Positions 1 to 64,000 of a DNA stretch of 64,000 bases are shown in pieces. Numbering within the stretch: the stretch's first letter is position 1; the number at the start of each line of letters is the position of its first letter. The DNA comes from Coriobacteriaceae bacterium AM48-5 (lineage in GTDB: Bacteria > Actinomycetota > Coriobacteriia > Coriobacteriales > Coriobacteriaceae). The translations under genes were made by a program, and so were the position numbers. The notes beneath the pieces are model-generated. The model saw only the letters and a list, made by a program, of their open reading frames with translations. It did not search any database and was not told where the DNA came from. The stretch lies in the NCBI GenBank assembly GCA_027669525.1, contig JAQEDJ010000001.1:62001-126000 (forward strand), in the 5' to 3' direction.

Positions 1-76
1 TCTGCTCAAGTCGGTCAACGGTGACCAGGCTCGCGAGACCGTGTACGGGGATGTCAAAGAGGCTCTCGGTCTATGA
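1..76 (+). CDS. adk: Adenylate kinase, C-terminal end only
   Basis: An open frame enters from the left edge (first full codon at base 2) and stops at TGA 74-76. The 24 residues end in a helix-like tail (GDVKEALGL) typical of the C-terminus of adenylate kinase. The identity rests mostly on position: adk sits directly upstream of map in the ribosomal superoperon of many Gram-positive bacteria. The stop overlaps the map start as ATGA, which suggests translational coupling. The catalytic part lies outside the window. Confidence 0.7.
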   Translation, partial: LLKSVNGDQARETVYGDVKEALGL

Positions 77-861
77 TCAAGATTAAGTCTGCAACGCAAA
101 TCGAGCAGATGAAGAAGGCAGGAGCGCTATCTAAGATGGCGCTCCGCCACGTTGGAGCCATGGTCCGTCCCGGCGTTTCGACCTTTGAGCTCGATCAGCT
201 CGCGGAGCAGATTATCCGCATGCATGGCGGCACGCCGGCCTTTAAGGGTTACGGCGGGTTCCCGGGGACCATTTGCGCATCGATCAACGATGCCGTGGTC
301 CACGGCATTCCCAACCCCGACATGATTCTGCGCGATGGCGATATCATCTCCATCGATACGGGAGCCGTTGTCGACGGTTGGGTCGGCGATAACGCTTGGA
401 CGTTTTTCGTCGGCACCCCCACGCCCGAGGCCAAGGCCCTGTGCGAGGTTACGCGCGATTGCCTTAAGGCTGCCATCGAGCAGGCTGTTCCCGGTAACCA
501 TATCGGGGATGTCGGTTATGCCGTTCAGTCCCTCGCCGAGTCTCACGGTTACGGCGTGCTTCGTGACTATGTGGGCCATGGCATTGGCCGTGTGATGCAC
601 GAGGACCCCAACGTTCCTAACTATGGAAAGAAGGGGAGGGGCGTTCGCCTCCAGGCTGGCATGGTCATTGCCATCGAGCCGATGGTTACGATGGGTTCCA
701 ACCATGTGAGCACGGGCTCCGACGGTTGGATTGTTACGACCAACGACCACCTGCCCGCCGCGCACTACGAGAACACCGTCGCCATCACCAATGACGGTCC
801 GGTGATTCTCACCACCGACGCGCAAGGTGCTTGGTGTTCCTTGCAGGGCGGTGAAATGTAG
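73..861 (+). CDS. map: Methionine aminopeptidase, type I
   Basis: This 262-residue protein removes the initiator methionine from new proteins in the cytoplasm. The five metal ligands of the pita-bread fold can be read: Asp95 (in SIDTG), Asp106 (in GDNAWT), His169 (in VGHGIG), Glu202 (in IAIEPM) and Glu233 (in HYENT). The substrate-side His77 lies in VVHGIPN. There is no N-terminal zinc-finger extension, so it is a short type Ia enzyme. Its ATG overlaps the adk stop. It is followed by an imperfect hairpin (904-923) and a fresh promoter for infA. Confidence 0.97.
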   Translation: MIKIKSATQIEQMKKAGALSKMALRHVGAMVRPGVSTFELDQLAEQIIRMHGGTPAFKGYGGFPGTICASINDAVVHGIPNPDMILRDGDIISIDTGAVVDGWVGDNAWTFFVGTPTPEAKALCEVTRDCLKAAIEQAVPGNHIGDVGYAVQSLAESHGYGVLRDYVGHGIGRVMHEDPNVPNYGKKGRGVRLQAGMVIAIEPMVTMGSNHVSTGSDGWIVTTNDHLPAAHYENTVAITNDGPVILTTDAQGAWCSLQGGEM

Positions 862-903
862 GACTTGCGTCAAATGCACGCCTTAACATTTCAAATGTAA
901 CAA

Positions 904-923
904 GCTCCACTTAGTTGTGGAGC
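904..923 (+). other. Hairpin after map
   Basis: GCTCCAC and GTGGAGC form a 7-bp stem with a 6-nt loop between map and the infA promoter. No T-run follows, so it is at best a weak terminator or an mRNA 3' end stabiliser. Confidence 0.35.
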
Positions 924-936
924 CATTACGAAGTTA

Positions 937-965
937 TTACGATGCGTGCATACGTGTTGTAAAAT
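937..965 (+). promoter_or_regulatory. Candidate promoter of the infA operon
   Basis: A -35-like TTACGA (937-942) is separated by exactly 17 bp from a -10 TAAAAT (960-965). It lies about 40 bp upstream of infA and would separate infA-rplQ transcription from the upstream adk-map unit. Confidence 0.5.
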
Positions 966-1004
966 ACTCAATCGCTGTCGTTTTCTAGAGAAAGATGATT
1001 GCTT

Positions 1005-1223
1005 GTGAAGAAGGAAGACGCAATTGAGCTCGAGGGTACGGTAAAGGAACCGTTGCCCAATGCCATGTTTAAGGTTGAGCTCGAGAACGGTCATTCGGTT
1101 CTGTGCAACATTTCTGGCAAGATCCGAATGAATTACATCCGTATTCTCCCCGGTGACAGGGTTGTCGTGGAGCTTTCCCCGTACGACCTGACCCGCGGCC
1201 GCATCACCTATCGCTACAAATAG
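1005..1223 (+). CDS. infA: Translation initiation factor IF-1
   Basis: IF-1 occupies the ribosomal A site during initiation together with IF-2 and IF-3. The protein is a single OB fold of 72 residues with the family hallmarks [12 protein letters not shown] at the start and [20 protein letters not shown] near the end. The GTG at 1005 is preferred because it gives the usual IF-1 N-terminus. An in-frame TTG at 999 would add two residues and has a purine-rich GAGAAAG 5 bp in front, so it cannot be excluded. It is the first gene of the infA-rpmJ-rpsM-rpsK-rpsD-rpoA-rplQ run. Confidence 0.95.
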
Positions 1224-1373
1224 CGGCACGCATACACGCACTCCATTTCCGACTGCAGGCTTAGCTCAACCTACGGTCGGATTGTGTGTGAAGACCAGCC
1301 ATAGTTTTAAACGCCTGCGGCTGGGCGAGTAGATAGTAGGGAAGTAGTTTGAGCGCTACCGAAAGGAAGAACG

Positions 1374-1486
1374 ATGAAGGTACGTCCTCGGTCAAGAAGA
1401 TGTGCGATAAGTGCAAAATCATTAGGCGCCATGGCAAGGTCCTCGTCATTTGCGAGAACCCCCGTCATAAGCAGCGTCAGGGTTAA
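1374..1486 (+). CDS. rpmJ: Ribosomal protein L36 (one base missing)
   Basis: A 37-residue L36 can be read from ATG 1374 (MKVRP) to TAA 1484-1486 (NPRHKQRQG) if one base is restored near 1387. The span is 113 nt, one short of 38 codons. The zinc ligands of the C-C-C-H type are present: MCDKCK, VICENP and the His of PRHKQ. It sits between infA and rpsM as expected. The missing base belongs to the window-wide deletion pattern, so the gene itself is probably intact. It has the SD GAAAGGA just upstream. Confidence 0.9.
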
Positions 1487-1500
1487 GAGAGGAGACTACG

Positions 1501-1875
1501 TTGGCCCGTATTAATGGTGTCGACCTCCCGCGTGAGAAGCGCGTTGAGATCGGTCTGACCTACATTTACGGCATCGGCCGCACCACTGCGACGAAGATTT
1601 GCGTCGAGTGCAACGTTAACGTGGATACGCGCGTTAAGGACCTCACCGAGGATGAGGTTAACGCCATCCGTGATTATATCGACAAGAACCAGATCATGGT
1701 TGAGGGCGACCTCCGCCGTGAGCGCAACCAGAACGTCAAGCGCCTTATGGACATCGGCTGCAACCGCGGCCTTCGTCACCGCAAGGGCCTCCCGGTCCGC
1801 GGCCAGCGCACCCACACTAACGCTCGTACCCGCAAGGGCCCGAAGCGTCAGATCGGTGCTAAGAAGAAGAAATAA
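1501..1875 (+). CDS. rpsM: Ribosomal protein S13
   Basis: S13 (124 residues) sits in the head of the 30S subunit and contacts the P-site tRNA and the intersubunit bridge. Family features are [20 protein letters not shown] at the N-terminus, the helix-hairpin-helix region around IYGIGRTTA, and the basic tail [16 protein letters not shown]. The start is TTG 1501, preceded by AGAGAGGAG. It follows rpmJ by 14 bp and is cotranscribed with rpsK. Confidence 0.97.
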
Positions 1876-1889
1876 GGAGCGCTAGATAG

Positions 1890-2293
1890 ATGGCTACTGC
1901 TAAGAAGAACGTTCGCGCTGCCCGTCTGAAGCGCGCGGACCGTAAGAACATTTCCGTGGGCCAGGCTCACATTCGTTCTACGTTCAACAACACGATCGTT
2001 TCGATCACCGATCCCCAGGCAACGTCATTTCCTGGAAGTCGGCTGGCCAGGTGGGCTTCAAGGGCTCCCGTAAGTCCACGCCGTTCGCTGCCCAGATGGC
2101 TGCCGAGGCTGCTGCCAAGCAGGCCATGGAGCACGGTATGAAGAAGGTTTCCGTCTTCGTCAAGGGCCCCGGCTCCGGTCGTGAGACCGCCATCCGCTCC
2201 CTCCAGGCTGCTGGCCTCGAGGTCTCGAGCATCCAGGACAAGACCCCCATTCCGCACAACGGCTGCCGCCCCAAGAAGCGTCGCCGCGTGTAA
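1890..2293 (+). CDS. rpsK: Ribosomal protein S11 (one base missing)
   Basis: S11 lies on the 30S platform. After repair the protein has 134 residues. The first half ([19 protein letters not shown], then [19 protein letters not shown]) and the second half ([16 protein letters not shown] to [13 protein letters not shown]) lie in different frames. They join if one G is restored near 2018, giving [13 protein letters not shown] at the junction. S11 is essential, so a real null is implausible. It has its own SD (AAGGAG) after rpsM and is followed by rpsD. Confidence 0.95.
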
Positions 2294-2312
2294 CTGAAAG
2301 GATCGTATCAAT

Positions 2313-2909
2313 ATGGCAATCGACAGGACTCCTGTTCTTAAGCGCTGCCGTCAGCTCGGGATCGATCCCGCTGAGCTCGGTTACAGCAGCAAGAAGGAAT
2401 CTATCCGTCAGCCCAAGCGCCGTCGCAAGGAATCTGAGTACGGCATGCAGCTGCGCGAGAAGCAGAAGGTTAAGTTCATCTATGGCGTTCTGGAGAAGCA
2501 GTTCCACGGCTACTTCAACAAGGCCCGTAAGATGAACGGCGTCACCGGTGAGAACCTCATGATCATCCTTGAGTCTCGCCTCGATAACGTCGTCTTCCGT
2601 CTTGGCTTCGCCCGCACCCGCAAAGAGGCTCGTCAGTCCGTCCGTCACGGTCACTTCACCGTGAACGGCAAGCGCGTGGACATCCCGTCCTACCGCGTCA
2701 AGGCCGGCGACGTCGTCGCTGTCGGCGAGAAGTTCCGTGACCTCCTCCCCATCAAGGAGGCCCTGATTTCCTCCGAGCGCTTTGAGGTCCCTGGCTGGCT
2801 CGAGGTCGATATCGAGAAGCTGTCTGGTAACGTGCTCGCTCTGCCGACGCGTGAGCAGATCAGCGGTGATATCAACGAGCAGCTCATCGTCGAGCTCTAC
2901 TCTAAGTAG
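2313..2909 (+). CDS. rpsD: Ribosomal protein S4
   Basis: S4 (198 residues) is a primary binder of 16S rRNA and nucleates 30S assembly. The N-terminal part is followed by the S4 RNA-binding domain, visible as ESRLDNVVFRLGFARTRKEARQSVRHGHFTVNG around residues 90-125. The cysteine-rich zinc motif found in some S4 proteins is absent, which marks the C-minus type. Its place between rpsK and rpoA is the common actinobacterial order. The SD AAAGGA lies in the short gap after rpsK. Confidence 0.97.
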   Translation: MAIDRTPVLKRCRQLGIDPAELGYSSKKESIRQPKRRRKESEYGMQLREKQKVKFIYGVLEKQFHGYFNKARKMNGVTGENLMIILESRLDNVVFRLGFARTRKEARQSVRHGHFTVNGKRVDIPSYRVKAGDVVAVGEKFRDLLPIKEALISSERFEVPGWLEVDIEKLSGNVLALPTREQISGDINEQLIVELYSK

Positions 2910-2941
2910 TCCATCCGGGCTGCTGAGGCTGGAGGTAATAC

Positions 2942-3882
2942 ATGTCAGAATTCATTAGGCCTCAGGTTCAGGTCGAAGAGATCAACGAGACGTCTGCTCG
3001 TGTCTCCGTCGAGCCGCTCGAGCGTGGCTACGGCGATACGCTGGGTAACTCCCTTCGTCGCGTTCTTCTGTCCTCGCTCGAGGGTGCCGCCGTCGAGGCT
3101 ATTCAGATCGATGGTGCGCAGCACGAGTTCATGACCATCCCTAACATGGTCGAGGATGTCACCGACATCGTCCTGAATGTCAAGGGTCTTGTCTTCAGGC
3201 TCTCGGCACGACCGACGAGGCGACCGCCACCATCTCGGTTGACGGCCCCTGCGAGGTCACCGGTGCGGACTTCTTTATTCCGTCCGAGTTTGAGCTGGTC
3301 AACCCCGAGCAGCACATCGCTACGCTCACCGAGGGTGGCCATCTCACCATGAGCATGCGCATCGGCTATGGCCGCGGCTATGTCTCTGGCGAGGCCAACA
3401 AGCGCGACAACGATCCCATCGGTGTGATCCACGTCGACTCGCTGTACTCGCCGGTTTCCCGTTGCGCCAAGCTCGTTGAGGCTTGCCGTGTCGGTCAGCG
3501 CACCGACTACGACCGCCTTGTCCTCGAGATCGAGACCAACGGTTCCATCGCCCCGCGCGACGCCGTGGTCCAGGCTGCCAATATCATTAACCAGCATATG
3601 GCCGCCTTTATGAACCTTGCCGAGACCCCCGAGGTCGAGGAGGAGGCTTCGATCTTCGCTCCCGAGGTCACCAACGACAACGCCGAGCTGGACAAGCAGA
3701 TTGAGGATCTGGACCTTTCCGTCCGTTCCTACAACTGCCTTAAGCGCGCCAGCATTCACTCGGTCCGTCAGCTCGTTGAGTTCTCGGAGAACGATCTGCT
3801 CAACATCCGTAACTTCGGTGTTAAGTCGATCGAGGAAGTGAAGGACAAGCTTGAGTCCATGGGCCTGAGCCTGAAGGCTTAA
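2942..3882 (+). CDS. rpoA: RNA polymerase alpha subunit (one base missing)
   Basis: Alpha dimerises to start RNA polymerase assembly and binds UP elements and activators with its C-terminal domain. The repaired product is 313 residues. The N-terminal domain shows [20 protein letters not shown]. The C-terminal domain shows [19 protein letters not shown] and [14 protein letters not shown]. The two frames meet near 3205, where one G is missing from a GGG (the restored reading is [16 protein letters not shown]). SD GGAGG lies at 2931-2935. It is followed by rplQ. Confidence 0.96.
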
Positions 3883-3912
3883 TGCTTCGCATATTTGAGG
3901 AGAAACTAGACC

Positions 3913-4380
3913 ATGCGTCACAACGTTAAGAAGGGCCTGAAGCTCGGCACCGATGCGAGCCACACCAAGGCCATGAAGAAGAGCCTTGCTAAGGCCCTCT
4001 TCGAGAACGACCGCATCAAGACCACCGAGACCCGCGCTAAGGCGCTGCGTTCGGTCGTCGACCCGATCATCACCTGGGCCAAGAAGGGCGACCTGCACTC
4101 TCGTCGTCTGGCTATCGCCAAGCTCGGCGATAAGCAGCTCGTTGCCGAGATCTTCGACAAGGCTGCTCAGGGCATGTGGCAGGACCGCAACGGCGGTTAC
4201 ACCCGCATCATGAAGCTCGGTAACCGCAAGGGCGACAACGCTCCCATCGTTATCATGGAGCTCGTCACCGAGCCTTGCACGCCTAAGGCCAAGAAGGCTG
4301 CTCCGGCCCCCAAGAAGGCCGCTGCTCCCAAGAAGGTCGAGGCTGTCGAGGAGGCTCCTGCTGAGGAGACCGCTGAGTAG
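3913..4380 (+). CDS. rplQ: Ribosomal protein L17 with charged C-terminal tail
   Basis: L17 sits near the exit of the peptide tunnel. The conserved core runs from MRHNVKKGLKLGTD to about residue 118 (VIMELVTEP), with the usual NDRIKTTETRAKALR segment. A tail of about 37 residues, rich in Ala, Lys, Pro and Glu, follows the core. Similar low-complexity tails occur in other ribosomal proteins of this window (see rpmE). It is the last gene before a very strong terminator. Confidence 0.96.
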   Translation: MRHNVKKGLKLGTDASHTKAMKKSLAKALFENDRIKTTETRAKALRSVVDPIITWAKKGDLHSRRLAIAKLGDKQLVAEIFDKAAQGMWQDRNGGYTRIMKLGNRKGDNAPIVIMELVTEPCTPKAKKAAPAPKKAAAPKKVEAVEEAPAEETAE

Positions 4381-4406
4381 ACATTCCGTCTGCATAGGCT
4401 ATATTC

Positions 4407-4437
4407 GAGGGGTACGTTCGCGTACCCCTCTTTTTTT
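4407..4437 (+). terminator. Intrinsic terminator after rplQ
   Basis: A perfect 10-bp stem (GAGGGGTACG with CGTACCCCTC) closes on a UUCG tetraloop and is followed by seven T. It ends the ribosomal superoperon. Confidence 0.95.
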
Positions 4438-4472
4438 GTCGCGATACCGTTACTTGTTTGTTGGGAGCGCCC

Positions 4473-5297
4473 ATGACTGCGCCGTCTGATTTCAATTCGA
4501 TTTCCGAGCTTGACGCCACGCTCGTATTTCGCGTGGCCTATGATGGCTCGTCGTATAGCGGATTTGCCGAGCAGCCGGGACAGACGACGGTTGCGGGTGA
4601 GCTACGTCGAGCCATCGAGACGCTGCTTCGCCGCCCGATCGATCTGACGTGCGCGGGTCGTACCGATGCCGGCGTGCATGCCGTGGCTCAGTACATCAGC
4701 ATTCCCGTAACGGACGCTGAGCTCGCGTGTACGCGCCGTAGGTGGCTTCGGGCTATGGATGCCCTGCTGCCCAAAGATATCGCCATAAACGAGGTCTACA
4801 GGGCCCGTAAAGGCTTTTCTGCACGCTTTGACGCGCGTTCCCGTACGTATACATACCGTATTGCCGATCGCGATGCGCGCCCCGTGTTGTCCCGCGGTGC
4901 CGTGTGGTGGCATCGCTGTCCCCTCGACGTCGATGCGATGGCGGCCGCCTGCCCTGCGCTTTTGGGCGAGCAGGACTTTAAAAGCTTTTGCAAGGTTGCC
5001 TCTGCCGTGGGCAAACCTACGCACCGCTGCGTAATGCGCGCCGAGTTTGGCCATGAGGTTGCGTTTGGCGAGGACATCCTGACGTTTACCATCGAGGGCA
5101 ATGCGTTTCTGCATTCGATGGTCCGTACGATCGTTGGCACGCTTGTCGAGATTGGCATGCATCGCCGTAAACCCGAGTGGATGCGCGAGGTCATCGATGC
5201 TTGCGATCGTACCGCTGCGGGCCCCACGGCTCCTGCCTGCGGCCTTACGTTTATGGGCGTGGATTACGATCCCGCCGAGCTTGTCGTGCTCGACTAG
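4473..5297 (+). CDS. truA: tRNA pseudouridine synthase A
   Basis: TruA makes pseudouridine at positions 38-40 of tRNA anticodon arms. The family motifs are VAYDGSSYSGFAEQPGQTTV at the N-terminus and CAGRTDAGVHAVAQ, whose Asp is the catalytic nucleophile, then the C-terminal segment FLHSMVRTIVGTLVEIG. ATG 4473 is chosen because GGGAG lies 5 bp upstream. A TTG 15 bp earlier is also open. The product is 274 residues. The gene follows rplQ as in many Gram-positive bacteria, but behind a terminator. Confidence 0.96.
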   Translation: MTAPSDFNSISELDATLVFRVAYDGSSYSGFAEQPGQTTVAGELRRAIETLLRRPIDLTCAGRTDAGVHAVAQYISIPVTDAELACTRRRWLRAMDALLPKDIAINEVYRARKGFSARFDARSRTYTYRIADRDARPVLSRGAVWWHRCPLDVDAMAAACPALLGEQDFKSFCKVASAVGKPTHRCVMRAEFGHEVAFGEDILTFTIEGNAFLHSMVRTIVGTLVEIGMHRRKPEWMREVIDACDRTAAGPTAPACGLTFMGVDYDPAELVVLD

Positions 5298-5458
5298 GGG
5301 AGGGCTCGACGCGCCGTTCGTCGGCACCTGCCATATGTGAGCTGCGCGTGTGCAACATCTGTTCTTGGCGTGCAATACAATCGGTGTCTCATTGCTTTAA
5401 TTTACGGGGTGTACCATGAACCACGGTTTGATTCATTGCTGTCGAGAGGACGGATAAC

Positions 5459-6498
5459 TTGGTTCGACGTGGCTCGCATCCGCGACTTTCGGTGATCCTT
5501 GTGGTAGAAGGTTCGCCCAGCTATGCGATGCGTGCGCTCGAGAGTATCCAGAACCAAGACCTCTACGATTTGCAGATTGTCGTTGTCTGCCGCGATGCTG
5601 CGCCCGGTGTGCGCCATTCGCTTCAAGTTGCTGCCGACAGGGACATCCATATTGATTTGATTGACGTCGAGGACGCGAAGCGCGGCGCTTGTCTTCGTGC
5701 CGGTTTTGATGCCTCGCGCGGCTCTCACATCATCGCCATGAACGCCGATGAGTGGTTTGCTCCGCAGGCCCTTTCCAAGATGGTCGATATCGCGTGCGAT
5801 ACTGCGGCAGACATGGTGTTCCCCTCGGTGTCGCTCGATCGATACGATGCGCATCGCGAGCGTCATTCGCGCGTCTTGGATGCTGCCTCTATTGCCATAG
5901 AAGACGAGTCTTCTATGGTGACTGGGCTGCCCCAGTTGATTTTGGGCGCCTAGTCGCTCAGACCTCTGGCGCGATGTATAGCCGTCCGCTGTTTGAGGCA
6001 TGCCTGTCGCGCGGCAAGGCGTACCGTACGGTTGAGTTTATGGCTTATGCGCTCTCGCAGGCACGATTCGTGTCCGGCTGCGGCGACGCTTGTTTCCACG
6101 CGGTGGCACCTAAGCTTACAGATGCCTTTGATCCCACCATGTATGTCAGGATATCCGATGACACTCGAGCGCTCGACGAGCTTGCGGACTCACTCTCGGA
6201 AGCAGATAGCGGTGGTCGGCTCAAGCTGGCAAGCCAAAAGTTCTACTTTGCCGGACTGGTCGCCTGCATCGAGAATTTGTGTCTGAGCCCGCATGGGGTG
6301 TCGTCAATCGAGCGTTCCGCCCGCATGCGTGATATGCTCGAGGCGCCTCGAACCCGTCAGATGGTCGCCGCGCTCAAGGACAACCATCGGGGGCTCGGTC
6401 TGTTGTTTGGGCCGATCGCCAGCGCCAAGCCCGCGCGCTGCGTGATGTGTACGCATCTGGCAGCTTTTCTTAACCGGACGGGCGCAAAAACCGCCTAA
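5459..6498 (+). CDS. Family 2 glycosyltransferase-like protein (one base missing)
   Basis: The N-terminal 120 residues look like a GT-A nucleotide-sugar domain: LSVILVVEGSPSYAMRALES, then DLQIVVVCRDAAP, then GACLRAGFDASRGSHIIAMNADEW, where NADEW takes the place of the usual DxD region. The C-terminal half has no recognisable motif. The two halves lie in different frames, which join near 5948 if one G is restored (LILGGLVAQTSG); the repaired length is 346 residues. The start is TTG 5459 with GAGAGG 9 bp upstream. The acceptor is unknown. It could be an inactive or teichoic-acid-type transferase. Confidence 0.65.
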
Positions 6499-6505
6499 AC
6501 GGCTT

Positions 6506-6541
6506 ATTTCGAAACAAATTTGCATAGAATTGTTTCGAAAT
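6506..6541. promoter_or_regulatory. Inverted repeat upstream of argR
   Basis: ATTTCGAAACAA (6506-6517) and TTGTTTCGAAAT (6530-6541) are perfect inverted 12-mers, 12 nt apart, about 90 bp upstream of argR. The core ATTGTTTCGAAA recurs upstream of gltB (51314-51325). It is a candidate operator; the regulator is unknown. Confidence 0.5.
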
Positions 6542-6630
6542 GCGTTCTTATACACAAAAGCCTTCAAATAGCGTTAAACTATTCAATCACTGATTGATTG
6601 TCTCCGCCATCTTTTGGAGAGAGGGTTTGT

Positions 6631-7068
6631 ATGGCTAAAAAACGCAATGGGCGCCAGGATGCCATTAGAGATATTGTGCGCAATAAGGACGTCCGCACGC
6701 AGCGCGTGCTGGTCGATGAGCTCCGCGCTATGGGCTTTGATTGCACGCAGGCGACTGTCTCTCGCGATATTGCCGATATGGGGCTGCGTAAGCTCCCTGA
6801 GGGCATCTATGTTCTGGCAGAGGACCTGCACCTGCAGCGTATGGTTTCCGAGCTCGTAACGGGCGTTTTGCGTACCGATAATCTGGTTATGATCAAGGCT
6901 CAGCCTGGCACGGCTTCCGGCATCGCCGCCGCCGTTGATGCGGCAGAGTTGCCCGATGTGCTTGGCTCGCTTGCCGGCAACGATACGATTTTGGTTATTG
7001 CCCAGACGGCCGAGGACGGCGAGCGTCTTGAGGCGCTGATCAATAAGCTGAGCAATTCTCGCAAGTAG
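6631..7068 (+). CDS. argR: Arginine repressor ArgR
   Basis: ArgR is a hexameric transcription factor that senses arginine and represses biosynthesis. The N-terminal winged helix is visible (RQDAIRDIVRNKDVRTQRVLVDELRAMGFDCTQATVSRDIADMG; SR is the DNA-reading pair). The C-terminal oligomerisation and arginine-binding domain contains GTASGIAAAVDAAELPDVLGSLAGNDTILVI. The length of 145 residues is normal. ATG 6631 has GAGAGAGGG upstream. No arginine biosynthesis genes are next to it, so it acts at distant sites. It is followed by a terminator. Confidence 0.95.
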   Translation: MAKKRNGRQDAIRDIVRNKDVRTQRVLVDELRAMGFDCTQATVSRDIADMGLRKLPEGIYVLAEDLHLQRMVSELVTGVLRTDNLVMIKAQPGTASGIAAAVDAAELPDVLGSLAGNDTILVIAQTAEDGERLEALINKLSNSRK

Positions 7069-7117
7069 GCGTGCGGGTCGTGCGCTCGGCACTGTGTGCG
7101 CTGACATAGTGTCTTGT

Positions 7118-7153
7118 AAGGGGGTATCGACGTTGGTCGGTACCCCCTTTTTT
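7118..7153 (+). terminator. Terminator after argR
   Basis: AAGGGGGTA pairs with TACCCCCTT across a 14-nt loop, and the right arm runs into six T (7148-7153). Confidence 0.85.
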
Positions 7154-7194
7154 GTTTGCCGGTATAAAGACCGCCCACCAGGTCGCTTCAAACT

Positions 7195-7237
7195 AAAAGG
7201 CCCCCGAGCAGTTTAATAAGCTGATCGGGGGCCTTGT
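7195..7237 (-). terminator. Terminator of the penicillin-binding protein gene
   Basis: AAGGCCCCCGA and TCGGGGGCCTT form an 11-bp stem. Read on the minus strand it is followed by TTTAGTTT and lies about 20 bp past the stop of the minus-strand gene. Confidence 0.75.
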
Positions 7238-7257
7238 TGCTTATGGCTGGATGATTT

Positions 7258-9453
7258 CTAGCCGACCGTATCGTCAGGCGTGGGCGAGGGGTCGGGAGTG
7301 GGCGTGGGCGTGGGCGTGCCGCCATCGCCGCCGGTCGAACCACCGGTGGAGCCGCCCGTCGAGCCACCGGTCGTACCGGTGCCGCCGGTGGTGTCGCCGC
7401 CCGTGGTCTCGGTGGTCGTGGTCGTCGTGGTAGTCGTTGTGGTGGTTTCCTCTTCGTCCTCGTTCTCGTCCTTGTCCTTGTCGTCGTTCTCCGTCTTCTT
7501 GGTGTTGTTGGTGCCGTAGAACTTCCAGACGCTGTTGTTCTTGTAGGTGGGCGCCGTTCCGGTCGCAAACTCCTCGCGCTCGGTACCGGTCAGAACGGTG
7601 TTCATAAACCGCTTAAAGACAGGCAGGTTGGTGCTGTCGCCCAGCAGGTCCGTGCCGTATTTTTGGATGGGGATCTCGCCCGCGGAATAGCCGGTCCACA
7701 GGCGCACGCCAGCTGCGGGGTATAACCGCAGAACCACAGGTTGGTGGTGTTGTCGGTGGTGCCCGTTTTGCCGGCATAGGCTGGTTGACGCTCAGGGCAC
7801 CGGCAGCACCCGTACCGCCGCCCTGCATGACGCCGGACAGAACATCGGTGACCGCGGCGGCCTCGCCCTCGGTAAGCACCTGTGAGGGATTGTCAGTGTG
7901 CTGGTACAGCACCGAACCGGTACGAGAGTCAATCTCGGTGATGGCGATCGGCTGGCGATAGTAGCCGCCGTTGGCAAACGTCGCGTAGGCGGCGGCCATC
8001 TCGAGCGGCGAGATCGAGCCGGTGCCGAGGGTCATGACGGGAACGTCCTCGATGTTGTCCTTGGCGGGGTCGATGCCGAGCCTTTTGACGAGCGAGATGA
8101 TCTTGCTGTTGCCGACGGCTTCCGCCACCTGGATGTAGCCGGTGTTGGAGGAGTATGCCGTCGCCTGCTTAAGCGTGATGTTGCCATAGCTATGGTTGGC
8201 GTAGTTTTGGACCTCGGTCGTGGTGCCCTTGGCCTTGAGCGGCGAGTTGCAGTTGAGGGTGACGTTGGGGTTCATGCCGTTTTGGATGGCAGTTGCCAGC
8301 GTAAAGGCCTTAAAGGTGGAGCCGACGGGACGCTTGGCCGTGGCATGGTTTACGTGGTTCTCGTCGGCGTTGTAGTCGTAGCCGCCCACCATGCACTTGA
8401 TGTAGCCGGTCTTGGGGTCGACGACGACCATGCCCATGTCCAGGCCGTCGAGCGAGAGCGTGTCGAGCTGCTCTCGGACGCATTCTCTGCCACCTGCTGC
8501 ATCGTGGGGTCGATGGTGGTCTTGACGGTCAGGCCGCCCTTAAAGAGCACGTCGGTCGAGAACTCCTGCTCCAGCAGCTGCTTAACATAGGCGACAAAGT
8601 AGGGCTGCGAGTATACGTCGACGCCGCTGCCCGAAATCTCGGTCACGTTGAGGGTGATGGGCTCGGCCTGTGCGGCATCGTGCTCCTCCTGCGTGATGTG
8701 GCCCAGGCGCAACATGTTGTCAAGGACCTTGTTGCGACGGGACAGCGCCAGGTCGGGGTTGACCGTGGGGTCGTACTGCGAGGGCGAGTTGGGAAGGCCG
8801 ATGAGCAGTGCGGCCTCGCTCAGGGTGAGGTCGGCGGCGCTCTTGGACAGATAGGTTTCGGCTGCGGCCTCGATGCCGTAGGCGCCGTGACCGTAGTAGA
8901 TGGTGTTGAGGTACATCATGAGGATCTCGTCTTTGGAGTACATGTCCTCCATCTTGACGGCGATGTAGGCCTCGCGCACCTTACGCTCGATGGTCGAGTC
9001 GAACTGCTCCTCCTGCAGGATGGTGTTGCGCACCAGCTGCTGGGTGATAGTCGAGGCGCCTTCGTGCCCGCCGCCGAGGGTTGCCACCGCAGCACGCGCG
9101 ATACCCCACAGGTCGATACCGCCGTGCTCGTAGAAGCGCTCGTCCTCGACGTCAACGGTGCCCTGCAGCACGTAGGGGGAGACCTCGTCCTTGGTGATGG
9201 ACTTGCGGTTTTGCGTGTAGAAGCTCGCAATCTTGTTGCCGTTGCAGTCGACGATCTCGGTGGGCTCGCTCACCAGATACGCGTTGGCGTCGGTGTAGTC
9301 GGGCAGATCGGACAGCCAGCGGTTGACGTTGCCGACCATGCCGATGCCAAACGCCACGCCCGCGATAAGCAAAAAGCCCAAAAACGAGAGCAGGATTATG
9401 GGCAGAGCATGCGTCTTTGAACGGCTGCGTCCCTGTCGTTGGCGAGGACCCAT
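7258..9453 (-). CDS. Class A penicillin-binding protein (three bases missing)
   Basis: This is a bifunctional peptidoglycan synthase of about 732 residues after repair. In order there are a basic cytoplasmic start, one membrane anchor (about residues 17-40), and a GT51 transglycosylase domain with catalytic Glu in DVEDERFYEHGG and the GASTITQQLVRN motif. A transpeptidase domain follows with SxxK (GSTFKAF), SxN (SSNTGY) and KTG (AGKTGTT). The C-terminus is a low-complexity tail of Thr repeats, Gly-Gly-Ser-Thr repeats and Thr-Pro repeats. Frames change near 8480, 7779 and 7708, each cured by one base. ATG 9453 has GGAGG 7 bp upstream. It is divergent from the U32 gene. Confidence 0.93.
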
Positions 9454-9615
9454 ATATTGACCTCCAGGTATGTCGTGCCGGACGGTGGATGTGCCGTCGG
9501 GGCAGGATGGACATAAGTTATTACACGATAAACCAAACGGGGCGCGCGAGGCCTCGTGTATGCTGGAAGACGGCATTTTTCAGAGTGAATGCATACCTTG
9601 GTAAGGAGTTTGTCG

Positions 9616-11572
9616 ATGGCGATTCGGACGATGGGGCCGAGCGGACAATACGAGACTGGATTGGATGCTGCCGGTGCGGCGCTGCCCGAGCTGCTGGCGC
9701 CGGCGGGCGGACTCGACCAGATGCTTGCGGCCATCGCCGCGGGTGCCGATGCCATCTATGCGGGGTTGGGCGGCTTTAACGCCCGTGTGAGCGCCCATGG
9801 CTTTACGGATGACGAGTTTGCGCGCGGCTGCGCCGTGGCGCATGCCCATGGCGTGCGTGTGTACGTAACGCTCAACGTGTTCGTGTTTGACGATGAGTTG
9901 TCCGACGCGGTGGCGTTGGGAGCTCATGCACTGGAGTTGGGCGCCGATGCTCTGATTGTCGCCGATGCCGGGTTGGCCTGCGCGCTGCGCGCGGCGATTC
10001 CCGGGGTCGAGATTCACCTGTCCACGCAGGCGGGCGCTCATAGCGAGAGCGCCGTGCGGCTTGCCGCCGATGAGCTTGGGGTCGAGCGCGTGACGACGGC
10101 ACGCGAGCTGACGGTCGACGAGATTGCGGCGCTATGTGCCACGGGCGTGCCCATCGAGGTATTCTGCCACGGTGCGATTTGCATCGGCTATTCGGGGGCG
10201 TGCGAGTTCTCGGCCCTGCGGCGTGGGCGCTCGGCGATGCGCGGCGACTGCACGCAGCCGTGCCGTTTGGCGTACGACCTGGTGGACGAGGCTGGACAGA
10301 GCGTTGTCGCCGTCGAGGGAGATCGCTTGCTGTGCCCGCGCGACTATCTGGGTATTGCGCATCTGCCCGAGCTTGTAGATGCCGGCGTGGCGTCGCTCAA
10401 GATCGAGGGGCGCATGAAGAACCCTGATACGTATTCAACGTGGTGCGGGTGTGGCGCCGGACACTCGATATGCTGTGCGACGGCGCGTGGGACCCCGGTG
10501 CCGTGGAAGAGCTCGAGCGCGAGCTGGGAAGGTCGTTTAACCGTGGGTTTACCGATGCGTACCTGCGAGGACGTTCGGGTGCCGAGCTTATGAGCTTTGA
10601 GCGTGCGATCAACCAAGGTGTGCGCGTGGGACGCCTGGTGGCCGTTGGCCACGAAGAGGTGACCGTTGAGCTCGATGCCGCCGTGGCGGCGGGTGACACG
10701 CTCGAGATTCGGTTCTATCCGGGTGCCGACGCGCGTCCCGATGTGCCCAAGCGCTGGCCGCAGGTGCCCTGTCCGGTGGATGCCGCGGCGGGGGAGCGCG
10801 TCGTCGTGCATTGCAAGCGTAAGGTTGACACGGGCTGCGAGGTGTACCTGATTCGCAGCGCCGGCGTGTTGGATCAGACGGCGGCGGTGTTGGAGCGCAT
10901 GCGGGCCGAGGCAGATGCGATTGCGCCCGTTGCACGTGCCGTTGAGGTACTGCCCTTTGAGGACGTTGCGGTGGATGGCGGTGCGTCGACGGAGTTGGTG
11001 GAGTGCGCGGCTCCCGCTCGCATGGTTTTTGCTTGGCAGCTGATGGATGCGACCCGCGCGGAGAACTCGATTTGTCCGACGCCGTTGTGGTGCTTGACGA
11101 GGTGTACCGCACGGGTGACGCTGACCGGACCCGCTCACTGATGCAGCGTGCCGGGCGCGTCGTCTGCCGCAACCTGGGACAGGTGGTGATCGCTCGCGAG
11201 CTGGGCGTGACGTTTGACGTGGCGGCGCCGGTGTTCTGCGCGAATCGGGCCACGCTTGCCTGGCTGCGCGAACTCGGTGCGGGGCGGGTGTACTTGCCGG
11301 CCGAGTTGCTCGGCAATGATGTGGAGCGTATTGCCGAACTGGCTGCTGAACCCGGCGTCTGGGGTCCGGTCGACGCCGACCGTCCCGAGCTTATGGTGTG
11401 CGAGCACTGCCTGCTGACCGCCGAGGGCGTCTGTGCCACCGATGCGACGGGGCAGGTCCGTTGCCGCGACTGCTTGCGTCGTCGGCAGGCGCGCTATCTG
11501 GTCGAACGTGACGGTACGCGTCTGCCAGTTGCCATTGACGCATGCGGCAGGACGAGGATTTTCCTGTCGTAG
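9616..11572 (+). CDS. U32 peptidase-family protein (two bases missing)
   Basis: The repaired product has about 652 residues. The TIM-barrel part starts LPELLAPAGGLDQMLAAI, followed by the U32 signature EVFCHGAICIGYSGACEFS and the cysteines in MRGDCTQPCR, which bind an iron-sulfur cluster in characterised members. A C-terminal region ends with CEHCLLTAEGVCA and CRDCLRRR, which may be a second metal site. Family members such as RlhA and TrhP hydroxylate rRNA or tRNA and use prephenate, so RNA modification is likelier than proteolysis. Frames change near 10440 and 11061 (one G each). AAGGAG lies 7 bp before ATG 9616. Confidence 0.88.
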
Positions 11573-11609
11573 GTGCCGCGTCGCGTCAGTTTGTTATCAT
11601 AAGAGAGTT

Positions 11610-11650
11610 TATGGACTTCCAGCACCGCCGTTTTCGGCGAGGGTGCTATA
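11610..11650 (+). other. Hairpin in the tyrS leader
   Basis: AGCACC-GCCG-TTTT-CGGC-GAGGGTGCT forms a compact stem-loop just upstream of the tyrS SD. I see no T-box consensus (no TGGN anti-terminator box). It is either a small leader structure or the 3' end of the U32 transcript. Confidence 0.3.
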
Positions 11651-11668
11651 GCAAAAGGAGGATACCCA

Positions 11669-12879
11669 ATGCTGTCTGTTGACGAGCAAATGCGTATCAT
11701 CACCTCGGGCGCCGCGCAGATCGTCCCCGAGGCCGACCTTCGCAAGAAGCTTGAGAAGGGCGAGCCCCTCAACATCAAGCTCGGCGTCGACCCCACCAGC
11801 CCCGACCTGCACCTGGGCCATGCCGTGCCGCTGCGCAAGATGCGCCAGTTCCAGGACCTGGGCCACAACGTCACCCTTATCATCGGCAACGGCACCGCGC
11901 TGATCGGCGATCCCTCGGGCAAGAACTCCACCCGTCCGCAGCTTTCGCAGGAGCAGATCGAGGCCAACGCCGAGACCTACGTGAGCCAGGCCATGAAGAT
12001 CCTGGACCCCGAGAAGACCACCATCGTGCACAACGGTGACTGGATCCTTTCGATGGATCTGGCCGGCCTGCTGCAGGTGTGCTCCAAGTTCACCGTTGCC
12101 CGCATTCTTGAGCGCGACGACTTTACTAAGCGCTACCAGTCTCAGACGCCGATCGCCCTGCACGAGTTCCTGTACCCCGTGATGCAGGCCTTCGACTCCG
12201 TTCAGATCAAGGCCGACGTGGAGATGGGCGGCACCGACCAGCTCTTCAACCTGCTCGCTGGTCGCGAGCTCATGGAGAAGATGGGTATGGAGCCCCAGAT
12301 CGCGCTCACCATGCCGCTGCTCGAGGGCACCGATGGCGTTCGTAAGATGTCCAAGTCCTATGGCAACTACATCGGCCTGACCGACGCCCCCAAGGATATG
12401 TTCGGCAAGACCATGTCCATCCCCGACGAGATGATCGGCAAGTACTATCGTCTGGCCAGCTCGCTCACCCCTGCCGAGGTCGACAAGATCGACGCCGCCC
12501 TGGCCGATGGCTCCGCCGACCCCTACGAGCTCAAGCGCGCTCTGGGCCGCGACCTGTGCGACACCTACCACGGCGCCGCGCCGGCGACGAGGCTCAGGCC
12601 GAGTTCGACCGCGTATTCAAGGAGGGCCAGCTCGCCGACTTCCCCGAGAAGCACGTTGAGCTGACCGTCAACGACGAGGGCCAGATCTACCTCGCCGGCC
12701 TGCTCAAGGACCTGGGTCTTTCGGCGAGCGCCGGCCAGGCCCGTCGCGATATCGACGGCGGCGGCGTCAAGATCAACGGCAAGGCCGTGGCTCCCAAGAG
12801 CTATAACATCGATCCCAGCGCTCTCAAGCTGGGCGACACCCTCTCCGTAGGCAAGCGCAAAGGCTTTAAATTGGTCTAA
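11669..12879 (+). CDS. tyrS: Tyrosyl-tRNA synthetase (one base missing)
   Basis: This class I synthetase charges tRNA-Tyr. The HIGH motif appears as HLGH (about residues 48-51), the tyrosine/ATP pocket as GDPSGKNSTR, and the KMSKS loop as VRKMSKSYGN (about residue 226). The C-terminal S4 RNA-binding domain holds GLSASAGQARRDIDGGGVKING. Two frames join near 12580 by one base, giving 403 residues. The SD AAAAGGAGG is strong. A rho-independent terminator follows. Confidence 0.96.
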
Positions 12880-12908
12880 CGAGCAAGTTGACCTCACAAG
12901 TGCCAAAA

Positions 12909-12948
12909 AAGGCCGCAGCCGGGATTCCCGACTGCGGCCTTTTTTTGG
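12909..12948 (+). terminator. Terminator after tyrS
   Basis: GGCCGCAG (12911-12918) and CTGCGGCC (12932-12939) enclose a second small stem (CGGGATTCCCG) and are followed by eight T. Confidence 0.93.
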
Positions 12949-12952
12949 TTAC

Positions 12953-12990
12953 GATGATCCCTTGGGGACGGAGGGATCATTTGGCGGTGC
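12953..12990. repeat. Short GATCCC palindromic repeat
   Basis: ATGATCCCTTGGGGACG followed by GAGGGATCATTTGG. A longer relative lies at 37269-37358, after ftsX. Confidence 0.45.
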
Positions 12991-13008
12991 CGTTAAGCGG
13001 ATGGGGTG

Positions 13009-13037
13009 TTAGTGGGACCTTCTTTTGGGCATACAAT
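13009..13037 (+). promoter_or_regulatory. Candidate promoter of adenine deaminase
   Basis: TTAGTG (13009-13014), a 17-bp spacer, then TACAAT (13032-13037), about 68 bp before the start codon. No purine-riboswitch sequence was recognised in the leader. Confidence 0.4.
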
Positions 13038-13104
13038 GGCTATTGGCTTGCTGCGGTGAAGGCCTGTCCGCTCCGCAGTTATTTCAAACGTTAAAGGAGT
13101 ATGT

Positions 13105-14923
13105 ATGTCCGTTGAGGTCATGAGGTCTGTGATCGAGGCCGCCGAGGGTCGTGTGTCCGTCGACACGCTGTTTACCAATGCGCAGATTGTCGACGTGTAC
13201 GGCCAGCGCGTGGCGCGTGGTAGCGTTGCCGTCAAGGACGGCGTAATCGTCGGCGTGCTCTACGACGGTCGCGACGATACCGCCGGCACCTACGAGGCTG
13301 CTGAGGTTATCGACTGCCAGGGTCGCTATCTCGCCCCCGGTTTTATCGACGGACATCTGCATATCGAGTCCTCGAACATCCGCCCCGCCGAGTACGCGCG
13401 CATGGCGGCGACGCGCGGTACCACCACTGCCATTGCCGACAGCCACGAGATCGCCAACGTAGCGGGCCTGGACGGCCTGCGCTTTATGATCGAGGACGGT
13501 CGCCGCGCGCCCATTTCCATCAAGTACATGATGCCCTCGTGCGTGCCCGCGCTGCCCGATGAGCAGGCCGGTGCCGTCATTACCGCCGCCGATATGCAGG
13601 CGTTTTTTGCCGAGCATCCGGGCGACGTTTTTGGCCTCGGCGAGATGATGAACCTGCCGGGCGTCTTTATGGCCGATCCCGAGACCTGCGCTCGTATCGA
13701 CGCTGCTAACCAGACGCCGTCCAAGCAAGTCGACGGCCATGCGCCACTTGTCGCCGGCAAGGACCTCAACGCCTATGCCGCGGCGGGCATTATCGCCGAC
13801 CACGAGTCGACGATCCCCGAGGAGGCGCTCGATAAGCTGTCCCGCGGCATGTATGTGATGCTGCGCGAGGGTACGTGTAGCCACGACCTTGCCAACTTGT
13901 CGCCGATGCTGTTGGAGAACCCCGCCCGCGCCCGCCGCTGCTGTTTTGCGACCGACGACCGCGCTCCCTCCGATGCGCTTTCGACCGGCATGATCGACAA
14001 TGCCTGCCGCGTGGCTATCGAGGCCGGTATTGACCCCGTGGTTGCTATCTCTATGGCGTCCCTGTCCACGGCCGAGGCGTTTGGCCTGGACCACGGTTGC
14101 CGCGACCCGCGCGAGCTGCGTGGCGCCATCGCCCCGGGCAAGCGTGCCGACCTGCTGGTGCTCAATGATCTGACGTTTGCCACGGCTCCGCATCGCGTGT
14201 ATGCCGCCGGCGCGCTCGTGGCACAGGACGGCACTTTTGTGGGCGAGGTTGCGCCCGAGACCGCCGAGGTCGCAGCGCTTGCCGATGAACTGCGTGCTTC
14301 CGTTAAGCTGCCGAAGCTATCGCTCGACGTGTTCGACTATGCCTTTAAGCCGGGCGAGGCTGTGATCGACGTGGTGCCGGGCAAGGCCATCACGGGTATG
14401 GTCCGTCCCGAGACTGACGAGGACTTGCGTCGCATTATGCTGATTGAGCGCCATGGCCGCGGCGTGTCGCTGCAGGCCGAGGGCGTCGATGGCGAGGGTC
14501 CTGCGGGCCTGGGCCTTGTTGGCAAGCACATCGGTCGCGGCTGGGTGCGCGGCTTTACCATCACGGGCGGCGCCATTGCCTCCACGATCGGCCACGACTC
14601 GCACAACGTGTGCGTGGTGGGCGACAACGCCGCCGATATGATGGCCGCTGTTGAGGCCGTTGGCCAGGGTGGTCACGTGCTAGTGCGCAACGGCGAGGTC
14701 GTGGCGCGCATTCCGCTGGCGCTCGGTGGCTGATGAGCGAAGGCACGGCCGAGGACGTTGCCGCGCAGCACGACGACTTTATGGTCAAGGCACGTGCCAT
14801 GGGTATTGAGCCGCCGCTCGACCCCATCATGGGCATCATCTTCCTGCCCCTGCCGGTCATCCCGACGCTCCGCATCCGCCCCGAGGCATGTTCGACGTCA
14901 CGACCTTCACCTACGCCGACTAG
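13105..14923 (+). CDS. ade: Adenine deaminase (two bases missing)
   Basis: Adenine deaminase converts adenine to hypoxanthine in purine salvage and is a metal-dependent amidohydrolase. The metal site begins PGFIDGHLHIESSNI, followed by GTTTAIADSHEIANVAG, VDGHAP and IIADHEST. The C-terminal domain carries GLVGKHIGRGWVRGF and GGAIASTIGHDSHNV. The main frame stops at 14733. Restoring one base near 14728 and one near 14880 extends it through LPLPVIPTLRI to MFDVTTFTYAD at TAG 14921, giving the family-typical 606 residues. The stop codon is the first part of a GACTAGTC repeat. ATG 13105 has AAAGGAG upstream. Confidence 0.93.
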
Positions 14924-14970
14924 TCATCGGGGACGTTCTTAAACGACTAGTCGTCGGGGACACTCTTTGG
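14919..14970. repeat. CTAGTC/GGGGACG repeat, copy 1
   Basis: GACTAGTCATCGGGGACG, then TTCTTAAAC, then GACTAGTCGTCGGGGACAC. Two near-copies of an ACTAGT-centred block followed by GGGGAC. The same family occurs at 15933-16066 and 57587-57655. The first TAG is the ade stop. Confidence 0.75.
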
Positions 14971-15061
14971 CGTGTCGCCTGACGCTGCGACCGTGGGCTC
15001 TCTGGCGCGCGTGAGCTATTTGCCAGGTCCTTGTAACGTTTATGTCTGCGGGTCTTATTTG

Positions 15062-15123
15062 AGCTCCCTTTGGGTACGTTGGAATCGGATACGCGTTCGA
15101 TTCCAACAAGCCCGAAGGGAGCT
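15062..15123 (+). promoter_or_regulatory. Long leader hairpin that hides the SD of the next gene
   Basis: An outer stem of 13 pairs (AGCTCCCTTTGGG 15062-15074 with CCCGAAGGGAGCT 15111-15123, one G-T pair) and an inner perfect 10-bp stem (GTTGGAATCG 15078-15087 with CGATTCCAAC 15098-15107) meet at a small 3x3 internal loop. The right outer arm contains the Shine-Dalgarno AAGGGAG, 7 nt before ATG 15129. The structure would block initiation unless opened. TTTTC follows, so a terminator role is also possible. Confidence 0.65.
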
Positions 15124-15128
15124 TTTCT

Positions 15129-15923
15129 ATGTTTAAACTGATTGCATCCGATATGGACGGCACACTGCTTGACGAAAACGGCCAGGTGCCTCCCGAGACC
15201 TACGAACTGATTCTGGCGCTACACGAGCATGGCGTGCATTTCGCCGCATCGTCAGGTCGTCGCTACGATCGCCTGTGCGAGTTCTTTGCGCCCGTTCGCG
15301 ACAAGATGGACTTTGTCGCCGCTAACGGCGCCCAGGTCTACGCCGACGGTAAGATGGTAGACCGTGAGGTGTATTCCCACCTGGCGATTCGAAGGCTCGC
15401 CCAAGCCGTCAGGACGTTTCCCAATCTGCATCTTGCGCTCTTTGACCGAACCAAGTCCTTTTTGCTCGATGACGAGTGCAAGTTCGTGCGTGAGGTCGAT
15501 AAGGACCTTCCCAATGCCGAGCGCATTTGGGAGCTGCCCGATCCCAGCGTAAATATCATCAAAGCGAGTATCTTTTGCGACGACAGTGCGGTTATGGACA
15601 GTGCGTACGTGCTACAGCGCGAACTTGGTCAGCTCTTTACTTTTGCGCCTTCGGGCAACGCGTGGATCGATGCCATGCAGCCTGGTGTGTCGAAGGCCTC
15701 GGGTATCGCGCAGCTCGCGGAGCATTACGGCATTGGTCGCGACGAGGTCATGGCGTTTGGCGACTCGATGAACGACTACGAGATCATTCGCTTTGTCGGC
15801 ACGGGCTGCGCGATGGAAAACGCGCGCCCCGCGCTCAAGGCGGTGGCCGATCGCGTCGTAGGCTGCAACCGCGACCACGCCGTTCAACAGGAGCTTCGTC
15901 ACGTGCTAGAGGGCCTCGCTTAA
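15129..15923 (+). CDS. Cof-type HAD phosphatase
   Basis: This 264-residue protein of the HAD superfamily probably dephosphorylates sugar phosphates or nucleotides. Motif I is ASDMDGTLLDENG (both Asp present), motif II is AASSGR, the motif III Lys is in QPGVSKASGI, and motif IV is FGDSMNDYEII. The C2-type cap lies between motifs II and III. The substrate cannot be told. The start is fixed by AAGGGAG at 15115-15121, which is locked in a long leader hairpin. A second Cof-type gene lies convergently downstream. Confidence 0.9.
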   Translation: MFKLIASDMDGTLLDENGQVPPETYELILALHEHGVHFAASSGRRYDRLCEFFAPVRDKMDFVAANGAQVYADGKMVDREVYSHLAIRRLAQAVRTFPNLHLALFDRTKSFLLDDECKFVREVDKDLPNAERIWELPDPSVNIIKASIFCDDSAVMDSAYVLQRELGQLFTFAPSGNAWIDAMQPGVSKASGIAQLAEHYGIGRDEVMAFGDSMNDYEIIRFVGTGCAMENARPALKAVADRVVGCNRDHAVQQELRHVLEGLA

Positions 15924-15932
15924 TCCGACAGC

Positions 15933-16066
15933 TGGGGACGTTCCCGTTCTGCCGGCAGTGGGGGACAGTCCTTGCAGCTTTTCGCGAAGAGTGTCCCTAA
16001 CGACTGGTCATTCAAGAACGTCCCCAGTGACTAGTCGTTTAAGAACGTCCCCAATGACTACCCAAC
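15933..16066. repeat. CTAGTC/GGGGACG repeat cluster, copy 2
   Basis: Several blocks of the family: GGGGACGTTCCCG, GGGGGACAGTCC, GAGTGTCCCTAACGACTGG, AAGAACGTCCCC (twice) and ATGACTACCCAACGACTGG, mostly inverted relative to copy 1. It fills the gap between two convergent HAD genes and extends into the 3' end of the minus-strand one. Confidence 0.7.
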
Positions 16067-16911
16067 GACTGGGCGAGGGCGGCCATGATGGTGCGGGCGA
16101 CGCCGTCGTGGTCGTTGTCGTATTCGGTGATGGCGTCGGCGGCCTCACGGTCCTCGGGCTCGGCGTTGATCATGGCCATGCCGTGGCCCGCTGCCTGCAG
16201 CATGGGAATGTCGTTGATGTTGTCGCCGAAGCCCCAGGCGTCGGCAAGGGGCTCGCCCAAATGCTCGCACAGCCACGTGAGGGCCGTTCCCTTGGTGGCG
16301 CCTGCGCCCATGACCTCGATATTCATGGCGTACGAACGCGTGACCTCAATGCCTCCGAGCGTGTCGAGCTCCGCCGCGATGGCGTCGCGATCGGCCGGGT
16401 CGTGCCAGTACATGGCGATGCGTTCGAGCGTCTCGACCTCGTCGATCTTGCTGTCGATATCCATGTCGATTGGTGTTCGTGTGCGCTTGAGCGAAGCCGC
16501 GATGTGGGGGTCGCCGCCGCAGAATTCGTCCAGGCGCGTGTAGAGCGAGCGGGGGAGGAAGCACTGCCCGTCCGCGAAGATATCGAAGGTGACGTCATGG
16601 CCGGCGGCAATGCTATGGACGCGGTGGGCAATGCCACGGTCGAGCGGACGGCTCAAGATGCGCGTGGCACGCGAAGTATCGGTGGGCGTACCGTCGTCGA
16701 GTTGCCAGACGCTGGCGCCGTTGGCACAGACCGCGTAGTGCACGGCGGGATGGGCGAGGATGGGCTCAAAGATGCCCGACAGCGGACGTCCCGTGCAGGG
16801 AACAAACTCGATGTCACGACGTGCGAGCTCGTCGAGCATTGCCCAGGTGGCATCGCTCATTTGCTTATCGCTCGTCAGCAGCGTCCCATCCATATCGGAA
16901 AACACAATCAT
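16039..16911 (-). CDS. Cof-type HAD phosphatase, 3' end inside a repeat
   Basis: The protein has 290 residues from ATG 16911. Motif I is FSDMDGTLLTSDKQ, motif II is PCTGRPLSG, the motif III Lys is in GAGATKGTAL, and motif IV is GFGDNINDIPML. It is a paralogue of the HAD gene at 15129. The last residues (about GSHWGRS) and the stop are encoded by an intergenic repeat (AGTCATTGGGGACGTTC on the minus strand). The natural C-terminus was probably replaced or extended by that repeat. It lies downstream of citrate synthase behind a terminator. Confidence 0.88.
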   Translation of the reverse strand: MIVFSDMDGTLLTSDKQMSDATWAMLDELARRDIEFVPCTGRPLSGIFEPILAHPAVHYAVCANGASVWQLDDGTPTDTSRATRILSRPLDRGIAHRVHSIAAGHDVTFDIFADGQCFLPRSLYTRLDEFCGGDPHIAASLKRTRTPIDMDIDSKIDEVETLERIAMYWHDPADRDAIAAELDTLGGIEVTRSYAMNIEVMGAGATKGTALTWLCEHLGEPLADAWGFGDNINDIPMLQAAGHGMAMINAEPEDREAADAITEYDNDHDGVARTIMAALAQSLGSHWGRS

Positions 16912-16935
16912 TTGATGCAGCCCTTTCCACTGGCA

Positions 16936-16974
16936 TAAAAAGCGTGGCCGAGGGCTTGGGTCCCTGGCCACGCT
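16936..16974 (-). terminator. Terminator of citrate synthase
   Basis: On the minus strand AGCGTGGCC and GGCCACGCT form a 9-bp stem, followed by TTTTTA. It lies between the citrate synthase stop and the next minus-strand start. Confidence 0.85.
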
Positions 16975-16997
16975 CGAGTTCTATAACGGTCCGCGTC

Positions 16998-18416
16998 CTA
17001 GCGGTCGGCGAGCGGCTTGTACTCCAGCGGCTCGATCACCGGACGATAGGCGGGGCGGATGATACGGTGCGCGCAGAAGAGCTCTTCCATGCGGTGTGCC
17101 GACCAGCCGGCCATGCGGGCGACGGCGAATAGCGGCGTAAAGAGCGTCTCGGGCACGCCGAGCATCTTGTAGATAAAGCCCGTGTACAGGTCGATGTTGG
17201 CGCAGACGGGCTTGGTCATGCCGTGGTCGCGCATGACCTGGGGTGCCAGGCGCTCGATGCGCTCGATGAGTGCGAACTCTTCGCCCAAGTTCTTCTTGGC
17301 TGCCAGCGAGCGCGCGTAACGGCGGCACACCTCGGCGCGTGGGTCGCTCAGCGTGTAGACGGCGTGGCCCATGCCGTAGATGAGGCCGGTGCCGTCGAAG
17401 GCCTGCTTGTCGAGGATCTTGCCCAGGTAGGCCGCGACCTCGTCCTCGTTTTCCCAGTTGGAAACATGCGCGCGGATGTCCTCGTGCATAGACACGACCT
17501 TGGCATTGGCACCGCCGTGGCGCGGGCCCTTGAGCGAGCCGATAGCCGCGGCGTAGGCGGAATACGGGTCGGTGGCCGAAGACGACAGCACGCGGCAAGC
17601 GAAGGTGGAGTTGTTGCCGCCGCCGTGCTCGGCATGCAGCATGAGCATAACGTCGAGCAGCATGGCCTCATCGCGGGTGAACGCCATACCGCCGCGGAGC
17701 ACCTGTAGGATGGTCTCGGCGGTGGAGAGACCGGGCGTGGGGTGCGGCACGTGAACCTCGGAGCCGCGAAGCTTGGCGATCGAGGCCATGTGTGCGAAGG
17801 CGGCGATGCGTGGGAGACGTGCGAGCATGGAAATGGCGACGTCGATTTCGTGCTCGGGCGTGATCACGTCTGGTTCGGCATCGAAGGCGTAGAGCAGCAG
17901 CACAGCGCGCTGGAGCACGTTCATGATGCTCGACGACACCGTGGTCATGGGGAACTCTTTGACGTACTCGTCGCTCAGATGTCTAAAGGCACCTAGGCGC
18001 TCGCAGAAGCCGTCGAGCTCTTCCTTGTTGGGTAGCGAACCCGTGATAAGCAGATAGGCGACTTCTTCGTAGCCGTAGCGATTCTCGGCCTGGGCATTGT
18101 TGACCAGATCCTCGATGCTGTAGCCGCGAAGCGTGAGCTTGCCCTGATCGGGCACGACTTTGCCGTCGACCTTGTTGTAGCCGTGCACATCCGAGATACG
18201 AGTGAGGCCCGCGACCACGCCCGAGCCGTCGGCATTGCGCAGGCCGCGCTTGACATTGTGCTCGACAAACAGGCCCTCGTCATAAGGGTCGGTCGGCAGG
18301 CCGTGGTAGAGGTTTTCGCTCTCAGGCGAAATCTGGCGGCTTGCTTCGTAATCCAGAACCAGGCGGCTCAAGTGGTCATCGAAGCGGTAGTAGATTTTCT
18401 TGGCGTCGTAGGCCAT
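16998..18416 (-). CDS. gltA: Citrate synthase
   Basis: Citrate synthase condenses oxaloacetate and acetyl-CoA. The product has 472 residues. The active-site triad can be located: His in LMLHAEHGGGNNSTF, His in GPRHGGANAK, and Asp in ANIDLYTGFIY. The motif GYSIEDL lies near the N-terminus. It belongs to the longer bacterial group with an N-terminal extension of about 80 residues. No other TCA-cycle genes are nearby, so it may serve glutamate synthesis; gltBD is encoded about 33 kb away. The frame is intact over 1.4 kb. An ACT-domain gene precedes it on the same strand. Confidence 0.95.
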   Translation of the reverse strand: MAYDAKKIYYRFDDHLSRLVLDYEASRQISPESENLYHGLPTDPYDEGLFVEHNVKRGLRNADGSGVVAGLTRISDVHGYNKVDGKVVPDQGKLTLRGYSIEDLVNNAQAENRYGYEEVAYLLITGSLPNKEELDGFCERLGAFRHLSDEYVKEFPMTTVSSSIMNVLQRAVLLLYAFDAEPDVITPEHEIDVAISMLARLPRIAAFAHMASIAKLRGSEVHVPHPTPGLSTAETILQVLRGGMAFTRDEAMLLDVMLMLHAEHGGGNNSTFACRVLSSSATDPYSAYAAAIGSLKGPRHGGANAKVVSMHEDIRAHVSNWENEDEVAAYLGKILDKQAFDGTGLIYGMGHAVYTLSDPRAEVCRRYARSLAAKKNLGEEFALIERIERLAPQVMRDHGMTKPVCANIDLYTGFIYKMLGVPETLFTPLFAVARMAGWSAHRMEELFCAHRIIRPAYRPVIEPLEYKPLADR

Positions 18417-18493
18417 GCGCGCTCCTCTCCGGGCCGCATCGGGGTGACTTGCATGGGCATGCGCGCGTCAGGCTATCCCCAGCGGCTTGCTCG

Positions 18494-18781
18494 CTACAGG
18501 CGGTACATAAAGTTGAAGACGTCCTCGCGCTGGATGGACACGTTGACGCCCGAAAGCTCGCCGGCCTCGGCCAGGGCCTTCTGCAGCTCAGCGAAGTCGA
18601 GCTTGGACTCGGCGGTATCGGCCAGCATGGTCATGGTGAAGATGTCCTCGATAATGGACTGCGTGATGTCGCGGATGTCGACGTTGGCCTCGCCCAGGAC
18701 GCGGGTGACGCCCGCGACGATGCCGGGGCGGTTCTTGCCAAGGACGGTGATGACGATACGGGAGGACGAGATCTCGGCCAT
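18494..18781 (-). CDS. ACT-domain protein (UPF0237 type)
   Basis: This 95-residue protein is almost entirely one ACT domain with the family start RIVITVLGKNRPGIVAGVTRVLGEANVDIRDITQ and the end QREDVFNFMYRL. ACT domains bind amino acids or similar ligands. Members of this family usually precede a PFL-like (UPF0210) gene. That partner is absent, and the next gene on this strand is citrate synthase, 77 bp away. SD GAAAGGG lies 7 bp upstream of ATG 18781. Confidence 0.88.
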   Translation of the reverse strand: MAEISSSRIVITVLGKNRPGIVAGVTRVLGEANVDIRDITQSIIEDIFTMTMLADTAESKLDFAELQKALAEAGELSGVNVSIQREDVFNFMYRL

Positions 18782-19177
18782 GGGAAACCCTTTCGCGTGG
18801 TTGCGGCGCGCGCGGGGCGCTCCGCTACGGTACAGTGTTCATCATTGTACCTGTCTGGCGCAAAAAAGGCGCGCTCGCTGCGGCGTTACATGCCTGCAAC
18901 ATGAGCGTAAGGGGGAAGGCCGTACGGGGAAGAGCCGTCTGGCGCGTGTCCGGCTCGTGTTGGGTTGATTTCCGATCTCAGCCGAACACATTGAGCGGAC
19001 AGGCCGTTCCCGCAGTCGGCCGAACGCCTCCGACGGCTGATTCCGAACTGGAAGCGGAGGGCATCCCCGCCCTTCGGTAGGGGATACCGCTCCGCGGCGC
19101 ATGCCGCGGGCGGCGCCCCTATCGGACCACCGTGACCTCAGTTGGGATGGGCCCAGCACTGCCGCGTACTCGGTGAG
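18782..19177. other. Gene-free left border of the accessory island
   Basis: About 400 bp without a supported gene. It holds the leader of the ACT gene, the left copy of the island's direct repeat (18963-19028), and a GC-rich palindromic stretch around 19080-19130 (CCGCGGCGCATGCCGCGGG). Short open frames through the direct repeat have no coding support. Confidence 0.6.
18963..19028. repeat. Left direct repeat of the island (possible att site)
   Basis: Starts GGTTGATTTCCGATCTCAGC and ends near GCAGTCGGCCGAACGCC. It matches 26589-26654 with about five differences over 65 bp, in the same orientation, 7.63 kb away. An integrase remnant lies about 150 bp inside this border. Confidence 0.7.
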
Positions 19178-19903
19178 CTAGAGCCAACTGTTCGTCTTCA
19201 CGTCGCGTATGGCGATATTTCGGTCGTCCGGCTCGGTGATGCCGTAGCCGAACGCCTGGAGCGTCTCGATGGACTCCTGGATCCTCTGTTGGAACATGGG
19301 ACCCGGATCGACCCTCGGCCCGAGGTGCCCGCGCCAAAGGCACGGCGTGGCGCGCAGCATGTTATGGATTTTGGAGATGGGCTCGATGTCGGCGTAGACG
19401 TTGAGCGTCGCCATGGCGTCCTTGTGGCCGAGGATCGATTGGAGCGCCTTGATATCGCCGCCTTGGCGGATCCACTGCGTTGCGAACGTGTGGCGAAGGC
19501 CGTGGAACGTGATCAGCTCGTCGTTGGTGCCCATGAGGCCGTTGGTCTCCGAGAACGTCTTGAACGCCCTGCGGATATAGCTTGTCGTCGCGAAGGTCGC
19601 GCCCGGCTCCGACAGGATGTAGCAGTCCCCGATCTCGACCGCCCCGGTAAGGCCGCGCAAGCGCAGCTTTCCGCAGTCGATCTCGTGGGTCTCCTTCAGG
19701 AAGGGGAGTAGGCCGACCGGGTCGATGGGGATACCCCTGGCGTCATGGGTCTTGGTGTCCTTGATGAACGAACCCATTCCCTTCGCGTACGCCACCGAGT
19801 GTCTGATCGAGATCAGGCCCGTCTCGAAATCCACATCGCACCACCGAAGGCCGCAGACCTCGCCGATTCGCATCCCCGTGTGTAGGGCGAGTACGACCGC
19901 CCT
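19178..19903 (-). pseudogene. Tyrosine recombinase (integrase), N-terminally truncated
   Basis: Only the C-terminal catalytic domain remains: the first Arg in LHTGMRIGEVCGLRW, HxxR in FHGLRHTFATQW, and the last box LGHKDAMATLNVYAD with the catalytic Tyr. Homology begins at RAVVLALHTG, directly after the TAG stop of the XRE gene and in the same frame. The N-terminal arm-binding and core-binding domains are gone. An internal ATG at 19873 could start a 231-residue fragment. It is best read as a decayed phage or ICE integrase that once moved this island. Confidence 0.8.
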
Positions 19904-20155
19904 CTAATCCTCGGCGGACCAATCGAGTCCGAACTCCTTTCGGGCATCCTCTTCGCTCATGACTTCGAGAAGGTCTCCGGGTTGGCAACGAAGGGCGAGG
20001 CATAGCTGCTCGAGTGTGTTGAAGCGAATGCCGCGAATATGCCCTTTTTTAATACGGGACAGGTTCACGGGCGTGGTTCCAATCCTTTCGGCAAGTTCGT
20101 TCGAGGAAATCTTTCGCTCGGCCATGATCTTGTCGAGGCGAACAATTACGGGCAT
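19904..20155 (-). CDS. XRE-family transcriptional regulator
   Basis: This 83-residue protein is a single Cro/CI-type helix-turn-helix: MPVIVRLDKIMAERKISSNELAERIGTTPVNLSRIKKGHIRGIRFNTLEQLCLALRCQPGDLL, where ISSNELAERIG and TPVNLSRIKKG are the two recognition helices. It follows the DUF2975 membrane gene by 9 bp, a pairing seen widely (as in YoaS/YozG of Bacillus). A likely operator is the palindrome at 20715-20733 in the divergent promoter. Its stop is fused in frame to the integrase remnant. Confidence 0.88.
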   Translation of the reverse strand: MPVIVRLDKIMAERKISSNELAERIGTTPVNLSRIKKGHIRGIRFNTLEQLCLALRCQPGDLLEVMSEEDARKEFGLDWSAED

Positions 20156-20164
20156 GGCGTTTCC

Positions 20165-20677
20165 TTACGCAATCTCGTCGGAGTCGAGGTACAGCTCTCG
20201 GGCGTACAAGAAGAGCTGGGAAAGCATGAACAGGACGATGCCGAGAACCAGAGAGGTCCAATCGAATGATGAAGCGATCTCTTGGGCGCCGACGGCCCCC
20301 TCGCCGCCAAACATCGAAACGGAGGTTTTGAGTGAGCCGGCGTAGAGGCTGGTGGCAGCTTGAACAACGAAGAGAATGCCGAGCACCTTCAAGCATGTCG
20401 CAGACCCTTTCTTGAAGGGGTCTCCGCTCTTGATCGTCCACACGAGAACGGCGCTGAGGATGGTCGTAGCGATACCGATGACGGCAGGGACCAATGTCGA
20501 GATCGCAAGGGCTGGATACGCGGGGGAGTCTGCAATTACAGGGTTGTCGAGCACTTCGATTGCTGGCTTTAAGGAGAACGCCACTTGTGCGATGGCGGTG
20601 GCGCAAAGGGTCGCAGAGGCTATCGCACATGCGATGCGGAAGGAATGAAGCCGGGGAGTGCGATTGTCGGAACTCAT
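20165..20677 (-). CDS. DUF2975-type membrane protein
   Basis: This 170-residue protein has four predicted membrane segments (roughly 13-35, 55-80, 97-115 and 138-158). The loop after segment 2 carries SGDPFKKGSATCLKVLG, the GxPF-containing signature of DUF2975 proteins. Such proteins usually precede a small XRE regulator, as here, and may act as its membrane-bound sensor or partner. The SD GGAGG lies 6 bp before ATG 20677. It diverges from the secreted-peptide gene. Confidence 0.75.
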   Translation of the reverse strand: MSSDNRTPRLHSFRIACAIASATLCATAIAQVAFSLKPAIEVLDNPVIADSPAYPALAISTLVPAVIGIATTILSAVLVWTIKSGDPFKKGSATCLKVLGILFVVQAATSLYAGSLKTSVSMFGGEGAVGAQEIASSFDWTSLVLGIVLFMLSQLFLYARELYLDSDEIA

Positions 20678-20714
20678 AATAACCTCCGAAGAATTTAAAA
20701 AACTCAGGTTACTT

Positions 20715-20733
20715 TTTAACAGTTTATGTTAAA
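20715..20733. promoter_or_regulatory. Palindromic operator candidate in the divergent promoter
   Basis: TTTAACA (20715-20721) and TGTTAAA (20727-20733) are perfect arms around GTTTA. TTGACT (20734-20739) abuts the palindrome as a possible -35 for the peptide gene. The site lies between the XRE/DUF2975 unit and the peptide-ABC unit, the natural place for XRE control. Confidence 0.55.
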
Positions 20734-20797
20734 TTGACTTTGCCGGCAAGTAATCACAGCATACTGCAACCGAAACCCCTCTAGATTGGAGAGGATT

Positions 20798-21163
20798 ATG
20801 TTCAGTACTGTTAAGTCGTGTAAGCTCTTGGTTTTCCTCGGCCTCGCTCTTTGTCTGTTGCTGCCGGGAGCCCCCGCTTTTGCGGATACCCCGATGCCTC
20901 CTTCCCAGGAGAGCAGCCAGTGTGCCCTCGTTGAGCCCCTCGGGTATACGGACGACGTCGTCGATACCTACTGGAGCTACAGCTGTCCTCGCGGCGTAAG
21001 CGGGCACAGCATCTCGATGTTCAACATCTCTTACAAGACGATCTCCTACCGAAATGGCTATCGCCGATCCGCGCATCATAGGGAATCCCGCCTCGCTGCA
21101 ATGTGCTCCTGTGGTGTTCTTGGCACAACTGATAAATGGCAATTTGTCTATAGCACCTACTAG
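20798..21163 (+). CDS. Secreted bacteriocin-like peptide 1 (lactococcin 972-like?)
   Basis: The product is 121 residues. A clear Sec signal peptide (MFSTVKSCKLLVFLGLALCL, then the AFA cleavage motif) is followed by a mature part of about 91 residues. The mature part has four cysteines, many Tyr and Ser, and the aromatic end KWQFVYSTY. The segment SYKTISYRNGY resembles TYRQLRYNKGY in the second peptide (26165). Size, signal, aromatic C-terminus and the following permease and ATPase genes fit a lactococcin 972-type bacteriocin module. No bacteriocin identity can be proven by eye. SD GGAGAGG precedes ATG 20798. Confidence 0.6.
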   Translation: MFSTVKSCKLLVFLGLALCLLLPGAPAFADTPMPPSQESSQCALVEPLGYTDDVVDTYWSYSCPRGVSGHSISMFNISYKTISYRNGYRRSAHHRESRLAAMCSCGVLGTTDKWQFVYSTY

Positions 21164-21173
21164 ATGCGAGGAA

Positions 21174-21196
21174 GGGCCGAGCATTTTGTTCGGCCC
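21174..21196 (+). other. Hairpin between peptide 1 and the permease
   Basis: GGGCCGA and TCGGCCC form a 7-bp stem with a 9-nt loop, 10 bp past the peptide stop, followed by CTCTGTT. It may act as a partial terminator that makes more peptide than transporter transcript. Confidence 0.5.
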
Positions 21197-21229
21197 CTCT
21201 GTTCCGACTGGATGAGGTTAAGGTTGGCG

Positions 21230-23412
21230 ATGAATATGCTCAAAATCTCGAAGGCGATCTTTAGGTCGCTTCTCTCCTCCAGGTCGCTCTGTGTTGTCGT
21301 TGTTGCGTTGATGGTTCTTTGTGCTCTGCCCGTCTTCAGGAGCGCGGGTGGCATCGACGGACGGGTCGAATACCTCGAGTCGGGAATAACCCGTGTTGAG
21401 CAGGAATTGTCAGCATCCTATGCGGATGCGCTTGTGAATGCGGGGGAGGACGGTGTCTATACCTCTTCATCAAGCATGCCCGCGCTTCTGTACCCTCTTG
21501 CCGCGGGACGTCTTATCTTGGCACCGCTCTCTCCCCTACTTCCGTTTCTGCAGATATCGGATGGAGAGTACACCTATTATGACGGATCGAAGGAGTACTT
21601 GCTATGGGTCGCAACGGCCGTTGCCGTCTCGTTCCTTGCCGCGCGTCTTAACAAACGTGAAAAGCTCATCATCCAGGCACCGATGGGCGAGCTGGGTAGA
21701 CTTGTTGCATCGAGCGTATGGGCGAGTGTTTTTGCAATGCTTGCCGTCCTCGCCATCAATCTTCCAGGGATAATCGCCGCGCTTGTGAAGAATGGCCCGG
21801 GCTCGCCGTTCTATCCGATAGGCTACATTCAATATGCGACTCCGGTTATCAAACCGGCTTGGCTGGTGTTCGCGCAGACGGCCATCTTGCAATTCTTGGT
21901 GGCAGCGTTCATCTCGCTTGTCGTTCACCTTGCCGTGAAGATTGCCAATAACCCTACGCTTGGAATCGTGTTCGTATGTGCCCTGATGGGGGTGACGATG
22001 GTTCCCGGGTATTACGGAAGATCCATCGCTTTACGTGAGTTCGCCCTGTTGAATCCCCTTACGTATGCGAACACTGAGTTGACCGTCGGCGCCTATAGCC
22101 CGTACCCGACAACGCAGATAGTGAATCTGCCTGGACTTTGCTTCGAGCGTGGCGCGATTGCCCTCGTATGCGCAATCGGGATCGAGGTGCTGGCAATTAG
22201 CCTGCTTTGCGTTGCTGGAAAGAGCGGCTGCGCGTGCCCGATATCCCCGATTTGTCTTGAGAGAGGTTCCTTCACTGCATCGAGAACGGCAACTCGTTCG
22301 AGCGCTTGTGCCTCCGCCGTTGCATACGTAAGAACGATGGGGAAACTGCTCCTGCGTTCTCCTACCCTCGCCGTATGCGCGATTGCAATGTCGACGACGA
22401 TGCTGGCCCCGGCTCTGGTCGAGATGTTTCCTGACGCTGATAACGTTTCCGCTGTTCGGTATAGGGATGGGGAGCTCCGTTCAATAGATCGGTATCTAGA
22501 GCAGAACGCTGCGAATATGGACGTCGAGGGCAAAGCGGCCCTGGAAGACATGCGGGATGCTCTTTCGGGTTTCGTGTACGCGCCTATGCCTGCGGAGGGG
22601 CTTCGAAGCCTTGCGACGTACGAGCGCGCTCGAGGTGAGCTGGGCGCGGCAGATGCGACTCTCCTGCAATCGATCGGAATCGAGCCGGAGACTCCTTCTC
22701 GTGCGGAGGCGCGCGCCTTCTGCTTGAGTCGATCGCGAGCTTGCCGGACCCCAAGGTTTACGAGTTAAGTACGAAGATGCCCCCATTAATCCTCCTTTCG
22801 TATCTCCAGGCAGCGCTTCCCTCCTTATTTTTGCTGTTGCCCGTGGTTGTCACATCGCTCGCGTGCACCCACCTGCAGTGTCGTTCCCTTCTGGTTCTCC
22901 AGATCCCCGCAACAGCGCATGTGCGTTTTCTGACGGCTGTTGCGCTGGCTCTCCTGCTTGGCTTGGTGCTGCTTTTGGTGTCGATGGTTCCCGCTGTCGT
23001 TGTGTCCGTGATTAAGAACGGTGCGGGTGGATCGGAGTATCCCGTCGCTCTCATTCGGGCGGGAGCTTCGACAACGTCCATGGTGGGGGAGGCGGTGTTG
23101 TGCAGTATTCCGTTGCTGGTCATGGCATACGGCGTGATTTCCGTCGTCGCTGCGTTGACAGCAGCGATTAGTCGCAACCCCGTTGTCACCGGAATGGTTT
23201 GCGCGGTTCTCTTGGTGTTGGGTTCGTTGAGCGCTCATGTTGAAAGCGTGGGCATGGGCGTCGCGCTGCTGGCTCCATTCGCCTCGTTTGATCCCGCTTC
23301 CCAGGTGGGGACGATTGGGTTCCTTGGGCGAGGGACGAACGCGATGCCTTTTGGAGAGGTCGTCGGCGCATCGGGCGCTCTGCTGGTGGTCTTGGGCGCG
23401 TATCTCCGTTGA
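21230..23412 (+). CDS. Double-length ABC permease of the peptide island (one base missing)
   Basis: Repaired length is about 727 residues; the frames join near 22720. The protein is two permease halves in tandem. Each half has a first membrane helix, an extracytoplasmic segment, then four to six helices. Half 1 carries VKNGPGSPFYPI and half 2 carries IKNGAGGSEYPV at the matching place, and the fusion protein at 24350 carries LNGFGQIGYPI. The shape recalls the immunity/export membrane proteins beside lactococcin 972-type bacteriocins. ATG 21230 is chosen; ATGs at 21212 and 21236 are alternatives. The ATPase follows. Confidence 0.7.
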
Positions 23413-23455
23413 TGGTGCGCCTGAGTGTTCCAAAGATCGAAAGGGGATGATCTCG

Positions 23456-24196
23456 ATGATTGACCTTCAAACGCTGACGATCTCTTATGGAAAGAAGGTG
23501 CTCGTAGATTCGGCGAACGCTGAGTTTGCCCCGGGTACGGTCTACGGTCTCGTCGCTCCGAACGGGCATGGAAAGACGACGTTGCTGCGTGCGATGGCAG
23601 GTTTGCCGGGTCCTCGCGTGGACGGGAGCATCGTTCTGGACGAGGTGCAGGGTACGGGTGCGAGAGAGGTCCGTTCTATGATCTTCTATGCACCTGGTGA
23701 GGGGACGCTGCTGTATCCCGGATTGCGTGCGGAAGATCACCTCAAGATGGTTTGCGATATGTGGCCGCATGCTCGCGATATCGAAGAGATAGTGGAACAA
23801 ACGCAGATAGGCGAGTTCGCGAAGATGAGGATCCGCACTCTGAGCCAGGGCATGAAGCAGCAGCTTACCCTGGCGATTGCGTATGCGACGGGCGCGCGGT
23901 ACCTTCTATTAGATGAGCCCATGAACGCGCTCGACCCCAGCAGGGTGGACTTGCATTCCGAGATTCTCAGGAAGCTGGCCGATTCTGGTACGTGCATCAT
24001 CATGTCATCCCACATCTTGGATTCGGTCGATAGGCTGTGCGATGAGATTCTGTTTTTGAAGGATGGGAGGCTCATTAGAAGCATTCCGCAAGATGATGCT
24101 GCGCCGAAGTCTCCTGGATCCCATTTCGCAAAGCCTGCCGGACGCGCCGAGGGTGCGCTAAGCACGTATCGGCGACTCTACGAAAAGGGCGGGTAG
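23456..24196 (+). CDS. ABC transporter ATPase of the peptide island
   Basis: This is a 246-residue nucleotide-binding protein. It shows Walker A APNGHGKTT, signature LSQGMKQQ, Walker B YLLLDEP, the D-loop NALDPS and the switch His in MSSHIL. It pairs with the double permease 44 bp upstream. The segment LLYPGLRAEDHLKMVCDMW matches DLYPTLSALEHLAFVREAW in the fused ATPase downstream, so the two ATPases are close paralogues. AAGGGG is 9 bp before ATG 23456; another in-frame ATG lies at 23447. Confidence 0.9.
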   Translation: MIDLQTLTISYGKKVLVDSANAEFAPGTVYGLVAPNGHGKTTLLRAMAGLPGPRVDGSIVLDEVQGTGAREVRSMIFYAPGEGTLLYPGLRAEDHLKMVCDMWPHARDIEEIVEQTQIGEFAKMRIRTLSQGMKQQLTLAIAYATGARYLLLDEPMNALDPSRVDLHSEILRKLADSGTCIIMSSHILDSVDRLCDEILFLKDGRLIRSIPQDDAAPKSPGSHFAKPAGRAEGALSTYRRLYEKGG

Positions 24197-24349
24197 AAAT
24201 GCAAGTTAAAAATCTATGTGGCCAATGTGATACCGTTGAACCCGCATATCGATACCGCTCAGCCATTCGCCTCGCCCCCGTCGCACGTATCTTCATCCGG
24301 TCTGTTACTTTTAATCTAACAATTCTTTGAGGAACGTAGGTGCTTCTAA

Positions 24350-26163
24350 ATGTACTGTCGACTTCTTCTCAAACTAATCCTAAGAGACAAGGCCGTATGG
24401 ATTTGTACGCTCGTTCTCGCTGCAGCCTTTTCCGTCCCCATTGCGTTCAATTCACCCATCTACGGGCCCTTCTTTATGAAACAGGGCATGCAGAGCTTTG
24501 TCGACGCATTCAATACGCGCGCGCCCCAGGCCAGCGGCACAGACCTATCTCCAGAGCAGCAAAATGACGCGGAGCTTGCAAGATACGCGAACGCCGCCCT
24601 TGCCGCTCAAACCGACGCCGCCTTTCTCGATTCTGCCGAGAGCTACTACGCGCTCATGGGCGAAGGCTTCCAATCCGGGTCCATCGTGGGAGACCAAGAG
24701 ACCAATGACGCAGCGCTCGCATATTGCCGTGCCCTGAGCAGCTCCGGCATCACGGATATCCCGGCCTCCGCAAACGACCTGCCATTCCTTTCCTTCCTGC
24801 CTTACGCCGTTGCCACGGCGCCGTCTTTCCTTCCCTTCATCCCCTTCCTTCTCTCGTCGATACTCGTGCTCGGCGCCACAAGGCCCGGGACCCTGGCGGC
24901 AAAGCGCCCGTGCCCAAATTCCGGCGCCTTATCCAGATCGTGTTTTCGATAATCGTCGCGGGGACCGCGATGCTCCTCGCCGGCCTCGCACCCGGGGGCA
25001 TTTACGCCTTGGCCCTAAACGGCTTCGGGCAAATTGGGTACCCAATCGCCTTCTTCCATGACGGCGCGCTTACCACCACGACTGCGGGAAACGTCTTCAC
25101 AGCCCTGCTTCTCGCGCTGCTTGCGGGCGGAACCTTGATATCCGTTTGTTCCGTCGTCCTATCGACCGCAACGAGGCGCGTCCTCGCGGGCCCCCTTACC
25201 TCCGCGCTGCTTGTCGCGGCCCCGGTATTCCCGCTACTGTCCGATTCGGCACTGGAGCATAACGCCGCGCTCAATCTCCTGCCGCTGGCCGTATTCTCGC
25301 CTATCGAGGCAACGGGTTACGTAGGATGCTTCCCAACAGAATTCATTGGCTCCGGTTCAGGCAGCGCATCGATGCTTGCCGTGGCCCTGGCATACGTCGC
25401 GGTCTTTTTTGCGGTCGGCGCCGTTGCGACACGTTCGCCCAAACAGCCTGGACCCGCGAAAAAGCGCCATGGGCTCGAGCTTCTGGACGCGAGCGTTGGA
25501 TACGGAAGCACGACGATACTTTCAATCGGATCGCTTTTCCTGAGCCCGGGAACGGCGGCGGGCCTCGTTGCTCCCAACGGCTCGGGGAAAACCACCCTTC
25601 TTGAAGCGCTGTCGGGCCAATTTCCCACCCGCATCCGCTCGGGAAGCCTGGCGGCAGACGGAATCTGCCAACGTCGATCAGCCGAATTTGCAGAACTCGT
25701 CTACCTGAGCTCTTCAGGCGGCACGGATCTCTATCCCACGCTATCAGCCCTCGAGCACCTTGCTTTCGTTAGGGAGGCGTGGAAATCGGCCGCCGACATC
25801 GACTCGCTCTGCGACTCCCTCGGAATCTCCCCATATCTCGACAAGCCGACCCGTAAACTCTCGACAGGAATGAAGCAGCAGGTAAAGCTTGCCATGGCGA
25901 TATCGACCGATTGCCCGTACCTTATCCTCGATGAACCGCTGAACGGCCTCGATCCGGGAAAGCGGAAAACCTCCTGCGACGCGATGCGCAGCGAGGTGGC
26001 GCGGGGACGAAGCGTGCTCATTTCAAGCCATCTGCTCGACGACCTGGCAGACCTCACCAACTCGTTCTACTTCATCGAGGCCGGCACGCTCGTGGAAAAG
26101 ATCAAGTCGTCCTCGCAGACGCTCAAGCAGGAATACCTCGATACATACGAGGGAGGTGAATGA
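24350..26163 (+). CDS. ABC permease-ATPase fusion protein (one base missing)
   Basis: Repaired length is about 604 residues; the frames join near 24904. The N-terminal 370 residues are one permease half: first helix, an extracytoplasmic region of about 115 residues, then about six helices with LNGFGQIGYPI. The C-terminal 230 residues are a complete ATPase with APNGSGKTT, LSTGMKQQ, YLILDEP and ISSHLL. It would work as a homodimeric half-transporter, unlike its split paralogues upstream. The stop TGA is next to the start of peptide 2, so the two are translationally linked. Codon choice is richer in C-ending codons than in the upstream module. Confidence 0.8.
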
Positions 26164-26164
26164 C

Positions 26165-26509
26165 ATGAAACTATTTGAACAGCTGAAGTCCAATGCGTCG
26201 CGCATGGCTGTCTACGCCATCCTCGTGGCAACGGCTTTATGCGGAATCGCGGCACCCGTCTATGCGCTCAACGGAGAGAAAGGCGATGTCGAACCCGCGT
26301 ACATGGCTTCGACGGTTAAAGACCGGTACAAAGCCTTCTCTGGAGACACGTTTTACGTAGCAGAGTACGACACGACCTACCGTCAGCTTCGCTACAACAA
26401 GGGCTACGACTATCTAGGCGCAGAGGCAATCAGCTATACGTCGGGTTGGTACCGCTCCAACTATGGACACATAACCCAGTTCAAGTGTAACTACCGTGTG
26501 TACAACTAA
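26165..26509 (+). CDS. Secreted bacteriocin-like peptide 2
   Basis: The product is 114 residues. A signal peptide (hydrophobic core AVYAILVATALCGIAA, cleavage at VYA) precedes a mature chain of about 80 residues rich in Tyr, with the aromatic end FKCNYRVYN. The stretch TYRQLRYNKGY parallels SYKTISYRNGY of peptide 1, and the spacing from there to the C-terminus is alike. It has one cysteine only. It starts 2 bp after the fusion-transporter stop with GGGAGG upstream, and a strong terminator follows, so transporter and peptide form one unit. Confidence 0.6.
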   Translation: MKLFEQLKSNASRMAVYAILVATALCGIAAPVYALNGEKGDVEPAYMASTVKDRYKAFSGDTFYVAEYDTTYRQLRYNKGYDYLGAEAISYTSGWYRSNYGHITQFKCNYRVYN

Positions 26510-26523
26510 AGCAACCGGCCGGG

Positions 26524-26559
26524 ACGAGGGGTGACGCAAAAGCGTCGCCCCTCGTTTTT
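26524..26559 (+). terminator. Terminator of the peptide-transporter unit
   Basis: ACGAGGGGTGACGC and GCGTCGCCCCTCGT form a 14-bp stem (one G-T pair) with an AAAA loop, followed by TTTTT. Confidence 0.93.
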
Positions 26560-26588
26560 AACCATGTCAACTGAACCTAGTTCAGTTT

Positions 26589-26654
26589 GGTTGATTTCCG
26601 ATCTCAGCCGAACACATTGAGCGGAAAGGCCGTTCCCGCAGTCAGTCGAACGTC
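26589..26654. repeat. Right direct repeat of the island
   Basis: Starts GGTTGATTTCCGATCTCAGC and ends near GCAGTCAGTCGAACG, matching the copy at 18963. The repeats enclose the integrase remnant and all peptide/ABC genes. Whether it is an att site or a dispersed repeat is open. Confidence 0.7.
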
Positions 26655-26763
26655 CCCGGGGCCCTTCTCAGGCCCCGGGGACGGCATTTTCCCAGTTGAA
26701 GGAACGGTGGAGATGTGTTTCGATGGGTCAGATTCGTGTCGTTCCGAAAAGACCGTGAACCTT

Positions 26764-26792
26764 TTGTGGGACGCGCGGCGCCGTGGTACCAT
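26764..26792 (+). promoter_or_regulatory. Candidate promoter of rpmE
   Basis: TTGTGG (26764-26769), a 17-bp spacer and TACCAT (26787-26792). Transcription would begin just before the L31 leader hairpins. Confidence 0.45.
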
Positions 26793-26805
26793 AGCCGAGT
26801 TTGTT

Positions 26806-26854
26806 GTCTTGGTCGGAAACCAAGACGCCTTATGCGCTGATCGGTAACCAGCGC
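26806..26854 (+). promoter_or_regulatory. L31 ribosomal-protein leader, coriobacterial type
   Basis: Two hairpins in tandem: GTCTTGGT-CGGAA-ACCAAGAC (26806-26826) and GCGCTG-ATCGGTAAC-CAGCGC (26834-26854), with similar loops (TCGGAAACC and TCGGTAACC). They lie directly in front of the rpmE SD. Structured leaders of rpmE with feedback by L31 are known, and an L31-Coriobacteria RNA motif has been described. Assignment to that motif is by position and shape only. Confidence 0.65.
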
Positions 26855-26876
26855 CTGACTAATAAGGAGTCCTACC

Positions 26877-27302
26877 ATGAAGCAGGGTATCCATCCCCAG
26901 TATGTCGAGTGCACGGTGACGTGCTCCTGCGGCAACACCTTCAAGACGCACGCTACCGTGTCCGAGATGAAGGTCGAGCTTTGCAACGAGTGCCACCCGT
27001 TCTACACCGGCCAGCAGAAGTTCGTCGACACCGGTGGACGCGTCCAGCGCTTCGCCGACAAGTTCGGTGGCGCCGCTGCCGCCCAGCTCAAGAAGGCCGA
27101 GGAGGCCAAGGCTGCCAAGGCCGCCAAGGCTGCTGAGGCCGAGGCCGCTCGCAAGGCCGCCGCTGAGGCTAAGGCTGCCGAGAAGGCTAAGCGTGCTGCT
27201 AAGTTTGCCGAGGAGGCTGCCAAGCAGGCCGCCGAGGCTCCCGCAGAGGCTCCCGTCGAGGAGGCCGCTGCCGAGGCCGAGACCACCGAGGCTGCTGAGT
27301 AA
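26877..27302 (+). CDS. rpmE: Ribosomal protein L31 with long Ala-rich tail
   Basis: The first 68 residues are L31 of the zinc-binding type: [20 protein letters not shown] and [26 protein letters not shown], with Cys pairs CxC and CxxC. A tail of about 73 residues, mostly Ala, Glu and Lys and predicted helical, doubles the usual length of about 70. The tail resembles the extension of L17 in this window. SD AAGGAG lies 7 bp before ATG 26877. A structured leader precedes it and a terminator follows. Confidence 0.95.
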
Positions 27303-27340
27303 ATAGCTCGCCGCGGAATCACTCGCATTCATGGCATGAG

Positions 27341-27379
27341 GGCCGTGCATCCATTTGGGTGCGCGGCCCTTTTCTTTTA
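27341..27379 (+). terminator. Terminator after rpmE
   Basis: GGGCCGTGCA and TGCGCGGCCC form a 10-bp stem with one mismatch and a 10-nt loop, followed by TTTTCTTTT. Confidence 0.85.
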
Positions 27380-27391
27380 TTGTCGCAAACC

Positions 27392-27512
27392 AACCTGTCC
27401 CCATTGCACCAGATTGGCGCGAAGAGGACAGGTTTGCTTGCACCAAATGACAGAGAGGCGGCGTTTGCCAGATAAAACCTGCCAAAATAAACCTGTCCCT
27501 TTTTGGCAGGTT
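27392..27512. repeat. CCTGTCC hairpin repeats upstream of secA
   Basis: The 339-bp gap before secA holds two hairpins. AACCTGTCC pairs with GGACAGGTT (27392-27433). AACCTGCCAAAA pairs with TTTTTGGCAGGTT (27478-27512). The second is nearly identical (about 36 of 38 bases) to 39657-39696. A relative with ACCTGTCCCC arms lies at 62362-62408. No gene was found in the gap. Confidence 0.75.
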
Positions 27513-27641
27513 GGTCGTAGTTATTACGTGGCGGTCGAGGTCGACCGTATAGGCCGTGCCTTGTTTGGCTAAAGTACAATCATCTGTGTTTAACTCGCCC
27601 GCAGCTGCACGGCGTGGGCGATGGCCAAAAAGGAAAACCAC

Positions 27642-30448
<2,807 letters not shown>

Positions 30449-30449
<1 letters not shown>

Positions 30450-31595
30450 TGGCTGAGGCTTTAGAGGTAACGCCCGCCGAGCTGGACGCGTTCGCGGACC
30501 GGCTCGGCGAGGTCGAGTCGTATCTCCATTTGGACGAAAAGCGCACGCGCGTGACCGAGCTCGAGGCCAAAAGTGTTGCCCCTGGCTTTTGGGATGACGC
30601 CGACGCCGCCCGTGCCACCATGGAGGAGATCGCGCGTACCAAGGAAGATATCGCTGCCGTGGACACCGCGCGCGGCGAGCTTTCCGATGCCCGCGCCGCG
30701 CTGGAGCTTGCCGAGGAGATGGGGGATGACCCCGACGCCGTCGCCCTTCGCGAGGAGCTACAGCCACGGCTGAGCGCCTGGCCCGTGCCATCGATGAGCT
30801 TGAGCTTTCGAGCTGGTTTACCGGTGAGTTCGATCACGGCGATGCCATTGTGACCATCAAGCCCGGACAGGGTGGTCTGGAGGCCCAGGACTGGACCTTC
30901 ATGCTCTTTAAGATGTACATGAAGTACTGCCAGCGTCGCGGCTGGAAGGTCACCATCAACGACTGTCCCGCAGCCGAGGTCATCGGCATCGACCGCGCGA
31001 CCTTTACTGTCGAGGGCAAGGACGCATTTGGCATGCTGCGCGCCGAGGCCGGCGTCCACCGCTTGGTTCGCATTAGCCCCACCGACGACAAGAAGCGCCG
31101 CCAGACCACGTTTGCCGGCGTCGAGGTCATCCCCGTGCTACCCGATGATATCGACATCGAGATCAGTCCCGATGACATCCGCGTGGACGTGTACCACGCG
31201 AGCGGCCCGGGCGGCCAGGGCGTTAACACCACCGACTCCGCCGTGCGCGTGACGCATTTCCCCAGCGGCATTGTGGTCACCTGCCAAAACGAGCGCAGCC
31301 AGATCCAGAACAAGGCCGCGTGCATGCAGATCCTCAAGGCTCGCCTGTACGAGATTGAGCTTGAGAAGCGTGCCGAGGCGCTCGATGAGATCCGCGGACC
31401 CAAGACCACGATTGGTTTTGCAACCAGATTCGCAGCTACGTACTCTACCCGTATCAGATGGTTAAGGACCTACGCACGGGCGTTGAGACCAGCAACGTCG
31501 AGGCAGTTCTTGACGATGGCGATTTGGATCCGTTTGTAATTGGCTATCACCGTTGGGCTACCGGCAACGCTGACGCGGAGACCCCATCTGCATAA
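30449..31595 (+). CDS. prfB: Peptide chain release factor 2 (two bases missing)
   Basis: RF2 reads UGA and UAA. The repaired product has 382 residues. GGQ is present in [13 protein letters not shown]. The codon-reading tripeptide is Ser-Pro-Thr ([12 protein letters not shown]) instead of the usual Ser-Pro-Phe; both changed bases lie in an intact stretch. Frames join near 30763 (LQATAERL) and 31420 (IGFGNQIRSY), one G each. The usual programmed +1 site with an in-frame TGA near codon 25 is absent. ATG overlaps the secA stop, and the secA-prfB order is common. Confidence 0.93.
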
Positions 31596-31720
31596 ACCGC
31601 CCGGTTTATGTGGAAATGGATTAAAACCCTCCCAGCAGGGTGGTTTTGTATCCAGAGCAAACCTGCGCAGGGGTGGTTTTTGTCCGGCGAATCGGTAGAA
31701 TCAAATACAAGAAGAAGTTC

Positions 31721-31750
31721 AAAGCGCATCCGATGGGGTGCGCTTTTTTG
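31721..31750 (+). terminator. Terminator or attenuator just before the YitT gene
   Basis: AAAGCGCATCC and GGGGTGCGCTTT form an 11-bp stem with a short loop, followed by TTTTTTG. It overlaps the region right up to the SD (GAGGGAGG) of the next gene. It may terminate prfB readthrough or regulate the next gene. Confidence 0.75.
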
Positions 31751-31761
31751 AGGGAGGCAGC

Positions 31762-32652
31762 ATGGCATATCGTCTGGACATCAAGCGCATTCTTTCGATG
31801 AACTTCTTTCACGATCTGCCCCAGATCATGTTGGGGTGTGCCTTGGCCGCCATCGCGACCGACCTGTTTTTGATTCCCAATGGTCTTGCCGCCGGTGGCG
31901 TTACGGGCCTTGCGACTATTATCCAGGCAGTCGGCGCGGCGCGAGGCGTGTCGCTTCCCGTCGGTATCCAGACTATCGTGATGAATGCCTTGCTGCTGCT
32001 GGTCGTTATGCGCGAGGGCGGCATGTTCTACGTGGTGCAGACCGCGACGGGCTTTGTGCTGCTGGGCTTCTTTACCGATCTGTTCGCCCCGTTTGTAGCA
32101 CCTCTGGCGGATGCGGACCTGATGCTTCCCGCTATGTGGGGCGGCATTATTACGGGCATCGGTTACGGCATGGTGTTGCGCGCCGGCGCCAACACCGGCG
32201 GCTCGGACACGATTGGCCAAATCATCTCGCGTAACACCTCGCTGCCGGTGGGCTCGACCGTCATGGCGATCGATGTTGCCGTATGCGCGCTGTCGGCTCC
32301 GGTCTTTTCAATCGAAAACGCACTATATGCAGGCCTTTCGATGGTCATTAGCGGCTACGTGATCGATGCCGTGGTCGATGGTGGCAACAAACGCCGTATG
32401 GTACTCATCATCTCGGACAAGTTCCCTGATATCGCTGCCGATATCATGTATGGCCTGGGTCGTGGTTGTACCAAGTTTAAGGCGACTGGCATGTATTCGG
32501 GTGCCGAGAAGCCGGTGATTATGGTCATCGTGAGCCGTCGAGAGCTCAATACCCTCAAGACGATCGTGCGCGAGCGCGATCCTCACGCCATTGTGACGGT
32601 CGCTGACGTTACGGAAGCCTTCGGCGAGGGATTCAAGGACATTAGCGCGTAG
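31762..32652 (+). CDS. YitT-family membrane protein
   Basis: This 296-residue protein has a DUF161 membrane part (five to six helices; FLIPNGLAAGGVTGLATI and ANTGGSDTIGQII are family-like) and a C-terminal cytoplasmic DUF2179 domain (RMVLIISDKFPDIAADIMYGLGRGCTKFKATGMYSG). The transported substrate of the family is not established. The SD GAGGGAGG precedes ATG 31762. It stands alone behind a terminator. Confidence 0.85.
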   Translation: MAYRLDIKRILSMNFFHDLPQIMLGCALAAIATDLFLIPNGLAAGGVTGLATIIQAVGAARGVSLPVGIQTIVMNALLLLVVMREGGMFYVVQTATGFVLLGFFTDLFAPFVAPLADADLMLPAMWGGIITGIGYGMVLRAGANTGGSDTIGQIISRNTSLPVGSTVMAIDVAVCALSAPVFSIENALYAGLSMVISGYVIDAVVDGGNKRRMVLIISDKFPDIAADIMYGLGRGCTKFKATGMYSGAEKPVIMVIVSRRELNTLKTIVRERDPHAIVTVADVTEAFGEGFKDISA

Positions 32653-32860
32653 GGGCGACCGCGTTCCATCCAAAAGACGTTCACATTGATAAACCGTTTC
32701 ATCAGCGGTTCTGCCTGCTAAATTGTTCAAATAATGATAAAAACTCTGGTAAAGCCATCAGTTTCCAGCATAATGAATGACGTACGTGCATTGCGGCTGT
32801 GTTGGGACTACCTTTCCGTGCCGTGCGCATTTTGTCTAATGAGGATGAAAGGAAGGCACA

Positions 32861-33691
32861 ATGAGCGACGAAGAGCTCAAAAAGGTTGCCAACGAGGTAA
32901 GGAAGGGCATCGTCACCGGCGTGCACGCTGCCAAGTCCGGCCATCCGGGCGGTTCGCTCGGCGCTGCCGACATCATGACCTATCTGTACTTTGAGGAAAT
33001 GAACGTCGACCCGTCCGACCCCCGCAAGGCCGACCGCGACCGCTTCGTGCTTTCCAAGGGTCACTGCGCGCCTGGTCTGTACGCCGTGCTCGCCGAGCGC
33101 GGATTCTTCCCCAAGGAGGACCTCGAGACGCTGCGCCACATCGGCAGTCACCTGCAGGGCCATCCCAACATGAACGACACCCCGGGCGTCGACATGTCCA
33201 CCGGCTCGCTGGGCCAGGGCATCTCCGCCGCCGTGGGCATGGCGGTTGCCGCCAAGCACTGGGGCGACGACTATCGCACCTACGCCCTGCTGGGCGATGG
33301 CGAGAGCGAGGAGGGCCAGGTCTGGGAGGCCGCCATGTTTGCCGGCAACCAGCAGCTCGACAACCTCTGCGTGATCGTCGACCACAACGGCTTGCAGATC
33401 GACGGTCCCGTCGAGGAGGTCAACGACCCCATGCCGCTCGCTGACAAGTTCCGCGCCTTTAAGTTCCACGTGGTGGAGCTCGCCGACGGCAACGATTTCG
33501 ATCAGATCCGTGCCGCCTTTGCCGAGGCTCGCGCTACCAAGGGTCAGCCGACCGCCATTATCGCCGAGACCCTGAAGGGCAAGGGCGTGTCCTTTATGGA
33601 GAACCAGGTTGGTTGGCACGGCAAGGCCCCCAACGATGAACAGTTTGAGCAGGCCATGGCAGAGCTCACGGCCGCCGGAGAGGAGCTCTAG
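32861..33691 (+). CDS. Transketolase, N-terminal subunit
   Basis: This 276-residue protein equals the thiamine-diphosphate-binding N-terminal half of transketolase: AAKSGHPGGSLGAADIMTYL, then LSKGHCAPGLYAVLAE, then TGSLGQGISAAVGMA, and the TPP motif GDGESEEGQVWEAAMFAGN. It moves two-carbon units between sugar phosphates in the pentose phosphate path. The enzyme is split into two genes here, which is a natural form in many anaerobes and archaea and not a frameshift. The stop is 1 bp before the partner's ATG. SD AAAGGAAGG. Confidence 0.93.
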   Translation: MSDEELKKVANEVRKGIVTGVHAAKSGHPGGSLGAADIMTYLYFEEMNVDPSDPRKADRDRFVLSKGHCAPGLYAVLAERGFFPKEDLETLRHIGSHLQGHPNMNDTPGVDMSTGSLGQGISAAVGMAVAAKHWGDDYRTYALLGDGESEEGQVWEAAMFAGNQQLDNLCVIVDHNGLQIDGPVEEVNDPMPLADKFRAFKFHVVELADGNDFDQIRAAFAEARATKGQPTAIIAETLKGKGVSFMENQVGWHGKAPNDEQFEQAMAELTAAGEEL

Positions 33692-33692
33692 G

Positions 33693-34634
33693 ATGGCAGA
33701 CGTCAAGAAAATCGCCACGCGCGTAAGCTACGGCGAGGCCCTCGTCGAGCTCGCCAACGAGCACGATGACTTTGTGGTCCTCGACGCCGACCTGGCCGCC
33801 GCCACGCAGACCGGCAAGTTTAAGGCCGCCTGCCCCGACCGCTTCTTCGATGTGGGCATCGCCGAGAGCAACCTGATGGGTGTTGCCGCCGGTATCGCGA
33901 CCACCGGTCGTGTTGCCTTCGCGAGCACCTTTGCCATGTTCGCTGCCGGTCGCGCCTTTGAGCAGGTCCGCAACTCCATCGGCTACCCGCACCTCAACGT
34001 TAAGATCGGTGCCACGCACGCTGGTATCTCGGTGGGCGAGGATGGCGCCACGCACCAGTGCTGCGAGGATATCGCCCTCATGCGCGTCATCCCCGGCATG
34101 ACTGTGATCGTTCCTGCCGACGACGTTGAAGCCCGCGCCGTGACGCGCGCCGCCTACGAGTGCGACGGTCCGGTGTACATGCGCTTCGCCCGTTTGGCCT
34201 CGCCGGTTATCAACGACCCCGAGACTTACAAGTTCGAGTTGGGTAAGGGCATTGTCATGCGCGAGGGCGCCGATGTGACCATCATCGCCTGCGGCCTGAT
34301 GGTCGGCGAGGCTCTCGAAGCCGCCGAGCAGCTCGCCGCCGAGGGCATCGACGCCGAGGTCATTAACATGCACACCATCAAGCCCATCGATGCCGACCTG
34401 ATCGTCAAGAGCGCCACCAAGACCGGCCACGTCGTGACCGTCGAGGAGCACTCTGTGATCGGTGGCCTGGGCAGCGCCGTTGCCGACGTCCTGTGCGAGC
34501 AGTGCCCGACGCCGCTCAAGAAGATTGGCGTCAACGACACCTTCGGCGAGTCCGGCCCGGGCGCCGAGCTCCTGCACAAGTACGGCCTGGATGCCGCCAA
34601 CATCGTGGCGACCACCAAGGAGTTCTTGGCCTAG
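33693..34634 (+). CDS. Transketolase, C-terminal subunit
   Basis: This 313-residue partner carries the pyrimidine-binding and C-terminal domains: RVSYGEALVELANEH, FDVGIAESNLMGVAAGIA (Glu of AESN activates the cofactor), ASTFAMFAAGRAFEQVRNSIGYP and IGATHAGISVGEDGATHQ. It ends with the swivel domain VEEHSVIGGLGSAVAD. Together with the upstream gene it forms a full transketolase. GGAG lies within the end of the first gene. A terminator follows. Confidence 0.93.
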   Translation: MADVKKIATRVSYGEALVELANEHDDFVVLDADLAAATQTGKFKAACPDRFFDVGIAESNLMGVAAGIATTGRVAFASTFAMFAAGRAFEQVRNSIGYPHLNVKIGATHAGISVGEDGATHQCCEDIALMRVIPGMTVIVPADDVEARAVTRAAYECDGPVYMRFARLASPVINDPETYKFELGKGIVMREGADVTIIACGLMVGEALEAAEQLAAEGIDAEVINMHTIKPIDADLIVKSATKTGHVVTVEEHSVIGGLGSAVADVLCEQCPTPLKKIGVNDTFGESGPGAELLHKYGLDAANIVATTKEFLA

Positions 34635-34680
34635 GACAAGACGAGGCAAAGTATCGCCTCAACAACCACATGCAAACCAG

Positions 34681-34714
34681 AACAGGGGCGTCCCCAAAGA
34701 GGGCGCCCCTGTTT
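34681..34714 (+). terminator. Terminator after split transketolase
   Basis: AACAGGGGCG and CGCCCCTGTT form a 10-bp stem, followed by TATG. The T-run is short, so it is moderately strong. Confidence 0.7.
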
Positions 34715-34853
34715 ATGCTGAATTTAAATTAGAGTCCTGCCAAGCAAAGTTCCCATGGGGAAACGGGCCCATCCCAACAAAGTGCAATTCAGACCCTTCC
34801 AACTTTGTATGCGCAGCATCTCAAGTTGGTGCGTCGGCCCCATAGTAGCCGCA

Positions 34854-34981
34854 GGCCGGGCACAGGGTTACCTCCCAAATCTTTCCGCAGCGCAGGCCGG
34901 CGTTTGTCCGCAGCTCCGCAGGAGCAGGACAAATGCCGGCCATGCGCGAGGACGATTTGGGAGGTAACCCTGCGCCCGGCC
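34854..34981. repeat. 128-bp imperfect palindrome upstream of ftsE
   Basis: The left arm GGCCGGGCACAGGGTTACCT (from 34854) and the right arm GGTAACCCTGCGCCCGGCC (to 34981) start a long inverted repeat. The pairing continues inward through CCCAAAT/ATTTGGG, GCCGGC/GCCGGC and TTTGTCC/GGACAAA to the centre GCAGCTCCGCAGGAGC. It is MITE-like in size and form but has no visible target duplication. Confidence 0.75.
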
Positions 34982-35084
34982 GGTGAGACCCAAACCCCGC
35001 CATGCTTCTTATGTGCAGCAAAGCTAATGCTGCTAAAATACAAAGCGCTCATGTAGTTTAAACGCACGACGATAAGGAGCACCA

Positions 35085-36303
35085 GTGGGTAACCACTTCC
35101 GTACCTCCGGTGCGGGCGACGATGCCCCCAAGACGCAGACAGGCGTCCAGGGCAGTCGTTTCGCCACTCCGGATTCAGAGGGTCAGCCTGTTGCTCAGGC
35201 CCCCGCTCAGCCGGCAGATCAGGCACAGCCGGCATCCGATCCCTTTGCCTACAATCCCACCAGCGATGTCGCGCTTTCCGGCACGGCGGGTTTTGAGCCC
35301 GTTCAGGCCGTGACCGCTCGCGTGGAGCAGCCTCAGGCTGGCGCCGCCACGCCGCAGCCTATCATGGCCGGCATTCCCGACCCCATGGCCCCTGCGACGC
35401 CGGCTCCTCAGCCTGCGCAGTCCGGTCTCTTTGCCGCTATTCCCGATCCCACGCAGCCTGCTGCCCCGGTGGTCGAGAGCGACCAGGCCGCCGAGGTCGC
35501 AAGCCTCGATAACGCGCTCAACAACCCCGATTTTACGTCGGTGTTTGCACCCATCGATCCGCAGGCCAGCCGCAAGAAGATGGCCAAGCAGGCCGGTGTC
35601 GAGCCCGTCATCCTTATGGAGCATGTCACCAAGATCTATCCGGCACAGCCCAACAAGCCCGCACTCGACGACATCAACATCGAGATCTATCCGGGCGAGT
35701 TCGTCTTCCTGGTCGGTCACTCCGGCTCGGGTAAGACCACGCTGCTGTCGACGCTCAACCGCGACGTCAAGCCGACGAGCGGCCGCATCCTGGTTGCCGG
35801 TCAGGACCTCATGAAGATCAAGAACCGCAAGGTTCCGTTCCTGCGCCGCCAGATTGGCGCCGTGTTCCAGGACTTTAAGCTTCTGCCGCAAAAAACCGCC
35901 TACGAAAACGTGGCGTTTGCCCTGCAGTGCATCGGCAAGCCCAAGGGCGTCATTCGCAGCCAGGTGCCCGAGGTGTTGCGTCTGGTCGGTCTGGCCGACC
36001 AGATGGACTCGCTGCCCGACCAGCTTTCCGGTGGCGAACAGCAGCGCGTTGCCGTCGCCCGCGCTATGGTCAACCGTCCGCCGCTGCTGATCTGCGACGA
36101 GCCCACGGGTAACCTCGACCCGGCGATCTCGCTGGGCATCATGAAGCTGCTCGAGCGTATTAACCGCACCGGCACCACCGTGATCGTCGCCACGCACGAC
36201 CGCGAGATGGTCGATAGCATGCACCGTCGCGTGATCGCCTCGAGGCGGCCACGTTATCCGCGACCAGGAGAGGGGAGGTTACGGCAACTATGGCACCAAC
36301 TAA
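35085..36303 (+). CDS. ftsE: Cell division ATPase FtsE with long N-terminal extension (two bases missing)
   Basis: The C-terminal 230 residues are FtsE: ILMEHVTKIYP, Walker A GHSGSGKTT, Q-loop FQDFKLLP, signature LSGGEQQRVAVARA, Walker B LLICDEPTGNLDP and switch VATHD. Before it lie about 175 residues rich in Pro, Gln and Ala with no recognised domain. The frame breaks at about 36238-36247, where two bases must be restored (IALEAGHVIRDQ). The last codons overlap ftsX by 14 nt. FtsEX controls wall hydrolases at the septum. The start is GTG 35085 after AAGGAG. Confidence 0.92.
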
Positions 36304-37210
36304 CGTGGGCTACTCCTTCAAAGAGGCGATCAGCCACTTCTTCCGTAACTGGACTACCTCGCTCGGCGCCGTCATCACGATCTTCCTTTCGCTGTTTATC
36401 ATCGGCCTGTTCATCATGGGCTCCGCGATGCTGAACTCCGTGATCGGTACCGTCGAGGATCAGGTTGTCATCAACGCGTTCATTAGTGATGACGCCGATC
36501 AGGCCGATGTTCAGGCTTTTGAGGCCGAGCTTAAGACGTGGAATAACGTCAAGTCCGTGACCTATAAGGACAAGGACGACGCGCTGGCCGAGTATACGAG
36601 CAAGATGTCGGGCAACGCCGACGCCACCATGAGCGCGCTTGATGGACAGAACCCGCTGCCGGCTTCGTTTGCAATTGAGATGGACGATCCGTCCAAGGTC
36701 GAGAGCACGGCAGAGAAGCTCAAGAAGAATGCCGATTTCCAGAAGATCGCGGATGACGGCGACGTCAACGCGAGCGTGCTGTACGGCCAGGAGGAAGTGA
36801 GCCGCCTGTTCCAGGTGACCAACTACATCCGCATCGCCGCCGTGGTACTCGTTGGCCTTCTGACCTTTATCGCATTCATCTTCATCAACAACACGATTCG
36901 CCTGTCCATCACGGCGCGTCGTCGTGAGATTGCGATTATGCGTCTGGTCGGCGCCAGCAACGGCTTCATTCGCGGCCCGTTTATCACCGAGGGCGTACTG
37001 CAGGCCATTTTGGGCTCGCTGCTTTCCATCGGCGTTCTGGAGCTGCTGCGCAATCTGATGATTCCGCGTCTGCAGGAGAGCATCGGCTGGATGTCGTTTG
37101 CCCTGCCGATGCAGTACTACCTGGTGACCTATGCTGCGCTGATTCTGGTCGGCGTGATTATCGGTCTCTTTGGTTCTGCCATCGCCATGCGCCGCTACCT
37201 GCGCGTGTAG
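36290..37210 (+). CDS. ftsX: Cell division protein FtsX
   Basis: This 306-residue membrane partner of FtsE begins MAPTNVGYSFKEAISHFFRNW. A first helix (about 25-50) is followed by an outside domain of about 130 residues and three more helices; the region RLSITARRREIAIMRLVGASNGFIRGPF is the FtsX coupling segment. It passes the FtsE ATPase signal to peptidoglycan hydrolases outside the cell. It overlaps ftsE and is followed by a terminator. Confidence 0.95.
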   Translation: MAPTNVGYSFKEAISHFFRNWTTSLGAVITIFLSLFIIGLFIMGSAMLNSVIGTVEDQVVINAFISDDADQADVQAFEAELKTWNNVKSVTYKDKDDALAEYTSKMSGNADATMSALDGQNPLPASFAIEMDDPSKVESTAEKLKKNADFQKIADDGDVNASVLYGQEEVSRLFQVTNYIRIAAVVLVGLLTFIAFIFINNTIRLSITARRREIAIMRLVGASNGFIRGPFITEGVLQAILGSLLSIGVLELLRNLMIPRLQESIGWMSFALPMQYYLVTYAALILVGVIIGLFGSAIAMRRYLRV

Positions 37211-37236
37211 GCATGCCTGGAATTTCATCCCTTCCA

Positions 37237-37270
37237 ACGGGTCGTCTCTTATGGGGCGGCCCGTTTTTTT
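37237..37270 (+). terminator. Terminator after ftsX
   Basis: ACGGGTCGTC pairs with GGCGGCCCGT (imperfect) and is followed by seven T. Confidence 0.85.
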
Positions 37271-37358
37271 GATCCCTAGGGACGGCATGATTGCGGATCA
37301 TCGTCGCGCTGGTCTATCTATGTGATCCGTTTTCCTTCGTCCCCTAGGGATCATTTGG
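37269..37358. repeat. GATCCCTAGGGACG inverted repeat
   Basis: GATCCCTAGGGACG near the left end and CGTCCCCTAGGGATC near the right end are inverted copies; inside lie GCGGATCA and TGATCCG. It ends ATTTGG like the short relative at 12953-12990. Confidence 0.6.
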
Positions 37359-37403
37359 GTAGACTCTTGGGATGTAAACGGCAATCGATAGTTAGGAGGC
37401 GCC

Positions 37404-39539
37404 ATGGGGCGCAATAACAAGCATAAGCGTGGAGCTCGCAATAAGCGCGGGCCGGTGCGCAGCGAACGCCGTCCGAGCCTGACCGGGCGCGTGCAGCTCC
37501 ATGAGCACAGTGCCTATGTCATAACCGAGAATGGCGACTACAAGGTCATGGGCCGCGGTAAGCGCGAGATCATGGACGGCGATACCGTTGCCGTTAGCAT
37601 TAAGAACAGCCCGCATGGCGAGCGTCGCGCCGTGATCGAGGGCGTGGTTGAGCGCGCAGCTATAAGCGTGGTGGGCACGTACCAGACCGCCGGTCCGCTC
37701 GGTGTGATTGAGCCGCTCGATTCGCGCCTGAAGGCCGACTTCTTCATTTTGCCCGAGGATACCTCGGCGGATCGCCTGGGCGTCCGCCCGGGTGATGCCG
37801 TTGTCGCACGCATTTTGACCTACCCGACGCGCCTGGAATCGGGCACTGTGACGATCGAACGCCGCATTGGCGGAGATGACGCGCCCGATTTGGGCGTTCA
37901 ATATGTGATGGCGCGTTACGGCTATACCGATAGCTATCCCGAGGCCGCGCTAGACGAGGCCGAGGGGCTTTCGCTCGATGTGTCCGTGGCGCTTAAGGAC
38001 CCGCTCCGCCGCGATCTGCGCGACCGCTTTGTCATCACGATCGACCCGGTCGACGCGCGCGACTTTGACGATGCCATTTCGCTGGAGCGTACGCCCGAGG
38101 GTGGCTACAAGCTGGGCGTGCATATCGCCGACGTTTCACACTATGTGGCTTGGGACGGGCATATCGATCTTGAGGCTCGCCATCGTACGACATCGGTGTA
38201 TCTGGCCGATCGCGTGCTTCCCATGCTGCCCGAACGCCTGTCCTGTGACCTGTGCTCGCTTCGCCCTGACGAGGACCGTCTTGCGTTTACCGTTGATATT
38301 GAGCTCGATGCGCAGGGTCGCGTGCGGCATTACGATCCGTACCCCAGCGTGATTCGCTCGCGTGTGCGTATGGACTATGACGGCGCCGAGGCGCTGCTGG
38401 TGCGTGCCGGCGCGGTTGAGTATTCGGTGCTGGAGGGCGCGGCCGAGGATGTTGCGGCTGCCGAGACCTCGCGCGAGGACGCGCTTGAGCGTGGTCTTGC
38501 GTGCGAGGAAGCCGCCCGCGGCTACAACGTCGACCTCGGCGATTTCCTCGTCGCCGCTAACGAACTCGCCGAACTTCGCCGTCGTATTCGTCGCGCCCGC
38601 GGCTCAGTCGATTTTGACACGGCCGAGATTCGCGCTCTATTGGATGAGGACGGAGTGCCCGTACAGATTGTGGCGCGTGAGCGTTCGTGTGCCACGTCGC
38701 TTATTGAGGAAGCCATGCTGCTCGCCAACGAGTGCGTTGCAGAGTGGCTGGCAGACCGTGATATCGAGGCCTGCTATCGCGTGCATGAGGATCCGAGTCC
38801 CGATAGCCTGCACGGTGCCGCCGTTGCGCTGGCGCAGCTCGGCATCATCGACGATCGCCGTGCTGCCGGTATTGCCCTGGGGAGTCCCGATGAGCTGCAG
38901 GCTGCAGTCGATGCTGCCGCCGGTACGGCCAACGCACCGCTCGTCAACACGCTGCTTCTGCGCAGCATGCAGCGCGCGCTGTACAAGCCGCGCAACGAGG
39001 GCCACTTTGCGCTCGCCGCGCCGTGCTACTGTCACTTTACGAGTCCCATCCGTCGCTACCCCGATCTGGTGGTGCACCGCGTACTCAAGCTGCAGTTGGC
39101 CTATGAGCAGCTCGGCGGCAAGGACGCCTTGGTCCGTACGCCGCGGCTGATCGGCAAGGGGCGCGAGTCGCTGCCGCGCATTCTGCCGCAGATCTGCCGC
39201 GCATGCAGCGATGCCGAGCGCGCGGCAGATGCCGCCAGCCATGCGACGCAAAAGATCAAGATTGCCCAGTACTATGAGGACCGTCTGGGCGAGCGTTATG
39301 CCGGAACCGTCTCGTGGGTTAGCAGCATGGGCCTCTTTGTGCGCTTGGACCTGACGCAGGTCGAAGGCTTGGTTTCGATCAAGAGCCTGGGCAACGAGTG
39401 GTTCGAGTTTGACGAGGATGCGCTTACGCTGACGGGCGCCGACACGGGGACTCGTTACGAGCTGGGGCAGCGCGTGATCATCGAGGTCTCGCGCGTCAAT
39501 ACCACGCGTGGGCACTTGGACTTTAAGCTTATCCACTAG
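37404..39539 (+). CDS. rnr: Ribonuclease R
   Basis: RNase R is a 3'-to-5' exoribonuclease that degrades structured RNA and works with SmpB/tmRNA. The product has 711 residues. Cold-shock-like domains occupy about residues 20-190. The RNB domain holds TIDPVDARDFDDAISLE (catalytic Asp cluster), VSHYV and the motif HFTSPIRRYPDLVVHR. A C-terminal S1 domain follows (YAGTVSWVSSMGLFVRLD). A short basic N-terminus (NNKHKRGARNKRG) is present. The frame is intact over 2.1 kb. A terminator follows. Confidence 0.96.
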   Translation: MGRNNKHKRGARNKRGPVRSERRPSLTGRVQLHEHSAYVITENGDYKVMGRGKREIMDGDTVAVSIKNSPHGERRAVIEGVVERAAISVVGTYQTAGPLGVIEPLDSRLKADFFILPEDTSADRLGVRPGDAVVARILTYPTRLESGTVTIERRIGGDDAPDLGVQYVMARYGYTDSYPEAALDEAEGLSLDVSVALKDPLRRDLRDRFVITIDPVDARDFDDAISLERTPEGGYKLGVHIADVSHYVAWDGHIDLEARHRTTSVYLADRVLPMLPERLSCDLCSLRPDEDRLAFTVDIELDAQGRVRHYDPYPSVIRSRVRMDYDGAEALLVRAGAVEYSVLEGAAEDVAAAETSREDALERGLACEEAARGYNVDLGDFLVAANELAELRRRIRRARGSVDFDTAEIRALLDEDGVPVQIVARERSCATSLIEEAMLLANECVAEWLADRDIEACYRVHEDPSPDSLHGAAVALAQLGIIDDRRAAGIALGSPDELQAAVDAAAGTANAPLVNTLLLRSMQRALYKPRNEGHFALAAPCYCHFTSPIRRYPDLVVHRVLKLQLAYEQLGGKDALVRTPRLIGKGRESLPRILPQICRACSDAERAADAASHATQKIKIAQYYEDRLGERYAGTVSWVSSMGLFVRLDLTQVEGLVSIKSLGNEWFEFDEDALTLTGADTGTRYELGQRVIIEVSRVNTTRGHLDFKLIH

Positions 39540-39564
39540 CTAAATCCCGACTCGTGGCGGGAGA

Positions 39565-39600
39565 GCGGAGGGCGGTCTTTCGGGGCCGCCCTCCGCATTT
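39565..39600 (+). terminator. Terminator after rnr
   Basis: GCGGAGGGCGG and CCGCCCTCCGC form a perfect 11-bp stem with a 10-nt loop; only ATTT follows. Confidence 0.75.
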
Positions 39601-39656
39601 GAATCGTGGCTACCTTGCCGTCTGCTCGGCTGCCCGCTTACCTGCTATTTGAGAGG

Positions 39657-39696
39657 TAAAACCTACCAAAATAAACCTGTCCCTTTTTGGCAGGTA
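39657..39696. repeat. CCTGTCCC hairpin repeat before the recombinase
   Basis: AACCTACCAAAATAAACCTG, then TCCCTTTTTGGCAGGT. It is almost identical to 27476-27513 upstream of secA and can fold as ACCTACCAAAA with TTTTTGGCAGGT. It ends 20 bp before the serine recombinase start. Confidence 0.75.
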
Positions 39697-39716
39697 TACA
39701 AGAAAGCGGGGATGAG

Positions 39717-40322
39717 ATGGCGACGGTGTACGGTTATGCGCGGGTGAGTTCGCGCGATCAGAACCTTAATCGGCAGCTGGATGCGCTGGGCGCCTATGGC
39801 GTGGGCTCGGCGAATATTTATGCCGACCATGCGAGCGGCAAGGACTTCGATCGACCGCGTTATCGCGAGCTGCTACACGTCCTGGGAGACGGGGACGTGC
39901 TGGTGGTGCTTTCTATCGACCGACTTGGCCGTAATTACTCCGAGATTCTTGAGGAATGGCGACGCATTACCAAGGAGCTCGGGGTTGCCATTGTGGTGTT
40001 GGACATGCCATTGCTTGACACGCGCGCTAGGGCCAGCGGCGCGCCGGATGTGACCAACACCCTGATTGCCGATATTGTGCTGCAACTGCTGAGCTACGTG
40101 GCGCAGGTGGAGCGCGAGAATATCCATCGGCGCCAGGCGGAGGGAATTGCAGCGGCGCGGGCGCGAGGGGTCCGTTTCGGTCGACCTCGCAAGCCGTGCC
40201 CTCCTCAGTTTGAGCTGGTGCGCGATAGCTATGAGGCAGGCGATATAACCCGCAGCCAGGCAGCAAAGTGCCTGGGCGTGTGCGTGGGGACGTTCGATCG
40301 CTGGATGCGCGAGGCAGGGTAG
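39717..40322 (+). CDS. Serine recombinase (resolvase/invertase)
   Basis: This 201-residue protein is a small serine recombinase. The catalytic Ser lies in YGYARVSSRDQNLNRQLD. Further motifs are DHASGKDFDRPRYREL, LVVLSIDRLGRNYSEIL and QVERENIHRRQAEGI. The C-terminus is a helix-turn-helix (GDITRSQAAKCLGVCVGTFDRWM). It stands alone, with no transposase or phage genes nearby. A hairpin repeat lies right in front, so it could act on local inverted repeats. SD GGGGATGAG. Confidence 0.9.
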   Translation: MATVYGYARVSSRDQNLNRQLDALGAYGVGSANIYADHASGKDFDRPRYRELLHVLGDGDVLVVLSIDRLGRNYSEILEEWRRITKELGVAIVVLDMPLLDTRARASGAPDVTNTLIADIVLQLLSYVAQVERENIHRRQAEGIAAARARGVRFGRPRKPCPPQFELVRDSYEAGDITRSQAAKCLGVCVGTFDRWMREAG

Positions 40323-40427
40323 AGGTTTGCGTCGCTTTGTCGCTTCCTGTTGCGATTCAAATTTTGATACGGTGACGATGTCATTTGGGGCTACACTCGC
40401 TGATATTCAAAAAAAGGAGGTTGGCCC

Positions 40428-41009
40428 TTGTCGCGCGTAAAACAAATAATCGGATGGACCGCGATCGTTCTGTTCGTTGTAACGCTGGCGGGCATCTGGG
40501 TGCTGACGGAGCAAAATGCGGTGGAGACGTCGTTGCTGAGCGAGTCCACCGCGCGTGTGGTGGAGGGTCAGGCTACGGGCGTTCAGGCTGCCGACGCCAC
40601 GGGTGAAGCCCAGACGGAGAACGAAATGACCGGGGGCACCGATTCGGCTGCCTCGAATGTCCGGTCTGGCCGACTTGCTTCCATTCGCATGTGGGCGGGC
40701 ACAAACGTCCGTCGCGTTGCCCATACCGTAGAGTTTTTCTTCGTCGGATTGTTCGCCTCGGTGGTCGTGGTTTGCTTTTCCAGGCGTCCGTGGAGCGTAT
40801 GCTCCCGTTGCGTGCCCGTATTGCTCTTTTGCGTTGCCTGCTCCGTTGGCGATCAGGTACATAAGATCTTTGTTCCCGGCAGGCATTTCGACGTTATCGA
40901 TTTAGGATTCGATGCTGCGGGCTATGTCACCGCCATGCTGTTGGTATTGCTGGCGGCGGCGTTGGTGCGCCATGCGACTCGGCCGATCGGCGCCCATGCG
41001 AGGCGCTAG
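40428..41009 (+). CDS. VanZ-like membrane protein
   Basis: This 193-residue protein has one N-terminal helix (8-27), a hydrophilic stretch of about 65 residues, and a VanZ-like core: RRVAHTVEFFFVGLF, a helix pair, then SVGDQVHKIFVPGRHFDVIDLGFDAAGYV. VanZ relatives can modify response to glycopeptides, but most chromosomal copies have no proven role. The start is TTG 40428 with AAGGAGG 7 bp upstream. A terminator follows. Confidence 0.75.
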   Translation: MSRVKQIIGWTAIVLFVVTLAGIWVLTEQNAVETSLLSESTARVVEGQATGVQAADATGEAQTENEMTGGTDSAASNVRSGRLASIRMWAGTNVRRVAHTVEFFFVGLFASVVVVCFSRRPWSVCSRCVPVLLFCVACSVGDQVHKIFVPGRHFDVIDLGFDAAGYVTAMLLVLLAAALVRHATRPIGAHARR

Positions 41010-41090
41010 TCGGTAACAAACCCGTTTCTGATAATGCGACCTTGTTGAATTATTTTGTGTCGCGCGTATTTCCGAGCGGTCGGATTTGAG

Positions 41091-41117
41091 GGGCGAGCGG
41101 TAGAACGCTCGCCCTTT
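41091..41117 (+). terminator. Terminator after the VanZ-like gene
   Basis: GGGCGAGCG and CGCTCGCCC form a perfect 9-bp stem with a 6-nt loop, followed by TTT. Confidence 0.75.
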
Positions 41118-41139
41118 GTGCGCCACGATGCGGCACAAT

Positions 41140-41168
41140 GTACCGCAAAAGCTGTTTATATCCGGTAC
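41140..41168. promoter_or_regulatory. Possible operator upstream of murR
   Basis: GTACCG and CGGTAC are inverted 6-mers 17 nt apart, about 45 bp before murR. It is a candidate site for MurR self-regulation. Confidence 0.35.
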
Positions 41169-41213
41169 GAATCGTTCGTTGGTCTTTAATTCTTCTCAAC
41201 GGAGGTGTTTGAG

Positions 41214-42065
41214 ATGGCAAATGGATTGCTTTTGCGGCTTCGCGAGCGTGAGCTCAGCGCGAGCCCGGCGGAACGCAATGTCATCGCATATGTAAGCGCT
41301 CATCCGCACGAGGTGGTCGGGCTGTCCGTCCGCGGTCTTGCCGATGTCACGTTCTCCTCGCCTTCGAGCATTTTGCGCTTTTGCAAGCGTTTGGGTTTTG
41401 CGGGCTACAAGGAGTTCCAGCGCGAACTGATTGCCGAGCTGGCGCTCTTAGGTGACAAGAAAGACGTAGCCCTCGAGGACATCTCCATGGATGACAGCGT
41501 CGAACGTATCGTGGGGAAGGTGATGAAAAGCAACGTGCGCACGATCGAGGCGACGGCGCGAACGCTCGATTACACCGTCTTGGAGCGATGCGCGGCCCGT
41601 CTTAAGCGGGCACGCGCGGTCAATCTGTTCGGTATTGGTGCCTCTCGTTTGGTCGCGCACGACCTGGCGCAAAAGCTCATGCGTGTCGACAAAGAGTGCC
41701 ATCTGTACGACGACTGGCATGATCAGCTCTTATGTGCCAAGAACATGCATGAGGGCGATATGGCAATCGCCTTTAGCTACTCGGGCTTGACGCAAGAGGT
41801 GCTGGACTGCACCGCCGAGGCTCAACGTCACAACTGTCCCGTTGTGGCCGTTACCAAAGTAGATGGATCATCCAAGCTTGCCACCATGGCCGATGCCGTG
41901 CTCGGCGTCGCTGCGAGTGAGCCTTTGGTCCGCAGCGGTGCCATGGCTTCGCGTATGGCCCAGCTTATGGTTGTCGATGCCCTGTACGCTGCTTACGTTG
42001 CCAGTGACTACGAACGGGCGACGCATGTCATTAAGCAAAACTACATCGAGAAACAGGAAAGATGA
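41214..42065 (+). CDS. murR: RpiR-family regulator of MurNAc use (MurR-like)
   Basis: This 283-residue protein has an N-terminal RpiR helix-turn-helix (LSVRGLADVTFSSPSSILRFCKRLGFAGYKEF) and a C-terminal SIS sugar-phosphate domain (NLFGIGASRLVAHDLAQKLMR and AIAFSYSGLTQEVLDCTAEA). It lies 10 bp before murQ, in the same order as murR-murQ-murP in other bacteria. It probably senses MurNAc-6-phosphate. SD GGAGG lies 8 bp before ATG 41214. Confidence 0.88.
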   Translation: MANGLLLRLRERELSASPAERNVIAYVSAHPHEVVGLSVRGLADVTFSSPSSILRFCKRLGFAGYKEFQRELIAELALLGDKKDVALEDISMDDSVERIVGKVMKSNVRTIEATARTLDYTVLERCAARLKRARAVNLFGIGASRLVAHDLAQKLMRVDKECHLYDDWHDQLLCAKNMHEGDMAIAFSYSGLTQEVLDCTAEAQRHNCPVVAVTKVDGSSKLATMADAVLGVAASEPLVRSGAMASRMAQLMVVDALYAAYVASDYERATHVIKQNYIEKQER

Positions 42066-42075
42066 GGTGAATGAA

Positions 42076-42998
<923 letters not shown>

Positions 42999-43055
42999 GT
43001 GCGCGGCGTGAGCTGATATGACATCCAGACGAGATACCCAATACAAGGAGGAGTT

Positions 43056-44486
43056 ATGACGAACAAAGAGCTGGCTCAAAAGCTGCTGGACCTTTTGGGC
43101 GGTAAAGACAACGTGCTCGCAAACGCGGCGTGCATGACGCGCCTGCGCGTGACCGTCAAAGACACGGGCAACGTCGACACGGAGGGTATTAAGGCGCTCG
43201 ACGGCGTGATGGGCCTGGTCGAGGACGACACGATGCAGATCGTGCTGGGTCCGGGCAAGGTGAATAAGGTGCTCGAGGAGTTCTCCAAGCTCACCGGCCT
43301 TGCGAAAGGCGTTGCTGACGAGAGCGTGGTTGACGCTGCGGCCACAAACAAGGCCGCGCAGAAGGCCAAGTACGAGTCTAAGCCGGTTCAGGCCTTCCTC
43401 AAGAAGATTTCCAATGTCTTCGTCGCCCTGCTTCCCGGCATCATTGCGGCTGGCCTCATCAACGGTATCTGCAACGTCATTAACGTCTCGACGGCAGGAG
43501 CGCTTGCAGGCGAGTGGTGGTACCAGGGCATTCGTTCCATGGGCTGGGCCCTGTTTGCCTATCTGCCTATCTTGGTGGGCTATAACGCGGCACGTGAGTT
43601 TGGTGGTTCCGCTGCGCTGGGCGGCATCGCCGGCATGATGTGCATCGCCAACAGTGCCATGCCCCTGCTTGCGCCTGGCGCGGCTGATCCTGCCACTGCC
43701 ATTCTGCTGCCGCTCACCAATGCGCAGTACAACCCCGCAGCGGGCGGCATGATCGCGGCTCTCATCGCTGGCGCATTTTTTGCCTGGATGGAGCGTCAGA
43801 TTCGCAAGGTTATGCCCAACGCACTCGACACGTTCTTGTCCCCGCTGCTGGTGCTCATCATCGGCGCCTTTGCTCTGATGCTCGTCATCCAGCCGGTAGG
43901 CGCATGGCTGACGACTGCCATCTTTAGCGTTTTGACCTTTATCTTCGAGAAGCTGGGCGTCCTGGGCGGCTATATCCTGTCGGCAGGCTTCTTGCCGCTG
44001 GTGTCCGTCGGCCTGCATCAGGCGCTCACGCCGATCCACGCTATGCTCAACGATCCCGACGGAGCTACCAAGGGCATCAATTACCTGCTTCCCATCCTTA
44101 TGATGGCTGGCGGCGGCCAGGTCGGTGCCGGTTTGGCGCTGTACTTTAAGACCAAGAACGCCAAGCTCAAGAAGTACGTCGCAGAGTCCATTCCCGTTGG
44201 AATCCTGGGTGTGGGCGAGCCTCTGATGTATGCTGTTACGCTGCCGCTCGTTCGCCCGTTTGTGACGGCCTGCCTGGGTGCCGGATTTGGCGGCGCGCTC
44301 GCGGCGCTGCTTCACATCGGCACGGTTTCTCAGGGCGTTTCCGGTCTGTTTGGCCTGCTGATCGTCGTTCCTGGCCAGCAGTTCGGCTACGTTGCTGCTA
44401 TGCTGCTTGCCTATGCCGCCGGCTTTGTCCTGACGTGGTTCTTTGGCGTCGACGAGCAGAAGATCAACGAGTTCTTTGGCGAGTAG
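43056..44486 (+). CDS. murP: PTS EIIBC for N-acetylmuramic acid (MurP-like)
   Basis: This 476-residue PTS permease has an N-terminal EIIB domain with the phosphorylated Cys in NAACMTRLRVTVKD (about residue 26). It continues into a ten-helix EIIC domain (AALPG-like FVALLPGIIAAGLINGICN, then GVGEPLMYAVTLP, the conserved GEP motif). No EIIA domain is present, so a separate glucose-type EIIA must supply phosphate, as for MurP of other bacteria. The neighbours murQ and mupG make MurNAc or MurNAc-GlcNAc the likely substrate. SD AAGGAGG. Confidence 0.9.
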   Translation: MTNKELAQKLLDLLGGKDNVLANAACMTRLRVTVKDTGNVDTEGIKALDGVMGLVEDDTMQIVLGPGKVNKVLEEFSKLTGLAKGVADESVVDAAATNKAAQKAKYESKPVQAFLKKISNVFVALLPGIIAAGLINGICNVINVSTAGALAGEWWYQGIRSMGWALFAYLPILVGYNAAREFGGSAALGGIAGMMCIANSAMPLLAPGAADPATAILLPLTNAQYNPAAGGMIAALIAGAFFAWMERQIRKVMPNALDTFLSPLLVLIIGAFALMLVIQPVGAWLTTAIFSVLTFIFEKLGVLGGYILSAGFLPLVSVGLHQALTPIHAMLNDPDGATKGINYLLPILMMAGGGQVGAGLALYFKTKNAKLKKYVAESIPVGILGVGEPLMYAVTLPLVRPFVTACLGAGFGGALAALLHIGTVSQGVSGLFGLLIVVPGQQFGYVAAMLLAYAAGFVLTWFFGVDEQKINEFFGE

Positions 44487-44544
44487 TTTGATATCGCGAG
44501 CCGTGTTGCTCAGGGCTCGCGGCGCGCGGCAGATTTCTGGTTGT

Positions 44545-44579
44545 GCCGGCGGGGCTAACTGCTCCGCCGGCCTTTTTTA
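44545..44579 (+). terminator. Terminator/attenuator between murP and mupG
   Basis: GCCGGCGG and CCGCCGGC form a perfect 8-bp stem with an 11-nt loop, followed by CTTTTTT. The mupG SD (AAAGGAG) begins within the last T/A bases, so readthrough is needed for mupG. Confidence 0.85.
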
Positions 44580-44594
44580 AAGGAGCGTTGAAGC

Positions 44595-45646
44595 GTGAAA
44601 ACGGGTATTTCGATTTATCTTTCCAGCCCTCTGCAGGATATTGAGCGGACGATTGAGCGTGGTGCCGAGGCGGGTGCGCGCTATGCGTTTACCTCACTGC
44701 ATATTCCCGAGGATGGGGGAGCGGCGTATGCAGATAAAGTCCGTCATGTGCTGTCGCTGCTTTCCGCCCGCGGCATTGCGCTCATTGCCGATGTGGGGCC
44801 GCGTACGTGCGATTTGCTCGGGCTTGAGCGTATCGAGGACCTGCGCGATCTGGGGTTGGAATACCTTCGTTTGGACTATGGCTTTAGCGCCCAGCGGGTC
44901 GCGGAGCTGTCCGGTGTATTTCGCATTGTGGTCAATGCATCGACGGTGAGTTCTGATGAAATCGCATCGTGGCGTGAGGCCGGTGCCGATGTGACTCGTT
45001 TTGCCGCCTGCCACAATTTTTACCCCAAGCCTTATACCGGTTTAGCTCTTGAAGATGTTGCTCGGACGAATCTTCGTCTTGCGGCGCTTGGATTCGAAAT
45101 CATGGCTTTTGTGCCGGGTGATGCTAACGTTCGCGGGCCGGTATTCGAGGGACTGCCGACGGTCGAGGCGCAGCGCGGTCGCGCGTCAAAGGTTGCTCTC
45201 AATATGCTTGAGCTTGCACATGGCGCCGATTGCGACATTGTGTTGGTCGGCGACCCCGATCTATCCGATGCGGGCTGGGCGCAGTTTGCTCAAGTTTCCG
45301 CCGGATACGTGGACCTGCAATGCGAGCTTGAGCCCGGTTATGCCTATGTGCGCGGCAGATTCATCACGACCGGCCCGACTCGAGCGTCCTCATCTTTAGG
45401 TCTCAGGAGTCACGTACGACGCATAAGCCGGATTCCGTGCCGACGGATGCCGGAGCCGGCCTGCCGCGAAAGGCGGGGTCGATCGCTGTGAGCAATAGCG
45501 GATATGGGCGCTACGAAGGCGAGCTTGAGATTGCGCGGGTCGATCTTCCCGGTGACGAGCGCATGAACGTTGCGGGCCATATCACGCCCGAGGCAATGGA
45601 GCTGCTGCCGTTTATCAAGCGCGGATTCGGGGTACGGTTCGTTTAA
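44595..45646 (+). CDS. mupG: MupG-like 6-phospho-N-acetylmuramidase (DUF871; one base missing)
   Basis: The repaired length is 350 residues. The N-terminal TIM barrel starts MKTGISIYLSS and shows LHIPED, ADVGPRTCDLLG, YLRLDYGFS, NASTVSSDEIASW, HNFYPKPYTGL and FVPGD, as in DUF871 proteins. The C-terminal domain holds NSGYGRYEGELEIARVDLPGDERMNVAGHI. Frames join near 45377 by one G. MupG of Staphylococcus aureus splits MurNAc-6P-GlcNAc, the product of MurP import. The position after murRQP supports the same job. GTG 44595 has AAAGGAG. Confidence 0.88.
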
Positions 45647-45738
45647 CGTGTGACCCGCGGGCTACAATTGGCCCATCATACGAAGGCGCCTCGTGTGGCG
45701 TGTGTCTGCGTTGGCCGATCTATATTCGGAGGATTCCC

Positions 45739-46098
45739 ATGACCGTACTGTTTGTTGAATATCCCAAGTGCTCGACCTGTAAGAAGGCCAAGGCATGGCT
45801 GGACGAACATGGGGTTGAGTATATCGACCGCGATATCGTTTTGGACAATCCCACGGCTGATGAGCTTGCGACCTGGATTGCTCGTTCGGGGCTGCCGGTG
45901 CGGCGCTTCTTTAATTCGTCGGGCATGAAATATCGAGAGCTGGGCCTGAAGGCGCGTCTGGATGCGGGCATGACGGATCGGGAGTGCTACGAGCTGCTGG
46001 CGACCGACGGCATGCTGGTCAAGCGTCCGCTGCTGGTGGGCGACGACTTTGCGATTCCCGGCTTTAGGGAATCGGCTTGGGCCGAGGCGTTGCTGTAG
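45739..46098 (+). CDS. ArsC/Spx-family thioredoxin-like protein
   Basis: This 119-residue protein has the redox motif in VEYPKCSTCKKAKAWLDEHGVEY, then the family pattern DIVLDNPTADELATWIARSGLPVRRFFNSSGMKYRELGL and VKRPLLVGDD. It belongs to the ArsC/Spx/YffB group. With CxxC at the N-terminus, both Spx-like regulation and reductase activity are possible; there are no arsenic genes nearby. SD GGAGG lies 6 bp before ATG 45739. Confidence 0.88.
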   Translation: MTVLFVEYPKCSTCKKAKAWLDEHGVEYIDRDIVLDNPTADELATWIARSGLPVRRFFNSSGMKYRELGLKARLDAGMTDRECYELLATDGMLVKRPLLVGDDFAIPGFRESAWAEALL

Positions 46099-46104
46099 CG
46101 GCTG

Positions 46105-46246
46105 CGGAAAGTGCGACCCGGAATTCGCTTCCAGAATGGGATGCGCTTTCCCAAAGTGGCCGGTTGCGGAAAGCACGTCCCATTCTGAGCTTCGATTGTG
46201 GGACACGGTTTCCTGAGCTTGAAATCTGGGACGCACTTTCCGCCGG
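46105..46246. repeat. Nested palindromic repeat
   Basis: GCGGAAAGTGCG near 46107 and CGCACTTTCCGC near 46234 are perfect inverted ends. Inside lie CAGAATGGGATGCGCTTTCC and GGAAAGCACGTCCCATTCTG (inverted, two or three mismatches). The same words (GGGACGCACTTTCC and variants) recur about four times in 140 bp. Confidence 0.6.
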
Positions 46247-46260
46247 CGGGCCTGCCTCAG

Positions 46261-46671
46261 TCAGTCCGCCAGCTGTGCCCATTCGTGCGGATCGTAGACC
46301 TTTACGTGTTTGTTGGGCTTGCCGCTCCAGTACTCCTCGTCCATAAAGGGCAGATATGCCTGAACGCCGGGGCAGATAAAGGGAATCCGCTGCTGTTGCA
46401 GTCGCTCGCGCTGGCGCTGCTCCAGGTGCGCCTCGGATATGACGGTTGGCATGCCGGACAACTCGACGAGGCTTGCCTGGATTCGCTTAAGGTCGGGGAG
46501 TCCCGCGTGCCATGACATCCGCATGATCAAAAAGGATGCACGGCGGTATTTTGCCTGCACCACAGTAATGGCGGGGCGCAGTGTGGGATGGATTTTGTCC
46601 CGTTCGGGCCAAAGGTCGGCAGTGATCTCAAGGCCCAGGGTCTCCCATAGGTAATCAAGCTCTTCGTCCAT
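46261..46671 (-). CDS. Hypothetical protein, possible truncated regulator
   Basis: This 136-residue product is not clearly recognised. The segment RERLQQQRIPFICPGVQAYLPFM resembles the middle of a MarR-like protein family (pattern RIPFIVPGxQxYLPF) in which a winged helix follows. Here the chain ends 30 residues later, so the DNA-binding part would be missing. No SD was seen before ATG 46671. A nested palindrome abuts its 3' end. It may be a remnant. Confidence 0.5.
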   Translation of the reverse strand: MDEELDYLWETLGLEITADLWPERDKIHPTLRPAITVVQAKYRRASFLIMRMSWHAGLPDLKRIQASLVELSGMPTVISEAHLEQRQRERLQQQRIPFICPGVQAYLPFMDEEYWSGKPNKHVKVYDPHEWAQLAD

Positions 46672-46874
46672 GGCGCCTCGATATCTACGCGATCATTGAT
46701 ACTTCGATTGTGTTGCCTGGTGCTATCGTTTTCGCGGTAGAATCTGCCAACGGTTGACGGCTACCGCTCGCGGCGTTTTGCCCTTCGTGTACAGCGGTCG
46801 GCTTCACAGGTCCTTCACGGGTTGGACTAAATTAGGCCAATTTGACTGAATTTCAAAAAAGTCAAAATTGGGGC

Positions 46875-46903
46875 TTGCGTCACGGCGAGACTTCCCGTAT
46901 ATT
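46875..46903 (+). promoter_or_regulatory. Promoter of the tRNA pair
   Basis: TTGCGT (46875-46880), a 17-bp spacer and TATATT (46898-46903), about 45 bp before tRNA-Gln. The rest of the 276-bp gap upstream (46672-46947) shows nothing recognisable. Confidence 0.65.
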
Positions 46904-46947
46904 TCTTTCTTGCGCAAAGGCACAGCCGAGCGCAGCGATGCAGTCAT

Positions 46948-47021
46948 TGGGATGTCGTCTAATGGCAGGACAGCGGATTCTGGTTCCGTCAATGGGGGTT
47001 CGACTCCCTCCATCCCAGCCA
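46948..47021 (+). tRNA. tRNA-Gln (CUG)
   Basis: The acceptor arm TGGGATG pairs with CATCCCA, followed by discriminator G and an encoded CCA. The anticodon arm is GCGGA-TTCTGGT-TCCGT with anticodon CTG. The T arm is GGGGG-TTCGACT-CCCTC. The gene lies 17 bp before tRNA-Glu. Confidence 0.96.
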
Positions 47022-47038
47022 TTGCATTTGCTACATAT

Positions 47039-47115
47039 GGCCCGTTCGTCTAGCGGTTTAGGACGCCGCCCTCTCAAGGCGGAGATCACCAGTTCGAATC
47101 TGGTACGGGCTACCA
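47039..47115 (+). tRNA. tRNA-Glu (CUC)
   Basis: The acceptor arm GGCCCGT pairs with ACGGGCT (first pair G-T), then A and an encoded CCA. The anticodon stem CCGCC/GGCGG holds loop CTCTCAA with anticodon CTC. The T loop is TTCGAAT. It is cotranscribed with tRNA-Gln. Confidence 0.96.
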
Positions 47116-47123
47116 AAATTGAA

Positions 47124-47154
47124 CGCCCGGGCCTCGTAAGAGACCCGGGTTTTG
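47124..47154 (+). terminator. Terminator of the tRNA pair
   Basis: CCCGGGCCTC and GAGACCCGGG form a stem around GTAA, followed by TTTTG. Confidence 0.85.
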
Positions 47155-47212
47155 TGTATTGACCGATGTTTAAGGCGCGCGTTGAGTCTGCCGCCCGGAC
47201 CGAGGAGTTGTC

Positions 47213-48129
47213 ATGGACCTGCCCATCAGCTTGCAAGACATCACGTATGCCGAGAACTATCTGGCGCAGGGCGACCTGGCTACGGCGACGCCGCTGCTGG
47301 AGCGCCTGGTGGAGCTCGCCGAGGAGTATATCGACGCCGAGTGCAAGACGGAGGAGAAGCGCCAATACTTTAGCTTCGATAGCAAGTTTGAGCGCTTGGC
47401 CTATCGCCGCGTGGAGAAGGATCCGCGCGAGCTCGTGCAGGTCGAGGTGCCGTTTGACCGCCTGTACTCTGACATGGCGTTTGCCTACATTCGCCAGCAG
47501 GATTATGTAAGCGCTCGTAATGCCCTGATGCAGGCTGTGCGTTGGGATCCCATGAACTGCAACTATCGCTTGGATTTGGCCGAGCTGTTCCGTGCACTCG
47601 AGGACAAGCAGGAATGGGCATCGCTCTCGTTCTCGGTGCTGGAGCGTGCAAGCGATGGCAAGTGCGCCGCCCGCGCTTACGCCAATCTAGGTCAGTACTT
47701 CTTGGAGCCCGAGACCGAGAACGTTTCGGCTGCCGTGGGCTGCGCGCGTCTGGCGCTGCGCCTGGCGCCCAACGATGCGCATACGACGCGCCTGCTCAAC
47801 AAGATCCATACCACCTATCCGGATGCCGCCGAGGAGAGCGACGAGCACGTGATGGGCGAGCTGGCGTTGCAGGGCGTTCCGACCTCACCTTCGGCCGAGA
47901 TTGCCATCTGCCTGATTATGTGCGCGACCGATGCTGCAAGCGACGGCGACAAGCAGGAGGCGACGCGCCTGACGGTGCGTGCTCGCGACTTGGTGGGCGA
48001 GGAGGCCTGCGCGGCGATTATCAAACTGGTGCGCGAGAGCGACGCCGAGCTCAACGCCGAGCGCAAGGCAAAGCGCGAGGCTGCGGCTCAAACGCCGATG
48101 GAGCCAAGGAGGCCGGCGATGCCCAGTAA
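47213..48129 (+). CDS. TPR-repeat protein (one base missing)
   Basis: This product of about 305 residues is largely helical with TPR-like repeats (YAENYLAQGDLATATPLLERLVEL, MAFAYIRQQDYVSARNALMQAVRWDP, ARAYANLGQYFLEPE). The partner or function is unknown. As given, the frame runs on into smpB, making an apparent fusion. Restoring one base near 48092 gives the ending DGAKEAGDAQ and a stop at 48127-48129, which overlaps the smpB start by 11 nt. SD GAGGAG lies 7 bp before ATG 47213. Confidence 0.8.
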
Positions 48130-48589
48130 GCGCGAGCGCAAGCTCATTTCCAAGAATCGCTCGGCGCATCACGAGTACTTTATCGATGAGACGTTTGAGT
48201 GTGGCATTGAACTGAGCGGCACCGAGGTCAAGTCGATTCGCGAGCGCGCCTGCCAGATCACCGATACCTTCGCGCTGATCCGCGGCGGGGAGTGCTGGCT
48301 CGTCGGCCTGCATATCCACCCTTATAGCCATGGTGGCGTGTGGAATCGCGATCCCGACCGTCGGCGTCGTCTGCTGCTGCACCGCAAGGAGATCGACTTT
48401 CTTGACGGCAAACTTCGCAACCGTGGTTATGCGCTGGTTCCGTTGGAGCTCTACTTTAATACCGACGGCCGCGTAAAGCTGCTGCTGGGTCTGGGTCGCG
48501 GCAAGAAGCTCTACGACAAGCGCGAGGACATGGCCAAGCGTGATGTCCAACGCGAGATCGACCGCGCCCTCAAAGAGCGCAATCGCTAG
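48119..48589 (+). CDS. smpB: SsrA-binding protein SmpB
   Basis: SmpB binds tmRNA and brings it to stalled ribosomes. The 156-residue product shows LISKNRSAHHEYFIDETFECGIELSGTEVKSIRE, the middle LVGLHIHPYSHGG and the C-terminal tail RGKKLYDKREDMAKRD. It has its own SD AAGGAGG 7 bp before ATG 48119, so it starts independently of the TPR gene whose end it overlaps. No tmRNA gene was seen in the 150 bp downstream. Confidence 0.96.
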   Translation: MPSKRERKLISKNRSAHHEYFIDETFECGIELSGTEVKSIRERACQITDTFALIRGGECWLVGLHIHPYSHGGVWNRDPDRRRRLLLHRKEIDFLDGKLRNRGYALVPLELYFNTDGRVKLLLGLGRGKKLYDKREDMAKRDVQREIDRALKERNR

Positions 48590-48653
48590 GTTTCTAGCAG
48601 GTGGATTGGTGGGACACGTCTCATCTTTCTTACTGTTCTGACACATATGTCTC

Positions 48654-48689
48654 AAAGGCGGCGTCCGTTATGGGCGTCGCCTTTTTTTT
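48654..48689 (+). terminator. Terminator after smpB
   Basis: AAAGGCGGCG and CGTCGCCTTT form a 10-bp stem with one G-T pair, followed by eight T in total. Confidence 0.92.
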
Positions 48690-48740
48690 GTGGGTACATA
48701 CATCCATGAGGTTCAATCCTGGGTTAGGGGAGTGATCGTT

Positions 48741-49244
48741 ATGGACAAAACTGCGTTCTTTACGATGCCGAGTGGCCTGTACGTGGCGAGTGCCGCGACG
48801 GACGGGCTGCGTGCCGGCTGCGTTATCAACACAGCGGTGCAGGTGACATCCGAGCCGCCGCGCATCTCGATTGCCGTGAACAAGGAAAATGTCACGTCCG
48901 GCGTAATCGCATCGGCTAAGGCCTTTGCGCTGGCCGTGATCGATCAGACGGCCGACATGCTCTATATCGGCAACTTTGGCTTCCGCACCAGCAGTGGCTA
49001 CGACAAGTTTGCCAAGTACGAGACCCACGAGACCGCGCTAGGCATGCCCTATGTGCCCGAGCACGCGGCGGCGCTGTTTAGCTGCCGTCTGATTGATACC
49101 GTGGATGTGGACACGCACCTGCTCTTTATCGGCGAGGTGGAGGACGCCGAGCGCTTGAGCGGCGAGGCCCCGCTGACCTATGACTACTATCACAAGGTCT
49201 TGAAGGGCAAGACGCCGCCCAAGGCTTCGTCGTATCAAGGCTAG
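48741..49244 (+). CDS. Flavin reductase-like FMN protein
   Basis: This 167-residue protein has the flavin reductase fold typical of high-molecular-weight rubredoxin and NADH:FMN oxidoreductase families: FFTMPSGLYVASAATDGLRAGCVINTAVQVTSEPPRISIAVNKEN, where the N-terminal strand and the TS near PPRI bind FMN. GEVEDAERLSGEAPLTYDYYH resembles the C-terminus of such proteins. A free rubredoxin gene follows, so the pair may pass electrons to oxygen or to a partner. SD GGGGAG lies 8 bp before ATG 48741. Confidence 0.88.
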   Translation: MDKTAFFTMPSGLYVASAATDGLRAGCVINTAVQVTSEPPRISIAVNKENVTSGVIASAKAFALAVIDQTADMLYIGNFGFRTSSGYDKFAKYETHETALGMPYVPEHAAALFSCRLIDTVDVDTHLLFIGEVEDAERLSGEAPLTYDYYHKVLKGKTPPKASSYQG

Positions 49245-49261
49245 AAATGTTCTAAAAATAC

Positions 49262-49289
49262 TTGCATTATATTATTGAGAATCTATACT
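49262..49289 (+). promoter_or_regulatory. Promoter of rubredoxin
   Basis: TTGCAT (49262-49267), a 16-bp AT-rich spacer and TATACT (49284-49289), 45 bp before the start codon. Confidence 0.65.
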
Positions 49290-49333
49290 AATAAACGAAG
49301 TACATCACCAGTCGCGTTCGAGAGGAGAACATC

Positions 49334-49477
49334 ATGGCTGAGGAGAAGAAGACGTATAAGTTTGTGTGCACCGTTTGCGGTTACGAGGTTGAGGTCGACA
49401 CGCCCGAGCTGCCCGAGGATTACGTATGTCCGGTCTGCGGCGTCGGCCCCGATGAGTTTGAGCTCGTCGAGGAGTAA
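49334..49477 (+). CDS. Rubredoxin
   Basis: This 47-residue one-iron electron carrier shows both cysteine pairs: [12 protein letters not shown] and [14 protein letters not shown]. It is slightly shorter than the usual 52-55 residues. A strong promoter of its own and AGGAG 6 bp before ATG 49334 are visible, and a terminator follows. The gene before it encodes a flavin reductase-like protein, a likely partner in oxygen or peroxide defence of an anaerobe. Confidence 0.93.
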
Positions 49478-49517
49478 CTCGTAGACACACGGCGATTAGC
49501 TATACAGAGCTCTGTCC

Positions 49518-49553
49518 AAGGGCCCGGTCGAATTCTCGGCCGGGGCCCTTTTG
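49518..49553 (+). terminator. Terminator after rubredoxin
   Basis: AAGGGCCCGG pairs with CCGGGGCCCTT and is followed by TTG; the stem is nearly perfect and can also act on the opposite strand. Confidence 0.75.
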
Positions 49554-49603
49554 ATTAATCTGACGGTTTAAAACGGCCTTACGTGTACAGATTGAGACGT
49601 TAT
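49553..49603. repeat. Degenerate ATCTGTAAC palindrome
   Basis: TTAATCTGACG and CGTGTACAGATTGAGACG look like decayed arms of the 57-nt repeat (compare 51007-51223). It lies between rubredoxin and the 3' end of mntH. Confidence 0.45.
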
Positions 49604-49627
49604 ATCTGGACAGTCACACCATCCCAA

Positions 49628-50884
49628 TCACATCCCCGTTAGCAGCACGATGTCGAGAACCGTTACGATGGCACCGATCCCTACGAGCAGCGCGTTGAGC
49701 GGGCGCGAGTTGGCGTATTTGCCCATAACGCGGCGTGAGCTGGTGAGCCGTATAAGCACGAAAACCGTGATCGGCAGCTGAAGCGACAGCAGTGCCTGGC
49801 TCCAGATGAGACCTTCAAAAGGATTTGGGACGACCAGACATGCCGCCACTGCGCCGGCGAAACAGGCCGCCACCCCGATCGAGGAATGTCGGTCGTGGAC
49901 GTCGTATTCCTCGTCGAACATGCCCGCGGTGATTGTGCCTGCCGCCATGCCTGCCGTCACACTACTCGAGAGGCCCGCAAACAGCAGCGCCACCGCAAAG
50001 ATTGTCGAGCTTGCTGGGCCCAGAATGGGGGAGAGCGTGTCCGCTGCGACGGCGAGGTCGTCTACGACAATGCCGTGCGCAAAGAAGGTCGTTGCGGCCA
50101 GGATGACCATGGCCGAGTTGATTGCCCAGCCCACGCCCATCGAAAAGAGCGTGTCGAAGAGCTCATAGCGCAGACGCTCTTCGATAACCTGCTCGCCTTG
50201 GCCTTCGAAGTGCATGGATTGGATGACCTCGGAGTGTAAAAAGAGGTTGTGGGGCATAACGACCGCACCCAGGACACTTACGATAATCGCGGCCGAGCCA
50301 GTGGGCATACTGGGCGTGATCCAGCTTGCGGCGGCTTGCGGCCAGTCGACCTTGACTAGTGCAAGCTCGGCCAAAAACGAGAGTCCTACCACGCCTACGA
50401 AGGCGATGATCCAGCGTTCGGCACGCTTGTAGGAGTTCGTCATGAGCATCGCCATCGATACTGCCACCACGATGACGCAGCCCGCACGCACGGGCAGCCC
50501 AAAGAGCATTTGAAGGGCAATCGCGCCACCCAGGACTTCGGCCATGGCGGTGGCGATGGTCGCGAGATAGGCGCTGGCGAGCACCGTGCGTCCAACGAAG
50601 CGGGGGAGGTAACGTGTCGTGGCCTCGGCAAGACAGGCGCCCGTGGCGATACCCAGGTGCGCCGCATTGTGCTGCAGCACAATGAGCATAATCGTGGACA
50701 GTGTGACGATCCACAGCAGCGCGTATCCAAACTGCGAGCCCGCGGCCATATTGGAGGCCCAGTTGCCCGGGTCGATAAAGCCGACGGTCACGAGCAGCCC
50801 GGGGCCGATATGCCGCGCAATGTCTAGGCCTCCGTGACCACCGGTGCGCCGGGAGCCAAAGTGTTGTTTGAGATGGTTGAGCAT
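49628..50884 (-). CDS. mntH: Nramp-family manganese/iron transporter
   Basis: This 418-residue transporter has about 11 helices. The metal site is visible as DPGN in helix 1 (GFIDPGNWASNMAAG) and MPHN in helix 6 (GAVVMPHNLFLHSEV); the Met selects transition metals over Mg or Ca. The product imports Mn(II) or Fe(II) with protons. ATG 50884 is chosen because GGAG lies 6 bp upstream on the minus strand. It stands alone between rubredoxin and the repeat array. Confidence 0.93.
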   Translation of the reverse strand: MLNHLKQHFGSRRTGGHGGLDIARHIGPGLLVTVGFIDPGNWASNMAAGSQFGYALLWIVTLSTIMLIVLQHNAAHLGIATGACLAEATTRYLPRFVGRTVLASAYLATIATAMAEVLGGAIALQMLFGLPVRAGCVIVVAVSMAMLMTNSYKRAERWIIAFVGVVGLSFLAELALVKVDWPQAAASWITPSMPTGSAAIIVSVLGAVVMPHNLFLHSEVIQSMHFEGQGEQVIEERLRYELFDTLFSMGVGWAINSAMVILAATTFFAHGIVVDDLAVAADTLSPILGPASSTIFAVALLFAGLSSSVTAGMAAGTITAGMFDEEYDVHDRHSSIGVAACFAGAVAACLVVPNPFEGLIWSQALLSLQLPITVFVLIRLTSSRRVMGKYANSRPLNALLVGIGAIVTVLDIVLLTGM

Positions 50885-51006
50885 GGTGAGCTCCTGCGTG
50901 CCGTTTGTTTGACGCCGCAAAGGATACCCGTTTTAGGCTCAAAAGTTAACCAAGACTAACAAAATTATTGTATTTGAATAGGATGGTGAAAGGGAGTTGC
51001 CGAAAT

Positions 51007-51223
51007 GTCTTGATCTGTAACAACTAGGGATGGAAATTGGGTCTAGGTGTTACAGATCAAGACAAGAAGAAATGGTCCTATGGAAAATCTCGATCTGTAA
51101 CAGTTAGCTGCAAAAACTGGCCCTTCGTGTTACAGATTGAAACATTCGGAACCGTCTCTCGAAAACATCTCAATCTGTAACAGTTAGTCGTCGAAATTGG
51201 GTCTTCCTGTTACAGATTGAGAT
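51007..51223. repeat. 80-bp-period palindrome array A (three units)
   Basis: Units at 51007-51063, 51087-51143 and 51167-51223 are each 57 nt. Each has an arm ending ATCTGTAAC, a 27-nt middle and an inverted arm starting GTTACAGAT. Arms pair over 15 bp (unit 1, perfect) and 21 bp (unit 3, perfect). The 23-nt gaps between units differ in sequence. The middle has a shared pattern (TAG, then A-rich, then GG.C.T). Confidence 0.9.
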
Positions 51224-51313
51224 GTTTGAAGCGGTGAGTTTACAGGTCGAACTTGGGGCCCTGTCGTTGTCCTTGAGGTCGGCGGTGTCCACTCGTAGGG
51301 CGTGCGTTACGCG

Positions 51314-51340
51314 ATTGTTTCGAAACGGGCGGGAAACACA
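51314..51340. promoter_or_regulatory. Possible nitrogen-control site upstream of gltB
   Basis: ATTGTTTCGAAAC (51314-51326) shares a 12-mer with the argR upstream palindrome and is followed by GGGCGGGAAAC. Together with GTTAC at 51306-51310 the spacing of GTTAC/GTTTC and GAAAC/GAAAC (11 nt each) recalls GlnR-type boxes. This is a pattern match only. Confidence 0.35.
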
Positions 51341-51405
51341 ACGGGCCGGTGATGCTTCTAGTATGCCTATTCAACTGACTGTCTAACACCAAGGGGAGGA
51401 TCGCG

Positions 51406-54400
51406 ATGCAGGCAGATTCCGCTCAGCAGCAGGGCCTTTATCGCCCCGAATTCGACCACGATGCATGTGGCATCGGCGCGCTTGCCGATATCAACGGCGA
51501 GCGCCATCACCAGATTCTGGACGACGCACTGTCCATTCTGGTCAACTTGGAGCACCGCGGCGGCACCGGACTCGAGAAGAACACCGGCGACGGCGCCGGA
51601 ATCCTGTTCCAGGTTCCGCATCACTTTTTCCGTAAAGAGGCCCAAAAGTGCGGCCAGATTCTGCCGGCAGAGGGCGACTATGGTGTGGCCATGCTGTTCT
51701 TCCCGCAGGACGACAAGGGCGTAGAGGATGCCCGTCGCGTGTTTGAGGAGGGCTGCGCCGAGGCCGGCGTGCCGCTGCTCTTTTGGCGCGAGGTGCCGGT
51801 CGACCCGCACGACCTGGGCGAGACGGCTCGCGCTTGCATGCCTACTATCCTGCAGGCCTTCCTGGGACGTCCGGACGACACGCCCGCCGGCGATGCCTTT
51901 GAGCGTCGCCTGTACGTGTGCCGCCGCACCATCGAAAAGAAGGCCGACGCTGAGTTCGCCCTGCGCGACAAGATCTTCTATGTGTGCTCCATGAGCTCGC
52001 GCACCATCGTGTACAAGGGCATGCTGGTCGCCACACAGATGCGCCGCTTCTTCATCGACCTCAACGACGCCGCCGTCAAAACGGCCGTGGCGCTCGTCCA
52101 TTCGCGCTACTCCACCAATACCACGCCCAGCTGGGAGCGCGCGCACCCTAACCGCTTTATCATCCACAACGGTGAGATCAACACCCTCAAGGGTAACGTC
52201 AACTGGATTCGCGCCCGCGAACCCAACCTGTACAGCCCTGTGCTGCAGCACGATCTTGAGCGCGTGATGCCCATCATCAACCGCGAGGGTTCCGACTCCG
52301 CGATTCTGGATAACGTGCTCGAATTTTTGGTCATGAACGGTCGCCCGCTCACGCGTGCCGCGTCCATGTTGCTGCCCGAGCCGTGGGACCACAACGACAG
52401 CCTGAGTGAGGAGCGCCGCGCCTACGACGCTTACCAGTCCATGCTCATGGAGCCGTGGGATGGCCCGGCGGCCATCGCCTTTACCGACGGTCGCACGCTG
52501 GGTGCCGCCCTCGACCGTAACGGCCTGCGCCCCGCCCGCTACTATGTGACGCGCGACGGTCGCTTTATGCTGGCAAGCGAGGTGGGCACCATCGAGGTGA
52601 GCCCCGAGAACATCCTGACGAGCGGCTGTCTGGGACCGGGCCAGATGCTCGAGGTCGACTTTGCCCGCGGGCGCGTCATCTACAACGATGAGCTGCGTGC
52701 CCGTTACGCCAAGGAAAAGCCCTACCGTGATTGGATTGCCGAGGAGACGCTAACCGTTGACGCGCTCGATGAGCCCGTTGCGGCAACGCCCGCCGAGGAC
52801 GCCGAGGTGCCCGCCGCCGTGCGTATGGCCAAGCTCGGCTACCACTGGGATGACGTCGACGAGGTCGTGCGTCCCATGGCCCAGCAGGGCAAGGCACCGC
52901 TCGCTTCGATGGGCATCGATGCGCCGCTGGCCTGCCTGTCCAAGAAGACGCGCTCGTTCTTTGACTACTTCTATCAGCTGTTCGCCCAGGTTACGAACCC
53001 GCCGATCGACGCCCTGCGCGAGCATATGGTCACCTCGACCACGCTCTACCTGGCAACCACGGCAACCTGCTCGAGGATTCCCGCACGGCCTGTCAGCTGG
53101 TGCGCCTGGAGCGTCCGCTGCTGAGCGAGGAGGAGTTCGACCGCATTTGCGCCATCGACCGCGTGGGCTTTAAGACCCGCCGTTTCCGTGCCGTCTACCG
53201 CCGCGATGCCGGCGAGGGCGCGCTGCAGGCTGCGCTCAAGCAGCTTGCAGAGGACGTTGAGGCTGCGGTCCGCGACGGCGTCAACATTGTGGTGTTGAGC
53301 GATCGTGCCGCTGCGGGCGAGGTGCCCGTGCCGTCGCTGCTCGCCGTGGGATGCGTGCACAACCACCTGATCCGCGCCGGCGTGCGTACCTTTGCCGACA
53401 TCGTGGTGGAGTGCGGCGATGCCGTGTCTCCGCACGACTTTGCGGCACTGGTGGGCTACTCCGCGAGCGGCATCTATCCGTACAACGCACATGCGTGCAT
53501 CCGCGATCTGGCGGCGCACGGCGATCTGGACGTGACAGCCGAGCAGGGCATCGCCAACTACAACAAGGCTGCGACCGCCGGCATCGTTTCCATCATGTCC
53601 AAGATGGGCATCTCCACGGTGCAGAGCTACCACTCTGCGCAGATCTTCGAGGCCGTGGGCTTTACGCCGGAGTTTGTCAACGCGTACTTCGCTGGCACGG
53701 TGAGCCGTGTGGGCGGTATGGGTGTCGAGGACGTCGAGCGCGAGCAAAACGAGCGCTACGACGCCGCGCTCGCTATCCTTAAGAGCCCGGCTCCCGATCA
53801 GCTGCCCACGTTGGGTCTGACCAAGTGGCACCCGCTCGGCGGCGAGGATCACCTCATCGATCCGCAGACTGTCTACTTGCTGCAGACCGCCTGCCGTGAG
53901 GACAGCTACGACACCTTTAAGGAGTACAGCGTCCGCCTGCACCGCACCGGCCGTGCCGTTCGCCTGCGCGACTTGCTCGACTTTAATGCCAACGGTCGAA
54001 CGCCGATGGCACTCGACGAGGTCGAGCCTGCGCTCAACATCGTCCGCCGCTTTAACACCGGCGCCATGTCGTATGGCTCCATTAGCAAAGAGGCACACGA
54101 GTGCATGGCCATCGCCATGAACCGCCTACACGGCCGTTCCAACTCGGGCGAGGGCGGTGAGGATCCGCGTCGCGAGACCCCGCTGGCCAACGGCGACTCC
54201 AAGAACTCCGCGATCAAGCAGGTGGCAAGCGCGCGCTTTGGCGTGACGAGCCGTTACCTGTGCAGCGCCTTCGAGATTCAGATCAAGATGGCCCAGGGCG
54301 CCAAGCCTGGCGAGGGCGGTCACCTGCCCGGCAAGAAGGTCTACCCTTGGATTGCCGAGGTCCGTCAGTCCACACCCGGTATCGGCCTGATCTCGCCTCC

Positions 54401-56101
54401 GCCGCACCACGACATCTACTCCATCGAGGACTTGGCGGAGCTGATTTTCGATCTTAAGAACGCCAACCCCGGCGCTCGCGTGTCGGTCAAGCTGGTCAGC
54501 GAGGCCGGCGTCGGCACCATCGCCACTGGTGTTGCCAAGGGCGCTGCCGACAAGATTTTGATCAGCGGCCACAACGGCGGCTCCGGTGCCGCGGCGCGCG
54601 ATTCGATCTGGCACGCCGGTCTGCCGCTGGAGCTCGGTCTTGCCGAGGCCCAGCAGACGCTGCTGCAAAACGGCCTGCGCTCGCGCGTGGTGCTCGAGGC
54701 CGACGGCAAGCTCATGGACGGCACCGATGTCGCCGTCGCCTGCCTGCTGGGTGCCGAGGAGTTTGGCTTTGCGACCATGCCGCTCATCTCGATGGGCTGC
54801 CTCATGCAGCGTGACTGCCAGCAGGATACCTGCCCGGCCGGCATCGCCACGCAAAACTGCCGCCTGCGTCGCGGCTTCCGCGGCAAGCCCGAGCACGTTG
54901 AGCACTTTATGCTCTTTGTTGCCGAGCAGCTGCGCGAGGTCATGGCGAGCCTGGGCTTCCGCACCGTCGACGAGATGGTCGGCCATCCCGAGTGCCTGCG
55001 CCAGATCGAGGTCCCGGCAACCGCAAGGCTAACCTGCTGGATCTGTCGCCCGTGCTGGCGAGCGCGACTTGCGAGTTCGGTGCCCACATCCCGGGTGCCG
55101 ACGGCCGTCACTTCCTGCCCCAGATGGCTGCGGACAGCGAGCTCGACAAGACGCTCGACTCCACGTTGTTTGTGCCCTATACGGCCGATGCCCGTGCGCA
55201 CTTGCGTCCGATTCGCTTCCGCGCCGACATCGCCAACGTCAACCGCTGCGTGGGCACCATTTTGGGCAACGCGGTGACCAAGGCGCATCCCGAGGGCCTG
55301 CCCGCCGGCTCCATCACCATCGATTGCGATGGTTCGGCCGGTCAGAGCTTTGGCGCCTTCCTGCCGTGCGGCATCACGCTCAACGTGTGCGGCGACGCCA
55401 ACGACTACTTTGGCAAGGGCCTTTCGGGCGGCGAGGTGTCGGTGCGCCCCAACCCGCATGCGACCTACAAGTTCGACGAAAACATCATCGTGGGCAACGT
55501 TGCGTTCTTTGGCGCCACGAGCGGCCGCGGCTTCATCAACGGCCTGGCCGGCCAGCGCTTTGGCGTACGCAACTCCGGTGCCACCGTGGTGGTCGAGGGC
55601 TGCGGCAACCATGGCTGCGAGTACATGACGGGCGGTCTGGCGCTCATCTTGGGCGAGGTCGGGCAGAATTTTGCCGCCGGCATGACAGGTGGCGTGGCCT
55701 ATGTCTTTGACCAGTACGGCACGCTCGATGCCCGTGTGAACCACGAGAGCGTTGAGCTCAAGGCCCCGACGGCCGGCGAGCTGGCACAGATTCGTGCGCT
55801 CATCCAGGAGCACGTGGACGCGACGCAGAGCCCGCGCGGCATTAAGCTGCTCTACAGCTTTGAGACGATGAGCAAGCACTTTGTGAAGGTCATTCCGACC
55901 GAGTACGAGCGCGTGCTGGCGATTGTCGCGGCGGGCGAGGCTGCCGGCAAGACGCATGCGCAGGCAGAGGAGCTGGCGTTTGACATCGTGACCGGTCGCG
56001 CGAGTGCCGCGGATGTCGCTCGCTTCGATGTCGCAGGCGGTGCTGCGAGCGCTGCGTCCGTGGCTGCCAGCTCTGTTGCTTCGACCAAGAAGGAGGCGTA
56101 A
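51406..56101 (+). CDS. gltB: Glutamate synthase, large subunit (two bases missing)
   Basis: The large subunit makes glutamate from glutamine and 2-oxoglutarate. The repaired length is about 1565 residues. A propeptide of about 21 residues precedes the catalytic Cys in HDACGIGALADI (class II amidotransferase). The FMN/synthase domain holds SYGSISKEAHE, GAKPGEGGHLPG and GHNGGSGAA. The 3Fe-4S cysteines lie in MGCLMQRDCQQDTCPAG. The C-terminal beta-helix is Gly-rich (GRGFINGLAG). Frames join near 53052 and 55016, each by one G before GCAAC. ATG 51406 has GGGGAGG. Confidence 0.96.
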
Positions 56102-56106
56102 GTGCC

Positions 56107-57586
<1,480 letters not shown>

Positions 57587-57655
57587 AGTAGTCATTTAAG
57601 AACGTCCCCAATGACTAGTCATTTTTTGTCTAGTCGTTGGGGACACTCTTTGCGA
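57587..57655. repeat. CTAGTC/GGGGACG repeat, copy 3
   Basis: AGTCATTTAAGAACGTCCCC, then AATGACTAGTCATT, then CTAGTCGTTGGGGACACTC. The two blocks are inverted, so the element folds as GTCCCCAATGACTAG with CTAGTCGTTGGGGAC. It abuts the gltD stop. Confidence 0.75.
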
Positions 57656-57939
57656 GCGATTTGCTCGTTTGTCGACGTGTGGGTGCTCATTTGCCGACTT
57701 CTTGGGTTGTGGCCACCTGTTGTTTCTGTGGTGGCTGCGGGCATCTGGCTCAAAAGGGCGGGTGTGCCGTCTATGTTTACCTGCGGTTTTGTTGCGGTGT
57801 GCATTTTCGGTCAAGCTTTTCGTCAAGTGTTTGGTCAGCATCTGGTTTGCAGCCGGAGGCCTATTTTGCCCGTGCTGACAGTGGCTGCCCACCCTCCTCG
57901 TAAGCTCAAATTGAGGTCCATCAGTTTGAGGAGGATGCC
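57656..57939. other. Leader region of the next gene
   Basis: About 280 bp after the repeat with several short open frames but none with an SD or recognisable product. No clear promoter was identified. A GAGGAGGATG SD is at the end. Confidence 0.4.
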
Positions 57940-58647
57940 ATGACTGACCACGCTTTAGACCGAGCGCAGCTGTCCGAAGCCGTCGGCAACGATATTGCCG
58001 ACATGACCCATTTTTGGATGCTGCGGAAGTTCCAGTTTTTGGAGCCGGCGCGCGAGCAGTTCGAGATCATTGTCGACCCGTGGCTCAGCTATTGCACCGA
58101 GCCTTCGCAAAACGAAATCATGGCCTACAACATGGCATTTACCGATTGGCTGCTCTTCGAGCGCCCCTATCGCCATGGCAAGACGCTGCTCGAGCTGTAT
58201 GTTGAAGAGCCGCCGACATCGCTTTCGCCTGCCTCGCTCAAGCGGCTCGAGCAGGTACGCGACACGCAGTATTTCTCGCGCTTTGGCATTTTGGACAAGG
58301 ATCCTGCGACTGGTATGGTCGCGCTGAAGGACACGCGCGCCGACCGTCGCTTTGATGTCTACGACCCGCATATCGTGCAAAAGGAGCATTGGAGCGACGG
58401 AGCGATTGCGGTGCGCCTCGCCTGCGTCGACGATGTCTGGCTGACGGCGGGACAACTCTATCTGTATGACATCGCACGCCTGAGTGACACGGCGGTCGAT
58501 GGGCCTGGTGCGGTGCATCCGGAGGACCTGCAGGATGGCTTTGACACCTCGTGCATCAGCTTCTTTTTGCGCCTGGTCCGCGACATCATGGGCGCCCAGG
58601 GGCGGTACGTAAAGTCGCTCAACATCTACGAGCAGGAGTGGGAGTAG
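57940..58647 (+). CDS. Hypothetical protein, 235 residues
   Basis: I do not recognise this protein. It is soluble in composition, acidic and rich in aromatic residues (MTHFWMLRKFQFLEP, NMAFTDWLLFERPYRHGKT, WLTAGQLYLYDIARL), with no signal peptide, membrane helix or metal motif. The second half has strand-like stretches (TGMVALKDTRADRRFDVYD). GAGGAGG lies 6 bp before ATG 57940, so expression is likely. A single 57-nt palindrome follows its stop. Confidence 0.75.
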   Translation: MTDHALDRAQLSEAVGNDIADMTHFWMLRKFQFLEPAREQFEIIVDPWLSYCTEPSQNEIMAYNMAFTDWLLFERPYRHGKTLLELYVEEPPTSLSPASLKRLEQVRDTQYFSRFGILDKDPATGMVALKDTRADRRFDVYDPHIVQKEHWSDGAIAVRLACVDDVWLTAGQLYLYDIARLSDTAVDGPGAVHPEDLQDGFDTSCISFFLRLVRDIMGAQGRYVKSLNIYEQEWE

Positions 58648-58689
58648 GGGATGGACCTGGCGTTGTCCTGCCTTGCCTTCTGTCTTTAT

Positions 58690-58746
58690 GTCTCGATCTG
58701 TAACGTTTAGGGGCCTGGAGAACGTCTACCCGTTACAGATCAAGAC
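58690..58746. repeat. 57-nt palindrome, single copy
   Basis: GTCTCGATCTGTAACG and CGTTACAGATCAAGAC pair with one mismatch over 16 bp around a 25-nt middle. It has the same total length as the units of arrays A and B and lies between the hypothetical gene and the AbiEi/DUF559-like gene. Confidence 0.88.
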
Positions 58747-58849
58747 GTTTTTCAGCGGAGGCAACGTTGGCGATGGTCCATTTGTCTGACGTGGTGGTGA
58801 TGAAAGTGTCTAATACCGTTCTTAAACACAAGCATGCAACACGAACACC

Positions 58850-59841
58850 TTGGCGCGGAATAGGATGCTCGCGCGGCTCACGGAGACGACCGAGCAAGGT
58901 GCGCTGCTCGCAACGCATGACAACACCGAGCTCATGTGGCTGCGACGCCATGTCGGAACCGATGATATCGCGGAGCCCGAGTCGTATCTGTTCTGTTTTC
59001 AACATGATTGGGATACGTTGACACCGGCGGAGCGAGCACTGCGTACCATCAAAGGGCTTGCGGAGTTTCATCCCGATTGGGCGTTTTGGGGCTATGACGC
59101 GGTGCTTTTGTGGGGTTTGGAGGTGCCGAATGATCTGCTTGGGCCACGATATCTTGTTAAGACAGGTTGCTCGGTGCCGCTGAGTGCAGGATGCCGGCTG
59201 TTGCGCCCGCAGGCGGCGGGTGCACTTGAACAAGTCGACGGCGTGCAGGTGACGTCGTTTTGGCGCACGGTGAGGATTGCTTGCTACGTGTGCCGTTCTC
59301 CTACGGGTTGGCGATTGCCGATTCTGCACTGCGGGCGAAAGGTGTATCACGTGGGGATTTGTGCGAGCGCCTCCGCGCCGATTGCGAGGGCAGGCGCGGG
59401 TATCGCAGAGCGCAGGTGATCGCGTCATATGCGGACGGGCTGTCCGAAAACGGCGGCGAGTCACGGTTCCGAGCGTTCTTTATTGCATACGGTTTTCCGG
59501 TTCCGGAGTTGCAGGTGGAGTTTCGCGATCCGCTCGATTCGAGCCAGGTGTTTCGGGTTGATTATTTCTGGAGGCTCGAGGACGGGACATGTGTTATCGG
59601 CGAGCTCGACGGGAAGGGAAAGTATACGCTGCAGGATGGTGGGGATCGGGAGTCGGTCGACCCATTCGTGGCAGAACGTCAGCGAGAGTCCCATCTGACG
59701 ATGCTCGGACATAAAGTACTGAGGTTTACGTTTAACGAACTCAAGAACCCGGGGAAACTGGCTGAAAAGATGAGACTGGCGGGCATTCCGCAGCGGGTCA
59801 ATCTGGCGGAGGAATGGAGACGGCAGTGGTATGGGCACTAA
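58850..59841 (+). CDS. AbiEi-like / DUF559-like protein (one base missing)
   Basis: The repaired length is about 330 residues (TTG 58850; ATG 58865 is an alternative). The N-terminal 180 residues resemble AbiEi-type antitoxin proteins (ALRTIKGLAEFHPDWAFWGYDAVLLWGLEVP, then TSFWRTVEDCLLR). The C-terminal 130 residues resemble a PD-(D/E)xK nuclease fold of the DUF559/Vsr kind: ESRFRAFFIAYGFPVPELQVEF, VDYFW (Asp), GELDGKGKY (ExDxK-like), RQRESHLTMLGHKVLRFT. Frames join near 59272 by one G. It is flanked by palindrome arrays on both sides, with no toxin gene beside it. No clear SD was seen. Confidence 0.65.
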
Positions 59842-60328
59842 GGGGTGCAACTGACGCGGAGGTGGTTGTTCCTGCCGAGTTTGTCTCAATCTGTAACAAC
59901 AAGGGACCGTTTGGCCTCGTAACTGTTACAGATTGAGACGGAAGGTTGGCTACCGCTAAAAGATCTCAATCTGTAACATCTAGAGGCCGAAAACCTGTCT
60001 ACTTGTTACAGATTTAGATGTTTGACGACAGGGCTGGAGAATATCTTAATCTGTAACATCTAACGGCCAAAAACCGCTCTAACTGTTACAGATCGAGACA
60101 AAGGTTGGACGCACGACTGATAATCTCGATCTGTAACATCTGGCTGCTAAAACCCGGTCTACCTGTTACAGATCAAGACATTTCCCGGATGTCGCTGGGG
60201 TGGGACTGCAACGCATTCCGTTCTCCGCATCTCCTTCTTGCTCCGTTAACCGATATGTCCCCAACAATTCCGCCGCGCTAGGTAATAATGGACAAATGTT
60301 CAAGTTTTCTGAGGGGGAGGAGCTCGAT
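59842..60328. other. 487-bp gap holding array B and the amidohydrolase promoter
   Basis: No protein gene is supported. It holds the four-unit array (59883-60179), then about 150 bp with GTAATAATGG near 60284 as a possible -10 region for the amidohydrolase. Confidence 0.6.
59883..60179. repeat. 80-bp-period palindrome array B (four units)
   Basis: Units at 59883-59939, 59963-60019, 60043-60099 and 60123-60179 are each exactly 57 nt and start exactly 80 bp apart. Unit 1 arms GTCTCAATCTGTAACA and TGTTACAGATTGAGAC pair perfectly. Units 2-4 have a few mismatches. The 23-nt intervals differ in sequence. Middles share TCTA/TCTGG, an A-run and GTCTAC-like ends. Confidence 0.92.
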
Positions 60329-61699
60329 ATGGCGACTGCCGATCGTCCCACGTTGTTTATCAATGCGACCGTTTTGGATGGCTCGGAGCATATGGAGCCG
60401 CAGCCCGATATGGCCGTGGCCGTTGAGCGCGGTGTCATCACATGGATGGGGCCGAGTGCTGTCGCGCAGGCGCCGGCGGGTGCCGAGGTCATCGACCTGG
60501 GCGGTGCGTATCTCATGCCGGGCCTCATCAATATGCACGTGCATCTGTGTGGTTCGGGCAAACCGGTCTCGGCGGGCGATGCGGGCGCGCTCATGAAGAA
60601 ACTCGACAATCCCGTGGGCCGCGCCATCGTCCGCCACATCCTCAAAGGCAGCGCCCAGCAGCAGTTGGCAAGCGGCGTGACCACGGTGCGCGGTGCGGGT
60701 GACCCGCTGTTTGCCGATATCGCCGTGCGCAACGCTATCGATGCCGGCAAGTATCAGGGTCCGCGTCTGGTGGCGCCGGGAACGGGTGTCACGGTGCCGG
60801 GCGGTCACGGTGCGGGGCTGTTCGCGCAGGTCGCCGATACCCCCGATGAGGCGGCCGAACAAGTGCGTGACTTGTATGCGCGCGGTGCTGATGTCATTAA
60901 GCTGTTCGTGACGGGCGGTGTGTTCGATGCGACCGAGGTGGGCGAGCCGGGCGTGCTGCGCATGCCGGTCGAGGTTGCCGCGGCGGCGTGCAAGGCGGCG
61001 CACGAGGTGGGCCTGCCGGTTATGGCCCATGTCGAGAGCACCGAAGGCGTGAAGGCCGCGCTTGAGGCCGGCGTCGACACGATTGAGCACGGTGCCCCGA
61101 TGACTCCCGAAATCTTGGATCTGTACCGCGGTGCCGCTGGGACGCAGCTTGAGGGGCGTGCACCGAGCGTTACCTGCACAATCAGCCCGGCGCTGCCGTT
61201 TGTGCTGCTCGACCCGGAGAAGACCCATTCGACCGATACGCAAAAGAAGAACGGCGATATCGTGTGCTCGGGTATTATCGAGAGCGCTCGCGCCGCACTG
61301 GAAGCTGGCGTTAAGGTGGGCCTGGGCACGGACTCAAGCTGTCCGTTCGTGACGCAGTACGACATGTGGCGCGAGGTAGCCTATTTTGCCAAGTACGTGG
61401 GCGTGAGCAACGCCTTTGCGCTGCATACGGCCACGCAGGTCAATGCCGAGCTGCTGGGGCTGGGCGGCGAGACCGGTACGATCGAGTGCGGCAAGGCCGC
61501 CGATATCCTGGTGACGCGCAAGAATCCGCTCGATGACCTGCGCGCTCTGCGTGAGCCGATGCATGTGATGTGCCGCGGCGATCTGGTGCGCAAGCTGAAG
61601 GTGAAGCGCATCCCCGAGGTGGACGCCGAGCTCGACGCGATTATGGCCATGCCTGCCGAGGCGTTGGCCGAGGAGCTTGCCCGCGACGGTGTGGCGTAG
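60329..61699 (+). CDS. Metal-dependent amidohydrolase (imidazolonepropionase/prolidase-like)
   Basis: This 456-residue protein has the amidohydrolase TIM barrel: PGLINMHVHLCGSG (HxH metal pair), VIKLFVTGGV (Lys for carboxylation), VMAHVES, TIEHGAPM and GLGTDSSCPFV (last Asp), ending in the small beta domain with ECGKAADILVTRKNPLDDL. It resembles the imidazolonepropionase-like and Xaa-Pro dipeptidase-like group. The substrate cannot be told. ATG 60329 has GGGGGAGGAG upstream. A terminator follows. Confidence 0.88.
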   Translation: MATADRPTLFINATVLDGSEHMEPQPDMAVAVERGVITWMGPSAVAQAPAGAEVIDLGGAYLMPGLINMHVHLCGSGKPVSAGDAGALMKKLDNPVGRAIVRHILKGSAQQQLASGVTTVRGAGDPLFADIAVRNAIDAGKYQGPRLVAPGTGVTVPGGHGAGLFAQVADTPDEAAEQVRDLYARGADVIKLFVTGGVFDATEVGEPGVLRMPVEVAAAACKAAHEVGLPVMAHVESTEGVKAALEAGVDTIEHGAPMTPEILDLYRGAAGTQLEGRAPSVTCTISPALPFVLLDPEKTHSTDTQKKNGDIVCSGIIESARAALEAGVKVGLGTDSSCPFVTQYDMWREVAYFAKYVGVSNAFALHTATQVNAELLGLGGETGTIECGKAADILVTRKNPLDDLRALREPMHVMCRGDLVRKLKVKRIPEVDAELDAIMAMPAEALAEELARDGVA

Positions 61700-61732
61700 A
61701 CGAGTCAAAGGGACAGCTCCGTTGCCGCATAC

Positions 61733-61770
61733 AAAAAGCCGAGGTCTCAACACGAGGCCTCGCTTTTTTA
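61733..61770. terminator. Bidirectional terminator after the amidohydrolase
   Basis: AAAAAGCCGAGG and CCTCGCTTTTTT pair with one bulge and carry A- and T-runs on both sides, serving both the plus gene and the convergent zinc-ribbon gene. Confidence 0.8.
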
Positions 61771-61831
61771 TCGAACAAATACTTAAGATTTGGGACAAAC
61801 AAACCTGATTAATTTGTCCCGCGTGCGGGCG

Positions 61832-62305
61832 CTAGGAGCGGGTTTCCATCTTGGCATGGCACTTGGGGCAGGTGACGCGGATCTTGCCTTTGCCCTTGGG
61901 AACGGAGAGCATCTGGCCGCAGTTGGGGCACTTGAGGTATGCCGTGGTTTTGCGACCCTTCCACATCTTCTTGGCCGTGCGCTTGGCACGTTCAAAGTCT
62001 TCCTTGCTAGTACCGGCTGCGCGCGAGGCGTTGGCCGCTGCAGCTCCGCCGCCCAAGCTAGCTACAAACTTGCCCAAACCGGGTACGTTTGCAGTCGCGG
62101 CGACAAAGGCCTCGTTCTCCTTGTGACGTGCGTCGATTTTTTTGGACAGGCCGCGCAGCACGCCAATCACGATTACGGCGATGGCAATCCAACTGAGCCA
62201 CTGGATGCGGGCTATCGATCCGATCATCGCGATGACGATGCCGGCAAAACCCATCACGATGGTGAGTTCATCGGCACCATTGCGACCCTTCATAAAGTCA
62301 TTCAT
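61832..62305 (-). CDS. Membrane protein with C-terminal zinc ribbon
   Basis: This 157-residue protein has two N-terminal helices (about 17-33 and 36-53), a Gly/Ala linker, a basic helix (ERAKRTAKKMWKGRK) and a zinc ribbon with CPNCGQMLSVP and VTCPKCHAKME. The function is unknown; the ribbon-plus-membrane layout is common among Collinsella-like hypotheticals. ATG 62305 has AAAGGC upstream on the minus strand. Confidence 0.75.
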   Translation of the reverse strand: MNDFMKGRNGADELTIVMGFAGIVIAMIGSIARIQWLSWIAIAVIVIGVLRGLSKKIDARHKENEAFVAATANVPGLGKFVASLGGGAAAANASRAAGTSKEDFERAKRTAKKMWKGRKTTAYLKCPNCGQMLSVPKGKGKIRVTCPKCHAKMETRS

Positions 62306-62361
62306 GCAAATTGCCTTTCGTTCGATATGCTGCACGCCTTTATACCCGATTTAGAGCAAGG

Positions 62362-62408
62362 GGGACAGGTTAATCTGCACCAATGTGGTGCAAACGTACC
62401 TGTCCCCA
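62362..62408. repeat. CCTGTCCCC hairpin
   Basis: GGGGACAGGT and ACCTGTCCCC are perfect inverted 10-mers around a second small stem (TGCACCAATGTGGTGCA). It belongs to the family at 27392 and 39657 and lies between csoR and the zinc-ribbon gene. Confidence 0.75.
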
Positions 62409-62417
62409 ATGCCCCAA

Positions 62418-62690
62418 TTACTTGGAGAGTTTGTCGACGACGCGTTCGATCTCGGCGAGCTTGGCGGCTTTGAGCTCTTCGTCGCCCGATTCGATTGCCG
62501 AAGTCACGCAGCCCTCGATATGCGCCTTGAGCACATCGGCGTTGATGCGCGCAATGAGCGCCTGCGTTGCCATGAGCTGCGTGGAGATATCGACGCAATA
62601 GCGGTCCTCATCGACCATCCGCAGGATGCCGTCGATCTGACCGCGTGCCGTCTTGAGCATGCGGGTCACCGATTTATGGTCTGCCATCAT
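62418..62690 (-). CDS. csoR: Copper-sensing repressor CsoR
   Basis: This 90-residue all-helical protein of the CsoR/RcnR family shows VTRMLKTARGQIDGILRMVDEDRYCVDISTQLMATQALI and VLKAHIEGCVTSAIE. The Cu(I) ligands Cys-His-Cys are all present (YCVD, KAHIEGC). It likely represses copZ and copA just upstream on the same strand and releases DNA on copper binding. The start is ATG 62690 (a second ATG follows at once) with GAGGAC upstream. Confidence 0.92.
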   Translation of the reverse strand: MMADHKSVTRMLKTARGQIDGILRMVDEDRYCVDISTQLMATQALIARINADVLKAHIEGCVTSAIESGDEELKAAKLAEIERVVDKLSK

Positions 62691-62735
62691 AGCGGGTCCT
62701 CGTTTCTGGTCGATCTTCCGGATGCCCCCGTCAGC

Positions 62736-62796
62736 TGCGGTGAAATACGGACCGTTTAAAGGCCTAGGGCGGCACAACAGTCCGTATTTCACCGCA
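62736..62796. repeat. 17-bp inverted repeat between csoR and copZ
   Basis: TGCGGTGAAATACGGAC (62736-62752) and GTCCGTATTTCACCGCA (62780-62796) are perfect inverted copies around 27 nt containing CCTAGG. It may be a hairpin terminator of copZ, an operator, or a dispersed repeat. Confidence 0.75.
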
Positions 62797-62825
62797 ACTT
62801 CTGAGGATTGAGTAGGCGGCGTCTG

Positions 62826-63047
62826 CTACGCGGCGGTCACGGACAGGGCGTGGAACTTCTCGCCGGCGCCCTCGACGGCGGCAGCGAGCTGCTCGGCGGT
62901 CACGGTGTCGGCGCACTCCACCTGTACGGTCTGGGTCTCGTGATCGGCATCGGCATCGGTCACGCCGGCTACGTTGAGCAGCGCGGTCTCGACAGTGGCG
63001 TCGCAGTGGCCGCACATAAGGCCGGAAGTCTTGATTGTGTAACGCAT
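62826..63047 (-). CDS. copZ: Heavy-metal-associated domain protein (CopZ-like copper chaperone)
   Basis: This 73-residue single HMA domain has the metal motif SGLMCGHCDATVETALLNV (CxxC) followed by the usual beta-alpha-beta pattern (VTDADADHETQTVQVEC, AAAVEGAGEKFHALSV). It should deliver Cu(I) to the P-type ATPase upstream. SD GAGAGGAA precedes ATG 63047 on the minus strand. The order copA-copZ-csoR is a standard copper cluster. Confidence 0.92.
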   Translation of the reverse strand: MRYTIKTSGLMCGHCDATVETALLNVAGVTDADADHETQTVQVECADTVTAEQLAAAVEGAGEKFHALSVTAA

Positions 63048-63194
63048 GGATATTCCTCTCTGTTGTGTCGGCTTTCCCAGGCACCCGACCTTGACCTTCA
63101 AGCCGTCGCTCGCGTACCAAAGTACGCGTCGCTCCTCTTTCAGGTCAATCTCGGGCACCTGGAAAACCCGTTCTAAATGGACGTAATGGTGAGC

Positions 63195-64000
63195 CTATTT
63201 TGCCACTTTAGGCTTAAAGGTTCGTAGGCGCAGCGCGTTGGAAACAACGCAGACGCTCGACAGGCTCATGGCCGCAGCGCCAAACATCGGCGAGAGCTGC
63301 CATCCGGTGAGCGGGAAGAACACGCCCGCCGCCAGCGGAATGCCGATGCCGTTGTAGAACAGTGCCCAGAACAGGTCCTGCTTGATGTTGCGGATCGTCG
63401 CGCGCGACAGCTCGATGGCGCGGGCGACGTCCATGAGGTCGCTGCGCATGAGCACCACGTCGGCACCCTCCTTGGCGATGTCGGCGCCGGTGCCGATGGC
63501 GAGGCCCACGTCGCGCGCGCCAGGGCGGGGGAGTCGTTGATGCCGTCGCCCACCATGGCGACCTTGCCGCCCGCATCTTGCAGTTCGCGCACATGGCGTT
63601 CCTTGTCGGCGGGCAGGACGTCGGCGATGACCTGTGTACGGTCGAGTCCCACGCGGCGGGCGATGGCCTCGGCCGTCACGCGGTTGTCGCCAGTGAGCAT
63701 GCGCACGTCGACGCCGAGCTTGCGGAGCGCGGCGATGGCCTCGGCACTCGTTTCTTTGACCTCGTCAGCCACGGCGATGGTACCAACGAGCTCGCCGTTC
63801 TTGGCAAAGAACAGCGGCGTCTTGCCCTCGGCAGCGAACTGCTCGGCAAGACCGGCGGGCGCCTCCGCGCCCAGCTCGTTCATCAGGCGCACGTTGCCGG
63901 CTGCGATGACATTCTGCCCCTCGCGTGCCGTAACGCCTCGCCCGGGCACGGCGGCAAAGTCCTCGACCATGCGCGCGACGATTCCGCGCGACTCGCTCTC
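63195..64000 (-). CDS. copA: P-type copper ATPase, C-terminal part (window edge; one base missing)
   Basis: Only the end of the nucleotide domain, the P-domain hinge and the last helices lie in the window. Visible are [22 protein letters not shown], the hinge [64 protein letters not shown] and the last-helix [15 protein letters not shown], with MSxSS as in Cu(I) pumps. Frames join near 63512 by one base. The frame stays open to base 64000. It exports copper together with CopZ and CsoR. Confidence 0.92.

Follow-up and report, generated by a model that had tools for sequence, protein, structure and literature searches.

The 64-kb stretch of DNA analyzed here (the window) carries palindromes that recur at an exact 80-bp step, which raises the question of what these arrays are and what might read them.

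Palindromic arrays of fixed geometry

Searching the window with the pattern ATCTGTAAC-N27-GTTACAGAT (family F1) gave eight exact matches, at 51013, 51093, 51173, 58696, 59889, 59969, 60049, and 60129, compared to none expected from 100 shuffles of the window. The units containing them, all 57 nt long and on the + strand, lie at three sites. Three units are located between mntH and gltB (51007..51063, 51087..51143, and 51167..51223), one is found to the left (58690..58746) and four to the right (59883..59939, 59963..60019, 60043..60099, and 60123..60179) of an open reading frame of the AbiEi/DUF559 type; the arms are incompletely complementary in the second unit of the mntH-gltB array and in the last three of the right-hand array. 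The place of the single unit holds 2 to 4 units in several other genomes. Furthermore, a decayed unit (49553..49603, +) is visible beside the 3' end of mntH, in a gap where five other loci (L008, L014, L056, L087, and L122) have 2 to 4 units. An earlier note on this DNA had described eight good copies at three sites, steps of 80 bp with differing 23-nt intervals and a fixed 27-nt middle, and the decayed copy, and all of this was borne out.

Exact F1 copies were present in 23 of 43 genomes of the window's genus, 22 of them with 18 to 47 copies and one with a single copy (G014, otherwise without arrays). The array-rich genomes are those of the Collinsella aerofaciens complex. Among 80 stretches listed when the pattern was searched in one genome per species, all but two were labeled Collinsella, many of them C. 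aerofaciens; L040 and L096, on contigs of Prolixibacteraceae and Rhodobacteraceae, were rejected as family members since these are short pattern matches whose outer arms misfit. GltB was 99% identical to that of the window in twelve array-rich genomes and 80 to 86% identical in the ten others with a GltB match. The array-rich genomes thus form one clade, and any co-occurrence of gene and arrays therefore counts only once.

Across 138 loci plus the window (139 sequences in all), 430 F1 units were collected; the middle measured 27 bp in 425 of them, and the step between distinct neighboring units was 80 or 81 bp in 251 of 259 pairs (in the neighbor-pair set for the steps, one of 235 contains an N run). 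The period, whose absence elsewhere the earlier note would have held against its own reading, thus recurs at other loci. Spacer identity was 32% within arrays versus 29% between unrelated arrays, a comparison that left out between-array pairs with 60% or more identity. The 80/81-bp step is therefore not the trace of recent tandem duplication, the simple explanation that the earlier note had set against its reading. At the mntH-gltB array, the spacers are conserved among orthologs of different genomes, and some genomes lack two units through a deletion inside the array, while a second F1 locus has arrays of 1 to 5 units that differ strongly between genomes. Tandem intergenic units whose number varies between strains are characteristic of MIRU/BIME-type repeats, and F1 units share these traits; however, F1 spacers are mutually unrelated and only the arms are conserved.

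It was also observed that GGTGCCTGTCCCC hairpins adjoin the ends of 37 of 191 F1 arrays in the loci examined, with a fixed polarity (within 60 bp, 39 point outward and 5 inward, out of 76 sites) and at distances clustering near 20, 30, and 41 bp, many of these loci being orthologous. Right next to an F1 array or the corresponding empty place, the thiD end in L237 and L141 seems, by eye, to border on a prophage-like segment carrying an integrase-like ORF.

Constraint and pairing in the arms

The earlier note had stated that the arms vary in concert and had concluded that pairing is under selection. Units 51007, 51167, and 59883 fit this statement, but unmatched arm positions are present in 51087, 58690, 59963, 60043, and 60123. 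Pairing was tested in 149 thinned units out of 376 distinct ones. The variable pair -1/45 was G-C in 41, A-C in 41, A-T in 35, and G-T in 29 units; it was paired in 52% versus 48% by chance, and -6/50 in 46% versus 51% by chance. Between orthologs, 265 changes at -1/45 were one-sided and 55 two-sided (33 expected; the pairs are not independent). Mutual information at -1/45 and -6/50 was slightly above that of shuffles (z about 3), with a stronger excess at positions -5 to -3, where rare changes do co-occur. Given that the variable arm columns pair about as often as by chance and that one-sided changes prevail, selection on pairing is unsupported, and the covariation check proposed in the earlier note yielded no covariation of weight in the variable arm columns of F1. 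When the same test was applied to the palindrome family GTTGCGGTG-N47-CACCGCAAC (23 thinned of 36 distinct units), columns 15 and 17 were paired in 100% versus 52%, and this full concert shows that the test can detect covariation. One unit of the latter family, with one mismatch, is found in the window at 62734-62798, and in L254/L255 this family, whose arms covary, flanks another AbiEi/Vsr-like paralog.

These results already contradict the view that F1 arrays are RNA or single-strand DNA hairpins with selected pairing, which we regard as very improbable. The arms are long and pairable, a covariance model with 22 pairs built from the units does find them, and the mutual information excess, weak at the variable pairs and stronger at the rare changes, points in the same direction. 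Pairing near chance, the prevalence of one-sided changes, and the covariation that the same test recovered in the GTTGCGGTG family argue against it, as does the lack of any Rfam match at gathering scores over the units in the window.

Between orthologous arrays (553 pairs, not independent), divergence was 0.1 to 4.5% in core arm columns, 14% in spacers, 16% in middles, and 8% in outer flanks, which are partly coding; arm columns -1/45 and -2/46 differed at 16 to 24%. As the arms evolve far more slowly than the spacers, they look like paired double-stranded half-sites. Lone F1 half-sites were practically absent, with 12 matches, nine of which had two mismatches; of the three exact ones, one adjoined an N run, another stood at the end of a contig, and the third was the surviving arm, in register, of a degenerate unit. 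The arm constraint and the near-absence of lone half-sites fit a protein that would read two inverted half-sites of ~24 bp on double-stranded DNA. Each unit of 57 to 63 bp would then be a paired recognition site, with two inverted half-sites (WWNR-TCTC-R-ATCTGTAACA-NN-TAG) separated by a spacer that is constant in length and has an A/T center.

The earlier note had also held that the arrays fit neither CRISPR nor REP/BIME, and this view stands. Rather than the identical repeats and strain-specific spacers of CRISPR, the F1 middles diverge and the mntH-gltB spacers are conserved among orthologs, whereas spacers within an array are unrelated. That the units are REP/BIME elements of a Y1 (RAYT) transposase is extremely unlikely: the palindromes are dispersed and intergenic, Y1_Tnp genes are present, and GGTGCCTGTCCCC hairpins adjoin many arrays, but Y1_Tnp genes occur in 30 of 35 genomes, with and without arrays, and the four in G001 (at 96, 674, 707, and 810 kb) are >110 kb from any unit, the nearest unit being at 211 kb, 114 kb away. 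No Y1 (PF01797) transposase gene flanked by F1 units was found in G001, and the arms vary independently, without the selected pairing of REP-RAYT hairpins.

The AbiEi/Vsr-like gene and its flanks

In the genome G025, which has no F1 arrays, a de novo palindrome search of 400 kb revealed another half-site family, GAGTGGCGG, with steps of 29-57-29, and an AbiEi-like gene sits between two GAGTGGCGG arrays. Because this copy lies between arrays of different palindromes, the AbiEi-like gene was taken as the partner of the repeats. A short, highly conserved dispersed palindrome resembling TGTGACAAAATAAACCTGTCGACTTTTTGTCACA was also noted in G025 (C15; L198, L199, L205-L207, L209, and L211).

The window gene (58774..59841, +; start near 58774 by eye) has the single unit at 58690 on its left and the array at 59883 on its right. 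It is frameshifted, with open pieces at 58767-59021, 58850-59419, and 59260-59841, and has an intact relative in L058 (1932-2999). In the window, gltB is split into overlapping ORFs as well (51406-53124, 53100-55277, and 54992-56101) while it is intact in relatives, and a sequencing error may therefore lie behind the frameshifted gene. The stretch 56107-56919/56816-57586 also looks split, through frameshifts or sequence errors.

In the L058 protein, a winged-helix DNA-binding part with a predicted AbiEi-like fold (residues ~24-221) is followed by a predicted PD-(D/E)XK domain resembling Vsr and I-Bth0305I (residues 224-339) with conserved catalytic-type residues; the nuclease residues were invariant in all 15 aligned AbiEi/Vsr-like proteins. 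For the same protein, there was no Pfam match above threshold, no PADLOC match, and no Foldseek match at an E value of 0.001 or better (best, 6y8q at 0.003), and sequence comparison with solved structures gave nothing useful. The family is numerous, with 786 and 717 database matches, mostly unnamed among the matches listed, and in one bacterial family of the order, AbiEi/Vsr-like genes are carried by 22 of 41 genomes. As in the AbiE type IV toxin-antitoxin proteins AbiEi and Rv2827c, the predicted fold is a winged-helix AbiEi fold, but here a nuclease domain is fused to it and the predicted sites are genome-wide and on both sides of the gene. Moreover, no DUF1814 (AbiEii) toxin gene is an immediate neighbor of the window gene, the neighbors being an ORF of no family (57940-58647) and an amidohydrolase (60200-61699).

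AbiEi and Rv2827c are reported to bind paired 23-bp inverted repeats and to autoregulate through inverted repeats (PMC7319586). The palindromes could thus serve an AbiEi-type repressor as operators alone, with autoregulation through the copies next to the gene and with the dispersed arrays forming a regulon or titrating the protein; the nuclease fold would then be incidental. We consider this rather unlikely, although some of the array neighborhoods agree with it. In G059 (trained ORFs), 4 of 18 arrays lie between divergent genes, and among the array neighbors (30 of the 36 scanned) sugar genes recur, namely, three GH1 glycosidases, two LacI regulators, a glycogen phosphorylase, and a MalK-like ATPase. 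However, 8 of the 18 arrays lie between convergent genes, the other neighbors are mixed (EF-Tu, ClpB-like, DXS, PreP-like, and a DEAD helicase), palindromes are found on both sides of the gene and so beyond its promoter, and the nuclease residues are invariant. A promoter or terminator role of the arrays was rejected as well, since the orientation of flanking ORFs was mixed, both with rough ORFs across loci and with trained ORFs in G059.

An ortholog (81% identity or more) occurred in 13 of the 16 array-rich genomes, while all 19 others lacked it. It carries stop codons in G024, lies at contig ends in G005 and G027, and is absent from G001, G010, and G011, where arrays are present. In G001, the place of the gene is taken by a single hybrid unit with the outer flanks of the two arrays found on either side of the gene in G059; judged by this scar, the loss of the gene in G001 is crossing-over between flanking units. 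Perfect units made up 35 of 45 in G059 (intact gene), 33 of 48 in G024 (p 0.35 versus G059), and 24 of 42 in G001 (p 0.10). The arms were thus only slightly worse without an intact gene, a trend on which gene-dependent constraint was not accepted. No clean empty site with target duplication was found at two F1 empty places in G001, nor among 14 F2 flank pairs (two places), for which reason a MITE or insertion element was dismissed. No significant flank identity was found either.

Many related genes were bracketed by sequences of their own. In Collinsella, 20 further AbiEi-like genes of the genus and two leads (L058 and L202) were compared, and 14 of the 22 loci (L058 but not L202; 13 of 20 without the leads) had 12 or more 11-mers in common between their two 500-bp flanks, while only 0.29% of 3,118 random segments shared at least 8. 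With 550-bp flanks, 17 of 35 loci from other genera of the order passed (the 35 being all those with DNA returned, of 45 distinct matches), compared to 0.34% of 1,190 cross-locus pairs; 8 of the 22 Collinsella loci and 18 of the 35 others remained below the threshold. The loci are not all independent, L254 and L255 being orthologous to each other. A close look at 15 loci (the 13 other passers, L202, and L256) revealed a matched pair of long palindromes, 51 to 104 bp and one on each side, in 10 of them (L240, L247, L248, L250, L251, and L253-L257), with sequences that differed between gene lineages, whereas L239, L242, L243, L249, and L202 had more complex arrays of shared half-sites on their flanks. 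The flanks of 3955-4953 in L243 (G012), a third C. aerofaciens paralog, were read by eye as arrays of palindromes with a step of ~62 bp. Among the other-genera loci, 18 of 70 flanks had a perfect palindrome arm of at least 14, versus 4.7% of random windows. L302 and L321 combined high shared-flank scores with little or no long palindrome, and the shared flanks there may therefore be another repeat. The palindrome of L247, a 360-aa paralog of G001, had as many copies in 381 kb as in shuffled sequence (4 versus 4), and dispersal may therefore not extend to every paralog.

The shared flank sequence in 31 of 57 related loci also bears on the possibility that the F1 units are chromosome-organizing sites of some other lineage-specific protein, the adjoining AbiEi/Vsr-like gene being a coincidence, which it makes harder to sustain and which we think unlikely. 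The sites are dispersed, intergenic, and constrained, the arrays persist without the gene, and by array there was a weak origin-side bias (p 0.03 to 0.09 in G001, G059, and G024, lengths being rounded for two of the three). Little bias remained, however, when clusters within 20 kb were merged (p_V 0.03 to 0.17; p_R 0.10 to 0.39), and the array-rich genomes had no ParB-like protein in common other than the chromosomal one. A Noc/ParB-type partner was rejected, given one chromosomal ParB in both array-rich and array-poor genomes and extra ParB-like matches in some of both, and so were terminus- or origin-domain sites, as the bias in the three genomes mostly fades on merging.

A predicted protein-and-repeat system

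Together, the evenly spaced palindromes of this common gut bacterium appear to be candidate sites for recognition by a nuclease-like DNA-binding protein, encoded by a single-copy gene that lies between them, and the F1 arrays are probably dispersed cognate sites of the AbiEi/Vsr-like protein. The basis for such a system is the array geometry, the arm constraint, the absence of selection on pairing, the shared flanks, the nuclease residues, the predicted fold, and the loss scar in G001. Among the suggestions of the earlier note, protein-binding arrays and substrates of a mobile nuclease fit, the latter two as putative roles, as arrays flank a gene with a predicted DNA-binding and nuclease fold and related genes share flanks far above controls; RNA structures do not fit.

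The system would have two parts, one gene bracketed by its own sites and tens of dispersed intergenic copies, single or in 80/81-bp arrays. The reader would be the AbiEi-like and Vsr/I-Bth0305I-like protein encoded between unit 58690 and array 59883. We infer that this protein binds the units, possibly as two monomers head to head with their nuclease domains meeting over the unit center, and that binding or cutting may have spread the sites or may maintain them.

In REP/REPIN-RAYT systems, one gene is bracketed by, and associated with, its own dispersed intergenic palindromes. The arrangement inferred here, a nuclease-plus-repeat system, would be analogous, in that the gene is again bracketed by dispersed intergenic palindromes specific to it, but with an unrelated protein, an AbiEi-like protein with a Vsr-like nuclease fold in place of a Y1 HUH transposase, and with units that look like paired double-strand half-sites at an exact 80/81-bp step rather than hairpins. 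Unlike Vsr-like homing endonucleases of the I-Bth0305I type, the putative nuclease is encoded by a gene that stands alone between palindromes also occurring elsewhere.

The system could be a homing-like selfish element, it could be a regulator with numerous operators, or it could be a nuclease that has been domesticated and maintains the sites. The homing-like role is favored by the presence of sites on either side of the gene, the constant length of the center, the nuclease fold, and the solo-site scar. It is conceivable, although we hold it only tentatively because clean insertion sites are absent and the activity is predicted, that this is a natural TALEN-like homing system, in which AbiEi-like monomers would sit on inverted half-sites and the putative Vsr-like domain would cut at units into which the gene is then copied. 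Under such homing, recombination between flanking units would remove the gene and leave solo units much like solo LTRs, and new paralogs, each with a new palindrome, would have emerged time and again within this bacterial order.

Among the papers listed from an open-access collection, judged by titles and abstract openings, none linked AbiEi or DUF559 proteins to dispersed palindromes, and none concerned Collinsella repeats. Related genes in other gut bacteria frequently have their own flanking palindromes, which suggests a protein-and-repeat system of a kind not yet described. The numerous and mostly unnamed AbiEi/Vsr-like family thereby gains candidate DNA targets, one per paralog, and the dispersed palindromes of these gut bacteria a possible origin. 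The family may be a second one, besides RAYT, that keeps such repeats and, if the predicted cutting is true, it would offer many natural sequence-specific nucleases with readable half-sites.
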